Source: a virus
IMG/VR virus record: IMGVR_UViG_3300044716_000973
Coordinates: 1 to 64,000 of that record
Length of the DNA stretch: 64,000 nucleotides
Reading direction: 5' to 3' (one strand)
Below the pieces are notes generated by a model, which was not told the DNA's origin, searched no databases, and worked only from the letters and a program-made list of their open reading frames with translations. This document shows positions 1 through 64,000 of this stretch, piece after piece (position 1 is the stretch's first letter; each line of letters opens with the position of its first letter). Position numbers and translations under genes: made by a program.

Positions 1-1
1 G

Positions 2-502
2 GAAATCAGAACAACAAGAGATATTGCCCGCCAGATTTTGCGGCATAGTTCTTTCAGATTCCAAGAGTACAGTCAGCGTTACGCCGATCCAACCCAGGAT
101 CTGGGATTTGTTGTACGGGAAGCACGCTTGCAGGATGCCAAGAACCGGCAGAACTCAGTAGACGTTGAAGACTCTCGCCTGCAAGAAGAGTGGGCAATGA
201 GACAAGTAGCTGCAACTGATGCTGCTTTAGATGCTTATGAGTGGGCTATTGATAATGGGATCGCTAAGGAACAGGCACGTGCTGTTCTTCCTGAGGGCAA
301 TACAGAATCTGTAATGATTATGTCAGGTTCGCTTCGTTCATGGGTTCATTACTGCGAACTTCGTATGGACAAGGCAACTCAAAAAGAACACCGCATCGTT
401 GCTGAACAGTGCTGGGATATTATTTGTCACCACTTTCCAGATGTGAAGGCTGCTATGGATAGTATGGCAGCACAAGCAGAATTTGAAAGGAAACTTCCAT
501 GA
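2..502 (+). CDS. thyX: Flavin-dependent thymidylate synthase ThyX (5' end cut off by the window)
   Basis: The reading frame is open from base 2, so the gene begins upstream. ThyX makes dTMP from dUMP using FAD and methylene-tetrahydrofolate, and here it would supply dTMP for phage DNA synthesis. The visible part has the signature region QILRHSSFRFQEYSQRY, which follows the family pattern RHR-x7-S followed by S-x-R-Y, and a C-terminal GSLRSWVHYCELR segment typical of ThyX. The third residue of the RHR motif is Ser (RHS). It lies directly upstream of the ribonucleotide reductase genes, which fits a nucleotide-synthesis operon. The stop codon overlaps the start of the next small gene (ATGA). Confidence 0.88.
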   Translation, partial: EIRTTRDIARQILRHSSFRFQEYSQRYADPTQDLGFVVREARLQDAKNRQNSVDVEDSRLQEEWAMRQVAATDAALDAYEWAIDNGIAKEQARAVLPEGNTESVMIMSGSLRSWVHYCELRMDKATQKEHRIVAEQCWDIICHHFPDVKAAMDSMAAQAEFERKLP

Positions 503-645
503 TCAATTGGTTAGTATATAATAAAAATGATATCGTCGTTGCAGATGTTGAGTCTGAAGAAGAAGCTCTCGAGGTCGTAGAAGATCTTACAGAAGATCCG
601 TGGTGGAAAGACGCAGCGCCTTATCGAATAGAGATGTTGCCATGA
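499..645 (+). CDS. Small acidic protein of unknown function (48 aa)
   Basis: The ATG overlaps the thyX stop as ATGA, and the TGA overlaps the ATG of the next gene, so translation is probably coupled through all three. The protein starts MINWLVYNKND and has an acidic middle (ESEEEALEVVEDL) followed by WWKDAAPYRIEMLP. No family is recognised. Its tight packing between thyX and the nrd genes is the main argument that it is real. Confidence 0.6.
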   Translation: MINWLVYNKNDIVVADVESEEEALEVVEDLTEDPWWKDAAPYRIEMLP

Positions 646-812
646 CGCGAACAATTGTTAAGCAAACAGAAGACGGCGAGTTATATATAGATTTACCACC
701 GGAAACGATAGAAGCCATGGGATGGGACGAAGACACAGTCCTTGAATGGCGAATTTATGAAGACGGTACTATGGCATTAGGGAAAGCGGATGATTCAAGT
801 AACGAAGCGTGA
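642..812 (+). CDS. AbrB/MazE-like swapped-hairpin small protein (56 aa)
   Basis: I chose the ATG at 642 because it overlaps the preceding stop codon. A longer frame from 600 would begin inside the upstream gene. The pattern LYIDLPPETIEAMGWDEDTVLEW resembles the AbrB/MazE/SpoVT swapped-hairpin DNA-binding domain (a strand, 'lP-e-l-e-lGw-eGd-l', then a strand). Such domains act as dimeric regulators or antitoxins. No toxin partner is visible next to it, so a regulatory role is an inference. The gene overlaps the start of nrdA by 23 bases. Confidence 0.62.
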   Translation: MTRTIVKQTEDGELYIDLPPETIEAMGWDEDTVLEWRIYEDGTMALGKADDSSNEA

Positions 813-3060
813 TGGAACGCGCGAACCTCTCGATATTAATAAGTTCCACAAAGTTGCTATGCACGCATGTGAAGGTCTATCCGGCGTTTCCGTATCTGAT
901 CTAGAAATTAAAACACACATTCAGTTCTACAACGGTATTAAAACTGGAGATATCCAGGAAACTCTCATCAAAGCAGCAGCTGATCTGATTGATGAAGATC
1001 ACCCCAACTATCAGTATGTTGCAGGTCGACTAATCAACTACCAGCTTCGTAAAGAAGTCTATGGTAAGTATGATCCGTATAAACTTCTTGAACATTATTG
1101 TAATGTTCGCAACGATGGATATTATGATACTGAGCTAGGTGAATCATACAGCGCAGCCGAGTTTGATGAACTTTGTAATTACATCGATCATGACCGTGAT
1201 AATCTGCTAACATATGCTGCCATGGAACAGTTCCGTGGCAAGTATCTTATTCGTAATCGTGTAACCAATAAGTTTTACGAAACTCCTCAAATGGCTTTCA
1301 TGTTGATTGCCATGACTCTTTTCCAAAACTACAAAAAAGACCGTCTCAAATGGGTAAAGGAACTCTATGATGCAATCAGTACTTTTGATATTAGTTTGCC
1401 TACTCCTATTATGGCAGGCGTTCGTTCCCCACAGCGTCAGTTTAGTTCGTGCGTACTTATCGAAACTGACGACTCGCTGGACTCAATAAATGCAACCTCC
1501 TCAGCAATCGTCAAGTACGTTAGCCAGAAAGCTGGAATTGGTATCGGCGGCGGTCGTATTAGGGCTGTTGGATCTCCTATACGCAATGGTGATGCTTCTC
1601 ACACTGGTGTTATTCCTTTCTGGAAGCATTTTCAATCTGCTGTTAAATCTTGTAGCCAAGGTGGTGTCCGTGGTGGAGCGGCGACACTCTATTACCCCCT
1701 TTGGCATTACGAAGTGGAGGATCTACTTGTCCTAAAGAATAACAAGGGCACTGAAGATAATCGTATTCGTCATTTGGACTATGGTGTCCAGTTTAATAAG
1801 GTAATGTATGAAAGACTTCTATCTGGAGGTAATATCACCCTCTTCTCACCTGGTGATGTACCGGATCTCTATGAAGCGTTTTACACGAGCGTTGATACGT
1901 TTAGAGAACTCTATGAAAGAGCAGAAAGAAACACCAAGCTCAGAAAAAAGACCATCCCTGCGATTGATCTCTTCTCAGCCTTCGTTACCGAAAGAAAAGA
2001 CACAGGTCGAATCTATCTGATGAACGTAGACCATGCCAATGAGCATGGTTCGTTTACTGAAGCAGCTCCAATCAAGATGAGCAATCTATGCTGCGAGATT
2101 ACACTACCAACTACACCGTTGAAGGATATTCATGATGAGTCAGGCGAAATTAGCCTTTGCACGCTTGCAGCAATCAATTGGGGAAGAATTAAAAAGCCGT
2201 CTGATTTCGAAAAGCCATGCACCATTGCAGTACGCGCTTTGGATGCCCTATTGGATTATCAGGACTATCCTGTTCGTGCCGCTGCTATTGGTACTCGGAA
2301 TCGTCGGCCTCTGGGCATTGGTATCATCAACTTTGCTTATTGGCTGGCTCGTAATGACACCAATTATTCTAATCCAGACCTTGATCTGGTGCATGAGTAT
2401 GCTGAAGCATGGAGCTACTATCTTATTAAAGCCTCGGTCGACTTGGCTGAAGAAGTAGGAGCATGCCCACTCGATCATGAAACCAAATACGGGCACGGGT
2501 ATATGCCAATCGATACGTACAAGAAAGATGTCGATGAGTTGGTTGCTCCTAACTATAAGATGCCATGGAGCATTCTTGCGAGTAGAGCGCTATCAACTGG
2601 CATTCGTAACTCGACTCTCATGGCTCTGATGCCGGCAGAAACTTCTGCTCAGATCTCTAACTCGACCAATGGTATTGAACCACCACGTGCTCTGGTTTCG
2701 ATCAAGCAATCGAAGGACGGCGTGCTGAAGCAAGTTGTTCCTGGTATTCAAAAGCTGAAGAATAAATACGAATTACTATGGGATCAAAAATCTCCTGAGG
2801 GTTATCTCAAGATTATGGCTGTCCTACAAAAGTTTATCGATCAGGCAATCTCGGTAAATACTTCTTACAATCCTCGTCATTATGAGGATGAAAAGATTCC
2901 GATGTCTGAAATGATTAAACATCTTTTGATGCATTATAAGTACGGCGGTAAGACTCTGTACTATTTCAACACCTTTGATGGTGCTGGTGAAATTGAAGAA
3001 CCAAAACCACTAGCACAAGGGCAAGTAGATGATGAGGATTGTGACTCTTGTAAAATCTAA
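790..3060 (+). CDS. nrdA: Ribonucleoside-diphosphate reductase, large (alpha) subunit, class Ia
   Basis: 756 aa, the usual NrdA length. It reduces ribonucleoside diphosphates to dNDPs together with NrdB. An ATP-cone-like regulatory region covers about residues 1-90. The redox cysteine pair is C221 (SSCVLIETDD) and C457 (ISLCTLAAINWG). The active-site loop SNLCCEI gives N432, thiyl C434 and E436. The radical-transfer Tyr pair lies at about 724-725 (KTLYYFNT). The C-terminal CDSC (about 751-754) would be re-reduced by a glutaredoxin, and one is encoded nearby at 6394. The ATG overlaps the upstream small gene. nrdB follows after three small genes rather than directly. Confidence 0.97.
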   Translation: MIQVTKRDGTREPLDINKFHKVAMHACEGLSGVSVSDLEIKTHIQFYNGIKTGDIQETLIKAAADLIDEDHPNYQYVAGRLINYQLRKEVYGKYDPYKLLEHYCNVRNDGYYDTELGESYSAAEFDELCNYIDHDRDNLLTYAAMEQFRGKYLIRNRVTNKFYETPQMAFMLIAMTLFQNYKKDRLKWVKELYDAISTFDISLPTPIMAGVRSPQRQFSSCVLIETDDSLDSINATSSAIVKYVSQKAGIGIGGGRIRAVGSPIRNGDASHTGVIPFWKHFQSAVKSCSQGGVRGGAATLYYPLWHYEVEDLLVLKNNKGTEDNRIRHLDYGVQFNKVMYERLLSGGNITLFSPGDVPDLYEAFYTSVDTFRELYERAERNTKLRKKTIPAIDLFSAFVTERKDTGRIYLMNVDHANEHGSFTEAAPIKMSNLCCEITLPTTPLKDIHDESGEISLCTLAAINWGRIKKPSDFEKPCTIAVRALDALLDYQDYPVRAAAIGTRNRRPLGIGIINFAYWLARNDTNYSNPDLDLVHEYAEAWSYYLIKASVDLAEEVGACPLDHETKYGHGYMPIDTYKKDVDELVAPNYKMPWSILASRALSTGIRNSTLMALMPAETSAQISNSTNGIEPPRALVSIKQSKDGVLKQVVPGIQKLKNKYELLWDQKSPEGYLKIMAVLQKFIDQAISVNTSYNPRHYEDEKIPMSEMIKHLLMHYKYGGKTLYYFNTFDGAGEIEEPKPLAQGQVDDEDCDSCKI

Positions 3061-3072
3061 CAGGAGTATTCA

Positions 3073-3219
3073 ATGGCAAGAAAATCGCCATCAGCATCAG
3101 CTGTACAACACGTAAAGATCGTAACAGGTACATCGCAAGATATACGTCGACCAAAGCTGTCGTCCATGAATAAGCACAAGAAGAGAAATTTTAAAGCATA
3201 CCGTGGCCAAGGCCGTTGA
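3073..3219 (+). CDS. Small basic phage protein (48 aa)
   Basis: Starts at ATG 3073 behind the GGAG-type site in CAGGAGTATTCA, 12 bases after nrdA. The sequence is strongly basic, with a C-terminal MNKHKKRNFKAYRGQGR. That tail resembles a small protein I remember as conserved among T4-like phages, but its function is unknown to me. Nucleic-acid or ribosome contact is plausible from the charge only. Confidence 0.65.
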   Translation: MARKSPSASAVQHVKIVTGTSQDIRRPKLSSMNKHKKRNFKAYRGQGR

Positions 3220-3232
3220 CAGGAGAGTGAAA

Positions 3233-3412
3233 ATGGATTATATTATGATTGATAACGACAAATGGGATGACGCCGGAAAGAAGTATAGACTGATTTCTTT
3301 GAATCGTCGTCCTAAAAGTACGGCCGTTGAACTAGAACTTGAATATGATGGACAAGTTATTCATAGAGTGGAAGCTTACCATAACATTCAGTTTTTAGAA
3401 GAAAAGGGTTAG
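3233..3412 (+). CDS. Hypothetical protein (59 aa)
   Basis: I chose ATG 3233 over an upstream GTG at 3203 because a clear ribosome-binding site (AGGAG at about 3221) precedes it and the upstream start would overlap the previous gene. The sequence MDYIMIDNDKWDDAGKKYRL continues into alternating charged and hydrophobic strands (AVELELEYDGQVIHRVEAY), suggesting a small beta-rich fold. No family is recognised. It belongs to the nrdA-nrdB interval. Confidence 0.62.
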   Translation: MDYIMIDNDKWDDAGKKYRLISLNRRPKSTAVELELEYDGQVIHRVEAYHNIQFLEEKG

Positions 3413-3413
3413 A

Positions 3414-3959
3414 ATGCTATACACAGGCTCAGGGAATCTTCCTCACCACATCTATTGTTGGGTAGATTCTTCATTTATTCGCAAAGATGCTAAGCCTAAT
3501 ACGTATGAGCCTTGTATTTGGTTTGCACTACATGCAAAAGCAGGTCATTCATGGGGATGTCATGTAATGCTTGAATGTGGTGCAGTTTGGAGAGGTGTTC
3601 CTCCTCATGCATTAGCATTTGCACCAGATCCAGAAAAAACTTGGCGTCTTAAAGATACACAAATATGGGATTGTTATGGCGATCAGTTTTCTGTGTTGAT
3701 ATATAGTTATCTGCACAGCCAACAAGCAGAGATTCGAAGAAGCGGCCTTTTTGGCCGTTATCTTTTTACAGTCGTTCCAATGAACGATGGATATACACAA
3801 CACCCGTCTCAATCAAAAGAATTCATGTTCATTCAACTTGACAATGGTAGACTTACTATCATGCCAACGAATGAACTTCGATTCCATGATAAGTCATACA
3901 CCGAGGGCGATTGGCCTAAGGATTTGAAACTCAACGACAGTACCTGGAGAGTAGAATGA
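3414..3959 (+). CDS. Conserved-looking phage protein of unknown function (181 aa)
   Basis: Begins one base after the preceding stop, and its end overlaps the nrdB ATG by four bases, so it is translated as part of the nrd cluster. The sequence is rich in Trp, Tyr, His and Cys (PCIWFALHAKAGHSWGCH, VMLECGAVWRGVPPHALAF). I see no transmembrane segment or recognisable catalytic motif. The ending IMPTNELRFHDKSY...DSTWRVE is typical of a globular protein. Position suggests, but does not show, a role linked to nucleotide metabolism. Confidence 0.75.
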   Translation: MLYTGSGNLPHHIYCWVDSSFIRKDAKPNTYEPCIWFALHAKAGHSWGCHVMLECGAVWRGVPPHALAFAPDPEKTWRLKDTQIWDCYGDQFSVLIYSYLHSQQAEIRRSGLFGRYLFTVVPMNDGYTQHPSQSKEFMFIQLDNGRLTIMPTNELRFHDKSYTEGDWPKDLKLNDSTWRVE

Positions 3960-5038
3960 CAGTATTTAGCATCAAGTTTGAAGATGCGACACAACAGAAT
4001 TGTTTCTTTGGCGAGCCAGTAAATATTGCTCGCTATGACAAGCAACGTTATTCTATTTTTGAAAAACTAACTGATAAGCAACTCGGTTTCTTTTGGAGAC
4101 CAGAGGAAGTTGATCTGTCACGCGATAGTAAAGACTTTAAAGGACTGACAGAGAATGAGAAACATATTTTCACAAGCAATCTCAAGAGGCAGATCCTCCT
4201 TGATTCTGTTCAGGGCAGAGCTCCATCTCTGGCTTTTCTTCCAATATGTTCGCTTCCTGAGTTGGAAACCTGGATCCAAACTTGGGCGTTTAGTGAGACG
4301 ATTCACTCCCGTTCCTACACTCATATCATTCGTAACGTCTATTCTGATCCTTCCAGAGTCTTCGATGAGATGCTGGACATCCAGGAAATAGCTGATTGCG
4401 CACAAGACATTAGTAAGTACTATGATGATTTGATTAAGTGGAATAATCTGGCATATGATCCCGGTGAATTTTATAATGAATACGATCATAAGAAAGCACT
4501 GTGGCTCTGTCTGAATGCCGTGAATGCTTTAGAAGGAGTAAGATTTTATGTCTCGTTTGCATGCAGTTGGGCTTTTGCGGAAGTTAAGAAAATGGAAGGC
4601 AACGCCAAAATCATCAAGCTTATCGCGCGGGACGAGAACGTTCATCTTGCCTCAACTCAGCAGCTCCTCAAAATTCTACCGAAAGAGGATGAAGACTTTG
4701 CTCGCATACAAGAAGAAACACGGGATGAGTGCATCAGCATGTTTTACCGAGTGGTCGAACAAGAAAAAAGCTGGGCACATTACCTATTTCAGAACGGGTC
4801 GATGATCGGTCTGAATGAAGAACTTCTTTGCCAGTATGTAGACCATATTGCCGCAAAGCGTATGGGTGCTATTGGACTCAATGGTAAGCCTGGAGCGAAT
4901 CCTTTGCCATGGACTCAAAAGTGGATCTCAGGCTCCGAAGTTCAGGTTGCTCCACAAGAAACAGAAATTACTAGTTATGTAATTGGTGGTGTCAAAAAAG
5001 ATGTTGACGAAAACACTTTCAAAGGATTTAGCCTCTAA
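3956..5038 (+). CDS. nrdB: Ribonucleoside-diphosphate reductase, small (beta) subunit, class Ia
   Basis: 360 aa. It houses the diiron centre and tyrosyl radical that NrdA uses. Alignment by eye to E. coli NrdB is easy: LLDSVQG gives D83, and WAFSETIHSRSY gives E114, H117 and the radical Tyr 121. A later RDENVHLA segment supplies the second Glu/His set. The C-terminal tail (about KKDVDENTFKGFSL) would dock on NrdA. It overlaps the gene before it by 4 bases and the zinc-ribbon gene after it by 1 base. Confidence 0.97.
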   Translation: MTVFSIKFEDATQQNCFFGEPVNIARYDKQRYSIFEKLTDKQLGFFWRPEEVDLSRDSKDFKGLTENEKHIFTSNLKRQILLDSVQGRAPSLAFLPICSLPELETWIQTWAFSETIHSRSYTHIIRNVYSDPSRVFDEMLDIQEIADCAQDISKYYDDLIKWNNLAYDPGEFYNEYDHKKALWLCLNAVNALEGVRFYVSFACSWAFAEVKKMEGNAKIIKLIARDENVHLASTQQLLKILPKEDEDFARIQEETRDECISMFYRVVEQEKSWAHYLFQNGSMIGLNEELLCQYVDHIAAKRMGAIGLNGKPGANPLPWTQKWISGSEVQVAPQETEITSYVIGGVKKDVDENTFKGFSL

Positions 5039-5175
5039 TGGATTGGATAACCTGCCCCTCATGCGATGAGGAATTCAAAATCATCACGGACAGTACTATA
5101 AAACCAGTTTATTGTCCATTTTGTTCTGAAGAACTTGATATTGAAGATCTTTTTGATGACGAAGAAGATGAATAA
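5038..5175 (+). CDS. Small zinc-ribbon protein (45 aa)
   Basis: Overlaps the nrdB stop by one base (TAATG). It has two CxxC knuckles, CPSC (residues 6-9) and CPFC (27-30), 17 residues apart, followed by an acidic tail (EELDIEDLFDDEEDE). This is a classic tetracysteine zinc ribbon. Such mini-ribbons often bind nucleic acid or a protein partner. No specific function can be given. Confidence 0.72.
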   Translation: MDWITCPSCDEEFKIITDSTIKPVYCPFCSEELDIEDLFDDEEDE

Positions 5176-5178
5176 ATA
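5171..5178 (+). promoter_or_regulatory. Possible late-type promoter box AATAAATA
   Basis: AATAAATA lies at the end of the zinc-ribbon gene and 30 bases before the GIY-YIG start. It differs by one base from the T4 late box TATAAATA. The same variant occurs before gp25 and before the 49601 gene. The short AT-rich motif is weak evidence on its own. Confidence 0.3.
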
Positions 5179-5207
5179 AATCTTTCCGCTTGTTATGGAA
5201 TAGATTT

Positions 5208-5630
5208 ATGGGTTGGTTATACGAAGACAGAGAGTTTACTCACGACGATGAATGGTACGGCTTCGTATATCTCATTGAAAACTTGACCAATGGTAAGAAA
5301 TACATAGGTCGCAAGTATCTCACAAAAGCTGGATACAAGACTGTCAAAGGCAAACGTAAGAAGATCCGAGTAGAGTCCGATTGGGATTCCTATTACGGGT
5401 CTTCTTCTGCTCTAAAAGAGGACATTGAAAAGCTCGGCAAAGAGAATTTCAAAAGAACTATTTTGCGTCTATGTAAATCCCGTGGTGAATGTAATTACTT
5501 TGAAACAAAATACATCTTTGATTACGATGCAATATTAGATCCAAACTACTATAATACTTGGGTAAGTTGTAAGATTCAAGCAAGCCATGTGAAGGCTTTA
5601 CTTTTTAACCCCGAACAGGAGACTTTATGA
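5208..5630 (+). CDS. GIY-YIG nuclease-like protein (140 aa)
   Basis: The start is taken at ATG 5208 (MGWLYEDREF); an in-frame TTG at 5190 is less likely. Near the N-terminus is GFVYLIENLTNGKKYIGRK, which matches the GIY-YIG core (GFVYL ... YIG) with the usual following Arg/Lys. Downstream FKRTILRLCKSRGECNYFETKYI supplies a conserved Glu candidate of the nuclease fold. It could be a free-standing homing endonuclease like T4 Seg proteins or a conserved phage nuclease. No interrupted gene is visible beside it. Confidence 0.75.
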   Translation: MGWLYEDREFTHDDEWYGFVYLIENLTNGKKYIGRKYLTKAGYKTVKGKRKKIRVESDWDSYYGSSSALKEDIEKLGKENFKRTILRLCKSRGECNYFETKYIFDYDAILDPNYYNTWVSCKIQASHVKALLFNPEQETL

Positions 5631-5631
5631 G

Positions 5632-6018
5632 GTGGGCAAAGTACTAGAACATAAGCACTTAATTGTAAGAGCAGAATTAAGTAATCCTCCACAGTGCACG
5701 ACTGCTATTGAAGCATGGATGAAAAACCTTGTGGAAGCTATTGATATGAAGATTCTGATGGGACCTTATTCGGTCTATTCAGATATGGTTGGTAACCGTG
5801 GCTTGACTGCAGTAACCATCATTGAAACTAGTCATATTGCTCTTCATGTTTGGGACGAGTGCGAACCAGCACTTGCTCAATTGGACGTCTATACATGTAG
5901 TACTCTGAATATTCAAGATGTATTTCAAGCCATTGAAGCTTGGAACCCAACAAAAGTAGAGTATAAGTATATTGATAGAGAAAATGAGTTGACATTAATT
6001 GAGAAGAATGTTATATAA
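5632..6018 (+). CDS. speD: S-adenosylmethionine decarboxylase-like pyruvoyl enzyme (SpeD family)
   Basis: 128 aa with a GTG start one base after the preceding stop. The core ETSHIALHVWDE followed by LDVYTCST matches the bacterial class 1b AdoMetDC pattern: the Ser of S-H is the self-cleavage site that becomes the pyruvoyl group, followed by the conserved His and the Cys of the TC motif. The residue before the cleavage Ser is Thr, where characterised enzymes usually have Glu. Classical function is decarboxylation of AdoMet for spermidine synthesis. Phage homologues have been reported with altered substrate, so the true substrate is open. Confidence 0.8.
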   Translation: MGKVLEHKHLIVRAELSNPPQCTTAIEAWMKNLVEAIDMKILMGPYSVYSDMVGNRGLTAVTIIETSHIALHVWDECEPALAQLDVYTCSTLNIQDVFQAIEAWNPTKVEYKYIDRENELTLIEKNVI

Positions 6019-6035
6019 TAAGAAGGTGAAGTGAT

Positions 6036-6131
6036 ATGCCACATCCAGCAAAAAATAGACCACGTAAGGGTCGCCGTAAAATCGGCTCAACTAAGCGCAA
6101 AGCACGTGGTGCTCGTAAAAACAAGAAGTGA
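6036..6131 (+). CDS. Very small, highly basic protein (31 aa)
   Basis: ATG 6036 follows an AAGGTGAAGTGAT leader. Almost half the residues are Lys or Arg (MPHPAKNRPRKGRRKIGSTK and an RKNKK end). The composition resembles ribosomal-protein tails or DNA-condensing peptides. Its regular placement between genes with a ribosome-binding site supports expression. Function unknown. Confidence 0.55.
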   Translation: MPHPAKNRPRKGRRKIGSTKRKARGARKNKK

Positions 6132-6140
6132 GGTTATATA

Positions 6141-6407
6141 ATGGGTAAGAAGAGAACTCGTAAAACAGTTGTATCAAAAGGCCAGCGTCGTAATATCGTT
6201 GCTGGTGTAAAGGAAATGCGTAGAGATACGACACCTCTTGAAAAAGCAATGAACAAGCTAAAGGCTTGGAAGAGAGGTCAGAATCCTTGGGTTACCGTTC
6301 CAGGACCAAGTTCAAACATGCGCTTTATTCGTGTCCGTGCAAATACTGCATGGGGCGATCCTCGTTATGTAGCAAACATTTACAGAGGAAAGAATGCAGA
6401 TGAATAA
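6141..6407 (+). CDS. Basic conserved-looking phage protein (88 aa)
   Basis: Starts MGKKRTRKTVVSKGQRRN with an Arg/Lys-rich N-terminal half and ends NTAWGDPRYVANIYRGKNADE. A ribosome-binding site (AGTGAGG) precedes the ATG. It overlaps the glutaredoxin start by 14 bases. Nucleic-acid contact is plausible from charge; no family is recognised. Confidence 0.68.
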   Translation: MGKKRTRKTVVSKGQRRNIVAGVKEMRRDTTPLEKAMNKLKAWKRGQNPWVTVPGPSSNMRFIRVRANTAWGDPRYVANIYRGKNADE

Positions 6408-6651
6408 GGTTATTATCTACACTAAAGACAATTGTCCGTTTTGTGTGCAGGCTAAAAATCTATTTTCTGCAAAAGGTGTCACCTATCAAGAGATGAAGAT
6501 TGGTGCAGAATTAACTCGTGAAGAGTTTATGGAAATCTTTCCAAACGTGAGAACAGTTCCTTTTATTATTATTGATGGAGAAGAAGTAGGTGGTTATGAC
6601 AGACTCGTTGAATACTACAACCGACCAGAGCAACACTTCCTGGCGGAATGA
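6394..6651 (+). CDS. Glutaredoxin
   Basis: 85 aa with a thioredoxin fold. The CPFC redox motif is at residues 14-17 (KDNCPFCVQAK), the cis-Pro segment is RTVPFIIIDGEEVGGYDRL, and length and order match monothiol/dithiol glutaredoxins. As in T4 (nrdC), it probably reduces the C-terminal CDSC of the NrdA encoded upstream. The start could be ATG 6394 or ATG 6400; both lie in the overlap with the preceding gene. Confidence 0.92.
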   Translation: MQMNKVIIYTKDNCPFCVQAKNLFSAKGVTYQEMKIGAELTREEFMEIFPNVRTVPFIIIDGEEVGGYDRLVEYYNRPEQHFLAE

Positions 6652-6901
6652 ATATCTTAAAACAACATTGAAGGCTTCAACTCTGCGTGTTGTCTTTGTA
6701 AAGAAAGATGGTACAGAGCGTACTATGCTTTGTACATTAAACCCAGATCTACTTCCAGCTCAGACGGACCTTGAAGAGGCTGTACAGAAGAAGACTCCAA
6801 ATCCAGAAGTGCTGGCTGTGTGGGATCTTGAAGCACAGGGATGGCGTTCATTCCGCTATGACTCGATCATCGGGTTCTCGGAGAGAGAATGGGTACCATG
6901 A
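6596..6901 (+). CDS. DUF2693-type small phage protein (101 aa)
   Basis: The segment LRVVFVKKDGTERTMLCTLN, then a linker, then NPEVLAVWDLEAQGWRSFRYDSI matches what I remember of DUF2693, a family found in many large phages with no known function. The ATG at 6596 overlaps the glutaredoxin gene by 56 bases. An internal alternative start would remove the low-complexity N-terminus (TTTDQSNTSW). It overlaps the HAD gene start. Confidence 0.75.
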   Translation: MTDSLNTTTDQSNTSWRNEYLKTTLKASTLRVVFVKKDGTERTMLCTLNPDLLPAQTDLEEAVQKKTPNPEVLAVWDLEAQGWRSFRYDSIIGFSEREWVP

Positions 6902-7236
6902 TTTACATGGTAGATATTGACCAGACTATCTGTGTCACTCCATTTGTGGATGGAAAGCATCGCTACGATCTTTCCACTCCAATCGATCATCGTATTGAAG
7001 TAATAAATAAACTATACGACCAAGGTCATACTATTAAGTATTGGACCGCTCGTGGTTCAGGTTCGGGAATCGACTGGACAAAACTCACCACACAACAACT
7101 AAATGACTGGGGCTGCAAGTTCCATGAAGTGCGTCTAGGAAAACCATCTTACGACGTATGGATTGACGATAAAGCTGTTAACGATAAAGAGTTCTTCTTT
7201 CTTGTAGACCATAATGTCGGAGATATTAATGAATAA
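6889..7236 (+). CDS. HAD-superfamily phosphatase, capsule-biosynthesis type (115 aa)
   Basis: The N-terminal MVDIDQTIC is the HAD DxDxT-like catalytic motif, with Asp nucleophile and acid/base Asp. IKYWTARGSGSG supplies the motif-II Thr (WTARG), and VWIDDKA supplies the acidic motif IV. Short HAD proteins of this type are annotated as capsule biosynthesis phosphatases. It heads a sugar block (glycosyltransferase, heptose-7-phosphate kinase, GmhA) and could dephosphorylate a heptose bisphosphate in place of GmhB; this is inference. Start may be ATG 6889 or 6898. Confidence 0.82.
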   Translation: MGTMIYMVDIDQTICVTPFVDGKHRYDLSTPIDHRIEVINKLYDQGHTIKYWTARGSGSGIDWTKLTTQQLNDWGCKFHEVRLGKPSYDVWIDDKAVNDKEFFFLVDHNVGDINE

Positions 7237-8212
7237 CCAAGACCTAATTGAATTGAATGAACTGAACAAGGAGTCGAATGGTGGAACAGAACTTACCACC
7301 CGGAATCTCTTCCACCGACTTACACGTGATGAACTCGATGGCGTCCAAATTATCACTGCTCGCGTCCGCGAACTTGATCCAGAGCGAATTAGAATCTATC
7401 ATCTTCACGACCTACCTCTCGATCCGGAAGCTGAACACCTCAAAGATCCAGCTTCTCGAGATCGCTTCCACAAGTTGGTCTTCAGCTCTAACTGGCAATA
7501 TCAGCAATATCGCGACTATCTTGGAATTCCATATAGCCATCAATCGTGCGTTATTGAAACAGGTGTCGAACCTATCCCACTCGTTGAGAAGCCAAAGGAC
7601 AAAATACGCCTCATTTATACATCCACACCTCATCGCGGATTGGAGATTCTGGTTCCTGTTTTTTGCGCTCTCGCAGAAAAGTATCCAAACATCGAACTAG
7701 ATGTCTTTAGCTCGTTTGGTATCTATGGTAAGAACTGGGAAGGGCGTGATGCTCAATATGAACCACTCTTCCAGAAAATGAGAGACCATCCACAAATCAA
7801 CTATCACGGTTGGGCAGATCAGGAAACAGTACGTGCAGCATATCAAAAGGCTCACATCTTTGCGTATCCATGTATCTGGCCAGAGACGTCTTGCCGTTCA
7901 TTGATTGAAGCAATGTCTGCTGGTTGTTTGGCAGTTCATCCTAACTTCTCTGCATTGACTGATACCTCTGCTGGTTTGACTGTACAGTATGATGGCGATC
8001 ATGAAGATATGAATCTCCATGCCAACATCTTTGCTCATACTCTGATGTACGCAATTGAAAATGTACAGAATAACGACTTGACAAACCTTCTCACATTCAT
8101 CAAAGCATATGCTGATACTCGCTTCTCTTGGGAATCAATCATGCCTAAGTGGAAGGGTCTAATTGCATCATTGAAGGAACAACACAGTGATCTTGGCAAA
8201 AGCGCCTCTTAG
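7214..8212 (+). CDS. Glycosyltransferase, GT4-like (332 aa)
   Basis: The protein has the GT-B layout. NGGTELTTRN lies near the N-terminus. A Rossmann-type region follows around VFSSNWQYQQYR and ETGVEPIP. The C-terminal donor-site segment is ETSCRSLIEAMSAGC, the GT4 E-x7-E equivalent. The ATG at 7214 overlaps the HAD gene; ATG 7229 is an alternative. It overlaps the GHMP kinase by 26 bases. It probably transfers a sugar, perhaps the heptose made by its neighbours, to a phage or host acceptor that cannot be identified here. Confidence 0.85.
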   Translation: MSEILMNNQDLIELNELNKESNGGTELTTRNLFHRLTRDELDGVQIITARVRELDPERIRIYHLHDLPLDPEAEHLKDPASRDRFHKLVFSSNWQYQQYRDYLGIPYSHQSCVIETGVEPIPLVEKPKDKIRLIYTSTPHRGLEILVPVFCALAEKYPNIELDVFSSFGIYGKNWEGRDAQYEPLFQKMRDHPQINYHGWADQETVRAAYQKAHIFAYPCIWPETSCRSLIEAMSAGCLAVHPNFSALTDTSAGLTVQYDGDHEDMNLHANIFAHTLMYAIENVQNNDLTNLLTFIKAYADTRFSWESIMPKWKGLIASLKEQHSDLGKSAS

Positions 8213-9137
8213 AGTATCGTTCTTCGGTGGGGGTAGTGATATCCCCACCCACTTTGCTACGTGGGGTGGAGCCACTATCTCGACTGCTATCGACAAGTAT
8301 GTCTATGTAGCAGTCATGCACACTCCTCATGATCATATCAAAGTAACCTATTCAAAGTTAGAATGTGTTACCAACGTAGAAGACATTCAGAATGAAATCG
8401 TTCGGAATGCTTTGAAATTCTTTGGAATCAAATCCAACATCGAGATCACTTCATTCGCAGACATCCCTACGATCGGCAACGGTCTTGGTGGATCGTCTGC
8501 TTTTACTTGTGCTCTTGTCAAGGCATTGTCTGCCTATCTTGGGTTTGAATATGTTAACCCGTATCTTATTGCCAAGACTGCTTGCCATATCGAGATCGAT
8601 CTCTGTGGCTGGAAGATTGGTATGCAAGACCAGTTTGCATCTGCATTCGGCGGTATGAACTACATTGAGTATGCTAATGAACTTGGCAATGGCCGTGTAG
8701 ATGTCAAACGTCTAGACTCAAATGCAATTGAGAACTACATGATCTTGATTCCTACTAATGTAGAACACCATGCCGCAAAGATCTTGGATAACATCAACTT
8801 TGAAGCCAAGACGTTTGTCATTCGCCAACTTGCTGACATGGCAAGGATGCAAGGTACTCAGCAGGTGAATATCAACGAATATGGTGGTTTGTTGAACTCG
8901 GCGTGGATATTAAAGAAACAAATAACTGAAGGCATCTCTTCTGAAGAGATAGATAGTATGTACGATCGATGCCAACAAGCCGGCGCACTTGGAGCTAAAT
9001 TGCTTGGTGCAGGCGGTGGTGGTTATATGCTGGCACTCACAGACGCCAAAAGTAAGATTCGCCAAGAATTCTCAGATCATACTTGCCTTGACGTAGGTAT
9101 TTCACATGAAGGAGCAAGAGTTGTCTATAGAGACTGA
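8187..9137 (+). CDS. hddA: GHMP kinase, D-glycero-alpha-D-manno-heptose-7-phosphate kinase type
   Basis: 316 aa from a GTG start. N-terminal KAPLRVSFFGGGSDIP is the hallmark of the HddA group. The ATP-binding GHMP motif 2 is GNGLGGSSAFTCALVKAL. The C-terminal motif is LGAKLLGAGGGGYMLAL. HddA phosphorylates heptose-7-phosphate at C1 in the GDP-heptose pathway used for S-layer, capsule or LPS glycans. It is followed, with a 32-base overlap, by gmhA, which provides its substrate from sedoheptulose-7-phosphate. A nucleotidyltransferase (HddC) is not seen in this window. Confidence 0.9.
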   Translation: MILAKAPLRVSFFGGGSDIPTHFATWGGATISTAIDKYVYVAVMHTPHDHIKVTYSKLECVTNVEDIQNEIVRNALKFFGIKSNIEITSFADIPTIGNGLGGSSAFTCALVKALSAYLGFEYVNPYLIAKTACHIEIDLCGWKIGMQDQFASAFGGMNYIEYANELGNGRVDVKRLDSNAIENYMILIPTNVEHHAAKILDNINFEAKTFVIRQLADMARMQGTQQVNINEYGGLLNSAWILKKQITEGISSEEIDSMYDRCQQAGALGAKLLGAGGGGYMLALTDAKSKIRQEFSDHTCLDVGISHEGARVVYRD

Positions 9138-9699
9138 TATCATATTCGATCATCTAGGCCTGATTAATATTGGGTTTGCCAGTATCGATCATGACGAATT
9201 TAAAAAGGCCGCTGAACTTATTCGGTTAACGAGTATTTCAAATTATCGTAATAACATCTATACGATTGGTAATGGTGCTTCTGCTGCAATTGCTCAGCAT
9301 TGGGCATGTGATTATACCAAGGGATGCAAGAAGGGTGGCATGAGACCACGAGTGATCTCGTTAGCTGCTAACATTCCTCTAATGACTGCCATCTCCAATG
9401 ATATTAGTTATGATGATGTATATTCATTCCAACTCGAAGCACTTGGTCAAGAAGGCGATGTGCTTGTGGCCATCTCATCGAGTGGTAACTCTCCTAATGT
9501 TGTCAAGGCAATCGAGACTGCAAAGAAGCTAAAAGTAAAAACTATTGCTTTGACAGGATTTTCACGCGACAATAAGTGTGCTCAGCTTGCAGACATTTCT
9601 CTCCATGTTGACATTCAAGAGTACGAAGCCGCTGAAGATGTGCACCAAGCGATCATGCATATGATTGCAAAATATTTGCGCACAGAAATTAGTGGTTGA
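9106..9699 (+). CDS. gmhA: Sedoheptulose-7-phosphate isomerase (SIS domain)
   Basis: 197 aa, normal GmhA length. The SIS-domain signatures are YTIGNGASAAIAQHWACD at the N-terminus and VAISSSGNSPNVVKAIETAK in the middle. The C-terminal AAEDVHQAIMHMIAKYL carries the Glu/His typical of GmhA active sites. It converts sedoheptulose-7-phosphate to D-glycero-D-manno-heptose-7-phosphate. The stop codon TGA is embedded in the TTGACA -35 box of the next promoter. Confidence 0.9.
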   Translation: MKEQELSIETDIIFDHLGLINIGFASIDHDEFKKAAELIRLTSISNYRNNIYTIGNGASAAIAQHWACDYTKGCKKGGMRPRVISLAANIPLMTAISNDISYDDVYSFQLEALGQEGDVLVAISSSGNSPNVVKAIETAKKLKVKTIALTGFSRDNKCAQLADISLHVDIQEYEAAEDVHQAIMHMIAKYLRTEISG

Positions 9700-9724
9700 C
9701 ATTTTTTTGAAATTGATGTAGATT
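9696..9724 (+). promoter_or_regulatory. Sigma70-type promoter before the 9750 gene
   Basis: TTGACA at 9696-9701, a 17-base spacer, then TAGATT at 9719-9724. A TATAAT also lies at 9730-9735 but is too far from the -35 box. The core GGTTGACATTT is shared with promoters at 15716, 18696 and 19122, which supports it. Confidence 0.6.
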
Positions 9725-9749
9725 TAATCTATAATCAAAGAGGAAAACT

Positions 9750-10844
9750 ATGGCTATCAGTATTAAGACCAAAGCTAAACCAAAGCAAAAGTCACGTGCA
9801 ACGATCAAATCGATCGATGATAAGCACTATGGACCAGAACCAATTGTTGTTGGTAGCTTTACAGACGCTCTGAATTGGTACAACTACATGGGCAACGATG
9901 ATGATGCTCGTGAATGGTTCTTTGACTACATGAAAAAGAACTATACCAAGAGTGATATTGCTTTCATTCGAAAGCTTCCTAAGTGGAAGATCTCTAAGAC
10001 TCTTGGTAGTGTTGCTCGTATTCTTTCGAATGGTAATGAACTACCAGAAAAGAATGTGGAATACTTTAAGAACAACGTACGTGATCTAATTCAAGCTGGC
10101 AAGCAGGTAGTAGACGAAGTCGAAGAAGCACCTAAGCCAGTTGTTGATATTCAAGCACGTGTTCGTGATAAGGCCAATATCATTATCACGAATCTTGAAG
10201 AAGAAATTGATCTTGTCATGGATGGTAAAGACTTCTCCATGTACAACTTCTGTCAGGCCAAGGAACTTAATCCTCAAATCCTGAACATTGTTTCTGACTA
10301 CTATCGTCCACAGTGGGATGAGATTCGTTCAAACGACGAACAGGTCAAGGAAGCATTTGGCAAGCGTCAAAAGTTTTGGTTAAATTTTTGGAATAATTTC
10401 TTCGCTGACATCGAAAGATACCTAAATAATAAAAAGGTAGTAAAGGTTCGTAAGCCAAGAGAGAAGAAGGTCAAGTCGGCCGTTGATCTGGTCAAAAGCC
10501 TGAAGTACCAGAAGGAAGAACCTTCACTGAAGATTGTGTCGGTACATCCGGCAGAAATTATTGGATGTCAACAGCTATGGGTGTACAACACCAAATATCG
10601 CAAACTGACTCAGTACCTAGCGGTGGGACCTGCGGGTATTCAAGTCAAGGGAACGACTCTTACTGGATGGGATGTCGAATCCAGTACGTCGAAGACTCTA
10701 CGAAAGCCAGAAGAATCCCTGACGGGTCTCTTGTCGGTAGGCAAGGTTGGACTGAGGTCGTTTATGTCAAATATAAAGACAGCGGAAAGCAAGCCTAATG
10801 GTCGACTCAATCAAGAATGTATTCTGCTAAGGGTAGTTAAGTGA
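9750..10844 (+). CDS. Conserved phage protein of unknown function (364 aa)
   Basis: ATG 9750 behind AGAGG. The N-terminal tail is basic (KTKAKPKQKSRATIK). The middle is acidic-helical and rich in aromatic residues (WYNYMGNDDDAREWFFDYMKK, KFWLNFWNNFFADIERY). A Lys/Arg linker (about 230-245) leads to a C-terminal domain with EIIGCQQLWVYNTKYRKLTQYL, a segment I remember from uncharacterised proteins of cyanophage-type T4 relatives. It could bind nucleic acid through the basic segments; no catalytic motif is seen. Confidence 0.8.
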   Translation: MAISIKTKAKPKQKSRATIKSIDDKHYGPEPIVVGSFTDALNWYNYMGNDDDAREWFFDYMKKNYTKSDIAFIRKLPKWKISKTLGSVARILSNGNELPEKNVEYFKNNVRDLIQAGKQVVDEVEEAPKPVVDIQARVRDKANIIITNLEEEIDLVMDGKDFSMYNFCQAKELNPQILNIVSDYYRPQWDEIRSNDEQVKEAFGKRQKFWLNFWNNFFADIERYLNNKKVVKVRKPREKKVKSAVDLVKSLKYQKEEPSLKIVSVHPAEIIGCQQLWVYNTKYRKLTQYLAVGPAGIQVKGTTLTGWDVESSTSKTLRKPEESLTGLLSVGKVGLRSFMSNIKTAESKPNGRLNQECILLRVVK

Positions 10845-11194
10845 CAGATAACATCGTTCTCTTTCCTGGATTCAAACGTGAATCTCCTCCGCAATCAGTA
10901 GAAGAAATTGCAGATCAGGTTACGCAGAATCGTAAAGACCATGTTGATGGTGTACTGAATGACGTCATTCCAGATCTCATTCATATGTTCGGGTCTTATG
11001 GACTTGACATCAACTCGGACGATTACATCAAAGATGTTGCTATGGTAATGGAATCCATCAAGGCGATGATTAGCAGACAATATCGCCTTGAACATCCTTT
11101 TCATTCTATGGTTGACAATATTTTTGATTTTAGTTATAATGAAGATAATACGGTTGCATACACATACAAATTTCCCAACAAGGATGAAGAGTAA
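10841..11194 (+). CDS. Hypothetical protein (117 aa)
   Basis: GTG start at 10841 overlapping the previous stop by four bases. Sequence MTDNIVLFPGFKRESPPQSV followed by an alpha-helical region (HVDGVLNDVIPDLIHMFGSYGL, DVAMVMESIKAMISRQYRLEHPFH). The arrangement 'NIVLFPGFKR' then a helical bundle recurs in small T4-like phage proteins of unknown role. It lies just upstream of RNase H. Confidence 0.72.
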   Translation: MTDNIVLFPGFKRESPPQSVEEIADQVTQNRKDHVDGVLNDVIPDLIHMFGSYGLDINSDDYIKDVAMVMESIKAMISRQYRLEHPFHSMVDNIFDFSYNEDNTVAYTYKFPNKDEE

Positions 11195-11200
11195 TATATT

Positions 11201-12052
11201 ATGATTATTGTTGATTTGTCTCAGGTGATGATTTCCAATCTGATGGTTCAGCTTGGTAACCATACAAACACCGAGCTTGAAGAAGATCTTCTTCGCCATA
11301 TGATTCTCAATTCAATTCGTTCATATAACCAAAAGTTTAAGAACGAATACGGTGAGATGATTATTGCATGCGATGCTGGTAACAACTGGCGTCGTCAAAT
11401 CTTTCCTTACTACAAAGCCAATCGCCGTAAGAACCGTGAGAAGTCTGAGCTCAACTGGACTCAGATCTTTGACACACTCGGCAAGGTTCGTGAGGAACTC
11501 AAGGAATACTTCCCTTATCGCGTTATTCAAATTGATGGTGCCGAGGCCGATGATGTCATTGGTACTCTAGTCGATAAGTTCGGCAACACTTCTGAAAAGA
11601 TTCTGATCATGTCCGGTGATAAGGACTTTGTTCAGCTGCAACGTTACATGAATGTCAAGCAATACGATCCTGTTCAGAAGAAGTGGCGTACCACTAACGA
11701 TCCTGATCGCTTCATGAAGGAGCATATCATTCGTGGCGACGTTGGTGATGGTGTTCCTAACTTCCTTTCGGCTGACAACACGTTTGTAGTTGGCGCTCGT
11801 CAAAAGCCAATTAGCCAAAAGAAACTGGATGAATGGCTTAACCAAGATCCTCGCGACTTCTGCGATGAGAACATGCTTCGTGGTTACCTTCGTAATCAGC
11901 AGCTTGTTGATTTAAACTTCATTCCAGAAAATCTACGTGACCAAGTGCTTGTTGAGTATGAAGCTCAGGCAGGCAAGGGTCGTAGCAAGCTATTCAATTA
12001 CTTCATTGAAAAGCGTCTCAAAAACCTCCTCGAAAGTATCAATGAGTTTTAA
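11201..12052 (+). CDS. rnh: T4 RNase H-like 5'-3' nuclease (FEN family)
   Basis: 283 aa. Flap/RNA-primer removal during lagging-strand replication, working with gp32 in T4. The acidic residues of the FEN active site are visible: D5 (IIVDLSQ), D58 (ACDAGNNWRR), E115/D117/D118 (GAEADDVIG), D140 and D142 (MSGDKDF), and D180/D183 (RGDVGDGVP). The basic Y-K-A-N-R-R-K segment that binds the flap is present at about 71-77. Start ATG 11201 is six bases after the preceding stop. Confidence 0.93.
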   Translation: MIIVDLSQVMISNLMVQLGNHTNTELEEDLLRHMILNSIRSYNQKFKNEYGEMIIACDAGNNWRRQIFPYYKANRRKNREKSELNWTQIFDTLGKVREELKEYFPYRVIQIDGAEADDVIGTLVDKFGNTSEKILIMSGDKDFVQLQRYMNVKQYDPVQKKWRTTNDPDRFMKEHIIRGDVGDGVPNFLSADNTFVVGARQKPISQKKLDEWLNQDPRDFCDENMLRGYLRNQQLVDLNFIPENLRDQVLVEYEAQAGKGRSKLFNYFIEKRLKNLLESINEF

Positions 12053-12479
12053 TATGCCAAGACAAACAATTGCACAAATTATAGAAACAGCATCAAAGAT
12101 CGAAGTTATAGAAGATCGTGCTCAGTATCTTCGCGACAACGATTCATCAACTCTTCGTTATATTCTTGAACTGGCTCTTGTGCCAGGTGTCGAGTGGGAA
12201 ATTCCTGAAGGAGCTCCTCCATTTAAACCATGTGAATACCTAGATGTAGAAGGTCGACTTCACCAAGAAGCTCGTACTCTCTACATGTACCTCAAAGGAA
12301 ACCAACCAGGTCTTACACAATTGAAACGTGAAATGCTTTTCATTGGTCTCCTTGAGTCCATTGATAAGCGTGATGCCAATCTATTGATTGCCGTCAAAGA
12401 CAAGAAACTACCTCGTACTATCTCCACCAAAGTTGTCAACCTCGCATTTCCAGGGTTAATCAATGAGCAAGTCAATTAA
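12042..12479 (+). CDS. DUF6433-type conserved T4-superfamily protein (about 145 aa)
   Basis: Two in-frame ATGs are possible, 12042 (overlapping the rnh stop) and 12054; neither has a strong ribosome-binding site. The pattern LRDNDSSTLRYILELALVP then EWEIPEGAPPFKP, then QEARTLYMYLKGN matches a small family (I recall DUF6433) found across cyanophage-like T4 relatives. Function unknown. The predicted fold is mostly helical. Its position between RNase H and PhoH is typical of conserved replication-associated phage genes. Confidence 0.78.
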   Translation: MSFNMPRQTIAQIIETASKIEVIEDRAQYLRDNDSSTLRYILELALVPGVEWEIPEGAPPFKPCEYLDVEGRLHQEARTLYMYLKGNQPGLTQLKREMLFIGLLESIDKRDANLLIAVKDKKLPRTISTKVVNLAFPGLINEQVN

Positions 12480-12633
12480 GCGGAATAATAAGTACTATAG
12501 CCATGATGATGATCTTTATGAAGACCACCACTACGAAACTCATGGCCAAAAGCTTTTAGAGAAACGAATTCGTTCAGCTCTTCGTTCTCGAACCAAAAGC
12601 GGTTTGTTTGATTTAATTGAAGAAGATTATTAA
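12463..12633 (+). CDS. Small hypothetical protein (56 aa)
   Basis: ATG 12463 lies inside the end of the previous gene and its TAA overlaps the next ATG (TAATG), suggesting coupled translation. The protein is rich in His, Tyr, Asp and Arg (NNKYYSHDDDLYEDHHYETH, then KRIRSALRSRTKSG). No family is recognised. Confidence 0.6.
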   Translation: MSKSIKRNNKYYSHDDDLYEDHHYETHGQKLLEKRIRSALRSRTKSGLFDLIEEDY

Positions 12634-12932
12634 TGCCAATCTATGAGTTTAGGGACAAAGAAACCGGGGAAACCTGGGAAGAGTTCCTTTCTATGTCTGC
12701 ACGAGAAGAATACCTTGCAGAAAATCCACACGCAGAACTAGTCATTGGTGCTCCTGCTTTCATTTCTGGAATTGCAGGTGTTACTCATAAAAACGACGAT
12801 GGCTTTAAAGATCTGTTAAATAGGATTGGAACAGCAAATCCGGCTTCTCCTCTCGGACAGCAACATGGAGACAAGAGCATTAAAGCCACTAAGATTCGCG
12901 ACGCCGTTAATAAAGCTAAAAACAAAAAATAA
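12633..12932 (+). CDS. FmdB-like small protein without the zinc cysteines (99 aa)
   Basis: The N-terminus MPIYEFRDKETGETWEEFLSM has the start of FmdB-type zinc-ribbon proteins (MPxYEyxC), but the cysteines are replaced (RDKETGE). The remainder contains a helical Lys-rich tail (KIRDAVNKAKNKK). Phages of this group carry similar Cys-less versions. Function unknown. Confidence 0.68.
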   Translation: MPIYEFRDKETGETWEEFLSMSAREEYLAENPHAELVIGAPAFISGIAGVTHKNDDGFKDLLNRIGTANPASPLGQQHGDKSIKATKIRDAVNKAKNKK

Positions 12933-12941
12933 GGATGATTC

Positions 12942-13697
12942 GTGACTGAAGCAAGACTTACCAAAAGACAAAAGAGAATTCTACGTCAAAACGGAGAACA
13001 AGATCTGCTGAACAACAAACCGAGTTTCAACTCTCCAAACTTTAATCTAAAACGAGTTCATCCACTTACAGACAACCAAAAGAAAACGTTTGATGCATTC
13101 CATAGTGGTAAACATCTAATGCTTCATGGCATGGCTGGTACTGGTAAGACTTTTCTTTCAATGTATCTGGCAATTAAAGATTTGATTGGTGGAACAAGCG
13201 AACAAGAAAAGATCTACGTAATCCGTTCTGTTGTTCCGACTCGTGATATGGGATTCCTACCAGGATCTCAGAAAGAAAAGATGAAGGTCTATGAAGCTCC
13301 GTACTATGCAATCTGCAGCGAGCTCTTTGAACGTGGAGATGCTTACGACATTCTAAAACAAAAGAATGCCATTGAGTTTATGAGTACCTCATTTGTTCGT
13401 GGTACTACATTGAACAACTGTTATGTGATCGTTGATGAGATCAATAACATGACGTTCCATGAACTTGATTCTGTTATCACACGTATCGGTAAGAACTGCC
13501 GAGTGATTTTTTGTGGAGACTTCCGTCAGTCTGACTTATCTCGTGAACAAGAGCGTAATGGCTTAAAAGAGTTCATAAAAGTGATTGACAGATTATCCGA
13601 TTTTGATTATATTGATTTCTTAGAGGCCGATATTGTGCGCTCTAAACTTGTGAAGGAATACATAATTGCACGCCAAAAGCTTGGACTACAACCGTAA
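12942..13697 (+). CDS. phoH: PhoH-like P-loop ATPase
   Basis: 251 aa, GTG start. Walker A GMAGTGKT at residues 63-70, Walker B VIVDE at 162-166, and the PhoH-type segment VRGTTLNNCYVIVDEINNMT. CRVIFCGDFRQSDL provides the sensor region. PhoH proteins are widespread in marine and rhizobial T4-like phages. They are RNA helicase/ribonuclease-related ATPases, but their role in phage infection is unclear. It overlaps the nuclease gene downstream by 32 bases. Confidence 0.92.
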   Translation: MTEARLTKRQKRILRQNGEQDLLNNKPSFNSPNFNLKRVHPLTDNQKKTFDAFHSGKHLMLHGMAGTGKTFLSMYLAIKDLIGGTSEQEKIYVIRSVVPTRDMGFLPGSQKEKMKVYEAPYYAICSELFERGDAYDILKQKNAIEFMSTSFVRGTTLNNCYVIVDEINNMTFHELDSVITRIGKNCRVIFCGDFRQSDLSREQERNGLKEFIKVIDRLSDFDYIDFLEADIVRSKLVKEYIIARQKLGLQP

Positions 13698-14364
13698 ACA
13701 TTTCGAATTTGATCTGCTCGAGTTTGCAAATCTAAATCGTATTGATGGTGAAACTGCTCGTTTGTACGAGACTCCTACCGGTCAAAGGTATCCATCGGTC
13801 ACTACCGTTCTCGGTAAGATGTCTGATAAGACTGCGCTCAACGAATGGCGCAAGAGAGTCGGTGATGAGGAAGCCAATAGGGTTTCTGCGCGAGCCGCAT
13901 CTCGTGGGACGTCTATCCATAACATGTGTGAGAAGTACATTCTTGATCAAGAATTTGATACTTCGTTGCCACATAACATGGTAATTTTCCGCCAGATTAA
14001 AGGAATCCTTGACGAAAAGGTTGATATGATTCGTGCCACTGAATGCACGCTCTTCAGCCATCATCTCAAGATTGCTGGTACCTGTGACTTGATTGCAGAC
14101 TACGATGGTAGGCTTTCCATTATCGATTATAAGACATCCACTAAGCGTAAGCGTAAGGACTGGATTGAAGGTTACTTCTTACAGTGTAGCCTCTATGCCT
14201 ACATGCTCTGGGAAATGACTGGAATTGCAATCAAAGACATCGTGATTATAATCGGTGTTGATGATGAAATCGATGCTCAAGTCTTTGTTGAACGGCCTTC
14301 CAATTATATCGAAAAGGCTGCTGATCTTGTTCGTAGCTATCACCAATTATATGGAAACAAATGA
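13666..14364 (+). CDS. PD-(D/E)XK nuclease, RecB/Cas4-like exonuclease
   Basis: About 232 aa. The open frame begins with a TTG at 13666 inside phoH; a second TTG at 13681 is also possible. The catalytic core is GTCDLIADYDGRLSIIDYKTS: Asp of the first motif, then D-Y-K (the D/E-x-K motif) and Thr-Ser. RGTSIHNMCEKYIL earlier provides the conserved His helix, and EGYFLQCSLYAYML is the QxxxY motif of RecB-type nucleases. Likely a DNA exonuclease for host DNA degradation or recombination. Confidence 0.87.
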   Translation: MHAKSLDYNRKHFEFDLLEFANLNRIDGETARLYETPTGQRYPSVTTVLGKMSDKTALNEWRKRVGDEEANRVSARAASRGTSIHNMCEKYILDQEFDTSLPHNMVIFRQIKGILDEKVDMIRATECTLFSHHLKIAGTCDLIADYDGRLSIIDYKTSTKRKRKDWIEGYFLQCSLYAYMLWEMTGIAIKDIVIIIGVDDEIDAQVFVERPSNYIEKAADLVRSYHQLYGNK

Positions 14365-14927
14365 TGAATCAATTATGGCAATATTGGAGAGCTGCAGTTT
14401 CTGAACAGCAAATCTCGCATATCATGGAAACCGGAAATCTTCAACCAACAACGGTCGCCGGAATAGGCTTTGACGGATCTACTAAGAATCTTGAATATCG
14501 ATCAAGCGAAATTAGATGGATTCCAACTTCAACCAGTCCAGACATTACCAACATGCTATGGTACTATGCACAGGTTGCAAATCGTAATGCGTTTGGATTT
14601 GATATCACCTATCTAAATGATATTCAATACACCACATATAATGCTACAGAAAATGGCAAGTACGATTGGCATCACGATGCGTTTTGGGCTAACCCTACGA
14701 CATTTGATCGTAAGATTTCTATAGTAATTCAACTCACAGATCCTAGTGAATATGAAGGTGGTGACTTTGAAATTGATCCGCAATATCCACAGCTGCCAAA
14801 AGAAGAGATTAGAGAAAAAGGATCTGTTCTAGTATTCCCATCTTTTATCCCTCATCGAGTTACTCCTGTAACAAAAGGTGTTCGCCGTTCCTTGGTATCC
14901 TGGATTGAAGGACCAAAGTTTAGATAA
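14361..14927 (+). CDS. 2-oxoglutarate/Fe(II) oxygenase, prolyl 4-hydroxylase/PKHD type
   Basis: 188 aa, complete jelly-roll oxygenase. The iron ligands are visible as H104-x-D106 in YDWHHDAFW and H165 in FIPHRVTPV. The 2-oxoglutarate-binding Arg is in GVRRSLVSWI (about R175/R176). IQLTDPSEYEGGDFEI is the typical strand-turn of the PKHD group. It would hydroxylate a protein or small molecule; prolines of the collagen-like fibres are a speculative target. The gene overlaps the nuclease stop by four bases and is followed by a terminator. Confidence 0.9.
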   Translation: MMNQLWQYWRAAVSEQQISHIMETGNLQPTTVAGIGFDGSTKNLEYRSSEIRWIPTSTSPDITNMLWYYAQVANRNAFGFDITYLNDIQYTTYNATENGKYDWHHDAFWANPTTFDRKISIVIQLTDPSEYEGGDFEIDPQYPQLPKEEIREKGSVLVFPSFIPHRVTPVTKGVRRSLVSWIEGPKFR

Positions 14928-14951
14928 ACCATTCATAGTATTGAAAAATAA

Positions 14952-14985
14952 AAATGCACTCTGGGTTTCTGGAGTGCATTTTTTT
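14952..14985 (+). terminator. Rho-independent terminator
   Basis: Perfect 10-bp stem: AAATGCACTC (14952-14961) pairs with GAGTGCATTT (14972-14981), with a 10-base loop and a run of T to 14985. It closes the long block that ends with the oxygenase gene and precedes a new promoter. Confidence 0.9.
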
Positions 14986-14986
14986 A

Positions 14987-15015
14987 TGTACATTATTATG
15001 AAAATATACTATACT
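14987..15015 (+). promoter_or_regulatory. Promoter copy with weak -35 box
   Basis: TGTACA (14987-14992), 17-base spacer, TATACT (15010-15015). From 15001 to 15031 the sequence is identical to 15730-15760, which carries a strong promoter, so this looks like a duplicated promoter and leader whose -35 box differs. Confidence 0.55.
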
Positions 15016-15043
15016 AATAATATAAGGAATGAAGGAAAAAATT

Positions 15044-15334
15044 ATGACTGCTCCTAAGACTGTTCTCATCGGTGATCGGGTTCGTTATGAATCGGCTGCA
15101 GGTACCATTCGTGGTGAAGTTGTCAAGATCATGAAGGACTGGAATGCAGCTGGTAATTTGATCGACTGGATTTACATTGAGTACTACAACGAAAAGTCGC
15201 CTTCGAAGTATTCCATCGTTCGTCTTGCCGATACGGCTCTGGCAATGATGAAGTTTAAAGTTATTTTTCGCGACTGCATTAACTATGATGCTCTCGCTAC
15301 TCGCTATGCACATGAACGTATGATGGAGGTTTGA
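15044..15334 (+). CDS. Small hypothetical protein (96 aa)
   Basis: ATG 15044 has the ribosome-binding site GAAGGA at about 15031-15036; an upstream in-frame ATG at 15029 would lie too close to the leader's own AAGGA. The start VLIGDRVRYESAAGTIRGEV looks like a small beta-barrel (SH3/KOW-like) domain, followed by a helical C-terminus with YAHERMMEV. No family is recognised. First gene of the promoter-dense accessory region. Confidence 0.68.
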   Translation: MTAPKTVLIGDRVRYESAAGTIRGEVVKIMKDWNAAGNLIDWIYIEYYNEKSPSKYSIVRLADTALAMMKFKVIFRDCINYDALATRYAHERMMEV

Positions 15335-15336
15335 TT

Positions 15337-15543
15337 ATGACTCGTTTGTATGAATATATTCTTGCTCAGGATGATCCGTATGATTTTATCTATGAAGCTC
15401 TCGGTGGAACTCATGGTACTGAAACCATGAAGACTTGCACTGAAATGTATAGTGATATCTCTGCAGATCATATGCTGCACCCTGATGATGACTTTGAAAA
15501 GATCATCGAGATCATGGTTAACCACATGGAAGAAGATGTATGA
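15337..15543 (+). CDS. Small acidic hypothetical protein (68 aa)
   Basis: ATG 15337 with GGAGG about 10 bases upstream (at about 15325). The protein is acidic and rich in Asp, His and Met (YILAQDDPYDFIYEALGGTH and an EEDV end). Its stop overlaps the next start. No family is recognised. Confidence 0.62.
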   Translation: MTRLYEYILAQDDPYDFIYEALGGTHGTETMKTCTEMYSDISADHMLHPDDDFEKIIEIMVNHMEEDV

Positions 15544-15719
15544 GCAATTCTGCTACCATTGAATACTTTGGAATGCCAACCGTTGAACAGGCCATTGCAA
15601 ATTACTTTGCAAAGCATGGAGTCACTGAGGATGTTCGTGACTATTTGATGGTCCTTGAAGTCGAAAAGCCTGATGATTTTTTTCAGTTAGTATGTGATTT
15701 TATTGAAAAAAAAGGTTGA
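15540..15719 (+). CDS. Small hypothetical protein (59 aa)
   Basis: ATG 15540 overlaps the preceding stop (ATGTATGA context). The sequence MSNSATIEYFGMPTVEQAIA followed by YFAKHGVTEDVRDYLMVLEV looks like a compact helical protein. The stop codon TGA at 15717-15719 is part of the TTGACA -35 box of the next promoter. Confidence 0.6.
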   Translation: MSNSATIEYFGMPTVEQAIANYFAKHGVTEDVRDYLMVLEVEKPDDFFQLVCDFIEKKG

Positions 15720-15744
15720 CATTTTTATCAAAATATACTATACT
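15716..15744 (+). promoter_or_regulatory. Strong sigma70-type promoter
   Basis: Perfect -35 TTGACA (15716-15721), 17-base spacer and TATACT (15739-15744). The region downstream is the same 31-base leader as at 15001. It drives the small membrane protein at 15770. Confidence 0.82.
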
Positions 15745-15769
15745 AATAATATAAGGAATGGAGATTGTT

Positions 15770-15916
15770 ATGCATTATGTTCTTATGATTGCCGGTTTGA
15801 TTACAATGTGTGTACCTGAAGAAGCGGGTTTTCTTCGCATGGCATTGCAGGCTGGTCTCGGTCTCAGCATGTTCGGCTTCGGTACGCTGATTGCTCTTAA
15901 TGAAAATAATGCATAA
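15770..15916 (+). CDS. Small membrane protein (48 aa)
   Basis: ATG 15770 with GGAG upstream (15759-15762). Two hydrophobic stretches (YVLMIAGLITM and LGLSMFGFGTLIAL) separated by a short charged turn (EEAGFLR) suggest a hairpin of two short membrane helices or one re-entrant. It has its own strong promoter, so it is probably expressed early. Function unknown. Confidence 0.6.
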   Translation: MHYVLMIAGLITMCVPEEAGFLRMALQAGLGLSMFGFGTLIALNENNA

Positions 15917-15921
15917 TGTTG

Positions 15922-15950
15922 TTGACATTATTTTGAAAATAGACTATATT
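15922..15950 (+). promoter_or_regulatory. Strong sigma70-type promoter before the DUF932 gene
   Basis: TTGACA (15922-15927), 17-base spacer, TATATT (15945-15950), 28 bases before the ATG at 15978, with the ribosome-binding site GGAAAGG between. Confidence 0.82.
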
Positions 15951-15977
15951 TAATTATCAATTGGAAAGGTTTTTGTT

Positions 15978-16925
15978 ATGGCACATATGATTGAATTTAT
16001 GGATGGCAAGGCTTCGATGGCTTATGCTGGTGAAACTCCTTGGCACGGTCTTGGTACTGAAGTTCCTGCCGATATTACTCCTGCTGATATGCTCAAGGCT
16101 GCCGGTCTTGATTGGCGAGTGACTCCGGTTCCTGCCTTTGCTGAAATTGCTGGTAAGCAGGTTTCAGTTGGCCACTCTGCTCTGGTTCGTGATGTTGACA
16201 ATAAGATCTTGGACGTTATCACTGACGACTGGATTCCGAATCAGAACGAATCTGCTTTCGAATTCTTCAATGATTTCGTTGCAGCCGGTGAAATGGAAAT
16301 GCATACTGCTGGTTCGCTTCGTGACGGCCAGCTGGTCTGGGCTCTTGCCAAGGTCAAGGAAAGCTTCGAGCTTTTCAAGGGTGATACAGTAGAGTCCTAC
16401 CTCCTCTTCACCAATCCTCACAAATATGGCTGGTCAATCGATGTCCGGTTTACTCCAATTCGCGTTGTTTGCAACAACACTCTGACTCTCTCGCTCAATA
16501 CTCAGTCGAGCAAGATTGTAAAGGTTAGCCATCGTCGCGAGTTTGACGGTGATCTGGTCAAGGAAACTCTTGGTGTTGCCAAGGAAAAGCTTGCCAAGTA
16601 CAAAGAAATGGCTGCTTATCTCGGCTCCAAGCGTTTCACCGACGAGTCGATTGTAGATTACTTCACTCGTGTCTTCCCGGTCTCCGGTTCCAAGAAGGAA
16701 ATCAGCAAGAATGCTGGTATCGCTCTGGAAATCATGGACCAGCAACCTGGTGCAGAATTTGCTGAAGGTAGCTGGTGGCAGGCATTCAACGCTGTCACTT
16801 TCATGACCGATCACATGATTGGTCGTAATTCTGACAATCGTTTGACTTCGGCTTGGTATGGTGCTAATAAGAACCTTAAGACCAAGGCCTTGGAAACCGC
16901 TGTTGAATTTGCAGACGCAGCATGA
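15978..16925 (+). CDS. DUF932 phage/plasmid-like protein (315 aa)
   Basis: The N-terminus MAHMIEFMDGKASMAYAGET followed by PWHGLGTEV is the hallmark of DUF932 (the phage/plasmid-like protein family). Further family features are the central SVGHSALVRD and RVVCNNTLTLSL, the latter the conserved VCxNT segment. These proteins are common on plasmids and phages; function is unknown, with roles in DNA or replication control only suggested. It has its own strong promoter and good ribosome-binding site. Codon use looks slightly more GC-rich than in the tail genes. Confidence 0.88.
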   Translation: MAHMIEFMDGKASMAYAGETPWHGLGTEVPADITPADMLKAAGLDWRVTPVPAFAEIAGKQVSVGHSALVRDVDNKILDVITDDWIPNQNESAFEFFNDFVAAGEMEMHTAGSLRDGQLVWALAKVKESFELFKGDTVESYLLFTNPHKYGWSIDVRFTPIRVVCNNTLTLSLNTQSSKIVKVSHRREFDGDLVKETLGVAKEKLAKYKEMAAYLGSKRFTDESIVDYFTRVFPVSGSKKEISKNAGIALEIMDQQPGAEFAEGSWWQAFNAVTFMTDHMIGRNSDNRLTSAWYGANKNLKTKALETAVEFADAA

Positions 16926-17155
16926 TTGTAACTTACCTGCCATGGCTAATGTCATGCCTTACTATTTGGATGACGTTGCTGGCAGGTAACAATCACCCAC
17001 GTGCATGGGCAGTTGGACTCGGCAATCAAGTCCTTTGGATTACATGGATTATTGCCAGCGAAACGTGGGGATTGATTCCGATGAGCATTGCGCTTGGAAT
17101 CGTTTATGCCCGCAATCACTTTAAATGGAATACTGTGGAGGAAAAGAATGATTGA
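16922..17155 (+). CDS. Small membrane protein (77 aa)
   Basis: Overlaps the DUF932 stop by four bases. Hydrophobic segments at about 3-20 (VTYLPWLMSCLTIWMTLLAG) and 31-58 (VGLGNQVLWITWIIASETWG and on to the GIVYA end) predict two or three membrane spans, with a polar tail FKWNTVEEKND. Similar small membrane proteins occur in phages, but I cannot assign a function. Confidence 0.65.
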   Translation: MIVTYLPWLMSCLTIWMTLLAGNNHPRAWAVGLGNQVLWITWIIASETWGLIPMSIALGIVYARNHFKWNTVEEKND

Positions 17156-17483
17156 AGTGAAGAGTAGGTCCCCAGAATCTTGGGGACCTCTTGCCAAGGT
17201 TGGTGATAGAGAGTTCAATCGTATTATTAACAACCGCAAAGGCAATACGAAGGATCTAATCAAGAAGGCCAAGAAGCTCAAGACCTATAAGGTTCGGTTC
17301 AAGAAAGTTTGGGAATCAGATTACTTTGAGATCCTGGCAGAGAATGACTATTCAGTTGGCAGTGTTGCTCGAGCTTATTTCAAAGCAAATGAAAGCAAGA
17401 TCGGGTTCAAGGAACCACCCCGCAGTAAGTGGGCGGATGGTTATGCTGGTTATGATACATTGAGTTATGTAAAGGTGAAATGA
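17148..17483 (+). CDS. Basic hypothetical protein (111 aa)
   Basis: ATG 17148 preceded by GGAGG at 17136. The sequence is basic in the first half (IIKK-type segment KGNTKDLIKKAKKLKTYKVR), then a mixed domain with FEILAENDYSVGSVARAYF. A frame beginning further upstream overlaps the membrane gene and is not favoured. No family is recognised. Confidence 0.65.
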   Translation: MIEVKSRSPESWGPLAKVGDREFNRIINNRKGNTKDLIKKAKKLKTYKVRFKKVWESDYFEILAENDYSVGSVARAYFKANESKIGFKEPPRSKWADGYAGYDTLSYVKVK

Positions 17484-17484
17484 T

Positions 17485-17727
17485 ATGTTTTGGTTGTGGT
17501 TAATTGTTGCTATTTTGCTCATTGCAGTTGGCTCGTATGTTCTCGGTAGGATTGATGTAGATTACGATGATGCGGTTGGTCTATTTTGGGCTATCTTTTT
17601 CGGATCTCTGTTCTGGCCGGCTGTACTACTAGCGGTAATGATTGTTGGTCCGTTCTACGGGTTCTACTGGCTTGGTAATCGTAAACGTGAGAAGCTCATG
17701 GAGAAAGAATCTACTACGAATAAATAA
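17485..17727 (+). CDS. Small membrane protein (80 aa)
   Basis: ATG 17485 follows GGTGAAATGAT. Two clear hydrophobic spans, FWLWLIVAILLIAVGSYVLG and GLFWAIFFGSLFWPAVLLAV, are joined by an acidic loop (RIDVDYDDA). The C-terminus is charged (NRKREKLMEKES). Third membrane protein in this accessory cluster. Confidence 0.65.
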   Translation: MFWLWLIVAILLIAVGSYVLGRIDVDYDDAVGLFWAIFFGSLFWPAVLLAVMIVGPFYGFYWLGNRKREKLMEKESTTNK

Positions 17728-17731
17728 GTTT

Positions 17732-17914
17732 ATGGTAGAAGAAAATGGTACTTACTTTGTAGGAATGTCTTTAGAAACCGAGGATGATGAAATCATCTTT
17801 CCGGTAAGATTTCATACAAAGAATTACAAAGAAGCTCTCATACTTACTCGCTGTATCACATCAGGTGACCCTCGAAAGCGAGTTATGTTTGCTGATATTG
17901 ATGAGGAGTTCTAA
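17732..17914 (+). CDS. Small hypothetical protein (60 aa)
   Basis: ATG 17732 lies four bases after the previous stop. The sequence MVEENGTYFVGMSLETEDDE then IIFPVRFHTKNYKEALILTR suggests a small beta-alpha fold. The end lies one base before the ATG of the exported protein. No family is recognised. Confidence 0.58.
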   Translation: MVEENGTYFVGMSLETEDDEIIFPVRFHTKNYKEALILTRCITSGDPRKRVMFADIDEEF

Positions 17915-17915
17915 T

Positions 17916-18242
17916 ATGAAAAAGCTTATTGCATCTGTTCTTGCTGCTAGCATGCTAATTACCACTCCGGCTTTTGCCGAACACCGCAAACGAGACAGAG
18001 ACTATAGCCAACAGGAACGCCGTAAAGGTGGTTGTGGCTGGCTTTGTGGAGCAATCATTGGCGGTGTTGTTGTAGGTGCTCTTTCCTCTGATCGTAGAGA
18101 ACGCAGAGAACGAGAACAAGAATACGATAACCGTTACTACCCACCAGATTATCGTTATGATAGACGCTACTGCGTTCGCGAACAGATTACCGAATGGTAT
18201 CGTGGTGAACGTTATGTCTATTGGGAAACCCGTTGTAACTAA
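17916..18242 (+). CDS. Exported Arg/Tyr-rich protein with signal peptide (108 aa)
   Basis: ATG 17916 with GAGGAG at about 17903. A classical signal peptide (MKKLIASVLAASMLITTPAF) with an AFA-E cleavage site at about residue 22 is followed by a charged segment (HRKRDRDYSQQERRKGG). Then comes a Gly-rich hydrophobic patch (GAIIGGVVVGALSS) and an Arg/Tyr-rich C-terminus with a few Cys. It resembles small periplasmic glycine-zipper proteins of alphaproteobacteria. The next gene also has a signal peptide, so the pair may act in the periplasm. Confidence 0.75.
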   Translation: MKKLIASVLAASMLITTPAFAEHRKRDRDYSQQERRKGGCGWLCGAIIGGVVVGALSSDRRERREREQEYDNRYYPPDYRYDRRYCVREQITEWYRGERYVYWETRCN

Positions 18243-18251
18243 GGAAAATAT

Positions 18252-18692
18252 ATGAAGAAGTTTATTGCACTAGCGCTTATCGCCCTAGCCACCACTCCAG
18301 CTATTGCTCAGAAGACACCAGTTGGTGTTACCTATGACACCACTATTGTCCGTGCCATTGATGGTGATACAATTGTTGTTACCGCGCCATATCTTCCAGC
18401 GCCACTGAAGCCTGAGCTGGGTGTTCGTATCTTTGGTGTCGACACTCCAGAGAAAAGCTTCCGCGCTAAATGTGAAAGCGAAAAGAAGCGTGGTGAGCAA
18501 GCTTCTGTCTTTACAAAAGACGTAATTGCTGCGACAAAGAAGCACCAGGTTGTTCTATACGATTGGGACAAGTTTGGTGGCCGTATTCTTGGCGATATCT
18601 TGCTTGATGGTATGAGCCTTCGTGATCTGCTTATCAAGAATGGTTTTGCTCGTGAATATTATGGCGACGCAAAGCAATCTTGGTGCAATTAA
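18252..18692 (+). CDS. Exported staphylococcal-type nuclease (SNase/thermonuclease)
   Basis: 146 aa with a signal peptide (MKKFIALALIALATTPAIAQ; cleavage after about residue 20). Active-site residues of the SNase fold are visible: RAIDGDT (D37 and D39 calcium region), R59 in VRIFGVDTPE, E82 in RGEQA and R111 in KFGGRIL. It cleaves DNA and RNA. Export would place it in the periplasm, where it could degrade incoming or released DNA. It may derive from a host gene. The tmRNA promoter follows directly. Confidence 0.92.
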   Translation: MKKFIALALIALATTPAIAQKTPVGVTYDTTIVRAIDGDTIVVTAPYLPAPLKPELGVRIFGVDTPEKSFRAKCESEKKRGEQASVFTKDVIAATKKHQVVLYDWDKFGGRILGDILLDGMSLRDLLIKNGFAREYYGDAKQSWCN

Positions 18693-18695
18693 TGG

Positions 18696-18726
18696 TTGAC
18701 ATTTAAATCAATCTAGTATATAAATA
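18696..18726 (+). promoter_or_regulatory. Promoter of the tmRNA: sigma70 consensus overlapping a T4-late box
   Basis: TTGACA (18696-18701), 17-base spacer, TATAAA (18719-18724), extended to TATAAATA at 18719-18726. It is therefore a near-perfect sigma70 promoter and also a perfect T4-type late box. The predicted start is near 18731. Confidence 0.85.
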
Positions 18727-18730
18727 GAAT

Positions 18731-19087
18731 ATCAGTTGTTGACAATCAACAATAAAGGTTCCGAGGACGCGGGGGCAGTACCCGCCACCTCCACCATAGA
18801 CACTCTGGGCCGAATACACACCGGCTAATAAAAGTTTCGATTACTATTGCTGAAATCCGGGCAATAGAATAGGCAGAGTTTGGAATCGCAGGTACTCTCT
18901 AGCCAGAGTGTCTATGATGGGGGTGAACTAGGATCGACTGGGATGGAATAGGGCGGTTCGAGACTGATTGATTGGCAAAGTGCCACTAAACGTAAATGCA
19001 AACGATAACAACGCATATGAAGGTCTTGCACTAGCTGCATGATTTTTCGGGGGATGGGTTCCACCTAGCAACAGAACGGGCCCACAC
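18731..19087 (+). ncRNA. ssrA: Circularly permuted (two-piece) tmRNA, alphaproteobacterial type
   Basis: The acceptor piece comes first. It has a T-arm-like hairpin, GCGGG (18769-18773) with CCCGC (18781-18785) and a 7-base loop, then the acceptor strand CACCTCC (18786-18792) and ACCA ending at 18796. The coding piece begins with GGGGGTG (18919-18925), which pairs with that strand over 7 bp including one G-U. Between them, a 12-bp perfect repeat (18797-18808 with 18903-18914) closes the spacer that would be cut out. The tag frame from 18998 encodes ANDNNAYEGLALAA with a TGA stop at 19040-19042. The Ala-Ala end is a ClpXP-type degradation signal. The product would rescue stalled ribosomes and tag the broken protein. 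Exact 5' and 3' ends are estimated. Confidence 0.93.
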
Positions 19088-19121
19088 ATACCACGAGTTG
19101 TTCTAGAAACACCACGAGTGG

Positions 19122-19152
19122 TTGACATTTATAGATCTATGGTGTATAAATA
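19122..19152 (+). promoter_or_regulatory. Second sigma70/late-type dual promoter
   Basis: TTGACA (19122-19127), 17-base spacer, TATAAA (19145-19150), extended to TATAAATA (19145-19152). The architecture is the same as the tmRNA promoter. The predicted start is near 19157. Downstream there are about 270 bases without a gene before the SleB start. Confidence 0.82.
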
Positions 19153-19156
19153 AAAT

Positions 19157-19420
19157 ATCGCAACGGAGGTTGGAACCTCCATTGACTCTTACAAAGCTTC
19201 AAGTCTTAGGGCTATAGAAAGCGGAATTATCTAACATCTCAGATGCACAATAATTCCACCGACGAAACCATAATGATTTTGCATTTCCAGTAAGAGGGAA
19301 ATGGATGGAAGATACCTTCGTTATTTCTTTTTGTATCTTCTCATAGCGACAGAAAAACTATAGGCTGAGATGCCTGCAAAGTAGTCTCTGTTTGCCAAAG
19401 TCATTTAAGATTAGAGGATA
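19157..19420 (+). ncRNA. Candidate structured RNA or long structured leader
   Basis: No convincing coding frame lies between the promoter at 19122 and the ATG at 19424. Hairpins in order: GGAGGTT (19165-19171) with AACCTCC (19174-19180); GGAATTAT (19223-19230) with ATAATTCC (19250-19257); CATTTCC (19282-19288) with GGAAATG (19297-19303); GAAGATAC (19308-19315) with GTATCTTC (19333-19340). CATCTCAG (19235-19242), in the loop of the second hairpin, is complementary to CTGAGATG (19365-19372), which could form a pseudoknot. It may be a free-standing RNA or the 5' leader of the cell-wall hydrolase gene. No known RNA family is recognised. Confidence 0.5.
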
Positions 19421-19423
19421 CAA

Positions 19424-20002
19424 ATGAAACTTTTCGAAAATAGAAAAGATTTCCCGTACCTGCGCTGGGCTGAAGGATTCTGCCTTGGTCTTGCTCTTGC
19501 TGCAGGTGCAGCAGTTGCAATGCCAACTAAGGAACCAGAAGTCAAGATTGTTAAGGTGCCTGAAGTCAAGGTAATCGAAAAAGAAGTTATCGTAAAAAAG
19601 CCAGTTTATCTGAGCGCTAACGATAAAAAACAAATCCAATGCATGGCCGAGAATACCTACTTCGAAGCAGGCCATGAACCCTACAAAGGTAGGATTGCGG
19701 TTAACAATGTTGTGTTAAACCGCGTCAAAGATGATAGATTCCCAAAAACACCATGCGGAGTAATTAACCAAAAAGCTCGAGGCGTATGCCAATTTTCATG
19801 GAAGTGTGAGGGAGGAAAGCGAATTCGTGACGGTGTAGCTTTCGCAAAAGCAAAAGAAATCGCCGAACACGTGTACCTAGGAAATTACGGTGACGTAACT
19901 AAAGGTGCAAAGTTCTACCACGCCGACTACGTAAGTCCTCGTTGGGGTAGAGTCTTTGATCGTACAACTAAGATTGGTGCACATATTTTTTATAGAGGAT
20001 GA
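19424..20002 (+). CDS. SleB-like cell-wall hydrolase with N-terminal signal anchor
   Basis: 192 aa. A hydrophobic segment at about 18-33 (GFCLGLALAAGAAVAM) preceded by positive charges looks like a signal-anchor or SAR sequence. It is followed by a Lys/Val/Glu repeat linker (PEVKIVKVPEVKVIEKEV) and a hydrolase-2 domain with CMAENTYFEAGHEPYKGRIAV (the Glu of NTYFEA is the likely catalytic acid) and ARGVCQFSWKC. Enzymes of this family cut peptidoglycan glycan strands. A role as the phage endolysin is likely; no holin is identified nearby. Confidence 0.87.
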   Translation: MKLFENRKDFPYLRWAEGFCLGLALAAGAAVAMPTKEPEVKIVKVPEVKVIEKEVIVKKPVYLSANDKKQIQCMAENTYFEAGHEPYKGRIAVNNVVLNRVKDDRFPKTPCGVINQKARGVCQFSWKCEGGKRIRDGVAFAKAKEIAEHVYLGNYGDVTKGAKFYHADYVSPRWGRVFDRTTKIGAHIFYRG

Positions 20003-20008
20003 TTTATT

Positions 20009-20254
20009 ATGGTGGACGACGTTATCTTTCAAAAGACTATGTCTAATGAAAAGTTTATTAAAGAGATTGAAAATCTTGTGAAGACGTATAATTTAGATTA
20101 CATGGATGCCGTCGTCCACCTTTGTGAAAAGAATAATATTGAAATTGAGGCTGCTGCTTCAATTATCAAGAATAATATTAAAATCAAATCAAAACTTCAG
20201 TCTGCTGCTGAAGATCTTAACTATCTTCCTAAGACAGCCCGACTGCCAGTATGA
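20009..20254 (+). CDS. 33: gp33-like late transcription coactivator
   Basis: 81 aa, ATG 20009 behind GAGGATG. The segment YNLDYMDAVVHLCEKNNIEI then AAASIIKNNIKIKSKLQ then LNYLPKTARLPV closely follows the pattern of cyanophage-type gp33. In T4, gp33 binds the RNA polymerase beta flap and links it to the sliding clamp for late transcription with the sigma factor gp55. The order 33-59-32 is as in T4. An internal ATG at 20039 is possible. gp55 is not in this window. Confidence 0.8.
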   Translation: MVDDVIFQKTMSNEKFIKEIENLVKTYNLDYMDAVVHLCEKNNIEIEAAASIIKNNIKIKSKLQSAAEDLNYLPKTARLPV

Positions 20255-20829
20255 CGCCGTTCGAGTCTTATAAGACTTTCCTTGCGGTCAAAAGCCACTT
20301 TACCAGTGATAGTTATGATTACATTAAGTACAATGGTAAAGTGAATGCAAGTTCTACGAGCTTCGAGACTCGTAAAGATAAGTACCAATTTTACAAACTC
20401 TCTAAACATAAGAACCCACTTCAGTATCTGGTTGCCAACTTTGTTGATGGTGACTTGAAATGGATTGGCGATTTGTTTGATGATAAGTCTGAAAAGCTCT
20501 ATGCTGACTGGCTCAAGCGACAACAATCTCTTTCGTATATTTTTGAGCAAGACCTAAATAAACTGTTGACAGATTTTGACGATAATGTTATTGTAAAGAA
20601 TGGGCAACACCCATATTTACTTAAACAATACTTACGTAGAGAAATCTCGATTGAGACTATTATTATTCTAAATGATATTCTTGGTTTCTTTGGCCACTGG
20701 AATAAGAAGATTGAAGATGGTGTTCTCTGGCCGAACATATATAAAAAGCTAAGTAAGTATAAACCATTCTTTCATTATGACATGTTTAAGTGTCGTAAAA
20801 TACTGAAAGACAAATTTGCAGGTGATTGA
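20251..20829 (+). CDS. 59: gp59-like DNA helicase loader
   Basis: 192 aa, slightly shorter than T4 gp59 (217 aa). The start MTPFESYKTFLAVKSHFTSD then SYDYIKYNGKV then ETRKDKYQFYKLSKHKNPLQ aligns by eye with the T4 gp59 N-terminal region (YKLY...IKYN...KRRDKYFFQKLSEK). It loads the replicative helicase onto gp32-coated forks and controls recombination-dependent replication. It overlaps the gp33 stop by four bases. Confidence 0.87.
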   Translation: MTPFESYKTFLAVKSHFTSDSYDYIKYNGKVNASSTSFETRKDKYQFYKLSKHKNPLQYLVANFVDGDLKWIGDLFDDKSEKLYADWLKRQQSLSYIFEQDLNKLLTDFDDNVIVKNGQHPYLLKQYLRREISIETIIILNDILGFFGHWNKKIEDGVLWPNIYKKLSKYKPFFHYDMFKCRKILKDKFAGD

Positions 20830-21710
20830 TGTCTGAATATTTTCGTTACTCTACTGAGCCGGCTAATCCGGCAATGACTGCTCAAGCTCCTCTAGCTTCT
20901 TCCAAAGAAACATTTGAAAAGATGATGGCTGCCAAGCAAGTAAATGATGGCAACTATTGGAATGTGATGTGTGAAGTGTTTGCTGAGGATTTTGAGAATC
21001 TTCCTAAAGAACGCTTTAAGGTCTGGGCATCTGTGATGTCAGTTCCTTTTATGACTCGAGCTCGATTCTTCGATTACTTTGCTGCAGTCCTTCCAGCTGC
21101 GAAAGAAGATCGTCGAATTCGTTACGCACTCGAAGATCCCGATGTAGGGATTACCGAACAAGATCGTGGTATCTATAATCTGTTCGAAGACTTTACAACC
21201 TCAATGAATCGTATCCAACATATGGCTCACCTTGTTTTGAACAAGTGGACTCCAGAAGATCTGGCAAAGCTGGATACGATTGTAGAACTTGGCGGCGGCA
21301 TTGGCGACATGGCTGATATCGTCTACAAGCTCGGCTTCAAAGGCAAGTACGTAATTTACGATTTTGCTGAAGTCGGTGCAGTTCAGAAGTGGTATCACGA
21401 TCAGTTAGGACATACCAACATCGTACATACTTCTGATGTGAATGATCTGTTTGATGCAGATCTTATGATTGGTACTTGGTCATTCACCGAGATGCCAGTC
21501 GACCTTCGTAATGATATCATGTCAAAGATCGGCCAAACAAAAAATTGGCTAATTGCATATTCTAATGAGATCTTTGGTATCGATAATGATAAATACATAC
21601 GAGAGGAATTTGTCCCACGTTTTACCAACCATGATATCGAATATTCTGATATTCCATTCATGCCTTGGGATGGCGGGGCTAAATATCTCTCAATTAAATA
21701 TAACGACTAA
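20829..21710 (+). CDS. SAM-dependent methyltransferase, putative sugar O-methyltransferase type
   Basis: 293 aa from ATG 20829, overlapping the gp59 stop. The Rossmann motif I is IVELGGGIGDMADIVYKL, followed by KYVIYDFAEVGAVQKWYH (motif II Asp). GTWSFTEMPVDLRNDIM is the motif-IV region, and the C-terminus ends GGAKYLSIKYND. The pattern resembles the putative sugar O-methyltransferase group found in glycan gene clusters. It sits between gp59 and gp32, where T4 has no such gene. Substrate unknown; the phage also encodes several glycosyltransferases. Confidence 0.72.
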   Translation: MSEYFRYSTEPANPAMTAQAPLASSKETFEKMMAAKQVNDGNYWNVMCEVFAEDFENLPKERFKVWASVMSVPFMTRARFFDYFAAVLPAAKEDRRIRYALEDPDVGITEQDRGIYNLFEDFTTSMNRIQHMAHLVLNKWTPEDLAKLDTIVELGGGIGDMADIVYKLGFKGKYVIYDFAEVGAVQKWYHDQLGHTNIVHTSDVNDLFDADLMIGTWSFTEMPVDLRNDIMSKIGQTKNWLIAYSNEIFGIDNDKYIREEFVPRFTNHDIEYSDIPFMPWDGGAKYLSIKYND

Positions 21711-21745
21711 TATAACGTACACAACGACATACAAGGAGAATAATT

Positions 21746-22651
21746 ATGTCTTTCGCTGATCTCAAGCGCTCGTCTGCTACCTCATTTGAAAAGCTCACCA
21801 AGGAGCTTCAGAAGCAGACCACTACCTTCGACCGTTCCGACGATGACAAGTATTGGAAGCCTACATTGGACAAGGCTGAAAATGGCTACGCTGTTATTCG
21901 TTTCCTTCCTGCACCGGGCGGTGAAGATCTTCCTTTTGTTCGTATCTGGGACCATGGCTTTAAAGGCCCAACCGGTCTTTGGTATATCGAGAAGTCGCTG
22001 ACGACTCTTGGTAAGCCAGATCCTGTTTCTGAGCACAACTCTGTTCTCTGGAATACTGGTCTGGAATCGGACAAGGAAAAGGCACGTGACCAGAAGCGTC
22101 GCCTGTCTTACATCTCAAACATCTACGTTGTTAGCGATCCTGGTAATCGTGACAACGAAGGTAAGGTCTTCCTGTACAAGTATGGCAAGAAGATCTTTGA
22201 CAAGTTGAACGACCTGATGAACCCTCAATTTCAGGACGAACAACCAGTAAATCCGTTCGATCTTTGGACGGGTGCTAACTTCAAGCTCAAGATTCGTAAG
22301 GTTGAGGGTTACCGCAACTACGATAAGTCTGAATTCGACTCTCCCGCACCACTGCTCGATGATGACGCTGAACTTGAAGCGGTATACAAGCAGGAGCATT
22401 CGCTCCAGGATCTTGTAGATCCAAAGCACTTTAAGTCTTATGATGAGCTAAAGACTCGTCTCAACAATGTTCTGGGTCTTAATGCCGCTCCGGCAAAGAT
22501 TCGTGGTGTTGAACTTGACGAGGAAGAGTACAAGGCTCCGGCCCCAGTCTTCCAGGCAGCTGCTGCTCCAGCCGCTCCTGTTGCTTCGGCAGGCGTCGAT
22601 GATGACGACGAGGATCTGGCTTTCTTCAAGCGACTTGCTGACGAAGATTGA
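21746..22651 (+). CDS. 32: Single-stranded DNA-binding protein gp32
   Basis: 301 aa, ATG 21746 behind AAGGAG. Recognisable gp32 core: WYIEKSLTTLGKPDPVSEHN, LWNTGLESDKEKARDQKRRL and SNIYVVSDPGNRDNEGKVFL. The C-terminus is a Pro/Ala linker and a very acidic tail (DDDDEDLAFFKRLADED) for protein contacts. It coats ssDNA in replication, repair and recombination. The protein contains no cysteine at all, so the zinc-binding site of T4 gp32 (three Cys, one His) is lost. A strong terminator follows. Confidence 0.95.
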   Translation: MSFADLKRSSATSFEKLTKELQKQTTTFDRSDDDKYWKPTLDKAENGYAVIRFLPAPGGEDLPFVRIWDHGFKGPTGLWYIEKSLTTLGKPDPVSEHNSVLWNTGLESDKEKARDQKRRLSYISNIYVVSDPGNRDNEGKVFLYKYGKKIFDKLNDLMNPQFQDEQPVNPFDLWTGANFKLKIRKVEGYRNYDKSEFDSPAPLLDDDAELEAVYKQEHSLQDLVDPKHFKSYDELKTRLNNVLGLNAAPAKIRGVELDEEEYKAPAPVFQAAAAPAAPVASAGVDDDDEDLAFFKRLADED

Positions 22652-22658
22652 TCGGTGG

Positions 22659-22690
22659 GAAAGGGGGCCTTCGGGTCCCCTTTCTTTTTA
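22659..22690 (+). terminator. Rho-independent terminator after gp32 (TTCG tetraloop)
   Basis: 11-bp stem from G22659 to C22669 pairing with 22674-22684, with one G-U pair, a TTCG loop, and a T-run to 22689. It ends the plus-strand block at the point of convergence with the minus-strand tail genes. Confidence 0.92.
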
Positions 22691-24316
22691 TGCCGCTTTC
22701 ATTGGTGTATTGGTTTCTTTATAACCAAATCGGCTAAGGTAGTATTGAACACTATTTCTATCAACCATGGTTGGTAAATTTTCAACTACTGATGAACCAG
22801 CCGCACTAATATTTGGTGGTGATACTACAGGAGGCGGTGTAGGTTTACTTGCATCGTCTTTTATTTTAGCAATTGCCGCAGTTTGCGTAGCAGCTTCATT
22901 TGATATCATTTGTGCAAAATTTGGTGCAGCAGTTGTTAAGCTTCGTGCCATGCCCGGACCAACAACTTTTCCACCAACAGTTCCGATAAACTCTGCTATA
23001 TTTGTAAAAGTATCATCAACTTTTCTTTTTGCAGTTCCTATTACATTCTCTACCATCGATTGCTGTTGACTACCTTCTCCTTGTTCTGGAGAAAGTCCTG
23101 GTCCTTTAAATTCAAAATGTCCGCCGTGACTACCCGCGTATTTTAGTTCGGCCCAACCATATTTGTGCCCATGTTTTTTTATCCATGCATTTGATTCTCC
23201 ATGGATATCCATTGCAATGCCAGATAAATGAAGGGAAGCTGCTGCTGGCTTATAACCCTTTTTTTTCATTTCTTCTTGATATGCACGGGTTCTTTTGCTG
23301 CTAGTAACGTCGCTAGGTTTTACTACACCATTCGAATCTATCATCATTTTATAAAAAGCTTCGGCGCCTTCTTTACTAAACACAACAGGTCGACCCTGCT
23401 GGTCATTACCGCCTGCTATTCCCCAACCTTCACCAGTATTTGGGTGATTGACTTTGATTATTTTGCTTGCTGGTTTTTGTTGTTTAGCAGCATTTGGATC
23501 TGGCTTTCCACCGGCCCATGTAGGTGCGTTGCGTTCCCACCAAGATCTGTCATCTTTTACAGTCAGTGTTTTCTGTGATTCTTTTGCCGGTGGTGTAGCC
23601 GGAGTTATTGGGGTGCGAGTGCCTGCTTCTGCTTGTTCACGTAAAGAAGGTGTTGGCTGTTCTGGAGCTGGTGGAACAGGTGTAGCATCTGTCTTTGGTG
23701 GAGGTGGAGAATATACTGGAGCAGCTTCTGCTTGTTCGCGCAACGGTGCACCAGGTTTTACAGGAGAACTGCTTTCTGAACTACTATCAGGAGTTTCTTC
23801 TGGAACATCGTCTGGGAAAAAACCATTAAAAAAATCTGTAATTTGTGTTACTGTATCAGAAATAAAAGTTGCGGTCTTTAGTGTAAAGTCTACCATTCCT
23901 GTAATGAAGTTCATTACTGGATCATATGCTAACAAACCAAGACCAAGAAGACCGAGCATGCCAAGGCCGCTGCCTGTTGACGGCGATTGAACTCTCTTGG
24001 CGTCCTTATTTTGTTCTAATTGATTTTGGCGTTCTATTCTGTCTTCTTGAGCATCTAACTTGCTATTTTGATACGCAATCTTTTGATTGTTAAGCTTTTG
24101 CTTAAAAAGATTGTCCATTATAGAAAGTTGATCTAAAGCGGCTATAAGCTTTTTAGAATTTAATTCTGGTTTTTTGTCAGGAACGGCGTTATCATTTGCA
24201 ACGGCTTTATTTGCGTTTTTAATATCACTTTCGTTCAATAGAACAGAACCAACAATACCAAAAGACTTGGCAGTATTGGTTGTATCAATAGCGGTAATAA
24301 GAACTTTTAATGCCAT
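22688..24316 (-). CDS. Tail-associated protein with M15-type peptidoglycan peptidase domain (542 aa)
   Basis: The N-terminal part is coiled-coil-like (about 55-110), followed by a hydrophobic patch GLGMLGLLGLGLLAY (117-131) and a Pro-rich linker (175-250). An M15/VanY-like peptidase domain at about 300-405 shows SLHLSGIAMDIHG (H363, D370) and HGGHFEF (H400), the usual zinc ligands. The C-terminal module (about 425-480, EFIGTVGGKVVGPGMARSL) is shared with the upstream gene product. It probably cuts stem-peptide links when the tail enters the cell. It overlaps the upstream gene by one base. A particle-free role in lysis cannot be excluded. Confidence 0.82.
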   Translation of the reverse strand: MALKVLITAIDTTNTAKSFGIVGSVLLNESDIKNANKAVANDNAVPDKKPELNSKKLIAALDQLSIMDNLFKQKLNNQKIAYQNSKLDAQEDRIERQNQLEQNKDAKRVQSPSTGSGLGMLGLLGLGLLAYDPVMNFITGMVDFTLKTATFISDTVTQITDFFNGFFPDDVPEETPDSSSESSSPVKPGAPLREQAEAAPVYSPPPPKTDATPVPPAPEQPTPSLREQAEAGTRTPITPATPPAKESQKTLTVKDDRSWWERNAPTWAGGKPDPNAAKQQKPASKIIKVNHPNTGEGWGIAGGNDQQGRPVVFSKEGAEAFYKMMIDSNGVVKPSDVTSSKRTRAYQEEMKKKGYKPAAASLHLSGIAMDIHGESNAWIKKHGHKYGWAELKYAGSHGGHFEFKGPGLSPEQGEGSQQQSMVENVIGTAKRKVDDTFTNIAEFIGTVGGKVVGPGMARSLTTAAPNFAQMISNEAATQTAAIAKIKDDASKPTPPPVVSPPNISAAGSSVVENLPTMVDRNSVQYYLSRFGYKETNTPMKAA

Positions 24317-26145
24317 TACGCAGCCAACTTATAATGAGCAAGATACTTTTCGATTCCATCACTACCAGGATAGTTTGGATTTATAACAGAGATAGATCCG
24401 GTTGGTGATGCTGACTTTAATGTTTGTGCAGCAGATGGTATGTTTGTAGCAGTAGACGCGGTTTTCTTTTCACCCATTGCAATTTGGTTTTGAATCTTAT
24501 TTGATTCTTCTGAAATAAGTTTTGCAAAATCTGGTCCGGTTGTAGTAAGATTTCTCGAAACACCAGGACCCACAATCTTGCCACCAATATGTCCAATAAA
24601 GTCAGCAATTGTTGTTAGCACTTTATCAGCGCCGGTTGCAATGTCTTCCATTTGAAACCCGCCTGAAGAAGAAGCTGGACCGGCTCCAGGCGCATAGTAT
24701 CCTTCTTGCTTAGCAATGGATTCCATCAATTTTGTTTTTTCACCCTGATTTAAATCAGTATATTTCTTATTAGGATCTATGCCAGCCGTTCCAATAACTT
24801 TTGATGCGTGCGTAGGATCTTCTGCCCACTGTCCTAGTGTTTGCCCAATTGGTCCACTTGAATATTTGTCACGACTTAATTGAGCATCCAAAGCAGCAAA
24901 TCCCGCGGCAGCCGTAGGAAACACTGCAACAGGAGGACCGTTTGTAGACGGAGAAGATCCTACTGCGCCTAGAGATATTGCAAGCGGACCATACATTATA
25001 TTCCCAGGATTGTTTGTACGCGCGGCTATAGTTCCTCCACGGCGTTCTGTAGTTCCATCAGAATATGTTACCGTGGTATATCCTCGACCGCCGTCAACTA
25101 CACCGGTGATAGTCTTGTCTTGAGATGTAGTGTTTGGTTGTGTTGCTGACGGAGCAGTACCATCAACTTTTTCTCCACCTTTTAATTCTTTAGCCATTGC
25201 ATCTGGCGTATATGCACTAGGATCTGCTTCTATTCTTTTTCTGGCTGCCTCAGAAGTACCACCTCTGTTATTAGGTCCATATGCCTCTAAAATATCTTTA
25301 TATTTTGAAGGTAGATTAGCTGCCTTATATGTTTTGCCATCTGGAAGAATATATCCTTCAGTCATACCCTGTTCATTAAGAACGGCTTTCATGCCGTATT
25401 GTTCTAAACCTTTGCGTGATTTATCTGCGTCATTATACGTATCTTTCATGAATTTGTCCATTCCCCATAATATAAGGAGCGAACTTCCTAAAGCGGCTAA
25501 CGCTGGTCCGGCCGCAATAGCATTAACTAAACCTACCAGACTTCTAATATTTTTTAAGAAAGAGAGACCACGTAACCATTTCCAAGCAGTAGAAAATGCT
25601 TTAATGGCTGCTTTAAAACCTTTGAATAATGCACTTAATCCGAGTTTAGCAAAGTTAGTAGCAAATCCTCCTAACACGCCTAGAAGAGTCGAAAGGATTC
25701 CTCCTTTTGATTGTTTTTCATTATCATTTGCTGCGCCGTATCTTTTTCCAAGATCATTGAATATACTATTCTGTTCGATCTTAGCTTCTCTTGCGGCAAG
25801 GGCATTTTCTTCGTAGACTTTTCTATCAAAGTCAATTTGCTTTTTCAGTGTTCCATTAATTGAAACCAGATACTTAACAACGTCTGACAGAAGCTTTTCA
25901 GTATTATCTGACTTTGCTTTGTACGAGCTTTTGGCGTTTGCTGCTGGTAAAGATCCACTGCCAGCAATACGCTGTTGGCCAGCACTTGCAGCCATTCCAA
26001 AGCTGGCATAGATTATATTTGAAGTTTGCTTTTTTGTTGACTGGTCTTTTGAAGAGAGTATAGTAGAGACTCCAGCCGCGATACCGCTAACTGCTTTTTC
26101 TCCGCCTGAAATAACACCTTTTACAGCGTCTAACAATCCCGCCAT
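24316..26145 (-). CDS. Large tail protein, tape-measure-like, with glycan-cleaving-type domain (609 aa)
   Basis: It lies directly after the gp26/gp51 pair, where tailed phages place the tape measure gene. Hydrophobic helical stretches at about 149-230 (GILSTLLGVLGGFATNFAKL and SLVGLVNAIAAGPALAALGS) are typical of tape measures. A domain at about 375-485 begins RTNNPGNIMYGPLA and contains FPTAAAGFAALDAQL, a pattern of phage transglycosylase-like virion proteins. The C-terminal module (512-553, DFIGHIGGKIVGPGVSRNL) is shared with the 542-aa protein. T4 gp29 is of similar length (590 aa). Assignment as gp29 equivalent is inference. Confidence 0.68.
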   Translation of the reverse strand: MAGLLDAVKGVISGGEKAVSGIAAGVSTILSSKDQSTKKQTSNIIYASFGMAASAGQQRIAGSGSLPAANAKSSYKAKSDNTEKLLSDVVKYLVSINGTLKKQIDFDRKVYEENALAAREAKIEQNSIFNDLGKRYGAANDNEKQSKGGILSTLLGVLGGFATNFAKLGLSALFKGFKAAIKAFSTAWKWLRGLSFLKNIRSLVGLVNAIAAGPALAALGSSLLILWGMDKFMKDTYNDADKSRKGLEQYGMKAVLNEQGMTEGYILPDGKTYKAANLPSKYKDILEAYGPNNRGGTSEAARKRIEADPSAYTPDAMAKELKGGEKVDGTAPSATQPNTTSQDKTITGVVDGGRGYTTVTYSDGTTERRGGTIAARTNNPGNIMYGPLAISLGAVGSSPSTNGPPVAVFPTAAAGFAALDAQLSRDKYSSGPIGQTLGQWAEDPTHASKVIGTAGIDPNKKYTDLNQGEKTKLMESIAKQEGYYAPGAGPASSSGGFQMEDIATGADKVLTTIADFIGHIGGKIVGPGVSRNLTTTGPDFAKLISEESNKIQNQIAMGEKKTASTATNIPSAAQTLKSASPTGSISVINPNYPGSDGIEKYLAHYKLAA

Positions 26146-26327
26146 TATTTCTTTCTACTCTCTATTTCTTGTTTCTGCTTTTCTAAAAATTCCATTAACA
26201 TATCAACATATAGATCTCTTTCATATGGAATTAAGCTTTCAATCTCTGTAATAGAATATTTGTGATGCTGAGCCAAAGAGAATACCATTGAATAGTATCT
26301 TGCTAAGTCTGTATGACTCAGCCCCAC
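26145..26327 (-). CDS. 51: gp51-like small tail/hub assembly protein (60 aa)
   Basis: Starts with GTG at 26327 inside the end of the gp26 gene. The sequence HTDLARYYSMVFSLAQHHKY then SITEIESLIPYERDLYVDML resembles the small T4 hub assembly protein that follows gp26. In the -1 frame relative to gp26 it is open through the T-run at 26336-26330, so it may be made mainly as the C-terminal extension of a gp26 frameshift product, like tail assembly chaperones of other phages. Confidence 0.7.
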   Translation of the reverse strand: MGLSHTDLARYYSMVFSLAQHHKYSITEIESLIPYERDLYVDMLMEFLEKQKQEIESRKK

Positions 26328-27025
26328 ATAAAAAAATCTTTGAGATTTGTTAACTCAATTTCCCTATCATTACCAAGAGAATTTTTGTACTTAATAGTAT
26401 GTTGAAGCTTTGGAATACTTTCAAAGAAACCTCTGATCTTTTCAAATGTCGAAACGTCTAAGTTATCTAAAAACTCAGAGATTTCTTTTTCAGAATAATC
26501 AGTTGCTGGATACACACTATCTGCGTCGTAAATAACATCAATACAATTTACAATAAAGAACGTCATGAGTTCTACTTCACTATTGATATCACCCATCTTA
26601 TCTGTAATATCAGCAGTAGGATATCTCATCATCATTCCTACATCATCTGTAATTTCAATCTTTGAATTTGCTTGCTCTGGTATATTTACTTCGATTTCAT
26701 CCAGATTGAGTTCAAAGTCATAAATCTTTTCATCTTCTGTATCTTTATATGATAGCTTAATGATGTTATTTACAGACTTGGCTCTGAGTTTTAAGAACAA
26801 ATATTCTAGATCGAAAATAGCTAGAGTGTCAATGTTCACTTCACTCTGAATACAGTTTCCAAGGATTTGTTTAATTGCTCTAATAATTTCTGCATCATTT
26901 CCACTCTGTTGAGCAATAAGCAGGATTTTTTCTTCTTTCACTAGGAACGGCCGAAATACAATTTTCTGCTGCGAAGATGGAATCACAACATCAAAAAGCG
27001 GCTGATCAATTTTTGGCAAAGTCAT
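26318..27025 (-). CDS. 26: Baseplate hub/tail assembly protein gp26
   Basis: 235 aa, close to T4 gp26 (208 aa). The pattern IDQPLFDVVIPSSQQKIVFR then PFLVKEEKILLIAQQSGNDA and AIKQILGNCIQ is the T4 baseplate protein (gp26) family. T4 gp26 is needed for hub assembly; the gene pair 26/51 is placed like the G/GT tail assembly chaperones of siphophages. The end DFFMWG overlaps the gp51-like start by 10 bases and contains the slippery T-run. Confidence 0.85.
   Translation of the reverse strand: MTLPKIDQPLFDVVIPSSQQKIVFRPFLVKEEKILLIAQQSGNDAEIIRAIKQILGNCIQSEVNIDTLAIFDLEYLFLKLRAKSVNNIIKLSYKDTEDEKIYDFELNLDEIEVNIPEQANSKIEITDDVGMMMRYPTADITDKMGDINSEVELMTFFIVNCIDVIYDADSVYPATDYSEKEISEFLDNLDVSTFEKIRGFFESIPKLQHTIKYKNSLGNDREIELTNLKDFFMWG
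26330..26336 (-). promoter_or_regulatory. Probable -1 ribosomal frameshift site (T TTT TTT)
   Basis: Near the end of gp26 the minus strand reads GAT TTT TTT ATG TGG GGC TGA. Seven consecutive T form a slippery heptamer in the correct phase. A -1 slip continues as TAT GTG GGG CTG AGT into the gp51-like frame, giving a fusion of about 293 aa. Confidence 0.6.
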
Positions 27026-27040
27026 TTTATAAAGTCTCCA

Positions 27041-28066
27041 TTAAGGTGCAGGCGGACCGATTCTGGTCCCACTAAGATTTTTCGTGGTATTTGTTCCTAC
27101 CGAGTCATTTCCACTTATAGGTTTCGGCGGATTATTATTTGTAGCGTTTGGCGAAGAAGCACCGACAGAACTTTGTGGATTTTTCCCAGGACGTCGGCTA
27201 TAATCTTTCTTGCTTTTCTTTTTGTTTTCTTTTTCGGCTGCTGCAGCTTTTGCATCGGCCGCAACTTGCGCATCGACTGCTTCTTCGAGCTTTCCGTTCA
27301 AAGCACGAGGCGTAAGTGTTTGCATATTAGTAAATGCAAATGTTACGGTCAGTTTCTGTACTTCGTTTTCCTGTGCATATGCCAAATTTTGAGATTGAAT
27401 ATTCATAGGAAAAACATCATAAAGAATATATTCTGTTACAGTATATAGTTCTCTATCATATACGTGTATTCTAACAAGAGGACATGTATATTCATCTTTG
27501 TAACCAACTTCATAACCAAGGTAATCATTTAATCCAGGACGTGCATTGAGTTCTAACCCATCTCGTTCGGTAAAGAACATTTGACTGTTGCCTTTGGTTT
27601 CATAAAATACAATTGTATTCATCCACTGATAAAAGAATTCAATTAGTTCAGATCTTTTATCAACCAACCAAGTAAGAGTCAAATCATTAAATTGCATTCC
27701 ATATGGCACTTTTTCTACAGGACCATAACCGTATCTTCTAACATTTTCTTCTTCTAAAACTTGTACAGTTGGTAACACTGCTGATTCACAACGAAGAATT
27801 AATTTATCTGAATTATTTTTTACAAATTCTGTGAGTGGAACGTTTGCTTCAAATCCAAGTCTAAACGGAGCAAATGTTACCAAATAACTGTGTGTTGGTA
27901 ACATGTCATTTTTATTAATTTCAGCTTTAAAACTGTTAATATCAAATCTTCGCGTTTTTCTGGCAGTAACAATGATCTCATCATACGATTCTGTAATAGT
28001 AAACGGATCAGTTCTTAATGGCGCCGGTGGCGTTTTTGCTTCTTCATTTGATGGTGCTTCAGACAT
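27041..28066 (-). CDS. 54: Tail-tube-like baseplate protein, gp54-like (341 aa)
   Basis: Residues 55-265 look like a tail tube fold: YLVTFAPFRLGFEANVPLTE, then LILRCESAVLPTVQVLEEEN, YGYGPVEKVPYGMQFNDLTL and, at the end, VQKLTVTFAFTNMQ. The C-terminus is a Pro/Asn/Lys-rich low-complexity tail. T4 gp54 initiates tube polymerisation on gp48 and has this kind of fold and length (320 aa), so gp54 is the best match. An extra tube paralogue is possible. It starts 1 base inside the end of the gp2-like gene. Confidence 0.62.
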   Translation of the reverse strand: MSEAPSNEEAKTPPAPLRTDPFTITESYDEIIVTARKTRRFDINSFKAEINKNDMLPTHSYLVTFAPFRLGFEANVPLTEFVKNNSDKLILRCESAVLPTVQVLEEENVRRYGYGPVEKVPYGMQFNDLTLTWLVDKRSELIEFFYQWMNTIVFYETKGNSQMFFTERDGLELNARPGLNDYLGYEVGYKDEYTCPLVRIHVYDRELYTVTEYILYDVFPMNIQSQNLAYAQENEVQKLTVTFAFTNMQTLTPRALNGKLEEAVDAQVAADAKAAAAEKENKKKSKKDYSRRPGKNPQSSVGASSPNATNNNPPKPISGNDSVGTNTTKNLSGTRIGPPAP

Positions 28067-28665
28067 TACTTTCTAATCCCTAGCATTCTCTTCGAATCGT
28101 TCCATACCTGAGTCTTTGACTGCTTGGTAAAACGTTCGGTTGGTAAAAAGAGAGCAATGTCCCATTCAGAAGGGTACACATACATAAAGCGAGAACGTAC
28201 ATGCTCGTTAAGATAATGCTTCACACAAGGAGAGAAGAATCTCATCTTTGCAATACTTGTAAGAAGCTGATAGTTAAGTTTGATTTTTGTTGACTCGTCA
28301 TAGCGAGTGTTGTTGGCATAGTCATATAGACCATCCATTAACTTGGCTCTAAGTTGTGGTGGAAGATAGTGAAGGTTAAGACCATAGAATCCACCAGGTA
28401 CTTTACGAAATGGAAAGACCAGAGGGAATCTATCGTAGTAAGGAAGTTCATCCTTCCACTTTGGATCGTAGTTGAACATGTACATCGAACCAACGATTGG
28501 TGAAGTTGTTAGACGCGCCGAGTCACCTCTCATCAGTGTACGTTCATTTACATTACGCATTGCACCGGCTGTTTCACGAAACCAATCACGTGCACCTTGA
28601 GTACGCGCTGGAATCTGTCCAGAACGAACACCTTGTGTAATGATTGTATCAAATATAGTTGCCAC
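28066..28665 (-). CDS. 2: gp2-like DNA-end protector or head completion protein (199 aa)
   Basis: The sequence SGQIPARTQGARDWFRETAG leads into GSMYMFNYDPKWKDELPYYD then GGFYGLNLHYLPPQLRAKLM, and near the end EWDIALFLPTERF. I recall this strongly conserved block from T4-superfamily phages. Its position immediately before gene 4 matches the T4 order 2-4-53, which supports gp2, the protein that protects packaged DNA ends. It is shorter than T4 gp2 (274 aa), so the assignment is moderate. Confidence 0.55.
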   Translation of the reverse strand: MATIFDTIITQGVRSGQIPARTQGARDWFRETAGAMRNVNERTLMRGDSARLTTSPIVGSMYMFNYDPKWKDELPYYDRFPLVFPFRKVPGGFYGLNLHYLPPQLRAKLMDGLYDYANNTRYDESTKIKLNYQLLTSIAKMRFFSPCVKHYLNEHVRSRFMYVYPSEWDIALFLPTERFTKQSKTQVWNDSKRMLGIRK

Positions 28666-29105
28666 TAGAATTTTAGTCCCAAATGATCTTCTGTTAATAT
28701 TTCGAAATCCCAGCCACGATCTTTACAGAACGATGTAGCTGCTTTCCACTTGGCTTCATTTACGCCCCACGTCATCACTTCATTAATGTAACGTTTGTTT
28801 GGCTTATTTATTACAGCTGGCGGCCGTGTCTGTGCTTTCGGTTTAATCTCAATCAGTGCAGACTTTGTCTTGCCATCAGGCATCTTCTTCTTGATATAGA
28901 AGTCGACAAAGTAACGATGCATCCGATTATCAATCGGAGAACGATACGGAATCACATGTTCTTCACTGGACCATTCGACAATACTCGGATCTTTGTCTAA
29001 TCGAGACATGTAAACGAGCTCCCACCTTGAACGATACACTATGTTCGTGGGATCACCTCTGTATTTCGAAGGATTCAATGGTTTGAAAAAACCTTTATAA
29101 GCCAT
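28665..29105 (-). CDS. 4: Head completion protein gp4
   Basis: 146 aa from ATG 29105; an upstream frame extension to 29150 is not favoured because MAYKGFFKPLNPSKYRGDPT is the family N-terminus. The WELVYMSRLDKDPSIVEWSS and DFYIKKKMPDGKTKSALIEI-K segments show a nuclease-like (PD-(D/E)XK) arrangement of E, D and E-x-K. In T4, gp4 acts after packaging to complete the head so tails can join. The start codon is only 6 bases from a palindromic late-promoter box. Confidence 0.9.
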   Translation of the reverse strand: MAYKGFFKPLNPSKYRGDPTNIVYRSRWELVYMSRLDKDPSIVEWSSEEHVIPYRSPIDNRMHRYFVDFYIKKKMPDGKTKSALIEIKPKAQTRPPAVINKPNKRYINEVMTWGVNEAKWKAATSFCKDRGWDFEILTEDHLGLKF

Positions 29106-29110
29106 AGTTC

Positions 29111-29122
29111 TATTTATAAATA
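29111..29122. promoter_or_regulatory. Palindromic divergent late promoter (TATTTATAAATA)
   Basis: The 12-base palindrome contains TATAAATA on the plus strand (29115-29122) and again on the minus strand (29118-29111). It lies exactly between the divergent gp4 and gp48 genes. T4 late transcription recognises this box, so one site could start both tail blocks. Confidence 0.78.
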
Positions 29123-29150
29123 AAGAAAGAACTTTCAAAGAAGAGAACAC

Positions 29151-30401
29151 ATGGCTATTATCAAGCTTAATAACGACGGATTGAGAAAAAGTAAAGGCAT
29201 TGCAAGCCGACTTATTGACAACGTCGTAAATAAAGTAGAACGAAAGCTCGAAAACGCAGTTGAAGATGCTTTTGGAAAAGCACTAAAGAAGATTGGACTG
29301 TCTGACAATATTGCGGGACAGCTTTCTGCTCGCTTTGGTGATGCGTTCTCTGTAGGTCAAGCTGATAGATTCTTTGGTACATCGACTTCTGAACAGAATA
29401 GAGTTTCTTCAAAGGATTGCGTAGATAATATATTAAATCGCCAAGCAGAAACTGTCGTAGATGCTCAACAGTCAATTACTAGCAAAGTTCAGTCAGATCC
29501 AGGATTGCTTCAATTCCCGCCTGACGTTGGCCCGTATTACATGCTTATGAAGTTTACAGAGTATGCTCGACCAAGCCCACAATCAGTAGCTACTCGCAAA
29601 GGCCTTAAAAACTTTATTCTTCCAGTTCCAAGAGAACTCAAAGAGCAATTTTCAAATAACATCGATCCAAAGGGTGTAGGTGTTGTAACCGGCGGCCTTG
29701 CAGATATTGGTACAGACGTTCTTCGAAGCGGAGGAAAAGATGGCGCTGGTGCTGAAGCTGGTAACCAATTAAAAGCAATTGCATATGCGGCTGCAGTTCA
29801 AACAATAGGAGACTTTGGAGATAGTCTTGCTCAATTTGGTGGCGCAGTTCCAAACCCGCATCTTCAAGCAATTTTTGGTGGTGTTCAAATGAGAACACAC
29901 AGTTTTCAGTGGACATTTTCTCCAAGAAATGCGATTGAAAGCAGACAACTTCAACAAATCATATATGAACTTAAGAAATATTCATTGCCAGCATTTAGTA
30001 ATCTCGGTACGGCATCTCTTCAATATCCACCATTAGTTGATATTGAATTGTATCCATGGAAAAAACTTGGTGAAGATTTAATTATTTTTAAGCCATGTTT
30101 AATCCAAAGTATTTCTGTAAACTACTCTCCACAAGGACTGCCATCATTTTTTAAGGGCACCAAACAACCAACATTCATTCAAATTTCAATTGACTTTATG
30201 GAAACTGAAATTCAGACTGCATATGATTATAGCACAAAGAAAGATGATAGATCTGATACTGCATCTGAAATATACAAGGAAGTAGCTGGATTTGCAACAA
30301 AAGAATTTCCAGAAATTTCTAATGTCGCAAGTAAAGCCGGTGGTTATATTAGTGGATTAGTGGATACCGCCGCGGCTGCTGCAGAAAAGGCTAATCGATA
30401 A
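29151..30401 (+). CDS. 48: Baseplate tail-tube cap gp48
   Basis: 416 aa. N-terminus MAIIKLNNDGLRKSKG. Core features are FPPDVGPYYMLMKFTEYARP, GVQMRTHSFQWTFSPRNAIE and SINVNYSP-like SISVNYSPQGLPSFFKGTKQ, with a final TFIQISIDFMETEI. This corresponds to the gp48 family that caps the baseplate hub and nucleates the tube. It has the divergent late promoter and AAGAGA before ATG. It overlaps the gp53 start by one base. Confidence 0.82.
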   Translation: MAIIKLNNDGLRKSKGIASRLIDNVVNKVERKLENAVEDAFGKALKKIGLSDNIAGQLSARFGDAFSVGQADRFFGTSTSEQNRVSSKDCVDNILNRQAETVVDAQQSITSKVQSDPGLLQFPPDVGPYYMLMKFTEYARPSPQSVATRKGLKNFILPVPRELKEQFSNNIDPKGVGVVTGGLADIGTDVLRSGGKDGAGAEAGNQLKAIAYAAAVQTIGDFGDSLAQFGGAVPNPHLQAIFGGVQMRTHSFQWTFSPRNAIESRQLQQIIYELKKYSLPAFSNLGTASLQYPPLVDIELYPWKKLGEDLIIFKPCLIQSISVNYSPQGLPSFFKGTKQPTFIQISIDFMETEIQTAYDYSTKKDDRSDTASEIYKEVAGFATKEFPEISNVASKAGGYISGLVDTAAAAAEKANR

Positions 30402-31231
30402 TGTCTAGATATTTTTCAAGATTCCCTCTTGTAGATTATAATGGTACTCCTGCCAAAAACATTTTGGCACGGGTTGACTTCAGTGAAGAGACAAAGAGAG
30501 ATATCTATTCTAACTTTGATTACGTTATTCAAGATGATTTGATTCGCCCAGACTTTCTTTCATATACGTATTATGATTCATCACAATATGACTGGATGAT
30601 CTATCTTTCTAATAATATTATAGATCCTTATCATGACTATTATTTGAGCACAGACGATTTCAAAAAATATATCATTGGAAAGTATGGCACCGTTGAATCG
30701 GCAAGAGAGAAGATTCTATTTTATAGAAACGATTGGACATCAGACGAAAGTGTGATTACAGAATCGATTTACAACTCTCTTGATCCCGCAATTAAGAAAT
30801 ATTGGAAACCAACGTTAAATGCAAACAACCAAATCTCTGGATACGAACGTGCAAAAGAAGATTGGGTTGTAAGTACAAATAAAATTTTGGAATTGGTTTT
30901 AACTGCTAATGTTACAGCATTTGATGTTGGAGATATTATATCTCAAACGGCTACGGGCGCTTATGCTACGATTGTTGCAAAAGACACTGTTAGAAACTCG
31001 GTTATTGTGCAACATGTTGAAGACGACTTTGAGGTAAATGTAAGCCAAGGTCTGTTAGAGGTAAATGTTCTTAAGGTGAATATTCCAAACACAGAAACTA
31101 GTTTCTGGAGTAAGGTAACTGCTTATGATGATGAGCAAGAAAAGAATGAACTAAAAAGATATGTAAATCTTATTAAGAAGTCTTATCTTCCAGAAGTAGA
31201 AAAACTGTTTGTAGAGTTACTTAACCCATGA
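30401..31231 (+). CDS. 53: Baseplate wedge protein gp53
   Basis: 276 aa (T4 gp53 is 196). MSRYFSRFPLVDYNGTPAKN then YYDSSQYDWMIYLSNNIIDP and YYLSTDDFKKYIIGKYGTVE is the gp53 signature. The extra length is a C-terminal insertion with a beta-rich segment (about 150-225, ELVLTANVTAFDVGDIISQT). gp53 binds completed wedges and enables hexamer closure in T4. Confidence 0.88.
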   Translation: MSRYFSRFPLVDYNGTPAKNILARVDFSEETKRDIYSNFDYVIQDDLIRPDFLSYTYYDSSQYDWMIYLSNNIIDPYHDYYLSTDDFKKYIIGKYGTVESAREKILFYRNDWTSDESVITESIYNSLDPAIKKYWKPTLNANNQISGYERAKEDWVVSTNKILELVLTANVTAFDVGDIISQTATGAYATIVAKDTVRNSVIVQHVEDDFEVNVSQGLLEVNVLKVNIPNTETSFWSKVTAYDDEQEKNELKRYVNLIKKSYLPEVEKLFVELLNP

Positions 31232-32505
31232 GTTCAAATGTAACGATGAGAGAGGGTAAGTTTAAACTTAGTACGTTTGAGCTTACTACACCAATTGATT
31301 GTAGAACTTTAAAACTGGCGCCATACTGTGCTAGAGCTGACATTTACGAAAGTGTCTTAGAACCAACTGTTGTTGCTGAATTTATTATTGTTGATAAAGT
31401 TGGTATGTTCAATCGCTTCAATTTTCTTGAACAGCGTATTAATATTGACTTTACCACATACGAAGACAATAAAAGCGCAAACGTAAAATATACACTATAT
31501 CCTATTGAAGTTGATCCGGCAGAAACACTACCAGACGATAAAGGGATTACATATAAAATTACGTGCGTTTCTCGTGAAGCAATTAAATCTACACAGATTA
31601 AAAACATTCCTTTGGTAAGAAAAAAGATCGAAAGTGAAACTATTATTAATGCTCTTTTGCAGCTAGTGGAAACTGATAAGAATTACTTCTTTGAAAAAAC
31701 CCTAGGTTTGCAGGCATGCAACTTCACTGAACTTACTCCATTCGAGGCGATCGATCAGATCAGACTTAAGTCAATGTCTGCTCAATATAGTGGTCACTGC
31801 TTCCTGTTTTATGAAAACAGTAAAGGGTATCATTTTAAAACCTTTGAAAGTTTGATTGATGAAGGAAAGAAGAAGATTGGTGATAAGTATTATACTCAAG
31901 TTGCTCTAGCAGATGTCTCGGTAACTGGTTCTCGTTGGAGAAACATCCTTGGATTAAAAGCGATCCAGACAGGTAATCAGAACGTTACCAGAATGCTTGG
32001 TGGTAAAGTTCTAATTAAAAGAAAGAATGTTATCACTGGTCAAATTGATCCGTACACCATTGACTCTTCGAAAATAGAGTTTGTTTCTTTGAATAAAGGT
32101 TCTATTAGCCAGAACCTAACGTCACAGAAAGAGCTTTCAAAGGACGAAGGCAGAATTGAAATCACGTATTTCGATCCATCTGTTGAAACAGCAGACCAAG
32201 CAGAAGCAAAAGTATTAAGACCATATTATCTTTCTTTTCTTTTTAATACGGTTGCTCATATTACAGTATATGGCGACACCACAGTTACAATTGGTGACGT
32301 AATTACATGCGATATTCCAGAGCATACTGGTCTTACTCTTGGTGAAGAAAGACCATACGTTGAAAGCAATGAAATTCTTGCCGGTAATTATTTGATAACT
32401 AAGTGCCGACATATTCTTTCTTTCAATGAAGGTGCTGAATATATGCAAGCACTCGAAATTGTAAAAGATGGTTACGGTGGTACTCCGCCTAGACCAACGA
32501 AATAG
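31228..32505 (+). CDS. 27: Baseplate hub protein gp27-like
   Basis: 425 aa (T4 gp27 is 391). Features: KFKLSTFELTTPIDCRTLKL, EPTVVAEFIIVDKVGMFNRF and ITYKITCVSREAIKSTQIKN, then FLFYENSKGYHFKTFESLID typical of the hub ring (T4 gp27/phage D family). It forms the trimeric ring that receives the gp5 spike, which is encoded next. Overlaps gp53 by four bases. Confidence 0.83.
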   Translation: MSSNVTMREGKFKLSTFELTTPIDCRTLKLAPYCARADIYESVLEPTVVAEFIIVDKVGMFNRFNFLEQRINIDFTTYEDNKSANVKYTLYPIEVDPAETLPDDKGITYKITCVSREAIKSTQIKNIPLVRKKIESETIINALLQLVETDKNYFFEKTLGLQACNFTELTPFEAIDQIRLKSMSAQYSGHCFLFYENSKGYHFKTFESLIDEGKKKIGDKYYTQVALADVSVTGSRWRNILGLKAIQTGNQNVTRMLGGKVLIKRKNVITGQIDPYTIDSSKIEFVSLNKGSISQNLTSQKELSKDEGRIEITYFDPSVETADQAEAKVLRPYYLSFLFNTVAHITVYGDTTVTIGDVITCDIPEHTGLTLGEERPYVESNEILAGNYLITKCRHILSFNEGAEYMQALEIVKDGYGGTPPRPTK

Positions 32506-32513
32506 GAGATATT

Positions 32514-33209
32514 ATGAATATTCAAAAGTGGTTTGAAGGCGAAATTGTTGATGTTGACGATCCAGAAAAGCTAGGTCGCGTCAAAGTAAGAGAAACGCTC
32601 GGTCATAGCAACAGAGTAGACCCAGAAGATCTCTTTTGGTCTCACGTTCTTATGCCACCAACAGGTGCAAATGCAAAAGGAACTGGTGTTTCTCCAGTCG
32701 GCTTAACAGAAGATTCTAAAGTAATTGGATTTAGAATTAATGAAACTCTTTCTTATGTAATAGGATCTGTTGCTTATGTTCCTAACGATGCAGATCATTC
32801 CGTTTCGAGACAGGCTCGTGGCGTTGGGCCTGTAAAGAAAGATTATATTGAAGAGCTCGGTGAAAAGAAGACCGAGTATGATGCAAAATATCCACACAAC
32901 AAAACAATTACTACATCCTCAGGACATGTACTCGAACTTGATGATACACCTAAGGCTGAACGTATCCATGTATACCATACATCTGGTTCGTACGTAGAGA
33001 TCTTTCCAGATGGATCGATCATTACTAAATCTATGGAAGATTCTGTAAGTGTAACTATGAAAGATCACGCTATCAGTGTTGTAAAGGGTGATCTTCAGAT
33101 TGTTGCCAATGAAGGTATGATTGAAATTACGTCTGATAAAGACATCAATCTTGTTTCAAAGTCTGGAGTAGTAAACATCCGAGGTGCCGTAATTGGGCTG
33201 AATGGATAA
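32514..33209 (+). CDS. 5: Central spike protein gp5-like, OB-fold plus beta-helix, no lysozyme domain
   Basis: 231 aa, less than half of T4 gp5 (575 aa). Residues 1-85 are the OB-fold (WFEGEIVDVDDPEKLGRVKV, DLFWSHVLMPPTGANAKG). From about 135 to the end there is a VgrG-like beta-helix with short repeats (SGSYVEIFPDGSIITKSMED, VVKGDLQIVANEGM, DINLVSKSGVVNI). The lysozyme domain found between these in T4 is absent. It forms the membrane-puncturing needle. ATG follows GGAGAT. Confidence 0.87.
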   Translation: MNIQKWFEGEIVDVDDPEKLGRVKVRETLGHSNRVDPEDLFWSHVLMPPTGANAKGTGVSPVGLTEDSKVIGFRINETLSYVIGSVAYVPNDADHSVSRQARGVGPVKKDYIEELGEKKTEYDAKYPHNKTITTSSGHVLELDDTPKAERIHVYHTSGSYVEIFPDGSIITKSMEDSVSVTMKDHAISVVKGDLQIVANEGMIEITSDKDINLVSKSGVVNIRGAVIGLNG

Positions 33210-34480
33210 TGACAATTGTTGTTGATCTGCCAAAGATTCCAAAGTTACAATGCTCACCCGATGGTAAATTGAGCCAGAAAGACTTAGATGCTTATTTTAA
33301 AAACATTGGTAGAACCATAGGTCGACTTGAATTATCTGTTGTTGGCTTAGATTTAGATGATGAATGTTCATTAGCAGTTATTGCTGCTATTGTTGCAATT
33401 GATGCTGCAACAAAGCCACTTGAAGAGATAACAACAACACCATTAGATAAGTTGAAATCAAAAGAACTTGAGTTTCGTTATCGAGCTCGTGAACTTGGTA
33501 AAGACATTGAAGAATACTTTCAAAAGAAAGTTACTGAAATATTACTTGATCTAATTGAATTGTTAGGAATACCGAATCCATTTGAAGTGCCAATTCCATT
33601 TCTTGGTACAGCAACACTCTTAGATGATAAAGGTAATCCATACAAATACGATCCAGTGATTGTGGATTTGTTTACAAAAGAAGGCCAAAGAAAAGTAAAG
33701 CTTGCTGCCAAGGAAGACATTGAAAAAGTAAACAAGTTCCTTGGTATCGAATCGACATATAATGGTGATCTAGGAATCAAATCACCAGACCTTGAAGCTG
33801 AAGAAACTTGGCACAAAATAAAGAATTGGTTCAACAATCTTATTAATGACTTTATTGGATCTGTAGCTAATGCAATTGCAAAAGCAGTGAAAGCCATTCC
33901 AATCATTGGTAAGCCAATTTATGATTTGATTACAGCTGCAACAGATCCTACTATTACTGTTGAACAGGCTTTCGATAAACTGGTTGCTGAATACAAAGCC
34001 AAGATTAAGAAAGCCAAAGAAGATGTTTTGTCAGGTAAAGCAGTTGAAGACCTCGGCCAAAAAATCTTAGATGAAGCTATCGAAAAGATTCTAGGAATTC
34101 AAATTCCTCTTATTGGCACCGTAGGTGATCTAATAGATGTCAATCCTGATGATCGTGATATTGTGATTAAAGAAGGTATTTTTCATGAGATTGAAGATAA
34201 GGTAAAAGAACTGATTGCTAAGGCTCGTAGATTCTTCAAGGGTGGATTGATCGTTAAGATTAATGATATTATTGCAAAGGCACCTGGTTATATCCTACAG
34301 CAGTTTCCTATTGTTGGTAAGATCTTCAAGATTATTAAAAGAGTTGCTGACATTCTTTCGGGCAAGAATCCTTTGACAGAATGTGAAGTACTCAATATAC
34401 TCTTACCACCAATCTTTAGCTTTGGCAGTTTAATTGAGAACTTGCTTCCAAAGTGCGTAGAAGTCAGATACTTAGAATAA
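33209..34480 (+). CDS. Uncharacterised helical baseplate-region protein (423 aa)
   Basis: It overlaps gp5 by one base, so it is made with the spike. Predicted to be mostly alpha-helical with amphipathic segments (KVTEILLDLIELLGI, SVANAIAKAVKAIPIIGKPI, AGYILQQ-like KAPGYILQQFPIVGKIFKII) and several Pro-Ile-Gly loops; it has few cysteines and no clear membrane span. No family is recognised. Position between gp5 and gp25 suggests a hub or tail-tip component or a protein ejected with the spike. Confidence 0.72.
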   Translation: MTIVVDLPKIPKLQCSPDGKLSQKDLDAYFKNIGRTIGRLELSVVGLDLDDECSLAVIAAIVAIDAATKPLEEITTTPLDKLKSKELEFRYRARELGKDIEEYFQKKVTEILLDLIELLGIPNPFEVPIPFLGTATLLDDKGNPYKYDPVIVDLFTKEGQRKVKLAAKEDIEKVNKFLGIESTYNGDLGIKSPDLEAEETWHKIKNWFNNLINDFIGSVANAIAKAVKAIPIIGKPIYDLITAATDPTITVEQAFDKLVAEYKAKIKKAKEDVLSGKAVEDLGQKILDEAIEKILGIQIPLIGTVGDLIDVNPDDRDIVIKEGIFHEIEDKVKELIAKARRFFKGGLIVKINDIIAKAPGYILQQFPIVGKIFKIIKRVADILSGKNPLTECEVLNILLPPIFSFGSLIENLLPKCVEVRYLE

Positions 34481-34483
34481 ATA
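34476..34483 (+). promoter_or_regulatory. Possible late promoter box AATAAATA before gp25
   Basis: AATAAATA, one mismatch to TATAAATA, starts 26 bases before the gp25 ATG; AAGAGA (34490-34495) can serve as the ribosome-binding site. One of the few breaks between tail genes. Confidence 0.5.
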
Positions 34484-34501
34484 AAACTAAAAGAGAAATA
34501 G

Positions 34502-34939
34502 ATGGTAGATACTGCACGTATTGATAGAATTACACGCACAGATAAAGCTTCTGACAAGAAGCCGTATTATAGTGACTTCTATACAAACTTTAACGCGCAT
34601 CCACAAAACAAGCGTTTGGTAAAGTATACTAATGAAAACTCTGTAAAGAGATCTGTACGTAATTTGATTCTTACAGAGCCAGGAGAAAGACTTTTTCAAC
34701 CGGAAATCGGATGCAAAATCAGACGTTTACTCTTTGAAAACATGTCTGACATTACTGCAATTCAATTAAAAAATGCTATTGAAGAAACAATATCATTATA
34801 TGAAAAGCGTGCAAGAGTAATCACTGTCGAAGTTGTTCCAAACGAAGACCTTTATAACTACGACGTATACATTATTTTTGAAGTAATAAATAGTATTACT
34901 CCTGTTGCCCTCAACATAACTTTAGACAGAGCACGATAA
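34502..34939 (+). CDS. 25: Baseplate wedge protein gp25
   Basis: 145 aa, the typical size (T4 gp25 132). Family signature NENSVKRSVRNLILTEPGER followed by LFQPEIGCKIRRLLFE and ending VYIIFEVINSITPVAL, matching the gp25/GPW lysozyme-like fold of wedge proteins. In T4 it joins gp53 and gp6 and anchors the sheath. Confidence 0.93.
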   Translation: MVDTARIDRITRTDKASDKKPYYSDFYTNFNAHPQNKRLVKYTNENSVKRSVRNLILTEPGERLFQPEIGCKIRRLLFENMSDITAIQLKNAIEETISLYEKRARVITVEVVPNEDLYNYDVYIIFEVINSITPVALNITLDRAR

Positions 34940-36735
34940 TGGCTGCCAATTCAAGTATTACTTTATCACAACTTGATTTTAACGAGTATAAAAACTCGCT
35001 CAAAATGTATCTTACTGAACAAGATGAGTTCAAGGATTATGATTTTGAGGGTAGTAACTTATCCGTTCTGCTCGATGTTCTTGCCTATAATACCTACCAA
35101 AACGCATTCTATCTGAATATGATTGGTAGTGAAATGTTCTTAGACTCTGCTAGGTTACGTGATAGCGTAGTTTCGCACGCCAAAGAATTAAATTATCTTC
35201 CAAGATCGTTTACATCTGCAATTGCTAAAATTCAATTGAAAATTACTCCAACAGATTCAAACAAAAACTCGATTGTTATTCCAAAGGGTACTGCGTTTAT
35301 TTCTCGTGTTGATGATTTCACTTATACGTTCAGCACAAGCGAAAACGTAGTTATTACAAATAAAGTAAATGGTTCTTTCCAAAGTGATACTATCACGATT
35401 TATGAAGGCAACTACCTGAGTGATACTTCAGTTATTAATTACAGCAGCCCGCTCATCTATAGAATTAGTAATAGAAACGTAGATATTTCAAGTGTTACAG
35501 TAACTATACTTGAAGACAATGGTTCAGTCACTCAGGAATATACAAGAGCAACTTCGCTATTTGGACACGATGAAAACTCAAAAGTCTTTTTCTTGCAACC
35601 AGCCATTGGTGACTCTTATGAAGTAGTATTTGGAGATGGTGTTGTTGGTCGTAAACCAAAAAACAATTCAATTGTAATTATTGAATACCGAGTATCAAAT
35701 GGTGAGCTTCCAAACGGTGCATTTAGATTTATCAATGCAGCACGTATTGACAGTGAATCAGATATTATTATTACAACAGTTAGTGCTGCAGCCGATGGTG
35801 CAGTTGCTGAAGATTTGAACTCAATTAAGTTTAATGCTCCAAGAGCTTTTACAACTCAAGAACGTGCAGTCACGGCTGAAGATTATGAGAATCTATTGAA
35901 GGCCAACTATCCAGAGATTAATGCTGTCATAGCATACGGTGGTGAGGATGCAACTCCTCCACAATATGGTCGTATCTTTGTTTCCGTTGATCTGACAGAT
36001 GTTGATGGTCTACCAAAGATTAAGGAAGACGAATATAAGAGATTCCTTCGTTCACGCTCTTCGGTTGCAATGGAACCACTCTTCATTACTCCAGATTATA
36101 CCTATCTTAAAATTGATAGTACTGTTCGTTATAACATCAACAGAACAGGTCTAAATCCTGAAGATCTTCGTACTTATGCAATTGATGCTATTCTAAACTA
36201 TGCATCAACAAATCTAAATAGCTTTGCCAAAACATTTAGATACTCTAAGCTTGTTCAAGCAATTGATGCAACAGACGCCAGCATTATTAGTAATGAAACA
36301 GATATCAATCTAGTAAAATATCTTACTCCACAAATCGGTACTGCTTTAAACTTAACAATAGATTTTAAGTGTCCGCTAACTCATGAAATTCCTCTATTAG
36401 GTGATGAGCATCCTATTATTGACGTACATGGTGTAACATCAACCGCGTTTACATATAATGGAATTCAAAACTGTGTTCTAGAAGATAACGGTGATGGCAT
36501 TATGAGAATTGTAACTCCTACTGGAGCAAACCATAAGAAGATTATCGATATTGGAACTGTTGATTACGACACAGGCGTTGTCAGACTGAATAACTTTAAT
36601 ATTCAAAACTATGTAGGTACATCACTGAAGATCTATGCTGAGCCAAGATCACGCGATATTACTGCCATCCAGAATGTGATATTAAATATCATTGAATCAG
36701 ACGTGAACATCACAATCGAACAGATCAGAGAATAA
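34939..36735 (+). CDS. 6: Baseplate wedge protein gp6 (baseplate J-like)
   Basis: 598 aa (T4 gp6 is 660). DVLAYNTYQNAFYLNMIGSE then SARLRDSVVSHAKELNYLPR is the standard gp6 start. RAVTAEDYENLLKANYPEIN and GRIFVSVDLTDVDGLPKIKE belong to the baseplate_J region. gp6 forms the continuous ring of the inner baseplate. Overlaps gp25 and the next gene by one base. Confidence 0.93.
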   Translation: MAANSSITLSQLDFNEYKNSLKMYLTEQDEFKDYDFEGSNLSVLLDVLAYNTYQNAFYLNMIGSEMFLDSARLRDSVVSHAKELNYLPRSFTSAIAKIQLKITPTDSNKNSIVIPKGTAFISRVDDFTYTFSTSENVVITNKVNGSFQSDTITIYEGNYLSDTSVINYSSPLIYRISNRNVDISSVTVTILEDNGSVTQEYTRATSLFGHDENSKVFFLQPAIGDSYEVVFGDGVVGRKPKNNSIVIIEYRVSNGELPNGAFRFINAARIDSESDIIITTVSAAADGAVAEDLNSIKFNAPRAFTTQERAVTAEDYENLLKANYPEINAVIAYGGEDATPPQYGRIFVSVDLTDVDGLPKIKEDEYKRFLRSRSSVAMEPLFITPDYTYLKIDSTVRYNINRTGLNPEDLRTYAIDAILNYASTNLNSFAKTFRYSKLVQAIDATDASIISNETDINLVKYLTPQIGTALNLTIDFKCPLTHEIPLLGDEHPIIDVHGVTSTAFTYNGIQNCVLEDNGDGIMRIVTPTGANHKKIIDIGTVDYDTGVVRLNNFNIQNYVGTSLKIYAEPRSRDITAIQNVILNIIESDVNITIEQIRE

Positions 36736-39700
36736 TGAAGAAAATAGAAGCAATAATTTCTCCATTTGTTGAGAACCAGTTTCCTTCTTTCTATCAGGAA
36801 GAGGGTCCACAGTTCATTGCTTTTGCCAAAGCATATTTTGAGTGGATGGAGAACAGCGGTTCTTATACGGCGGCCAACGGTGATATTGTAACCCCTTATA
36901 TTGATTCATCTGCAAACATTAGCTATACATCTAATAGCTCAAATAAAGCAATAGGTCCTGCTGCTCTTTACCAAGCACGTAAACTTCCAGACTATCGTGA
37001 TATTGATACAACTGTAGATGAGTTTATTCTACAGTTCAAAGAAAAGTATCTGAAGAACATTCAGTTTGATACTGCCACAAACAAAGAACTTCTAATTAAG
37101 AACTCGCTCGACCTGTATCGTTCAAAGGGTACTGAGCGTTCTATTGACTTGTTCTTCAAATTGGTATATGGTACAGCTGCTGAAGTACGTTATCCAGCTG
37201 ATAACATTCTTCGTGTTTCTGATGGTATTTGGGAAAGACCAGAATATCTAGAAGTTACACACAAGCGCTTTAACGTTGACTATGTCGGTAAGCAAATCAT
37301 TGGTGCTATTTCTGGTGCCAAAGCATTCGTAGAAAAGTTCATTCGTCGTCGTACCTCGGTTGGATACGTAGATATTCTTTATATCTCTGGACGCCAAGGC
37401 GAGTTTACCAATGGTGAATTGCTTGGTCTAAATGTCAATAACAATCCAGTTTATGACAGAACAAAGAGAGCTAAGCTCATTGGTTCTGTTAAGCGTGTAA
37501 TTCTACAAGATCGTAGCCGCGATTTTAAAGTTGGTGATATTGTTACATTCACCGGAACTTCAAACGGTCTCGGTGGTTTAGCTCGAGTTGAGTCTGTCAG
37601 TGAAGCAACTGGTATCGTAGACTTTATCTTTATCGATGGTGGATATGGATACACACTCAATTCAGAATCAATTATCTCTGAAAAAGTAATCACACTTGAT
37701 AGCGTTGTAGTAAATACAAACAGCGACCAATACTTCCGTCTGTTCGAACAGGCAGTTGAACCAATTGTGAATGCCACGTTTACAGGTGCGACTGCAAATC
37801 TAACGATTGGCCAAACACTATCTCGTTACGCATCAAATGGCCAAGTGTCCGGTTCTGGTAAGATTGTCGATATAGATCAGACCGGTTCAAATGGCACGAT
37901 TATGATTTCACACGTCAATGGCGTGTTTACAAATACAGCAACATACTTTACACCCGGCAATGTCATTTCATTCCATGCCAACACCGTTGAAGATAGAACA
38001 ATTGGTGGTAAGGTAATGGGTATACCACAAGTGTACACATTAACTTTAAGAAATCAAAATGGTACGCTTGCTGTAAATCAATCTGTTCTATATAAAAATA
38101 CATCTGCTATTGTAGGCAGAGGAACTATTCAGAGTATTACTGCAGATGGTACTGGTAATACCGTTGTAATCAATAATACGCGCGGAGCATTTCCAATTGG
38201 AGAAAGATTAGAAGTATCTACGGATTCTTCTATCTCTGCTAATGTGACTGCAGTAAGTCTTACTGTTGGTGTATATGATATTAGAAAGTTCATTAGTACA
38301 CTAAAATATTCTACAGCGAATAATAGTGAACTTTTACATAGCAATAGAATCTATCGCTATGACAGTGCCGGAAAGAAGATCGCTGAGGGTCTTCTTCTTA
38401 CTGTCTCTCATGATGCTGGTACTTCATCTGGTAATCTTACCTTTGTTCCAATCAAAGGTTACTTTACTGAAACTGATACATTCTATACTGGTGCAAACAC
38501 AGGTCGTGCTACTGTTGTTACATACACAGTAGCAAATGCCGGTGGTGACTATATTGCTTCTGAGCATGCAAGACTCTTTACACAAACAACTAACACCACA
38601 GCGATTCCACTTACAACAAGTTTTGGTTCCGGTGCACAGTTTAATGTTGGAACTCTTGGTGATACAGAAGACATCTTCATTGGTACAGATCTGATCTCTG
38701 CAAATGGTGTAGGAACACTTGATTACGATCGTGTAACTCTAACAGTCGGATCAAGTTCTGCGTTTGCTGTTGGTGATCGTGTTTATCAAGAAGTAAACAA
38801 AATTGCATTTAATGCAAGTAGCTCTGTAAATGCTACAACTGGAAAAATTACTCTTCCAAGTGCTAGCACACTATTCAACATTGGCGATATTGTACGATAT
38901 CAAGTTGCTGCTGGAAATACTGCACTAAACGGTTTGTATAATGGTGATTACTACTATGTTGCAGCTACTACGGCAACAGACGTAATTCTTTCTCATCCAT
39001 ATCGTAAGTTTGACCAAATCAATTCCACAAACTTCTCTACATTTGCTAATAACAAAGTGGATGAAGCGGGACATTACTTATATAAGTTAGCACATGGAAC
39101 TGTTTTTGAAAAATCAACAGGCGTATTAAGAACTAAAGATAACCACAATTACTTTTCTGTTACTGGCGGAACTGCAGATGTAAGCACACCTGCAAATAGT
39201 AATATTATTAAGTACGGTGCAACATCCACAAATACTACTATTGATACTGTAGCAGTTTACACTACACTTAATCAAGCAAATCAAGTATATTCTGCTTTAC
39301 CAATTGCCGGTGCTGCATTCGGATTTCCAAAGAATCCTCAAGGTGATTCTAAGAATAAGATCTTTACATGTCTGACGTTTGATAAATTCACACTCGGTTC
39401 TATTGGAGCACTTTCAGGCATCGACCCTGGAGCTGGTTACAATGTCGATCCGTATGTTCTTGCTTATCAACCATATATTTCAGCATTTGGTCGTAGAGAT
39501 TTTATTATTAATATTTCCGGTGCAACTGGTGTATATGCAGTTGGAGAAAGAGTAAATCAAACTCTTGCAGATTTAAGGTACTACGATCTAAAAGTAGATA
39601 ATGGTGCTTACAGTGATACGTTTGATGAAAAGGTTGTAACAGTAAATGTTGACGACGAAATCCAGAGTGGAAATGATTTCATTCTGTATGTTTCAAATTC

Positions 39701-41834
39701 TTCTACATTCAATACAACAGATGATGTAAATTCAAATACAGATTTTATTTCTATTACAAATGCAAATGGTACATATCCAGTAAATACATATGTTCGCTAT
39801 TATACTAATAATGGAAACACGGCATTATCTTCTCTTGCTAACAATGCGTTCTATTATGTTGCAATGTCTAACTCGTCTGGCATTACGCTAGCGACTAGTC
39901 AGGGTGGTGCAAATATTAACCTGACTCAGGCTTCGAATGTTGCGACCTTCAACTCAAACACAAACGTTCAAAATAGCAATGATTTTATTACTATTGCAAC
40001 TGCAAATACATTGTTTGCAAATGGCCAACAGGTAAGATACATTACTGGTGCCGGTAATACTGCAGTAACCGGTTTAACAAACAATGCTCTGTATTATGTA
40101 AGATACGCAAACACAACTGGTCTTGCTCTGTCTGAGACTGCTGGCGGCGCGAACGTAAATATTACTGCTCTGGATCCAGGTGGTGCCGGTCATTTCCTAA
40201 GATATTTTAATCCAGCTGCTAATGGACATAACATTGTCAAGTATGCAAATGAGTTTGCAAACAATCAAAGAGTAATATATCGTACGCCTGCAGCAAACAC
40301 GGTTATCGATGGTCTGGCAAATAACACTGCATACTATATTGTCAGTGCAAACACGGTTGGATTCAAACTGTCGGATGCACGTGGCGGAACAGTCAAGGCG
40401 ATCAACGCTGCTTCGGCCTCACTGGAATCACATACATTCTCTACAATTCCTGGATTCCTACCTGGTGATCGTGTGTATCAAAGCACGACTCCGGTAATGA
40501 ATGCCAGTGTACAATCAATCTTCTCAAATACAACTGGCGATTATGTTCGTGTATCTGGTAATACATCAACAATCAATGTAACATCATCAAATACACTGCT
40601 TTCATATTCAAATCCGTATGTTAGTGCAAATGTATCTACTGCAAGCTTGTATCAAATTACATCTACTGCAAAGGGTATTGTCAAGTCAGCCAATACCACT
40701 GCAGTTCGCGTAAAGAGACTCAGTTTTGAAAATACATTTAGACCGGGTTCACCTCCAAGTGTTTCACTTCTGCTTGGTGAATTTTCTGGTGCAGAAGCTC
40801 AAATCACAGGAGTTACTGAAGATTTAGACCTTATCTATCCGATTGGTTTAAATGCTCAGATTGAAGCTAACGTTATTACAGCAAATGGCCAAATTACATC
40901 TCTGCAGGTTGTAGACTCTGGTGTTGGTTATTCGAATAGTGATGTTCTACAATACACTTCAGCAGATGGTGCACGTTCAGGGTCTATTAAAATTGTTGTT
41001 GATGGTCATGGCATCGGTGAAGGATATTATAGAAGTTCAAAAGGCTTCCTATCTGAAGACATGTACATTCATGACGGTGACTACTATCAAGAATACTCGT
41101 ACGAGATTCTGTCGAAGATCTCTGTTGATCGTTATGCCGACATGTTCAAGAAGGTTATGCATACTGCTGGTACTAAGTTCTTTGGTTCGGCACTGGTTGT
41201 CGAGGAAGATTCTATTACAGTTGAACTCTCTGAGATTGCAACCGGTCAAGAAGTGAAGTTCAACTCAGCTAGTGATGTAAGCACGGCAAATGAAACAATT
41301 GATACGGACATTACGCCAAATCCATTTGCAAATGGCGATATTGTAAGATACACAACCGCGTCTGGTAATGTAGCACTGGAAGGAACATTTGGTGGGTTTG
41401 CTTTTACAGCCACCGGTGGTACTTTCATATCTAGATCAAATATTAACACCAGCAATTCTACCGCTTTTATCTATCCTATAGTAATAGATGATTATGTAAG
41501 ATACTTAAATGCCGGCGGTGGTGATCCTGTAGGCGGGTTAATAGACGGAAATTATTACTATGTTGTATTTGCAAACACTAGCGGTTTTAGATTATCATCT
41601 ACTATTAGAGGAACTCCTATAACAGTTACTCCACCTAGTGGATTTGCGGGTGCCCACGTTGTTAATCGATTTAATATTTCCAATGGGGCCAGTTTCTTTG
41701 TTGCTGGAACAAGCGGAAGTACTATTAAACTATCCAGGTTTAGTAACGGTGCGTCTGTGATAAATATAACAGCTAATACAACACCTGATGTAGATACATC
41801 CGGCCATTACTTGACAAAGATCATCGAGGAATAA
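36735..41834 (+). CDS. 7: gp7-like baseplate wedge protein with repeat-rich C-terminal half (1699 aa)
   Basis: The first 250 residues (ISPFVENQFPSFYQEEGPQF, FILQFKEKYLKNIQFD, SLDLYRSKGTERSIDLFFKL) are the conserved wedge-assembly domain seen in T4-like gp7 relatives. The rest is beta-rich and much longer than T4 gp7 (1032 aa). From about residue 700 there are at least five copies of a ~55-residue unit with pattern xxNGDxVRYxxxxGN ... GLxNNxxYYVxxANTxGxxL. The same unit appears in the 1774-aa protein. The repeats probably form beta domains exposed on the baseplate. Overlaps gp6 by one base. Confidence 0.72.
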   Translation: MKKIEAIISPFVENQFPSFYQEEGPQFIAFAKAYFEWMENSGSYTAANGDIVTPYIDSSANISYTSNSSNKAIGPAALYQARKLPDYRDIDTTVDEFILQFKEKYLKNIQFDTATNKELLIKNSLDLYRSKGTERSIDLFFKLVYGTAAEVRYPADNILRVSDGIWERPEYLEVTHKRFNVDYVGKQIIGAISGAKAFVEKFIRRRTSVGYVDILYISGRQGEFTNGELLGLNVNNNPVYDRTKRAKLIGSVKRVILQDRSRDFKVGDIVTFTGTSNGLGGLARVESVSEATGIVDFIFIDGGYGYTLNSESIISEKVITLDSVVVNTNSDQYFRLFEQAVEPIVNATFTGATANLTIGQTLSRYASNGQVSGSGKIVDIDQTGSNGTIMISHVNGVFTNTATYFTPGNVISFHANTVEDRTIGGKVMGIPQVYTLTLRNQNGTLAVNQSVLYKNTSAIVGRGTIQSITADGTGNTVVINNTRGAFPIGERLEVSTDSSISANVTAVSLTVGVYDIRKFISTLKYSTANNSELLHSNRIYRYDSAGKKIAEGLLLTVSHDAGTSSGNLTFVPIKGYFTETDTFYTGANTGRATVVTYTVANAGGDYIASEHARLFTQTTNTTAIPLTTSFGSGAQFNVGTLGDTEDIFIGTDLISANGVGTLDYDRVTLTVGSSSAFAVGDRVYQEVNKIAFNASSSVNATTGKITLPSASTLFNIGDIVRYQVAAGNTALNGLYNGDYYYVAATTATDVILSHPYRKFDQINSTNFSTFANNKVDEAGHYLYKLAHGTVFEKSTGVLRTKDNHNYFSVTGGTADVSTPANSNIIKYGATSTNTTIDTVAVYTTLNQANQVYSALPIAGAAFGFPKNPQGDSKNKIFTCLTFDKFTLGSIGALSGIDPGAGYNVDPYVLAYQPYISAFGRRDFIINISGATGVYAVGERVNQTLADLRYYDLKVDNGAYSDTFDEKVVTVNVDDEIQSGNDFILYVSNSSTFNTTDDVNSNTDFISITNANGTYPVNTYVRYYTNNGNTALSSLANNAFYYVAMSNSSGITLATSQGGANINLTQASNVATFNSNTNVQNSNDFITIATANTLFANGQQVRYITGAGNTAVTGLTNNALYYVRYANTTGLALSETAGGANVNITALDPGGAGHFLRYFNPAANGHNIVKYANEFANNQRVIYRTPAANTVIDGLANNTAYYIVSANTVGFKLSDARGGTVKAINAASASLESHTFSTIPGFLPGDRVYQSTTPVMNASVQSIFSNTTGDYVRVSGNTSTINVTSSNTLLSYSNPYVSANVSTASLYQITSTAKGIVKSANTTAVRVKRLSFENTFRPGSPPSVSLLLGEFSGAEAQITGVTEDLDLIYPIGLNAQIEANVITANGQITSLQVVDSGVGYSNSDVLQYTSADGARSGSIKIVVDGHGIGEGYYRSSKGFLSEDMYIHDGDYYQEYSYEILSKISVDRYADMFKKVMHTAGTKFFGSALVVEEDSITVELSEIATGQEVKFNSASDVSTANETIDTDITPNPFANGDIVRYTTASGNVALEGTFGGFAFTATGGTFISRSNINTSNSTAFIYPIVIDDYVRYLNAGGGDPVGGLIDGNYYYVVFANTSGFRLSSTIRGTPITVTPPSGFAGAHVVNRFNISNGASFFVAGTSGSTIKLSRFSNGASVINITANTTPDVDTSGHYLTKIIEE

Positions 41835-44240
41835 ATGTCAGTTACTCAAAAACTTGTAACAACCAATTTTAATGTAGAAAGTGCCGCAAGTTTTGTGAGC
41901 TCTTTTGCAAACAATGATTACTTTGTCTTTGCCGGCAAGCATACTCCGTATCCTGGAAGTGATGCTGTTCTAACCACGCCAAACAATAGCATCAAGTCTA
42001 CAAACATTGATGTTTATAACGATATGATCTTTGCTAAGAGGATTACTTCTAGCGATGTAGCTCATGTTATTCCTAAGTATCTTTGGTCTTCTGGTACTTA
42101 CTACGATAAGTACGATCATACTGATGGTAATTTAGATACAAAGAAATTCTATACGGTTGTAGATGCCGGTACAGAATTTAATGTTTTCAAATGTTTATTC
42201 AATGCTAGTAATAGTACAGTACAAGTAAGTTCTACTGACGCTCCATCTGTAAAATCATTAGAACCATATCCTACTGGTGATGAATATATTTGGAAGTACA
42301 TGTATAGTATTACCAAAGCAGAGTATGAAAAGTTTGCTACAACAAACTATATTCCAGTCATTGCAAATACAACAGTAGAAGCTGCGGCCGTTCCTGGCAC
42401 TATTGAAGTAGTTGATATTATTACACGCGGCAAGGGTTATGATAACTATATTAATAATGGCATTTTTAGAACTACTGACATCAGTGTTGGTGGTAATGAT
42501 GAAATCTACGGTGCACCAGATACTGCTGAAGCAGAAGATGATTATTACGCAGGTTGTGTAATTAAGATTACTGAGTCTTCAGCCGGTGCTGCAAATCAAT
42601 ATCGTCGTATTGTAGATTATCGTGGCCAAGGTGGCCAAAAAATCTTTATTCTAGATTCACCATTTAATCCTGCTCCTGCAGCCGGCGATGAATATGAAGT
42701 TTATCCGTATGTTTACATATGGGGAGATGGAAGTGAAACAACAGCTGCCGAAGGTAGAGCTATTATTGACAGCGCAAGTTCTAATTCAATTGTAGAAATT
42801 GAAATGCTTGCCGTTGGCGCAGGCTATCGCTATGGCGAAGCATATGCAGGAAAAACTACAAACAGTATTCCAGTTACAGTTGATAGCGTGTTTATTGATC
42901 TTCCAGCTTCTGTATCAGGTAGCGCTGGCTTTACTGCGGCAACATTGCAGCCAATTATTTCGCCTATAAATGGTCATGGATCAGATCCAACTACCGAGCT
43001 GGGTGGCAAAAGAGTTTGCATTAGTACTAAGTTTACAAACAGCGAAGGTTCAACTATTCCAGTCGAGAACGATTTCCGTCAAGTAGGTATTATTAAGAAT
43101 CCTTTATACACAAACGTAGATATTATTCTTAAAACTGCAAATACACTTGGTACTGGATTTAGTATTGGTGAAACAGTTCATCAATTTAAGCAATTTAAGC
43201 TTCATGGAAATGTTTCAGTTACATCTGGTAGTACTACGATTAAGAAAACAAATCAAGGTCGTATTTCTACTGCTGTTAGTATTATTAATGGTGGTGAAAG
43301 CTATTCATCAGACGTAGCCGTGACTGTAACTAATCCTCTTTCTGGTGGAAATGGTCTTGCCGTATCTGTTAACTTAACAGGTGGAGTAATTACTAGCGTT
43401 GATGTGTCTAACCAAGGTAATAACTATATTGAATTGCCTACTTTGCAAGTAACTGCTACCACTGGAACCAACGGTCAGTTGGCTGCAGCATTTGCTAATC
43501 CACAAACACCTACGTTTAAAGATAACTTTGTTGCTGGTGATTATGTTCTAGTTACAAGTGGAACCAATCTTTTTCTTTCAAAAGTGGCAGGCGTTCCTCA
43601 GGATTACCAAATTACTACAACAACAAATTCGACATTCACTGGAGATAACTGTGAAGTTTCAGCACTTGTTCTTCAAGCTTCTGGAAAAGTTTCATCTGTA
43701 AGTGCTGGAAGAATTACTCTTTCAAATGTTGCGGGCGTATTCACAGAAAATTCTAGAGTTATTGGTCTTACTTCTAACACGATCAGCGTTATTCAAACAA
43801 CCGCTGGCGCCTCTCCATCGCTTCCAATTGAAGTAAATGATAAAGCGGCTGGAGGATTTAATACTGCTGTTCAACTTACAAGACTAACTGGTACCTTCCC
43901 GACTGGTGGAACAAGTTTCCTTGAAGATGAAGTTATTGAACAAACTAGCTTAATACCATATGCTAAACCACGTGGTGCTTTCCACCATATCGAACTTACA
44001 GATGGGTCTGATAATGATATCATGTTTATTAGTAATAAGTTTGGTATTTACAATTTAGATCCAGGTGGTGTAAGACCTATTAGAGGCGTAACTACTCTTG
44101 CTTCGCTCAATAATCTGACTAATAAATATCCTGGAGACTTTGTTGTCGGCAGTGGCCAGGTTCTATATCTTGAAAATCTAGACCCGATTACTCGAAGCGG
44201 CAACAAATCAGAAATTATAAAGATAATCTTGGAGTTTTAA
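41835..44240 (+). CDS. 8: gp8-like baseplate wedge protein, enlarged (801 aa)
   Basis: The N-terminal region FVSSFANNDYFVFAGKHTPY then AKRITSSDVAHVIPKYLWSS and SLEPYPTGDEYIWKYMYSIT is the gp8 family signature. T4 gp8 is 334 aa, so about 450 residues of beta-rich sequence with Gly-Tyr turns (GRGYDNYINNG-like GKGYDNYINNGIFRTTDISV) have been added. It starts on the base after the previous stop. Confidence 0.82.
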   Translation: MSVTQKLVTTNFNVESAASFVSSFANNDYFVFAGKHTPYPGSDAVLTTPNNSIKSTNIDVYNDMIFAKRITSSDVAHVIPKYLWSSGTYYDKYDHTDGNLDTKKFYTVVDAGTEFNVFKCLFNASNSTVQVSSTDAPSVKSLEPYPTGDEYIWKYMYSITKAEYEKFATTNYIPVIANTTVEAAAVPGTIEVVDIITRGKGYDNYINNGIFRTTDISVGGNDEIYGAPDTAEAEDDYYAGCVIKITESSAGAANQYRRIVDYRGQGGQKIFILDSPFNPAPAAGDEYEVYPYVYIWGDGSETTAAEGRAIIDSASSNSIVEIEMLAVGAGYRYGEAYAGKTTNSIPVTVDSVFIDLPASVSGSAGFTAATLQPIISPINGHGSDPTTELGGKRVCISTKFTNSEGSTIPVENDFRQVGIIKNPLYTNVDIILKTANTLGTGFSIGETVHQFKQFKLHGNVSVTSGSTTIKKTNQGRISTAVSIINGGESYSSDVAVTVTNPLSGGNGLAVSVNLTGGVITSVDVSNQGNNYIELPTLQVTATTGTNGQLAAAFANPQTPTFKDNFVAGDYVLVTSGTNLFLSKVAGVPQDYQITTTTNSTFTGDNCEVSALVLQASGKVSSVSAGRITLSNVAGVFTENSRVIGLTSNTISVIQTTAGASPSLPIEVNDKAAGGFNTAVQLTRLTGTFPTGGTSFLEDEVIEQTSLIPYAKPRGAFHHIELTDGSDNDIMFISNKFGIYNLDPGGVRPIRGVTTLASLNNLTNKYPGDFVVGSGQVLYLENLDPITRSGNKSEIIKIILEF

Positions 44241-44244
44241 TTAA

Positions 44245-47200
44245 ATGGCTCTGCAAACAGACCTAAACGTATTTCCATATTACGACGACTACGATCCGAC
44301 AAAGAACTTTTATCGTGTTCTTTTCCGTCCAGGCGTAGCTGTTCAGGCACGTGAGCTGAATCAACTCCAGAGTATTCTGCAAAACCAAGTTGAGAAGTTT
44401 GGCGATAACATCTTTAAGCGTGGTACAATCATTGAAGGTTGTAACATTATTCGCCACGATGTTCTTCCTTATGTAAAGATTAAAGACACAGAAGCCGATG
44501 GAACACCTATTTCTGTTACTGCTTTTGAAGGCATGTCTGTACGTAACAGTTCAAACGTAGCTGGACATATTGTGAAGACCGTTGCTGGATTCGAATCACG
44601 TTCTCCAGATCTAAATACTCTTTATGTAAAATACAATTCATCTGGTTCAGATTCGAATACATTTACATTTGCTGCAGGTCAAACTCTTACTGTATATAGC
44701 CCACTCTATCCAATCTTTAAGACACGAGTAAATAACGGTTCAACGTTGTTTAGTAATACTGATGGTGTAGTAGTTGTTTCAGCTCTTGCTGTACAAAACT
44801 CAACCGGTGGTAAAACATTCGCACCCGGTTCATTTTCAGCAGGCCATACAATTCAAAACGGTGTAGCCAATCTTGTTATTATATCAACAGATGCTACTAC
44901 AAATACAGAAGCTCTTATTCTAAAAGTTAGACCGTATGCAAACAATCTTGCTGACGGTACTGCTAATACTACATTATGGCGTGTTGGTGTTGGTGAAACC
45001 ATTCGCAACACAACTGCGCCATTTGCTACTGCAAACGTTGTAGCACTAATTGGTACAGGTGCAGCTGGATCTCTAGTAACAGATGCTTCACGTAAAATCA
45101 CTTCGATCTCTGTTACCAGTCAGGGTACAGGATATTATGTACCACCACACGTAACAGTAATGAAGCAATCTACATCAGCTCTGTCTGCGACAGAAATTGG
45201 TGATCTAGATGTTGAAGCTCTTAACTACATGGCAACAATTACTGTTGCAAACACAGCACAAATTCCAATTGGTACTGGTTACGGTGTAACTGTTGATGAA
45301 GGTACTATTTACCAGAAGGGATTCTTCTCCAGAGTATCTCCACAGCTAGCAGTTGTAAGTAAGTATTCCAACACGAACTTTGATAAGTCAGTTGGATTCT
45401 ATACTGCAGAGGATATTATTGATAGCAATGAAGATACATCACTTCTTGATAACGCTACTGGCACTTATAACTACGCAGCTCCTGGTGCTGATCGTCTTAA
45501 GCTAACTCCAGAACTTCGCGTTCTTGATAAGGAAGTTGCAGATGCAAATACTGACTTCCTTCCAATCATCGAGTTTGCTGATGGTCGTCCATATAAGAAG
45601 AACCTAACAACTGTATATAATGTAATTGGCAACGAGATTGCTAAAAGAACATATGAAGAATCTGGTAACTATGTTCTAGATCAGTTCATTGTAAATGTAA
45701 GCGATTCTAAGACTTTCTCTGAAACAGAGACTTCATTTAAAATGGCAGTTGATCCGGGTAAAGCTTATATCAATGGCTTCAGAGTTGAAACAGGTGAATA
45801 TAGCACAAGCATTGCTAAGGGTGTTGCAACATCAAATAATCCTGCCGCAAGAATTCGTCTTGGATACGGCAACTATGTTCGTGTAAAAGAACTTGGCGGA
45901 AACTTTTCTTTCAATGAAGGTGCCAAAGTTGATCTTCAAGGATCTGCTGCTACGTACATTACAACCGGTGTACCAGCCGGTAGTGCAATTGCTGCTCCAG
46001 GAACAAAGCTCGGAGAAGCAAGAATTCGTTCTATCACACTTGAAACAGGTGAAGTTGGATCGCCGAATGCTGTATATAGACTCTATCTTTTTGATGTTGT
46101 CATGGAAGCCGGCAAAAACTTTGGTCTTGTTCGCTCAATATATTACGGTGGAACAAACAAGGGTATTGCTGACGTAGTACTAAGTGATAGTGGTGCAGCT
46201 ATTCTAGAAGATTCGGCTGGTACTTCTCTACTATATAGTTCTGTTCCTGCTATGCAAACAGCAGAAAGAATTACATACACATATAGAACCATTAATAGTG
46301 AAGAAGAAGCACTTACAAACGGCGAAATCACATTAAATCTTGGGTCGGGTGAAACTTTCCCGTATACTGGAGTTCTTGGCGATTCAGCAAAGAAAGAACT
46401 GCTAGTTATTCCTAAAGGAAACTATCAGGCACAAGCAAACGCATCAGGAACAATTTCTATTGGTGCCGGTGCTGACACCGCAAATCTTCAAGTTGCTGGT
46501 GCAGGTGGTACTAACTTCTTAAATGTGTTTAGTGCTGGCGACTTTGTTAAGTTCTTGAACAGCTCGGGCGGTAATGAAGTTATTAGACAAGTTGCTCAGG
46601 TAACTGGTGCGTCTTCAATGATTCTTACTTCGGGTCCTGGTCAAACATATTCTGGCGGTTCAGTAAAGCTTTACTATCCAGCCAATGTTCCAATTTCGCT
46701 AACTAGCAAAATAACTCGCACAGCAACTGTTACATCGCCAAGCACTATGGTTATTGCTCTAGCAAATACCATTGCTAATGCGAGTACCGGAAGTTCTACA
46801 TCTGCTGACATGATGGTTGTCTATAATGCAACTAGAAATAATATTGCATCAGCAGTAAAAGTCGTAACTCGCTCAATTTATACACGTGCTGTTTGTTCAA
46901 ATAATGCTGGTGGTACTCGTGGCCCTTGGGCACTTGGTGTTTCTGATGCTTTCCGTCTAAGAAAAGTATATGTAGCAAATGGCCAGTCAAGAGCTCTGAA
47001 CTTCAATGCTAATACTGGCATCATAAACTCTGGTACTCAAACTGCGTTTATTCAGATATCCAACAACCCATTTGCAAATGGTGATTCGGTAGTCTACGCT
47101 GATAGTACAACAACAGTTACCAACCTTACAGATGCTGAAACATACTATGCCGTATACGCTAATACAAGCGGTATGGCTCTTGCTTCTGCTCGTGGTGGAG

Positions 47201-49569
47201 CAAATATCCAACTAGGAGCAACTACAACATCAGAAAACCACACACTTACAGGCCAACCAGTATTCTTTACTGGAAATACCTATGGTGTATCTGATGTTAC
47301 GAACGACTTCTACATTGATATTAATCAAAAGGAAGACTATCTAGATACTTCTTATCTATATAGAAAACCTCGTGCAGCTGAACTTGTATCGAATGATATT
47401 CTACTTGTACAGTATGATGTGTTTACCGGCGGTGAGGCAGGTGTTAAAACTATCAGTTCTTATACAGTCGATGACTCATTAGACTTTGCAGCGCTATCTG
47501 CTTCTGAAAGTGTGCACACAATGGAAATCCCAGAAGTTCTGGGAACCAGCGGCAAGTACTATGATCTGCGTGATCAGTATGACTTCCGTCCACGCTCTGC
47601 AAATACAATTAAACTGGTTACAGACATTTCTAATGTGCCAGCTGGAGCAAATGCTCTATCTATTATTAATCCATCTGAACCAAGTTCTTCAAATCGATTC
47701 ATAGCAGGTGAAAAATATTTCCCTGTGCCAGATACAGATCTAACTGCTAACATTGTATATTGTCTAGGCAGATCAGATCGTGTTGTTGTAGATAGCAACG
47801 GAGACTTTGTTGTTCGTGCTGGTAAGAATGGCGCACAGGATGAAATTCCACCAGAGCCACAAAACAGCATTACACTGCAAATTCTTAAGATTCCACCTTA
47901 TCCTTCTCTGCCAGAATCAAAATCTGCAGACATGGCTAAGATTATTGATACTAAGGTTGCTAACGAATCATTCGGAAGAAGAGTTAAGAACTATACCGTA
48001 ACTCAACTTATTAGTGCAACTGATCGTTCACGTATCCAAGTCAAGGGATACAAGATGACTGATATCGCTTCTCTTGAGAATCGTATCAAAACTCTTGAAT
48101 ACTACGTATCATTTACGTTGGCTGAAGCTCTTGCAAAAGCAAGATATATTCCTTCGTCACTTGACTCACTAAACGATCGCTTCCGCTTCGGTTTCTTTGT
48201 AGATCCATTTACAGATTATAACTATTCTGATCTTGGAAATCCTGAGTACTATGGTACAATTAAGGAAGATCAACTTGGTCCTAAGCTAACCGAACTGAAT
48301 CTTGAATTCAAACCAGAAGACAATTCAACTGGTATTGTAACTCTTCCATACAATGAATTCACAATCGTGGCTCAAAATGATGCTACCGATGGTGCTGTGA
48401 TTACATCTGGACCAGTTGAAGTTCTAGTAGTTACTCAGAAAACTGAAGTTGCTATTCAGTCTCAGCGTAGTACAGCTCGCAGCGACAACGGCTCGGTATA
48501 TGAAGAATTCTTCTATACATTCAGCAGTCTAACAGGACCTGTTGAATTCTATGTTAATAGCCGTGATAATAACATAGCTCTTGAAGTATTCCAGTCAACA
48601 ACTTCTGGTGGTACTTATGTTACGACATATACATCAGCAGCTGCCGAAACAATTACAAATGCTGATATCTCTACCAAGGGTCTTAGCATTCTAAACGATG
48701 GCAGAAAGATCGAAAACCCAGGTTCTATAACACGTAAGTCTTATGGACCAGTTGGTGGTTTCGTTGAAGATAAGTTTAAGCTTCTTTGGACACACAATCC
48801 AAACGATGGTATTTACTATAAGCTTCGTGTTTATAAGGGTAAGAACCATGGTGGCCAAGGAAAATCTGGAACTTATGGATTTAAGCTTTATTATCCGTCG
48901 GATGTGGTAACTACTGAAACACGTATCGTTCCAAATCCTGCGAACTTTGATTACACTGGTGTTGTTCATACAATTTCACCAGCTGAATTCACAATCACTC
49001 TGTCAACAAACTATATGAATGATATCTTTGGCTCGGTTGCAATTGGTGAGTTTATCTCTGATGCACAGAAATTCTCAATTTCTATTACGGGTCTGAAGCC
49101 AAATACATATCACAAGTTTATGTTTGAAGGCGAAGATCAGACATCGAAGTGCGCACAGTCAAGAACGTCGACCACAAATACAACCGGTCTTCTGGCAGAT
49201 ATGAATGGTACTCTAAACTTTGATTTCTACTATGATGCAGGAATCAACGAAGCTACTACTGATCTTGAGCAACAGAATAAGCTTGCTGCATCGAAAGCTG
49301 GTGTGAAGGTATTTACAGTTCAGTCGTACGATGGTAACTCGAAGACAACAGGATCTATTGGTGTTAAATACTACACAGGCCTACCATTTGGATTCGATCA
49401 ACCAATCACACTGAATACATCACAAACTGCTACACAAGCTGCTACATCAGATAGAGCAACTACATCAGCAATTCCTGCTGGATTTAGTTCACAATCAATT
49501 CATGACGCTATTGATAACAATAACGTTCGTATTTTTGATTGGGATACTGTGAATGAGCGTCTTCGCTAA
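44245..49569 (+). CDS. Very large virion protein with DUF4815-type N-terminus (1774 aa)
   Basis: ALQTDLNVFPYYDDYDPTKN then FYRVLFRPGVAVQARELNQL and QSILQNQVEKFGDNIFKRG is the start of DUF4815 baseplate/tail proteins of large myophages. Beta-rich throughout. One copy of the NGDxVxY...YYAVYANTSGMAL repeat shared with the 36735 gene lies at about residues 930-990. A C-terminal region (KLLWTHNPNDGIYYKLRVYK, TYHKFMFEGEDQTSKCAQS) looks like an Ig-type or carbohydrate-binding domain. It probably links baseplate and tail fibres, in the position of T4 gp9-gp10. Confidence 0.72.
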   Translation: MALQTDLNVFPYYDDYDPTKNFYRVLFRPGVAVQARELNQLQSILQNQVEKFGDNIFKRGTIIEGCNIIRHDVLPYVKIKDTEADGTPISVTAFEGMSVRNSSNVAGHIVKTVAGFESRSPDLNTLYVKYNSSGSDSNTFTFAAGQTLTVYSPLYPIFKTRVNNGSTLFSNTDGVVVVSALAVQNSTGGKTFAPGSFSAGHTIQNGVANLVIISTDATTNTEALILKVRPYANNLADGTANTTLWRVGVGETIRNTTAPFATANVVALIGTGAAGSLVTDASRKITSISVTSQGTGYYVPPHVTVMKQSTSALSATEIGDLDVEALNYMATITVANTAQIPIGTGYGVTVDEGTIYQKGFFSRVSPQLAVVSKYSNTNFDKSVGFYTAEDIIDSNEDTSLLDNATGTYNYAAPGADRLKLTPELRVLDKEVADANTDFLPIIEFADGRPYKKNLTTVYNVIGNEIAKRTYEESGNYVLDQFIVNVSDSKTFSETETSFKMAVDPGKAYINGFRVETGEYSTSIAKGVATSNNPAARIRLGYGNYVRVKELGGNFSFNEGAKVDLQGSAATYITTGVPAGSAIAAPGTKLGEARIRSITLETGEVGSPNAVYRLYLFDVVMEAGKNFGLVRSIYYGGTNKGIADVVLSDSGAAILEDSAGTSLLYSSVPAMQTAERITYTYRTINSEEEALTNGEITLNLGSGETFPYTGVLGDSAKKELLVIPKGNYQAQANASGTISIGAGADTANLQVAGAGGTNFLNVFSAGDFVKFLNSSGGNEVIRQVAQVTGASSMILTSGPGQTYSGGSVKLYYPANVPISLTSKITRTATVTSPSTMVIALANTIANASTGSSTSADMMVVYNATRNNIASAVKVVTRSIYTRAVCSNNAGGTRGPWALGVSDAFRLRKVYVANGQSRALNFNANTGIINSGTQTAFIQISNNPFANGDSVVYADSTTTVTNLTDAETYYAVYANTSGMALASARGGANIQLGATTTSENHTLTGQPVFFTGNTYGVSDVTNDFYIDINQKEDYLDTSYLYRKPRAAELVSNDILLVQYDVFTGGEAGVKTISSYTVDDSLDFAALSASESVHTMEIPEVLGTSGKYYDLRDQYDFRPRSANTIKLVTDISNVPAGANALSIINPSEPSSSNRFIAGEKYFPVPDTDLTANIVYCLGRSDRVVVDSNGDFVVRAGKNGAQDEIPPEPQNSITLQILKIPPYPSLPESKSADMAKIIDTKVANESFGRRVKNYTVTQLISATDRSRIQVKGYKMTDIASLENRIKTLEYYVSFTLAEALAKARYIPSSLDSLNDRFRFGFFVDPFTDYNYSDLGNPEYYGTIKEDQLGPKLTELNLEFKPEDNSTGIVTLPYNEFTIVAQNDATDGAVITSGPVEVLVVTQKTEVAIQSQRSTARSDNGSVYEEFFYTFSSLTGPVEFYVNSRDNNIALEVFQSTTSGGTYVTTYTSAAAETITNADISTKGLSILNDGRKIENPGSITRKSYGPVGGFVEDKFKLLWTHNPNDGIYYKLRVYKGKNHGGQGKSGTYGFKLYYPSDVVTTETRIVPNPANFDYTGVVHTISPAEFTITLSTNYMNDIFGSVAIGEFISDAQKFSISITGLKPNTYHKFMFEGEDQTSKCAQSRTSTTNTTGLLADMNGTLNFDFYYDAGINEATTDLEQQNKLAASKAGVKVFTVQSYDGNSKTTGSIGVKYYTGLPFGFDQPITLNTSQTATQAATSDRATTSAIPAGFSSQSIHDAIDNNNVRIFDWDTVNERLR

Positions 49570-49570
49570 G

Positions 49571-49578
49571 AATAAATA
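49571..49578 (+). promoter_or_regulatory. Possible late promoter box AATAAATA before the 49601 gene
   Basis: AATAAATA starts two bases after the preceding stop and 30 bases before the next ATG; AGGAA (49593-49597) is close to the start. One mismatch to the T4 late box. Confidence 0.45.
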
Positions 49579-49600
49579 AAGAAAAGATTAAGAGGAATTA

Positions 49601-51709
49601 ATGTCGACATTTGACTACATCCAAACATTCTATGTAAATCCTGATACGGTTGCTAGCGCTTCTGAAATCATGTTGACTTCCGTAGATCTATTCTTTAAGG
49701 CTAAGCCTGCGCAAAATGCAAACGTGAGTGGTGCTTTTAAACCAGGCATCAACGTTTGGATTTGCGAAGTAGAAAACGGAGATCCTAATCCGAATCGCGT
49801 GCTTGTGAATTCGGTAAAATCAATCGACTATGATTCTGTTAACATTAGTAATGATGCACAGACACCAACGGTTGTTGGATTTTCAAATCCAGTTTTAATT
49901 AAATCTGCACGGTTCTATGGCATTGTTATTAAGTATAACGATCCAGCATATGACATCTGGACCAATGTTCAGGGAGATAGACTGGTAGGAGCAGGCGGTG
50001 TAACTAATACTGCTTCACCAGGTTCACAGTCACGCTTTGATGGTTTCCTTTATAAGGCAACTAATTCAAGTAGCTATGACAAGTTTAGTAATAAAGATCT
50101 TAAGTTCAGTGTAAAGGTTGCACAATTTAATTCTGATAATATTACTATTCCACTTGTGAATAAAGACTATGAGTTCTTTACAATTGATCGAACAACAGTT
50201 GGAGCTATTGCAAGCGGCGAATATGTTTATCAAAACATTGCAGATGCTGCTGATATTACAGTTAACGTTTCTTCAACAAGCAATACAATTGTAAGAGCAT
50301 CTGGAACTGGAGTATTCTCCAACTATAGCATCAATGATAAAATTGTAGTTACTAACGGTTCAGTAAGAAATGTTCTTACAATTACAAACGTTATTGATGC
50401 TACTACTATGACTGTTGATAAATTCCCAAGCTTTACTGCTACTGGAATTGGACTTAAAGTTCCACCAGTCGGTGTTGCATATTATGTCGACTACACCAAG
50501 AATAAGATTTATCTTGTTGATTCTAATGCCGCAAATAGTGATTTTAAGTTTGTCACTGGTACAAGAATTATTGCAGAAAGATCTGGTGCTTCGGCAAACG
50601 TAGCTTCAATTGATAAATTCAAAGTTGATAACTTTCAACCGAAGTTCCTGATTGGTAATCCTACAACATCTGACTACTCGATGGTGTATGCAATTGCTAA
50701 CTCTACAGATTACATACCTGCAACGACAGACAATCTTGAGCTTTTGAAGTTTAATAATCCTCCAAGAGAATCATACATTCTTTCACGATCACTTGAAGTA
50801 ATCAACTCGAATCTGTTCGGTACCGAAAGAAAGTCAGCAGTTGTTAACGTAAGCTTTAATGTTGCGGTTGCTGAAGCAAATAGATTCTCTGTTCCTTATC
50901 TAAAGACGAACGAGCTTGATTTCTTCTTCTATCAAAATGATATCAATAATACCATTACTGCAACACGTGGCAGTATTACGAATTATGATACAGAAGTTGA
51001 TCGCAACGGTCTTGCTAAAACCAAGTACATCTCTAAGAAGATCTCATTTGGTGAAGGTAAGTATGCTGAAGACGTTGTAGTTTATCTGGCTGGTTATCGT
51101 CCATCTGGTACTCAGATTAAAGCTTATGCCAAGTTGCATAATTCTGCTGATAAAGATGCATTTGATGACAAAGCATGGACTCCGCTAGAGCTAAAGAATA
51201 ATACTGATAGATACAGCACAGAAGATCCAAAGGATATCTGGGAATACACTTATGGTCTTCCACAATATCCTGAAGTTCATGCTAGTTTATCTGGCAACTT
51301 CTTGACAACAAGCAGCAGTAACAATATCGTTACAACAGCTGATGTATCTTCAACTCTTGCAACTGGCGATCTAATCAGAATATACAGTATTCTTACTCCA
51401 CAGAATCATGAAGTGTTTCCAGTAGCTACTGTAACGGCGCCGGCATCTCCAGGTGCAACCGGCTCCATCACCGTCTTTAAACCAATTACAAATGCTAATA
51501 TTGTAGGTGATGTTGGTATTGAGAAGCTAAAATACAAGAACGTTGCTTGGAATAATATTGCCAACGATAACGTTGCTCGCTATGTAACTTCTTCTTATAC
51601 AGAGTTTGATACGTATAACACAATGCAGATTAAGATTGTTCTTCTTTCTGAGAACACTCACGTTGTTCCGAAGGTAGAGCAAATCCAAGTGATTGGAGTC
51701 TCTGCATAA
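49601..51709 (+). CDS. Virion structural protein of the tail (702 aa), family unknown
   Basis: STFDYIQTFYVNPDTVASAS-EIMLTSVDLFFKAKP starts like large structural proteins encoded between baseplate and fibre genes in cyanophage-like phages. Beta-rich, with EVENGDPNPNRVLVNSVKSI and repeated strand-turn patterns. No catalytic motif. By position it may connect fibres to the baseplate. Overlaps the next gene by one base. Confidence 0.7.
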   Translation: MSTFDYIQTFYVNPDTVASASEIMLTSVDLFFKAKPAQNANVSGAFKPGINVWICEVENGDPNPNRVLVNSVKSIDYDSVNISNDAQTPTVVGFSNPVLIKSARFYGIVIKYNDPAYDIWTNVQGDRLVGAGGVTNTASPGSQSRFDGFLYKATNSSSYDKFSNKDLKFSVKVAQFNSDNITIPLVNKDYEFFTIDRTTVGAIASGEYVYQNIADAADITVNVSSTSNTIVRASGTGVFSNYSINDKIVVTNGSVRNVLTITNVIDATTMTVDKFPSFTATGIGLKVPPVGVAYYVDYTKNKIYLVDSNAANSDFKFVTGTRIIAERSGASANVASIDKFKVDNFQPKFLIGNPTTSDYSMVYAIANSTDYIPATTDNLELLKFNNPPRESYILSRSLEVINSNLFGTERKSAVVNVSFNVAVAEANRFSVPYLKTNELDFFFYQNDINNTITATRGSITNYDTEVDRNGLAKTKYISKKISFGEGKYAEDVVVYLAGYRPSGTQIKAYAKLHNSADKDAFDDKAWTPLELKNNTDRYSTEDPKDIWEYTYGLPQYPEVHASLSGNFLTTSSSNNIVTTADVSSTLATGDLIRIYSILTPQNHEVFPVATVTAPASPGATGSITVFKPITNANIVGDVGIEKLKYKNVAWNNIANDNVARYVTSSYTEFDTYNTMQIKIVLLSENTHVVPKVEQIQVIGVSA

Positions 51710-51918
51710 TGTTAGTTGATACAAATCATCCAGGGTATGTAAAAGATACTGACTCTGGCGTTATCATAAATAACAATGAAGAAGAATATAAGAAGTTCTT
51801 AGCTGCAAGAGAAGCAAGCAAAAGAAACAACAGTTTGTGCAAGAGAATGACTGATGTTGAAAATGAATTACGTGATATCAAGTCTTTGCTCGTGCAGTTA
51901 GTACACAGGAATAATTAA
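51709..51918 (+). CDS. Small coiled-coil protein of the fibre cluster (69 aa)
   Basis: MLVDTNHPGYVKDTDSGVII followed by a charged helix (EEEYKKFLAAREASKRNNSL, RMTDVENELRDIKSLLVQLV) with heptad-like hydrophobics. It overlaps both neighbours by one base. It may trimerise or chaperone a fibre. A similar small helical gene follows the fibre at 58153. Confidence 0.68.
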   Translation: MLVDTNHPGYVKDTDSGVIINNNEEEYKKFLAAREASKRNNSLCKRMTDVENELRDIKSLLVQLVHRNN

Positions 51919-54230
51919 TGTCAAGACAAGTAGCTAACGTTGATATCATTACTGATAGCTTTGAAGTTTGGTTGCTCCAGACTAACGAGCTGCTGAATTC
52001 TTTTTCGACCGAAATTATTACTGCAAACACTACTGTTGCTAACACCGGTAATAATACTATTGCTCGTACCGCTCAGCTTTGGGGTACATTCGGTTCGAAT
52101 AACGTTGTAGTTACTACGGCGCTTCGTGGTGGTAATGTTAATGGTCTTTCTGCTAACCTTGTCATCACTACTAATGCTACAGCTTACGTTGCTGCAGACG
52201 CCGGTATTCGTGTTCTTGCCGGAAACAGCACCTCGAACAGCTACCTGAATCCAGTTGGTGTTTACCTTGGCTTAGGATCTGCTAATTCCTTTGTAAACAG
52301 TAGTCTGATTATAACACAATCTAGCAGTACTGTCAACACGAATATTACACCAACACGCATTCAAGTTGCAGATGCTACAACCACAGCAAACATGACTGCG
52401 AACGCTTTTAGTACTGGTCTGTTTGTTGCCAATACTACTATGGTAGCCATTGGTGCAAATGTCTTTGCAAATGCTACAACGATAGTTGTTGCCAACAGTT
52501 CATTCGACAGTAAGTTTGGTAACGGTTCTTGGTCTGGTATTGCTAATCTAGTAATTACACCAACCAACTACCTGATAATTTCTGGTGCTGCTAATGTAAC
52601 ATCAAATGCTAACTTTGCAAATACGATTGTTGTAACTGGTAATGCTACATTATCCAATACACTAGCTGTAACAGGCAACGTTACATTATCGAACACTCTA
52701 GCCATAACTGGCAATGCTACTTTGTCAAACACTATTGCTGTGACAGGTAATGCTACATTCTCAAATGCCGTTGCTATCACAGGTAATGCTACATTCTCAA
52801 ACACAATTGCTGTTACTGGCAATGCCACATTATCCAACACACTAACAGTAGTTGGTCTAGCAAATGCTTCTGGCAATGTAAATACAACAACAGTGAATGC
52901 AAACGTTTCGATGAATGTCGGCGCTAACGTAAATCTTTCAAATACAAGAATTACGGTAGGTACCGGTAGTGTTAATACATTCATTACAGCCACTGCAATC
53001 GAAACCGATGGTACATTAACAGTTGCTGATGCTGCTACATTATCTAATACATTGGCGGTTACTAATACTACAACACTATCAAATACACTAACTGTTGCCG
53101 GTCTTGCATCACTAAATGCTGCACTAAATACCACAACTGCAAATGCTTCTGTCGCTGTGAATGTTGGCGCCAATGTCAATCTTACATTAGATAGATTTAA
53201 TGTTGGCAATAATAGTGTTAATACATTCATTACAGCCACTGCGATCGAGACAGACGGCACACTTACCGTTTTTGGTGCTACTGCATTATCTAACACACTT
53301 GGTGTAACCGGTCTAACCACTCTTTCTGGTAACCTAAACACTACAACAGCAAATGCTTCGGTTGGAATCAATGTTGGTGCTAACGTAAATCTTTCAAATA
53401 CAAGAATTACAGTCGGTACTAGTTCTGAGAATACGTTCATTACAGCTACCGGTATTGAAACTGATGGTACTCTATCGGTTGCTAATACTACAACACTATC
53501 AAATACGTTGAGTGTAACTGGTGCAGCTACATTCTCAAACACTATTAGTGTAACAAATACCGCTACGTTCTCAAATACGATTACGGTTACCGGCGCAGCC
53601 AGCTTTGGAAACACAATTGCTGTAACTAATTCTGCTACACTATCAAATACACTGGGTGTAACCGGATTAAGTACTCTTTCTGGTGGCATGAATACCACGA
53701 CAGCAAATGCATCAGTTGCAATGAATGTTGGTGCCAATGTTAATCTTACATTAACAAGAATTACAGTAGGTACCGGCAGTGTTAATACATTCATTACATC
53801 CACTGCAATTGAAACTGATGGAACCCTTGGTGTTCTTGGTGCAACAACACTATCAAACACTGTTACAATTGGTGGAACTACTACATTCAAATCAGATTAT
53901 GTAGTTGATGTATCTGCAAATGGTGATATTGGAAACGTAATTGGACCAGTGCTAATCTATACATTCACTAAAGCAACATATTCATCGGCCAAGTTTGAAG
54001 TTCAAGTAAAGAAAGGTAGTAACACCCAGCTTTCTGAACTTGTGCTTGCTCATAATGGTACCACCGATGCATATGTGACTGTCTATGGTACAGTTGCTTC
54101 AAATGGTGCCGCATCTCCTCTTGGAACATTTGTAGCAAATACTGGTTCTTCAGATACCAATGTGAATTTATATCTTCAACAAACCGTTGCAAATTCCGCG
54201 GTTAAAGTTATAGCTCATCTAATTAAGTAA
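51918..54230 (+). CDS. Repeat-rich tail fibre/adhesin (770 aa)
   Basis: The N-terminus [20 protein letters not shown] is a likely attachment domain. The main body consists of 12-residue units of type [12 protein letters not shown] (six in tandem at about 241-312) and a longer unit [20 protein letters not shown] ... [13 protein letters not shown] that recurs four to five times, which would give a beta-helix or beta-prism shaft. The C-terminus ([37 protein letters not shown]) is a compact tip. Thr/Asn/Ala make up most of the shaft. Function: host binding or fibre shaft. Confidence 0.78.
52638..52853 (+). repeat. Tandem 36-bp repeats coding for 12-residue fibre units (6 copies)
   Basis: Six consecutive 36-base units, each encoding a variant of [12 protein letters not shown]. 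Third codon positions vary strongly while the protein pattern is kept, so the repeats are maintained at protein level rather than recently copied. Confidence 0.75.
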
Positions 54231-54237
54231 GGTTGAC

Positions 54238-55539
54238 ATGGCAAACACTAATTTTAAAGTAGATAATGGATTATTAGTAAACGGTGATTCTACATTTACT
54301 TCAAATGTAGAAATTACACAGCACATGAGAATTCGTCAGACTCTCGCAGTCAACGGTTCGCTAGAGGTTGTAGGAAACCTTACATTTAGTAATACAGAGA
54401 TCAGCGGTGAGTTGATCCCGAATGCAAATGGTGTCCTACTTGGTAATACAACGAGAACATTCACGGTATCTGCCGACAATCTAAGTCTTTCAAACTCTAT
54501 TATTAATGCCAACGGAACAACAATTAATATTCGTGCCGGTGATGGTATTATTGCAAACGCAACAGGTTTGATTGTAAACGCTACTTCTATCTCTAATGGT
54601 ATTTTGAACATTGGTCAAGGTGGCACAAATGGATCAACACGTGCCGCTGCCATAAACAATCTTCTTCCAGCTCAAGGCAGTGCAACCGGGTTCTTCCTAA
54701 GAACAGATGGTACCAACGTATCATGGATAAGCGGCATTGGACCACAGGGTGCTACTGGGGCTCAAGGTCCGACTGGCGCCCAAGGACCGGTTGGCGCACA
54801 GGGACCAATTGGCTTTACAGGATCACAAGGTGCTACTGGAGCTCAAGGAGCTCAGGGCCCATCTGGTGCTACAGTTCAAGGTCCGGCTGGCGCTACTGTT
54901 CAGGGTCCAGTAGGATTTACAGGATCACAAGGTATCACTGGAGCACAAGGACCTTCTGGGGCTACTGTACAAGGTCCTCCCGGTGTTACTGTTCAGGGTC
55001 CAGTAGGATTTGTCGGATCTACCGGACCAATGGGTCCAATGGGACCAACAGGTCCTCAAGGCTCTACAGGACCAATGGGTCCAATCGGACCAATGGGACC
55101 AACAGGTCCTCAAGGTGCAATAGGTCCTATGGGTCCAATAGGTCCACAAGGTCCAGCAGGCGCAACAGTTCAAGGTCCTCCTGGTGCTACGGTTCAAGGA
55201 CCGACTGGACCACAAGGACCTTCTGGTTCTACCGTGCAAGGACCAGCCGGACCTCCAGGACCTCCAGGATCTACTGTTCAGGGTCCCGCAGGACCTCCAG
55301 GCGCTACTGTTCAAGGTCCAGCTGGACCTCCTGGTGCTACTGTGCAAGGACCTGCTGGTCCTCCTGGTGCTACTGTACAAGGACCTGCTGGACCTCCAGG
55401 ACCTCCAGGAAGTAATGCGACAGCGGGCGCGCCACTTCTGCGTCACGTAACATCAGGTTATACTGGCGGTGGACAGGTGTTTGTGCAGGGTCCACAACCA
55501 TCAGCATCAGCAACTGGCGATATCTGGATTCAAATCTAA
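54238..55539 (+). CDS. Collagen-like tail fibre protein (433 aa)
   Basis: The N-terminal part (1-165) has strand repeats ([40 protein letters not shown]). From about 166 to 405 it is collagen-like (Gly-X-Y), with many GPQ, GPM, GPP and GAQ triplets. The pattern is broken regularly by GATVQ, which shifts the Gly phase by two. The C-terminus ([27 protein letters not shown]) is a small knob. It probably forms a trimeric fibre. GPPGPP runs are possible substrates for prolyl hydroxylation. Confidence 0.85.
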
Positions 55540-56105
55540 TGGCAATGCACTATTGGAACGGATCATCATGGGCAATAGTTAATAACTCAAATACTGGTGA
55601 TCTTACGTATGAAGATGCTGGCGCGGTTTTTCGTATTTGGAATGGTTCAGAATGGTTATATACAACCAACGCTAAAGTTTATAATGGAAGTACTTGGAAG
55701 GGGTTTGTCGACCAGGTTCAATTAAGTAACGATGGTGCGTCAAATGTTACTTATGGCGGTGGGGCTGAAGCTTATTGGGCTATATACTCTTCGGGATCTG
55801 TGATTTATAGCCAAGATAATTCTTATTGGGATTATCCATGGATTGTAAACCCAGCTAATTCAAATCAGTACCAGATTTATGTAGATTTTCAGAGCGGGGA
55901 ACCTTTAGAAAATACAAGCGATCCTCTAAATCAATGGTTAGATCTTAGCACTACTCGTGTTTGGAGAGTTTTTGCGAATGAGTTTAATTCGTCAGCTTTT
56001 GCAATTCTTAATGCAGAAATTCGTCATAAAACAACTCAAGTATCAGTTGCAACTAATCAATTTACCTTATACGCAACAACAACAGGAATCCCGGTTCCTC
56101 AATAA
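55539..56105 (+). CDS. Fibre-cluster protein, Trp/Tyr-rich (188 aa)
   Basis: Overlaps the collagen-like gene stop by one base. The start [20 protein letters not shown] and FRIWNGSEWLYTTNAKVYNG show repeated WNGSxW motifs, typical of short beta-hairpin repeats that bind surfaces or sugars. The C-terminal half (YWDYPWIVNPANSNQYQIYV) is beta-rich. Likely a receptor-binding tip or a fibre accessory protein. Confidence 0.72.
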   Translation: MAMHYWNGSSWAIVNNSNTGDLTYEDAGAVFRIWNGSEWLYTTNAKVYNGSTWKGFVDQVQLSNDGASNVTYGGGAEAYWAIYSSGSVIYSQDNSYWDYPWIVNPANSNQYQIYVDFQSGEPLENTSDPLNQWLDLSTTRVWRVFANEFNSSAFAILNAEIRHKTTQVSVATNQFTLYATTTGIPVPQ

Positions 56106-56116
56106 GAGAATAACAA

Positions 56117-56446
56117 ATGGCAATTAAGGCAAATTTACAAATCGACCAAGGCGCTGATTTCAGTACAGAAATCGACGTGCTTGATGATGCCGGAGAAGTA
56201 GTAGATCTAACTGGTTATTCCGGTGCAGCACAGATGCGCAAGCACTATACTTCTTCTACGTCAACAGCTTTTAATGTTGCCATTAATGCTTCTGGTGGTA
56301 GTGTTACGTTGTCAATGAATGCTGCAACATCTGCCAACGTAACAGCTGGTAGATATGTTTATGACTGTGAACTGACAAGTTCTGGCAATACAGTCTCTCG
56401 TCTGGTTGAAGGTATTGTAACAGTTACTCCTCAAGTTACGAGGTAA
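56117..56446 (+). CDS. Small beta-sandwich virion protein, BppU-like (109 aa)
   Basis: MAIKANLQIDQGADFSTEID followed by VLDDAGEVVDLTGYSGAAQM and ending VSRLVEGIVTVTPQVTR resembles the N-terminal domain of baseplate upper proteins (a chain of strands with 'qG-df' and 'dltG-sa'). Such domains mount receptor-binding proteins on the tail. Confidence 0.68.
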   Translation: MAIKANLQIDQGADFSTEIDVLDDAGEVVDLTGYSGAAQMRKHYTSSTSTAFNVAINASGGSVTLSMNAATSANVTAGRYVYDCELTSSGNTVSRLVEGIVTVTPQVTR

Positions 56447-56448
56447 TC

Positions 56449-56709
56449 ATGGCTCTCAAAGCTAGAATTGTACAGAATTCTCAGATGGTTGCAAGAGTTA
56501 CCACATCAGGTGACTCTCTTGCATCATCTAAACCAGTAACTCTTAAGAATCAAATTAACGAAATTCGTAGCATTGAAGATTTTGGCGATGTTGACGAGGT
56601 GAATGTAACATCCGGTGCTACTTTAGTGTATAATTCCACAAGTGATAAATATGAAGTAAGACCGCTCGAAATCGGAGACCTCGGTAATATCGACGGAGGC
56701 ACATTTTAA
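56449..56709 (+). CDS. Small fibre-cluster protein with DGGTF end (86 aa)
   Basis: Begins MALKARIVQNSQMVARVTTS two bases after the previous stop. Its last residues DIDGGTF-like NIDGGTF match the end (LDGGTF) of the longer fibre encoded at 56728, suggesting a shared function of this C-terminal motif. No wider family is recognised. Confidence 0.65.
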   Translation: MALKARIVQNSQMVARVTTSGDSLASSKPVTLKNQINEIRSIEDFGDVDEVNVTSGATLVYNSTSDKYEVRPLEIGDLGNIDGGTF

Positions 56710-56727
56710 ACTTGTTGAGGAACAATA

Positions 56728-58149
56728 ATGGCTAACCAAATTCAGATCAAAAGATCTTTAAATACTGCCACTCCTCCGTCATTAGCTAATGGTGAACTGG
56801 CTTTTACTGCAAACGGCGATCATCTCTTTATCGGGTCGAACGGCGCGTCTATCACCATTGGTGGTAAATTTAATCCTGGTGTTCTCACCGCAAATCAAGC
56901 TCTTGTTGCCAATGGCACTGGATATCTTGATGCAGTAAAAGCAGATGCTCTTACTGTGCGTACGATTACTGCAAATGGTACAGCAACTCCTGGTGCTGGA
57001 TATCTTCTTTCTGTAGATTCTGGTGGTAATACCTACTGGCTAGATCAGGGTGCAGTTTCAATTAACGTTGCTGCAGTGTATGCGTGGACAAACACACATA
57101 CATTCTCTATTAGTACCTCCAGCTCAAACACATCTACCGGTGCAGTTGTAATCACTGGCGGTTTAGGTGTTGGTGGCAAAATCCATACTAACGATTTTTC
57201 TGTTGGTAACTCTACAGTTAATTCTAGTCTGAGTGCTACAACACTTACTGTTGCAAACGTTTCTGCGTCTTTTGCAGTCAATGCCGCAGTCATTTCTGCC
57301 GGCAGTGGTGCTTTTATTGCCAATGCAAGTCAAATAACGCTTGCTGGCGGCGTAGGCATCTCTGCCAACGGTGGAATAGGCTCGGCTGGACAGGTTCTTC
57401 ACTCTAATGGTTCTTCTGTATACTGGTCAAACACAGTAGCAGATATTACTGCAGTAACCGCAGGTGATGGTCTTACCGGTGGTGGAACAACTGGCGACGT
57501 TACTCTAAACGTTGTTGGTTCGAACAGTATTAGCGTTGCTGCTGACTCGATCAGTGTTCCAACTGGTTCTACACTTACAGTCAACTCGACTGGTGTGCAT
57601 GTTAATAATGCTCTGTCGATTTCAGATCTTGTTCTTTCTGGCAACCTAACAGTTTCCGGTACGCTTACCACGATTGATACAAACAACCTTACAATTGAAG
57701 ATCCTATGATTAAGGTTGCTAACGGCAACGGTACAGATACCGTCGACGTTGGTTTCTATGGTATGTTCACAAATGGCGGAACCCGTTATACCGGTCTTGT
57801 TCGTGATGCAACAGACGGTGTTTATAAGCTCTTTACCGGTCTTGAATCTGAACCAACAACAACTGTTAATACGGCGGGTGTTGGCTATGGTCTTGCAGCA
57901 CTGGAAACTTATCTTTATTCCGGCGCTCTTGTATCACTTGGCAATACCTTTAGCATCACTGCAAATAGTGTTATTCCAGTACATATTTCTGCTAACACAC
58001 TTAAGCTATCGACTTTGACATCAGGTGGCATTCTTGTTGGTAACTCAACAAATGGTATGACTAACCTCGCAGTTGGTACAGACGGATACGTGTTACAGTC
58101 AAACGGCACATCTGTTGTTTATGGTACACTTGATGGAGGCACGTTCTAA
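56728..58149 (+). CDS. Tail fibre protein (473 aa)
   Basis: N-terminal IQIKRSLNTATPPSLANGEL then AFTANGDHLFIGSNGASITI is the adhesin head-piece seen in phage tropism proteins. The shaft has strand repeats (GNLTVSGTLTTIDTNNLTIE). A conserved block DVGFYGMFTNGGTRYTGLVR-DATDGVYKLF recurs in the 61044 fibre. The end is LDGGTF. The ATG at 56728 has GAGGAAC upstream. Likely a long or side fibre subunit. Confidence 0.78.
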   Translation: MANQIQIKRSLNTATPPSLANGELAFTANGDHLFIGSNGASITIGGKFNPGVLTANQALVANGTGYLDAVKADALTVRTITANGTATPGAGYLLSVDSGGNTYWLDQGAVSINVAAVYAWTNTHTFSISTSSSNTSTGAVVITGGLGVGGKIHTNDFSVGNSTVNSSLSATTLTVANVSASFAVNAAVISAGSGAFIANASQITLAGGVGISANGGIGSAGQVLHSNGSSVYWSNTVADITAVTAGDGLTGGGTTGDVTLNVVGSNSISVAADSISVPTGSTLTVNSTGVHVNNALSISDLVLSGNLTVSGTLTTIDTNNLTIEDPMIKVANGNGTDTVDVGFYGMFTNGGTRYTGLVRDATDGVYKLFTGLESEPTTTVNTAGVGYGLAALETYLYSGALVSLGNTFSITANSVIPVHISANTLKLSTLTSGGILVGNSTNGMTNLAVGTDGYVLQSNGTSVVYGTLDGGTF

Positions 58150-58152
58150 TTT

Positions 58153-58356
58153 ATGGAAGCCGAATTTGTTAATGAGTATATCAATCGCCTGACTGTAAAT
58201 TTACACGATTCCGTAAGTAAGAATGTTTTACATGAAGCAAGGCTGGCGCTGCTCGAAAAGAGTTACGCCAGCCTTCAAGTAGAACATCAACAGGCTCTTC
58301 TCGAACTCGAGAAGTTAAAGAAGAAAACTAAACCTTCGGAATCTCTACAACCATAG
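58153..58356 (+). CDS. Small coiled-coil protein (67 aa)
   Basis: Three bases after the fibre gene. Almost entirely helical with heptads (NVLHEARLALLEKSYASLQV, EHQQALLELEKLKKK). It ends inside the converging glycosyltransferase gene (29-base overlap). Likely an assembly chaperone or oligomerisation factor for the fibre before it. Confidence 0.62.
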   Translation: MEAEFVNEYINRLTVNLHDSVSKNVLHEARLALLEKSYASLQVEHQQALLELEKLKKKTKPSESLQP

Positions 58357-58927
58357 TTGTAGAGCCAATGTGACCACAACGAATTGATGGGTCACACCAT
58401 AACCTAAAGCCTTTAGTAATTGCTTTTTTGCAAAAATCAGTGTCTTCGCTGATCGTATTGCTGTGATCGAGAGCAGGATGATATTCGAACTGTGGATAAC
58501 CTACGCCTGCTAATACTTCTTTCTTGACAAGCACACAGCCAAAGCCACAACCACCAATGCCAACTAGATTCCAGTCCTTTGCATAGAGGTCTTCAGTTGT
58601 CATACGTGTACCAAACGGTTCGTAGATTTCAAGCATTTGTAGTTCGAGTCTTTGACGATACACACCAGAAACCAGATCTTTATCGTGAGCAAGAAGCTTC
58701 TTTAATGTATCCGGTGGAAACGTAATGTCATGATCGACTGAGAACAAATAATCAAATCCGCGTACAACCCAGTCTGCAATCAGGTTACGAACCTGATCCA
58801 CTCGGTATCCATAGAAGTATTGAAAGGTTGTTTCATATCCTTCAGGAACTTCCAGGTCATAGATGGATTTGAATGTATCTGCTTCAATATAACGAGCAGT
58901 TGGTATGGCAATTAAGATTTTTTTCAT
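58328..58927 (-). CDS. GT-A fold glycosyltransferase (199 aa)
   Basis: MKKILIAIPTARYIEADTFK starts a GT2-like fold. FDYLFSVDHDITFPPDTLKK provides the D-x-D metal site (DHD). The second half has GCGFGCVLVKKEVL and SEDTDFCKKAITKGFRLWCD, the acceptor-side ED motif. Overlaps the end of the larger glycosyltransferase by four bases. Probably modifies a phage virion protein or host glycan. Confidence 0.82.
   Translation of the reverse strand: MKKILIAIPTARYIEADTFKSIYDLEVPEGYETTFQYFYGYRVDQVRNLIADWVVRGFDYLFSVDHDITFPPDTLKKLLAHDKDLVSGVYRQRLELQMLEIYEPFGTRMTTEDLYAKDWNLVGIGGCGFGCVLVKKEVLAGVGYPQFEYHPALDHSNTISEDTDFCKKAITKGFRLWCDPSIRCGHIGSTTMVVEIPKV
58343..58364. repeat. 9-bp inverted repeat at the convergent gene ends
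   Basis: CTCTACAAC (58343-58351), CATA loop, GTTGTAGAG (58356-58364). No T-run on either side, so it is not a standard terminator. It lies where opposite transcripts meet and might stall or protect both 3' ends. Confidence 0.4.
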
Positions 58928-60963
58928 AACGGTCTCAGATCAATCTGTCCTGGAAAGAATGGCGAATTATTCAATACTTTTGCAGCGGTCTTGTTCTGTT
59001 CTTCTGCATGTACTTTGTAGTCGTTGATTGGATTCAAATCATTATAGTTAACTACAATATCTGTTACGCATACAACCTTGTTCGGATCTGCTCGTTCAAT
59101 TAGATAATAGAACAATGAAGTATCACCACCTGCTCTTGGCCATTTTCCATCAATCTGTAAATCTTCTTTCGTCAAGTTTTTAACTAGCGAAGATTTAAAC
59201 GTACGCAGATGCGTGTACGGCATGTTCCAATTAAATCTGTACGAACGATAGAATTTGTTTGCCTTAATTTCAGGTGGATATTCCTGAGCAATCAATGGAA
59301 TGTTATCGGCCATAGACCAACATGATCCGTATGTAAACTCTGCACCTTCATGATAGAGGTTATTGTACATGTGAAAGATAGTCGGATCGTTGACAAGTGA
59401 ATCATCACCATCAAGAAGCATGATATACTGTTCTGTTATCAATTGCTTGATCGTATCATAGTGATTTGCAACAGCGCCAAGATTCTCTTCATTTTGTAAA
59501 ACAGTAAAGTGCCAACGTTGCGATGGTGTAAGCGAGTTGATGGTTTCCTTGGCGACCTTCACTGTATTATCTGTTGAGTAATCATCAATAATATACATGT
59601 GATAGTCAGTATAGTCTTGTGCGGCTACAGATCGAATACACCTTTCGATGTATGCTTCAGCATTATATACAGGTGTAATAATAGCTATAGATTTTTCATC
59701 TGAGATCTTAACTGGTTGGAGTTCCTCTGCATTCAAGAACCGACGGTTGAATACTTTACGAACCTTATGGTTAATCTTTGTAACCTTACGATACTCATCA
59801 ACAGGTAAGTATTCACCAAGTTTCTTATACAGATGTTGCTTCCATTGAAGAGCAACCGTATCCCAAGTACAAATATCTTTCACCTGGTTGCAAGCATACA
59901 TCTTCTGCTGGCGCAGATAAGGATTATTATATGCTTCTACGACTTTGTCAACAAATAAATTCACCTGATGTTCTTGGTTCAGCCAGTGCATTGCCCAGTT
60001 TGGTTCAACAGGATACTTAATCTTCCATGATGCTAGATCGATTGCTGTCTCTTCGAGGGCACCAAACTGACATGTAATGAGTGGCACATTATGAGCCAAT
60101 GCTTCAAGAGTTGAGATACCGAATGTCTCTGGAAAACCTACAGGGTAAATCATATAGGAAGCTTTGCGTAGGATATCAGAGATCTCTTGCTGAGTAATTA
60201 CTCCGGTGAACTCAATGCTGTGCCCATGATGCAGCATAAGTTCAGTCCAGTCCTTCTGCTGCTGGTCTGGTTCTGCCGCTTCACGGAACTTATAGTAGCC
60301 ACCGACGATCTTAAGTTTTGCATCTGGAATACGGCGCTTCACCTCTGGCCAGATCTGTTTGACAAGAGGTATCATTCCCTTGGTCACAGATGCATTGAAG
60401 ACAAAAAGGTTCGGATCTTTCTCACGAATATCAATCCAACCTGGATTCATATTGCCAATACCGTTACGAGTCAGGAAGATGTGATTCTTTAGAACATCAT
60501 AGTTACGACGGAATCCATGATCGCAATGAGTGACATAACCTGTATGCCAGTCAGAGAGTGTAAAGATCTCTTGGAGCTTGCCAATGTTAATGAGATACTC
60601 GATCTGATCGTCGCCCTCACAGAAGGTATCATGCATCCAAAGACAAACGTGTTTAGAATTGGCTATAATTGGCCAGTCTTCTGCAATGGGTTTTACGGAC
60701 CGAGATACGATACAGACATCATATGTTTTACGGTTTGACTTGGGTCCATCGCCAGCTACAGGGCGATAATTAACACCATTATACAATCCCCCGCGCGAGT
60801 CATCCGAAACACAATCATTAAAGACTGTAACATCAAAGCCTATTTTGGCAAGTTCTTCTGACATGCGAATCACGGCCGATTCAGATCCTCCAAGTCCTCT
60901 CTTTGAGAGAGTGGATCCGTCATAGGTCAGGCCGAGTGTATCTATAAAAGCAATCTTCATCAT
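58924..60963 (-). CDS. Two-domain glycosyltransferase, GT4 + GT2 fusion (679 aa)
   Basis: Residues 1 to about 370 are a GT-B (GT4-type) enzyme: RGLGGSESAVIRMSEELAKI, VFNASVTKGMIPLVKQIWPE, and FPETFGISTLEALAHNVPLI (E-x7-E). A linker leads to a GT-A (GT2-type) domain at about 425-650: IAIITPVYNAEAYIERCIRS, MYIIDDYSTDNTV, and MLLDGDDSL as the D-x-D motif. Such fusions can add two sugars in sequence. Its place inside the fibre cluster suggests fibre glycosylation. The start is ATG 60963 or 60960. Confidence 0.87.
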   Translation of the reverse strand: MMKIAFIDTLGLTYDGSTLSKRGLGGSESAVIRMSEELAKIGFDVTVFNDCVSDDSRGGLYNGVNYRPVAGDGPKSNRKTYDVCIVSRSVKPIAEDWPIIANSKHVCLWMHDTFCEGDDQIEYLINIGKLQEIFTLSDWHTGYVTHCDHGFRRNYDVLKNHIFLTRNGIGNMNPGWIDIREKDPNLFVFNASVTKGMIPLVKQIWPEVKRRIPDAKLKIVGGYYKFREAAEPDQQQKDWTELMLHHGHSIEFTGVITQQEISDILRKASYMIYPVGFPETFGISTLEALAHNVPLITCQFGALEETAIDLASWKIKYPVEPNWAMHWLNQEHQVNLFVDKVVEAYNNPYLRQQKMYACNQVKDICTWDTVALQWKQHLYKKLGEYLPVDEYRKVTKINHKVRKVFNRRFLNAEELQPVKISDEKSIAIITPVYNAEAYIERCIRSVAAQDYTDYHMYIIDDYSTDNTVKVAKETINSLTPSQRWHFTVLQNEENLGAVANHYDTIKQLITEQYIMLLDGDDSLVNDPTIFHMYNNLYHEGAEFTYGSCWSMADNIPLIAQEYPPEIKANKFYRSYRFNWNMPYTHLRTFKSSLVKNLTKEDLQIDGKWPRAGGDTSLFYYLIERADPNKVVCVTDIVVNYNDLNPINDYKVHAEEQNKTAAKVLNNSPFFPGQIDLRPL

Positions 60964-60971
60964 AGTTCCAT

Positions 60972-60979
60972 TATAAATA
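60972..60979 (+). promoter_or_regulatory. Late promoter TATAAATA for the last fibre gene
   Basis: Perfect T4-type late box on the plus strand, 65 bases upstream of the 61044 start and directly beside the divergent glycosyltransferase gene. Transcription on this strand would start near 60985. Confidence 0.72.
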
Positions 60980-61043
60980 AAAACAATAATACTGTCAACT
61001 AAATAGTTGGCTTACAAGATATATATCTGCTTTGGGGAGCCAT

Positions 61044-64000
61044 ATGGCAAACAATAAGATTCAATTTAAGCGTACGACTATTTCTGGCCGTACACCAAAC
61101 ACCACGAACTCTGGCAACACATCTTATATTGATGCTGGCGAGTTTGCAGTTAATCTTACTGACCATAAAGTCTACTCCTCAAACGGATCTGTTGCATTTG
61201 AAGTTGGTGCAAATCTAGCCTCGTTGAATGTTGGTGGTAATGTTACAATTGGTGGTAACCTGAGTGTAACTGGTACAACAATCAGTATCTCAGGCAATAA
61301 CCTGTCTATTACTGACAATATGCTTTATATGAACCAAGGCATTCTTGCTACGGTTACGAATGCTACTGGTAATGGCTCTACTGTTACGTTTGTTGCAAAC
61401 AACAACTTCTCTGCAGGATGGGACGTATTTGTTTCTGGCATTTCGCCAAGTTCTTTTAACGGAACTTACAACAATATTCTATTTGCTAATGCTACTCACT
61501 TTACTGTTTCAAATACAAACGTAGATTCATACAGTTCAGGTGGTTCTGCTCGTGGTAAGACCGACTCGAATCCTGATATTGGTTTCTCGGCAGGATATAA
61601 CGACGGAACATATCATCATACCGGATTCTTTCGTGATGCAACTGATGGTCGATACAAAGTCTTTGATAGCTATCTTCCAGAGCCAGACACTTCACCATTC
61701 ATTGATACAGCAAATGCTAGCTTTAAGATTGCCGATTTCCAGGCAAATACTCTTTATGCAAATTCAATTTATGCCAATGGATCTCTAGGTACTGCAGGCC
61801 AAGCGCTTGTTTCAGACGGAACTTCAGTATACTGGTCAAACAATCCAGGTTATACTGGTTCGACAGGAGCTACTGGAGCACAAGGTGCTCAGGGTGCACA
61901 AGGACCAGCAGGAGCTCAGGGACCAACCGGCGCACAAGGTCCTACTGGAGCACAAGGCGCTCAGGGTGCACAAGGTGCTATAGGTTTTACCGGTTCTGCT
62001 TCTACAGTCGCTGGTCCAACAGGTCCACAAGGAATAACTGGTCCACAAGGTGCAACTGGACCACAAGGACCTCAGGGCGTTATTGGTTTCACTGGTTCTG
62101 CTCTTATGGGAGCAATCAACTATGTTCAAAACACAGCTCCAAAAGCTTTTGCAAATACAACTGATTCATTCCCAAAAGCACTTGTATCTGTCACTATCAC
62201 AACCAGTGGTGCACCGGTACAAATTGGTGCATACGGAGATGCAGAAAACAAATCAGTTGGTGGATGGGGCAAATTGCAACTCTATCGCGGATCAACACCT
62301 ATTAGTGGTAACGTTCACTATGAAGGATCAGCCGGAAGCGAAAACAGTCCATTTGCATTTACACATATCGACAATCCTGCCGCTGGAACGTATACCTATT
62401 ATCTCTATTGTACAGAAATAGCCGGTGGTAATACACATTTTGGTGAAACATCTGGTCCTGTTCTGAATGCTATCGAACTTCAGAACGTTAAAGGTGCACA
62501 AGGACCTACAGGCACACAAGGTCCTACTGGTCCACAGGGTGCAACTGGTCCTCAAGGTGTGCAGGGTGTAACTGGTGATCAAGGTCCTACAGGTACTCAA
62601 GGACCTACCGGACCACAGGGAGCAATTGGCTTCACTGGATCTGCTGGTAATACTGGTGCACAGGGCCCACAAGGAGCTACTGGTGCTCAAGGACCTCAAG
62701 GACTTACTGGCCCACAAGGAGCAACTGGTGATCAAGGTCCTCAGGGAGCGACTGGACCACAAGGTGCTCAAGGACTTACTGGCCCACAAGGTGCCACTGG
62801 TCCTCAAGGAGCACAAGGAGTTACCGGTGCTCAAGGTGCGCAGGGTCCTGCGGGAGCACAAGGTCCACAGGGCGCAACAGGTCCACAGGGTGTAATAGGA
62901 CCAATGGGACCAACCGGACCGCAAGGTGCTACTGGTCCACAAGGAGCTACAGGTCCACAGGGAGCGATTGGCTTCACTGGATCTGCTGGTATTCCTGGTG
63001 CACAGGGACCTCAAGGTGCTACTGGTCCACAAGGACCTACTGGTCCACAGGGTGCTCAAGGTCCAATTGGTTATACCGGATCGTGGGGTGGAACTGCTCA
63101 AGCTAATGTGAATATGAATGGTTATAGCATTACAAATGCTAATACCATTGTTGCAACAAGCACATCAATTATGGGAGCGCACCGCAAATATTATCTTGGA
63201 GCATTGGGTGCTGCTGGTACACAAGCTAGACGCCATGAAATTGCCAGACTTTATATTGATTTTAATGACTGGCATGGGGCTGGTACTACATTTGTAGAAA
63301 TCCACAATAACTACTATTACGGCGGTGATTATCAGCGCTGGTCAATTTCCTATGATTATAATAACGTACACTGTTATCTTATAGCAGGTGCATCTCCTCG
63401 CGGAAGACATGCACAGGTTGCTTGCAGTTCTCCAGTTCAAGTGTCTGGTGATTTTTATTATATTTCTGTTTATGTTGATGTGATGTATTACACTACATAC
63501 CAAACTTATATTGAAACCAGCTGGCCAGAAGTTACTTCTCATGGTGCACATGGCGGTAACATACTTGTATATCAATCACCATCTGCAACAAACATTTCTG
63601 ATTTTACAGCTCCTACAATTGTTTACACAAACAATTCTTTGCAAAGTGGGGCAGATGTTCGTGCGCCTGTTTTCTATGATAGCGATGACACTGCTTATTA
63701 CTCTAATATGGCGGGTGGTTCAAATCTTTATACTACAAAATTCAACACTGCAACTAACGGAGCAGCTGGACGTACAGTAGTTATTAAAGACGCGACACAA
63801 AGCGAGATACTTTTTGGAAATTATCCAGGAGGTTGGACATCTGCGCTTCAAATTCAAAACAATGATAACTCTGACTTTGTTTGGATTAGTCCGTTAGATG
63901 TTAACAACAATGCTAGAATTAGAACTGGTGGCTGTGGCCTTGATTTCTATACAGATGGTACCAACGATACCGGAACGTATTCGTTATTTGTTGGAAGCGG
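61044..64000 (+). CDS. Large collagen-like tail fibre protein (3' end beyond the window, at least 985 aa)
   Basis: ATG 61044 behind GGGGAG. The N-terminus [20 protein letters not shown] resembles the 56728 fibre. Conserved block [30 protein letters not shown] at about 170-215. Two collagen-like Gly-X-Y stretches (about 272-355 and 485-685, mostly GAQ, GPQ, GAT and GPT) flank a compact beta domain (about 360-480). Then comes a beta-rich tip containing [20 protein letters not shown], a motif typical of cyanophage-like fibre tips. It is open to the window end. Likely a receptor-binding long fibre. Confidence 0.85.

Follow-up and report, generated by a model that had tools for sequence, protein, structure and literature searches.

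The window analyzed here is a stretch of 64,000 nucleotides from a virus (IMG/VR record IMGVR_UViG_3300044716_000973, positions 1 to 64,000). It carries a group of tail genes, all on the minus strand, in the order tail tube, gp26-like ORF, -1 frame, and probable tape measure. The features are as follows.

27041..28066, minus strand: tail tube gene, directly upstream of the gp26-like gene (phrog_45, E 1.9e-35)
26318..27025, minus strand: gp26-like gene, 235 aa, which very probably encodes the short tail assembly chaperone (TAC-N, the analogue of lambda gpG)
26330..26336, minus strand: slippery heptamer T_TTT_TTT, in the 0-frame phase X_XXY_YYZ
26267..26322, minus strand: predicted 3' stem-loop stimulator, from folding energy and synonymous-codon resampling
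26145..26330, minus strand: -1 frame extension (TAC-C, the gp51 C-terminal domain), which would be entered after the slip
24316..26145, minus strand: probable tape measure gene, 609 aa, assigned from position and overlap

The gp26-like ORF ends with ...AAA GAT TTT TTT ATG TGG GGC TGA, and its seven T residues (26336..26330, minus strand) form T_TTT_TTT in the 0-frame phase that is required for tandem -1 slippage. An earlier sequence-only reading had described this ending and had proposed that a slip of one base back leads into an open gp51-like frame, and both statements hold. The frame read after the slip, ...LKDFFYVGLSHTDLARYYS..., is open until the TAA at 26147..26145. At the junction the -1 frame reads FF-YVGLSHTDLARYYSMVFSLAQHHKYS..., and the predicted fusion junction is ...KDFFYVGLSH.... 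The same reading correctly identified a GTG inside gp26, at 26327, as the sole common start codon ahead of the conserved -1 frame domain. Annotators would place the start of the -1 frame extension at this GTG.

The gp26-like product matches PF12322 (E 5.1e-58; 196.8 bits, with a curated cut-off of 24.5) and positions 5-232 of the 282 positions in phrog_150 (E 4.5e-63). The -1 frame domain matches positions 230-276 of phrog_150, and thus begins where the TAC-N match stops, at 232. It also matches phrog_634, which is annotated as 'baseplate hub assembly catalyst' (E 3.3e-22). Searches with the locus against phage nucleotide sequences and with the slip site against Rfam each returned no match, and a terminator scan found none.

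The gene that follows was thought to look like a tape measure. No family match of the 609-aa product names a tape measure, but its position, its TAATG overlap with the -1 frame, and the annotation 'tail tape measure protein' given to the gene at the homologous position in Cr30 make this identification probable. In the TAATG, the -1 frame stop (26145-26147) overlaps the ATG of the 609-aa gene. The start of a long ORF overlaps the -1 frame stop in 35 of 58 lineages and lies within 20 nt of it in 13 more, and a coupling of tape measure translation to frame-shifted ribosomes is possible. The 609-aa gene and the 542-aa gene after it (together 22688-26145) share the C-terminal motif VGPG.[AS]R.LTT..P.FA..IS, and the first of this pair has a weak match to an endolysin family.

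Conservation of the slip site

The earlier reading had suggested checking whether the T-run is kept in related phages, and it is. An in-phase heptamer and a -1 frame that is open to the contig limit are present in 79 of 80 IMG/VR relatives (63-100% identity). The exception, L038, has an intact heptamer and one premature stop upstream, where a single-base change creates a TAG roughly 12 codons before the usual end of gp26; this is either a real variant or a sequencing error. We rejected the view that L038 lacks the arrangement, because only a single base has changed and the heptamer is intact. All 80 cyanophage-type relatives carry an in-phase T_TTT_TTC at the end of their gp26 gene.

Lineage representatives were defined by clustering at 80% protein identity (n=59). 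T_TTT_TTN occurs in phase at the homologous place in 55 of the 59 (33 with C, 20 with T, and 2 with G in the last position), so that X and Y of the heptamer are invariant in these representatives and only Z varies. The heptamer ranges from cyanophages to KVP40 and Sinorhizobium phiM9. It is also found in S-PM2, Cr30, KVP40-type VH1, pf16, DLP6, ACG-2014j and further IMG/VR groups, as well as in Aeromonas Ah1, CC2, phiAS5, Cronobacter LPCS28, Mendera and Ochrobactrum OC. The 0-frame stop lies 0, 3, 9 or 24 nt past the heptamer, depending on the lineage, and the heptamer itself is constant.

The four representatives without the heptamer are Pseudomonas Cygsa01 and three Ackermannviridae, which have ATT TTC at this place and a homologous -1 frame. 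We count these lineages against frameshifting, because the homologous frame is there without an X_XXY_YYZ heptamer. The corresponding records (L236-L253, L085 and L092) all keep the homologous -1 frame domain. A TAATG that could permit restart is present in L250-L252 and in Cygsa01. No ATG, GTG or TTG is found nearby in the Kuttervirus-type Ackermannviridae.

RNA elements flanking the heptamer

The RNA folding of each sequence was compared with that of versions in which synonymous codons had been resampled from the codons of that same sequence. Excess structure is found mainly in the 18 codons directly 3' of the slip site, where the mean z is -1.85. Outside this stretch the mean z ranges from -0.8 to +0.1, and the difference from a folding window 20 codons downstream (-0.25) is significant (Wilcoxon p 4e-7). 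The 3' stretch of the virus studied here has a z of -2.9. Its predicted structure has a main stem of about 9 bp, GCUGAGUCA / UGGCUCAGC, that begins about 7 nt past the heptamer, and the energy of the stem-loop is -24.0 kcal/mol with a short lower stem included.

The hairpin is weakened in five members of the window clade (L022, L042, L045, L075 and L079). Inspection by eye of the window clade and of the 'MAH' cyanophage group revealed no clear compensatory changes in the 3' stem, so the case for a structure is one of energy statistics. In view of this and of the weakened stems, the predicted stem-loop is statistically supported and not proven. Structure is weaker in lineages that have a stop directly after the heptamer (mean z -0.8 vs -2.2).

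Most lineages also have a Shine-Dalgarno (SD)-like GGAGG or GAGGG about 9-10 nt 5' of the heptamer. Its mean duplex energy is -6.3, compared with -2.7 for controls, and an energy of -6 or lower is reached by 60% of lineages and 12% of controls. The duplex-energy analysis detected no SD-like element 5' of the heptamer in the window clade. Perhaps the frameshift of the T4 superfamily uses a three-part cassette, composed of a 5' SD-like element, T_TTT_TTN and a 3' stem-loop, from which stimulators have been lost clade by clade. The window clade would then have kept the stem-loop without the SD-like element, and the clade with a stop directly after the heptamer would have kept the SD-like element with little structure. 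Cygsa01 and the Ackermannviridae would enter the same -1 frame without a canonical heptamer. We give this proposal an even chance of being correct.

Two chaperone forms and competing explanations

The locus is, with high probability, the tail assembly chaperone locus of a T4-superfamily phage, at which a -1 slip is predicted from sequence comparisons to yield a short and a long form. The earlier reading had likened the layout to that of G/GT chaperones, and support for a lambda G/GT-type arrangement is good: it comes from the conserved heptamer, phase and frame, the lineages without a start codon, the local RNA structure, the order of the genes and the homology of gp51 to the fusion. The slip in cells, its efficiency, and the functions of the proteins are inferred. 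Most ribosomes would reach the TGA of gp26 and produce the short chaperone, TAC-N. A minority would slip by -1 on T_TTT_TTT, aided by the stem-loop about 7 nt downstream, and would produce the long form, TAC-NC, whose C-terminal domain is of gp51 type. If these proteins act as lambda gpG/gpGT do, the N part might coat the tape measure, the C part might recruit tail tube subunits, and both forms would be absent from the virion.

The gp51-like domain might instead be a separate small protein whose initiation, at GTG 26327 or at a nearby start in relatives, is coupled to termination of gp26. Databases do annotate the domain as a gene of its own, the window clade does have the GTG, and in many cyanophages an ATG lies one to three codons past the slip site. 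We nonetheless consider a separate protein improbable. The GTG is preceded by no SD-like sequence, and a scan of the first ten codons of the -1 frame found no ATG, GTG or TTG in 12 of 58 representatives, nor in CC2, LPCS28, phiAS5 and OC. Given these lineages, separate initiation is not a general explanation. Moreover, it explains neither the invariant in-phase heptamer nor the conservation of residues upstream of any start (FF..L...), and both parts are fused in T4 gp51.

Two further explanations account for the T-run without ribosomal slippage. RNA polymerase could slip on it and generate mixed mRNAs, from which both forms would be made by normal translation, and the seven-T homopolymer of the window clade is compatible with this. 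However, many lineages have only six T residues followed by C or G, and a run of six is short for slippage by bacterial RNA polymerase. The X_XXY_YYZ phase and the mRNA structure that follows it are characteristic of slippage by the ribosome, and transcriptional slippage is therefore very improbable. We find it barely conceivable that the T-run reflects chance, or Phe-Phe conservation combined with AT-rich codon usage. F231 and F232 are indeed nearly invariant, but FF pairs elsewhere in the same proteins are mostly encoded by TTC TTT or TTC TTC (40 of 52 cases), whereas the site has TTT TTN after a T; codon usage is thus not the reason for the heptamer. The codon-usage chance of finding a T before the Phe codon and TTT as the first Phe codon in all 55 representatives is about 10^-22.8, a figure that treats lineages as independent, which they are not fully. 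In phiM9-type phages, TTG (Leu) replaces a Phe codon, so that FF is lost, and the heptamer is still retained.

Models of the short form and of the natural long form (gp51) were used for structural comparison, in place of the -1 fused chain. The model of the short form has a pLDDT of 85. Among the matches listed by Foldseek for the PDB, the HK97 tail assembly chaperone 2ob9 has the highest probability (0.60, E 0.51); no match has E <= 0.001. The match to 2ob9 is at most suggestive of a TAC-like fold for the predicted short form. A sequence search of the PDB with the TAC-N profile gave no relevant match, and Foldseek with the model of T4-type gp51 gave nothing useful.

Known chaperone systems and the origin of T4 gp26 and gp51

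The lambda gpG/gpGT genes have no sequence relation to the locus described here, and they use their own slip heptamer, G_GGA_AAG, rather than T_TTT_TTN. The resemblance lies in the layout. In lambda the tube gene is followed by a short ORF, a -1 ORF and the tape measure gene, and the -1 slip takes place close to where the first ORF ends (PMC5009743). The window probably has the same gene order, and its slip site likewise lies near the end of its first ORF. In Vandenendeviridae and Andersonviridae, TAC-N also ends with a poly-T signal and a -1 frameshift, but the motif is GTTTTT and the phages belong to other families (PMC12846349).

The -1 frame product is absent (for example, in Ah1, CC2 and ACG-2014j) or annotated separately in the records examined; in the CC2 record, the gp51 gene is not annotated. 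Frameshifting is reportedly conserved in several T4-like groups according to the 2022 work of Vladimirov, Gautam and Davidson, with separate genes in the T4 group. That work (Virology 2022;566:9-15) is credited with poly-T slip sites in T4-like TAC-N genes (PMC12846349), and it is cited for T4-like phages that have separate short and long chaperone genes (PMC10885494, PRFect). Because citing papers attribute these slip sites to it, the earlier suggestion that a gp26/gp51 frameshift had not been described for T4-type phages is wrong. As represented in those papers, the T4-like TAC-N/TAC-NC belongs to the same gene family (PF12322, gp26/gp51), with no essential difference known from the present locus. 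By the same accounts, the frameshifted T4-like tail chaperone is already known, and this locus adds another case. Our analysis extends the main point in the literature with the breadth of lineages, the cis-element analysis and the exceptions.

For a long time T4 gp26 and gp51 figured in lists as hub assembly proteins whose function was unclear (PMC3004832), and T4 has been called the exception to the G/GT rule (PMC5009743). The two T4 genes lie on opposite strands, and no frameshift is involved. Of the 282 positions of phrog_150, T4 gp51 (249 aa) matches 13-280 and gp26 (208 aa) only 14-235. The counterpart of gp51 is thus the complete frameshift product, and that of gp26 is the short form. 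Consistent with this homology, a profile comparison of TAC-N with T4-type gp51 gave Prob 98 and E 1.8e-13, and T4 gp51 matches phrog_634 (E 1.2e-23), the same family that is matched by the -1 frame domain in the window. The name 'gp51-like protein' given earlier to the -1 frame product is therefore apt as to homology, but the product is only the C-terminal domain, whereas T4 gp51 equals the entire long form.

The slip site is retained in other Straboviridae (KVP40-type, Ah1, CC2, phiAS5 and LPCS28). Its conservation across many lineages of the T4 superfamily suggests that T4 is derived and that slippage was replaced by two genes. The sequence comparisons fit an ancestral frameshift that gave way to duplicated genes in the T-even branch, although we infer the direction of this change. 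A Klebsiella phage of the Straboviridae (L269:2501-3792) has a long gp51-type gene and a short gp26-type gene in tandem on one strand, an arrangement that is plausible as an intermediate. The N-terminal part of the short gene is missing in this phage.
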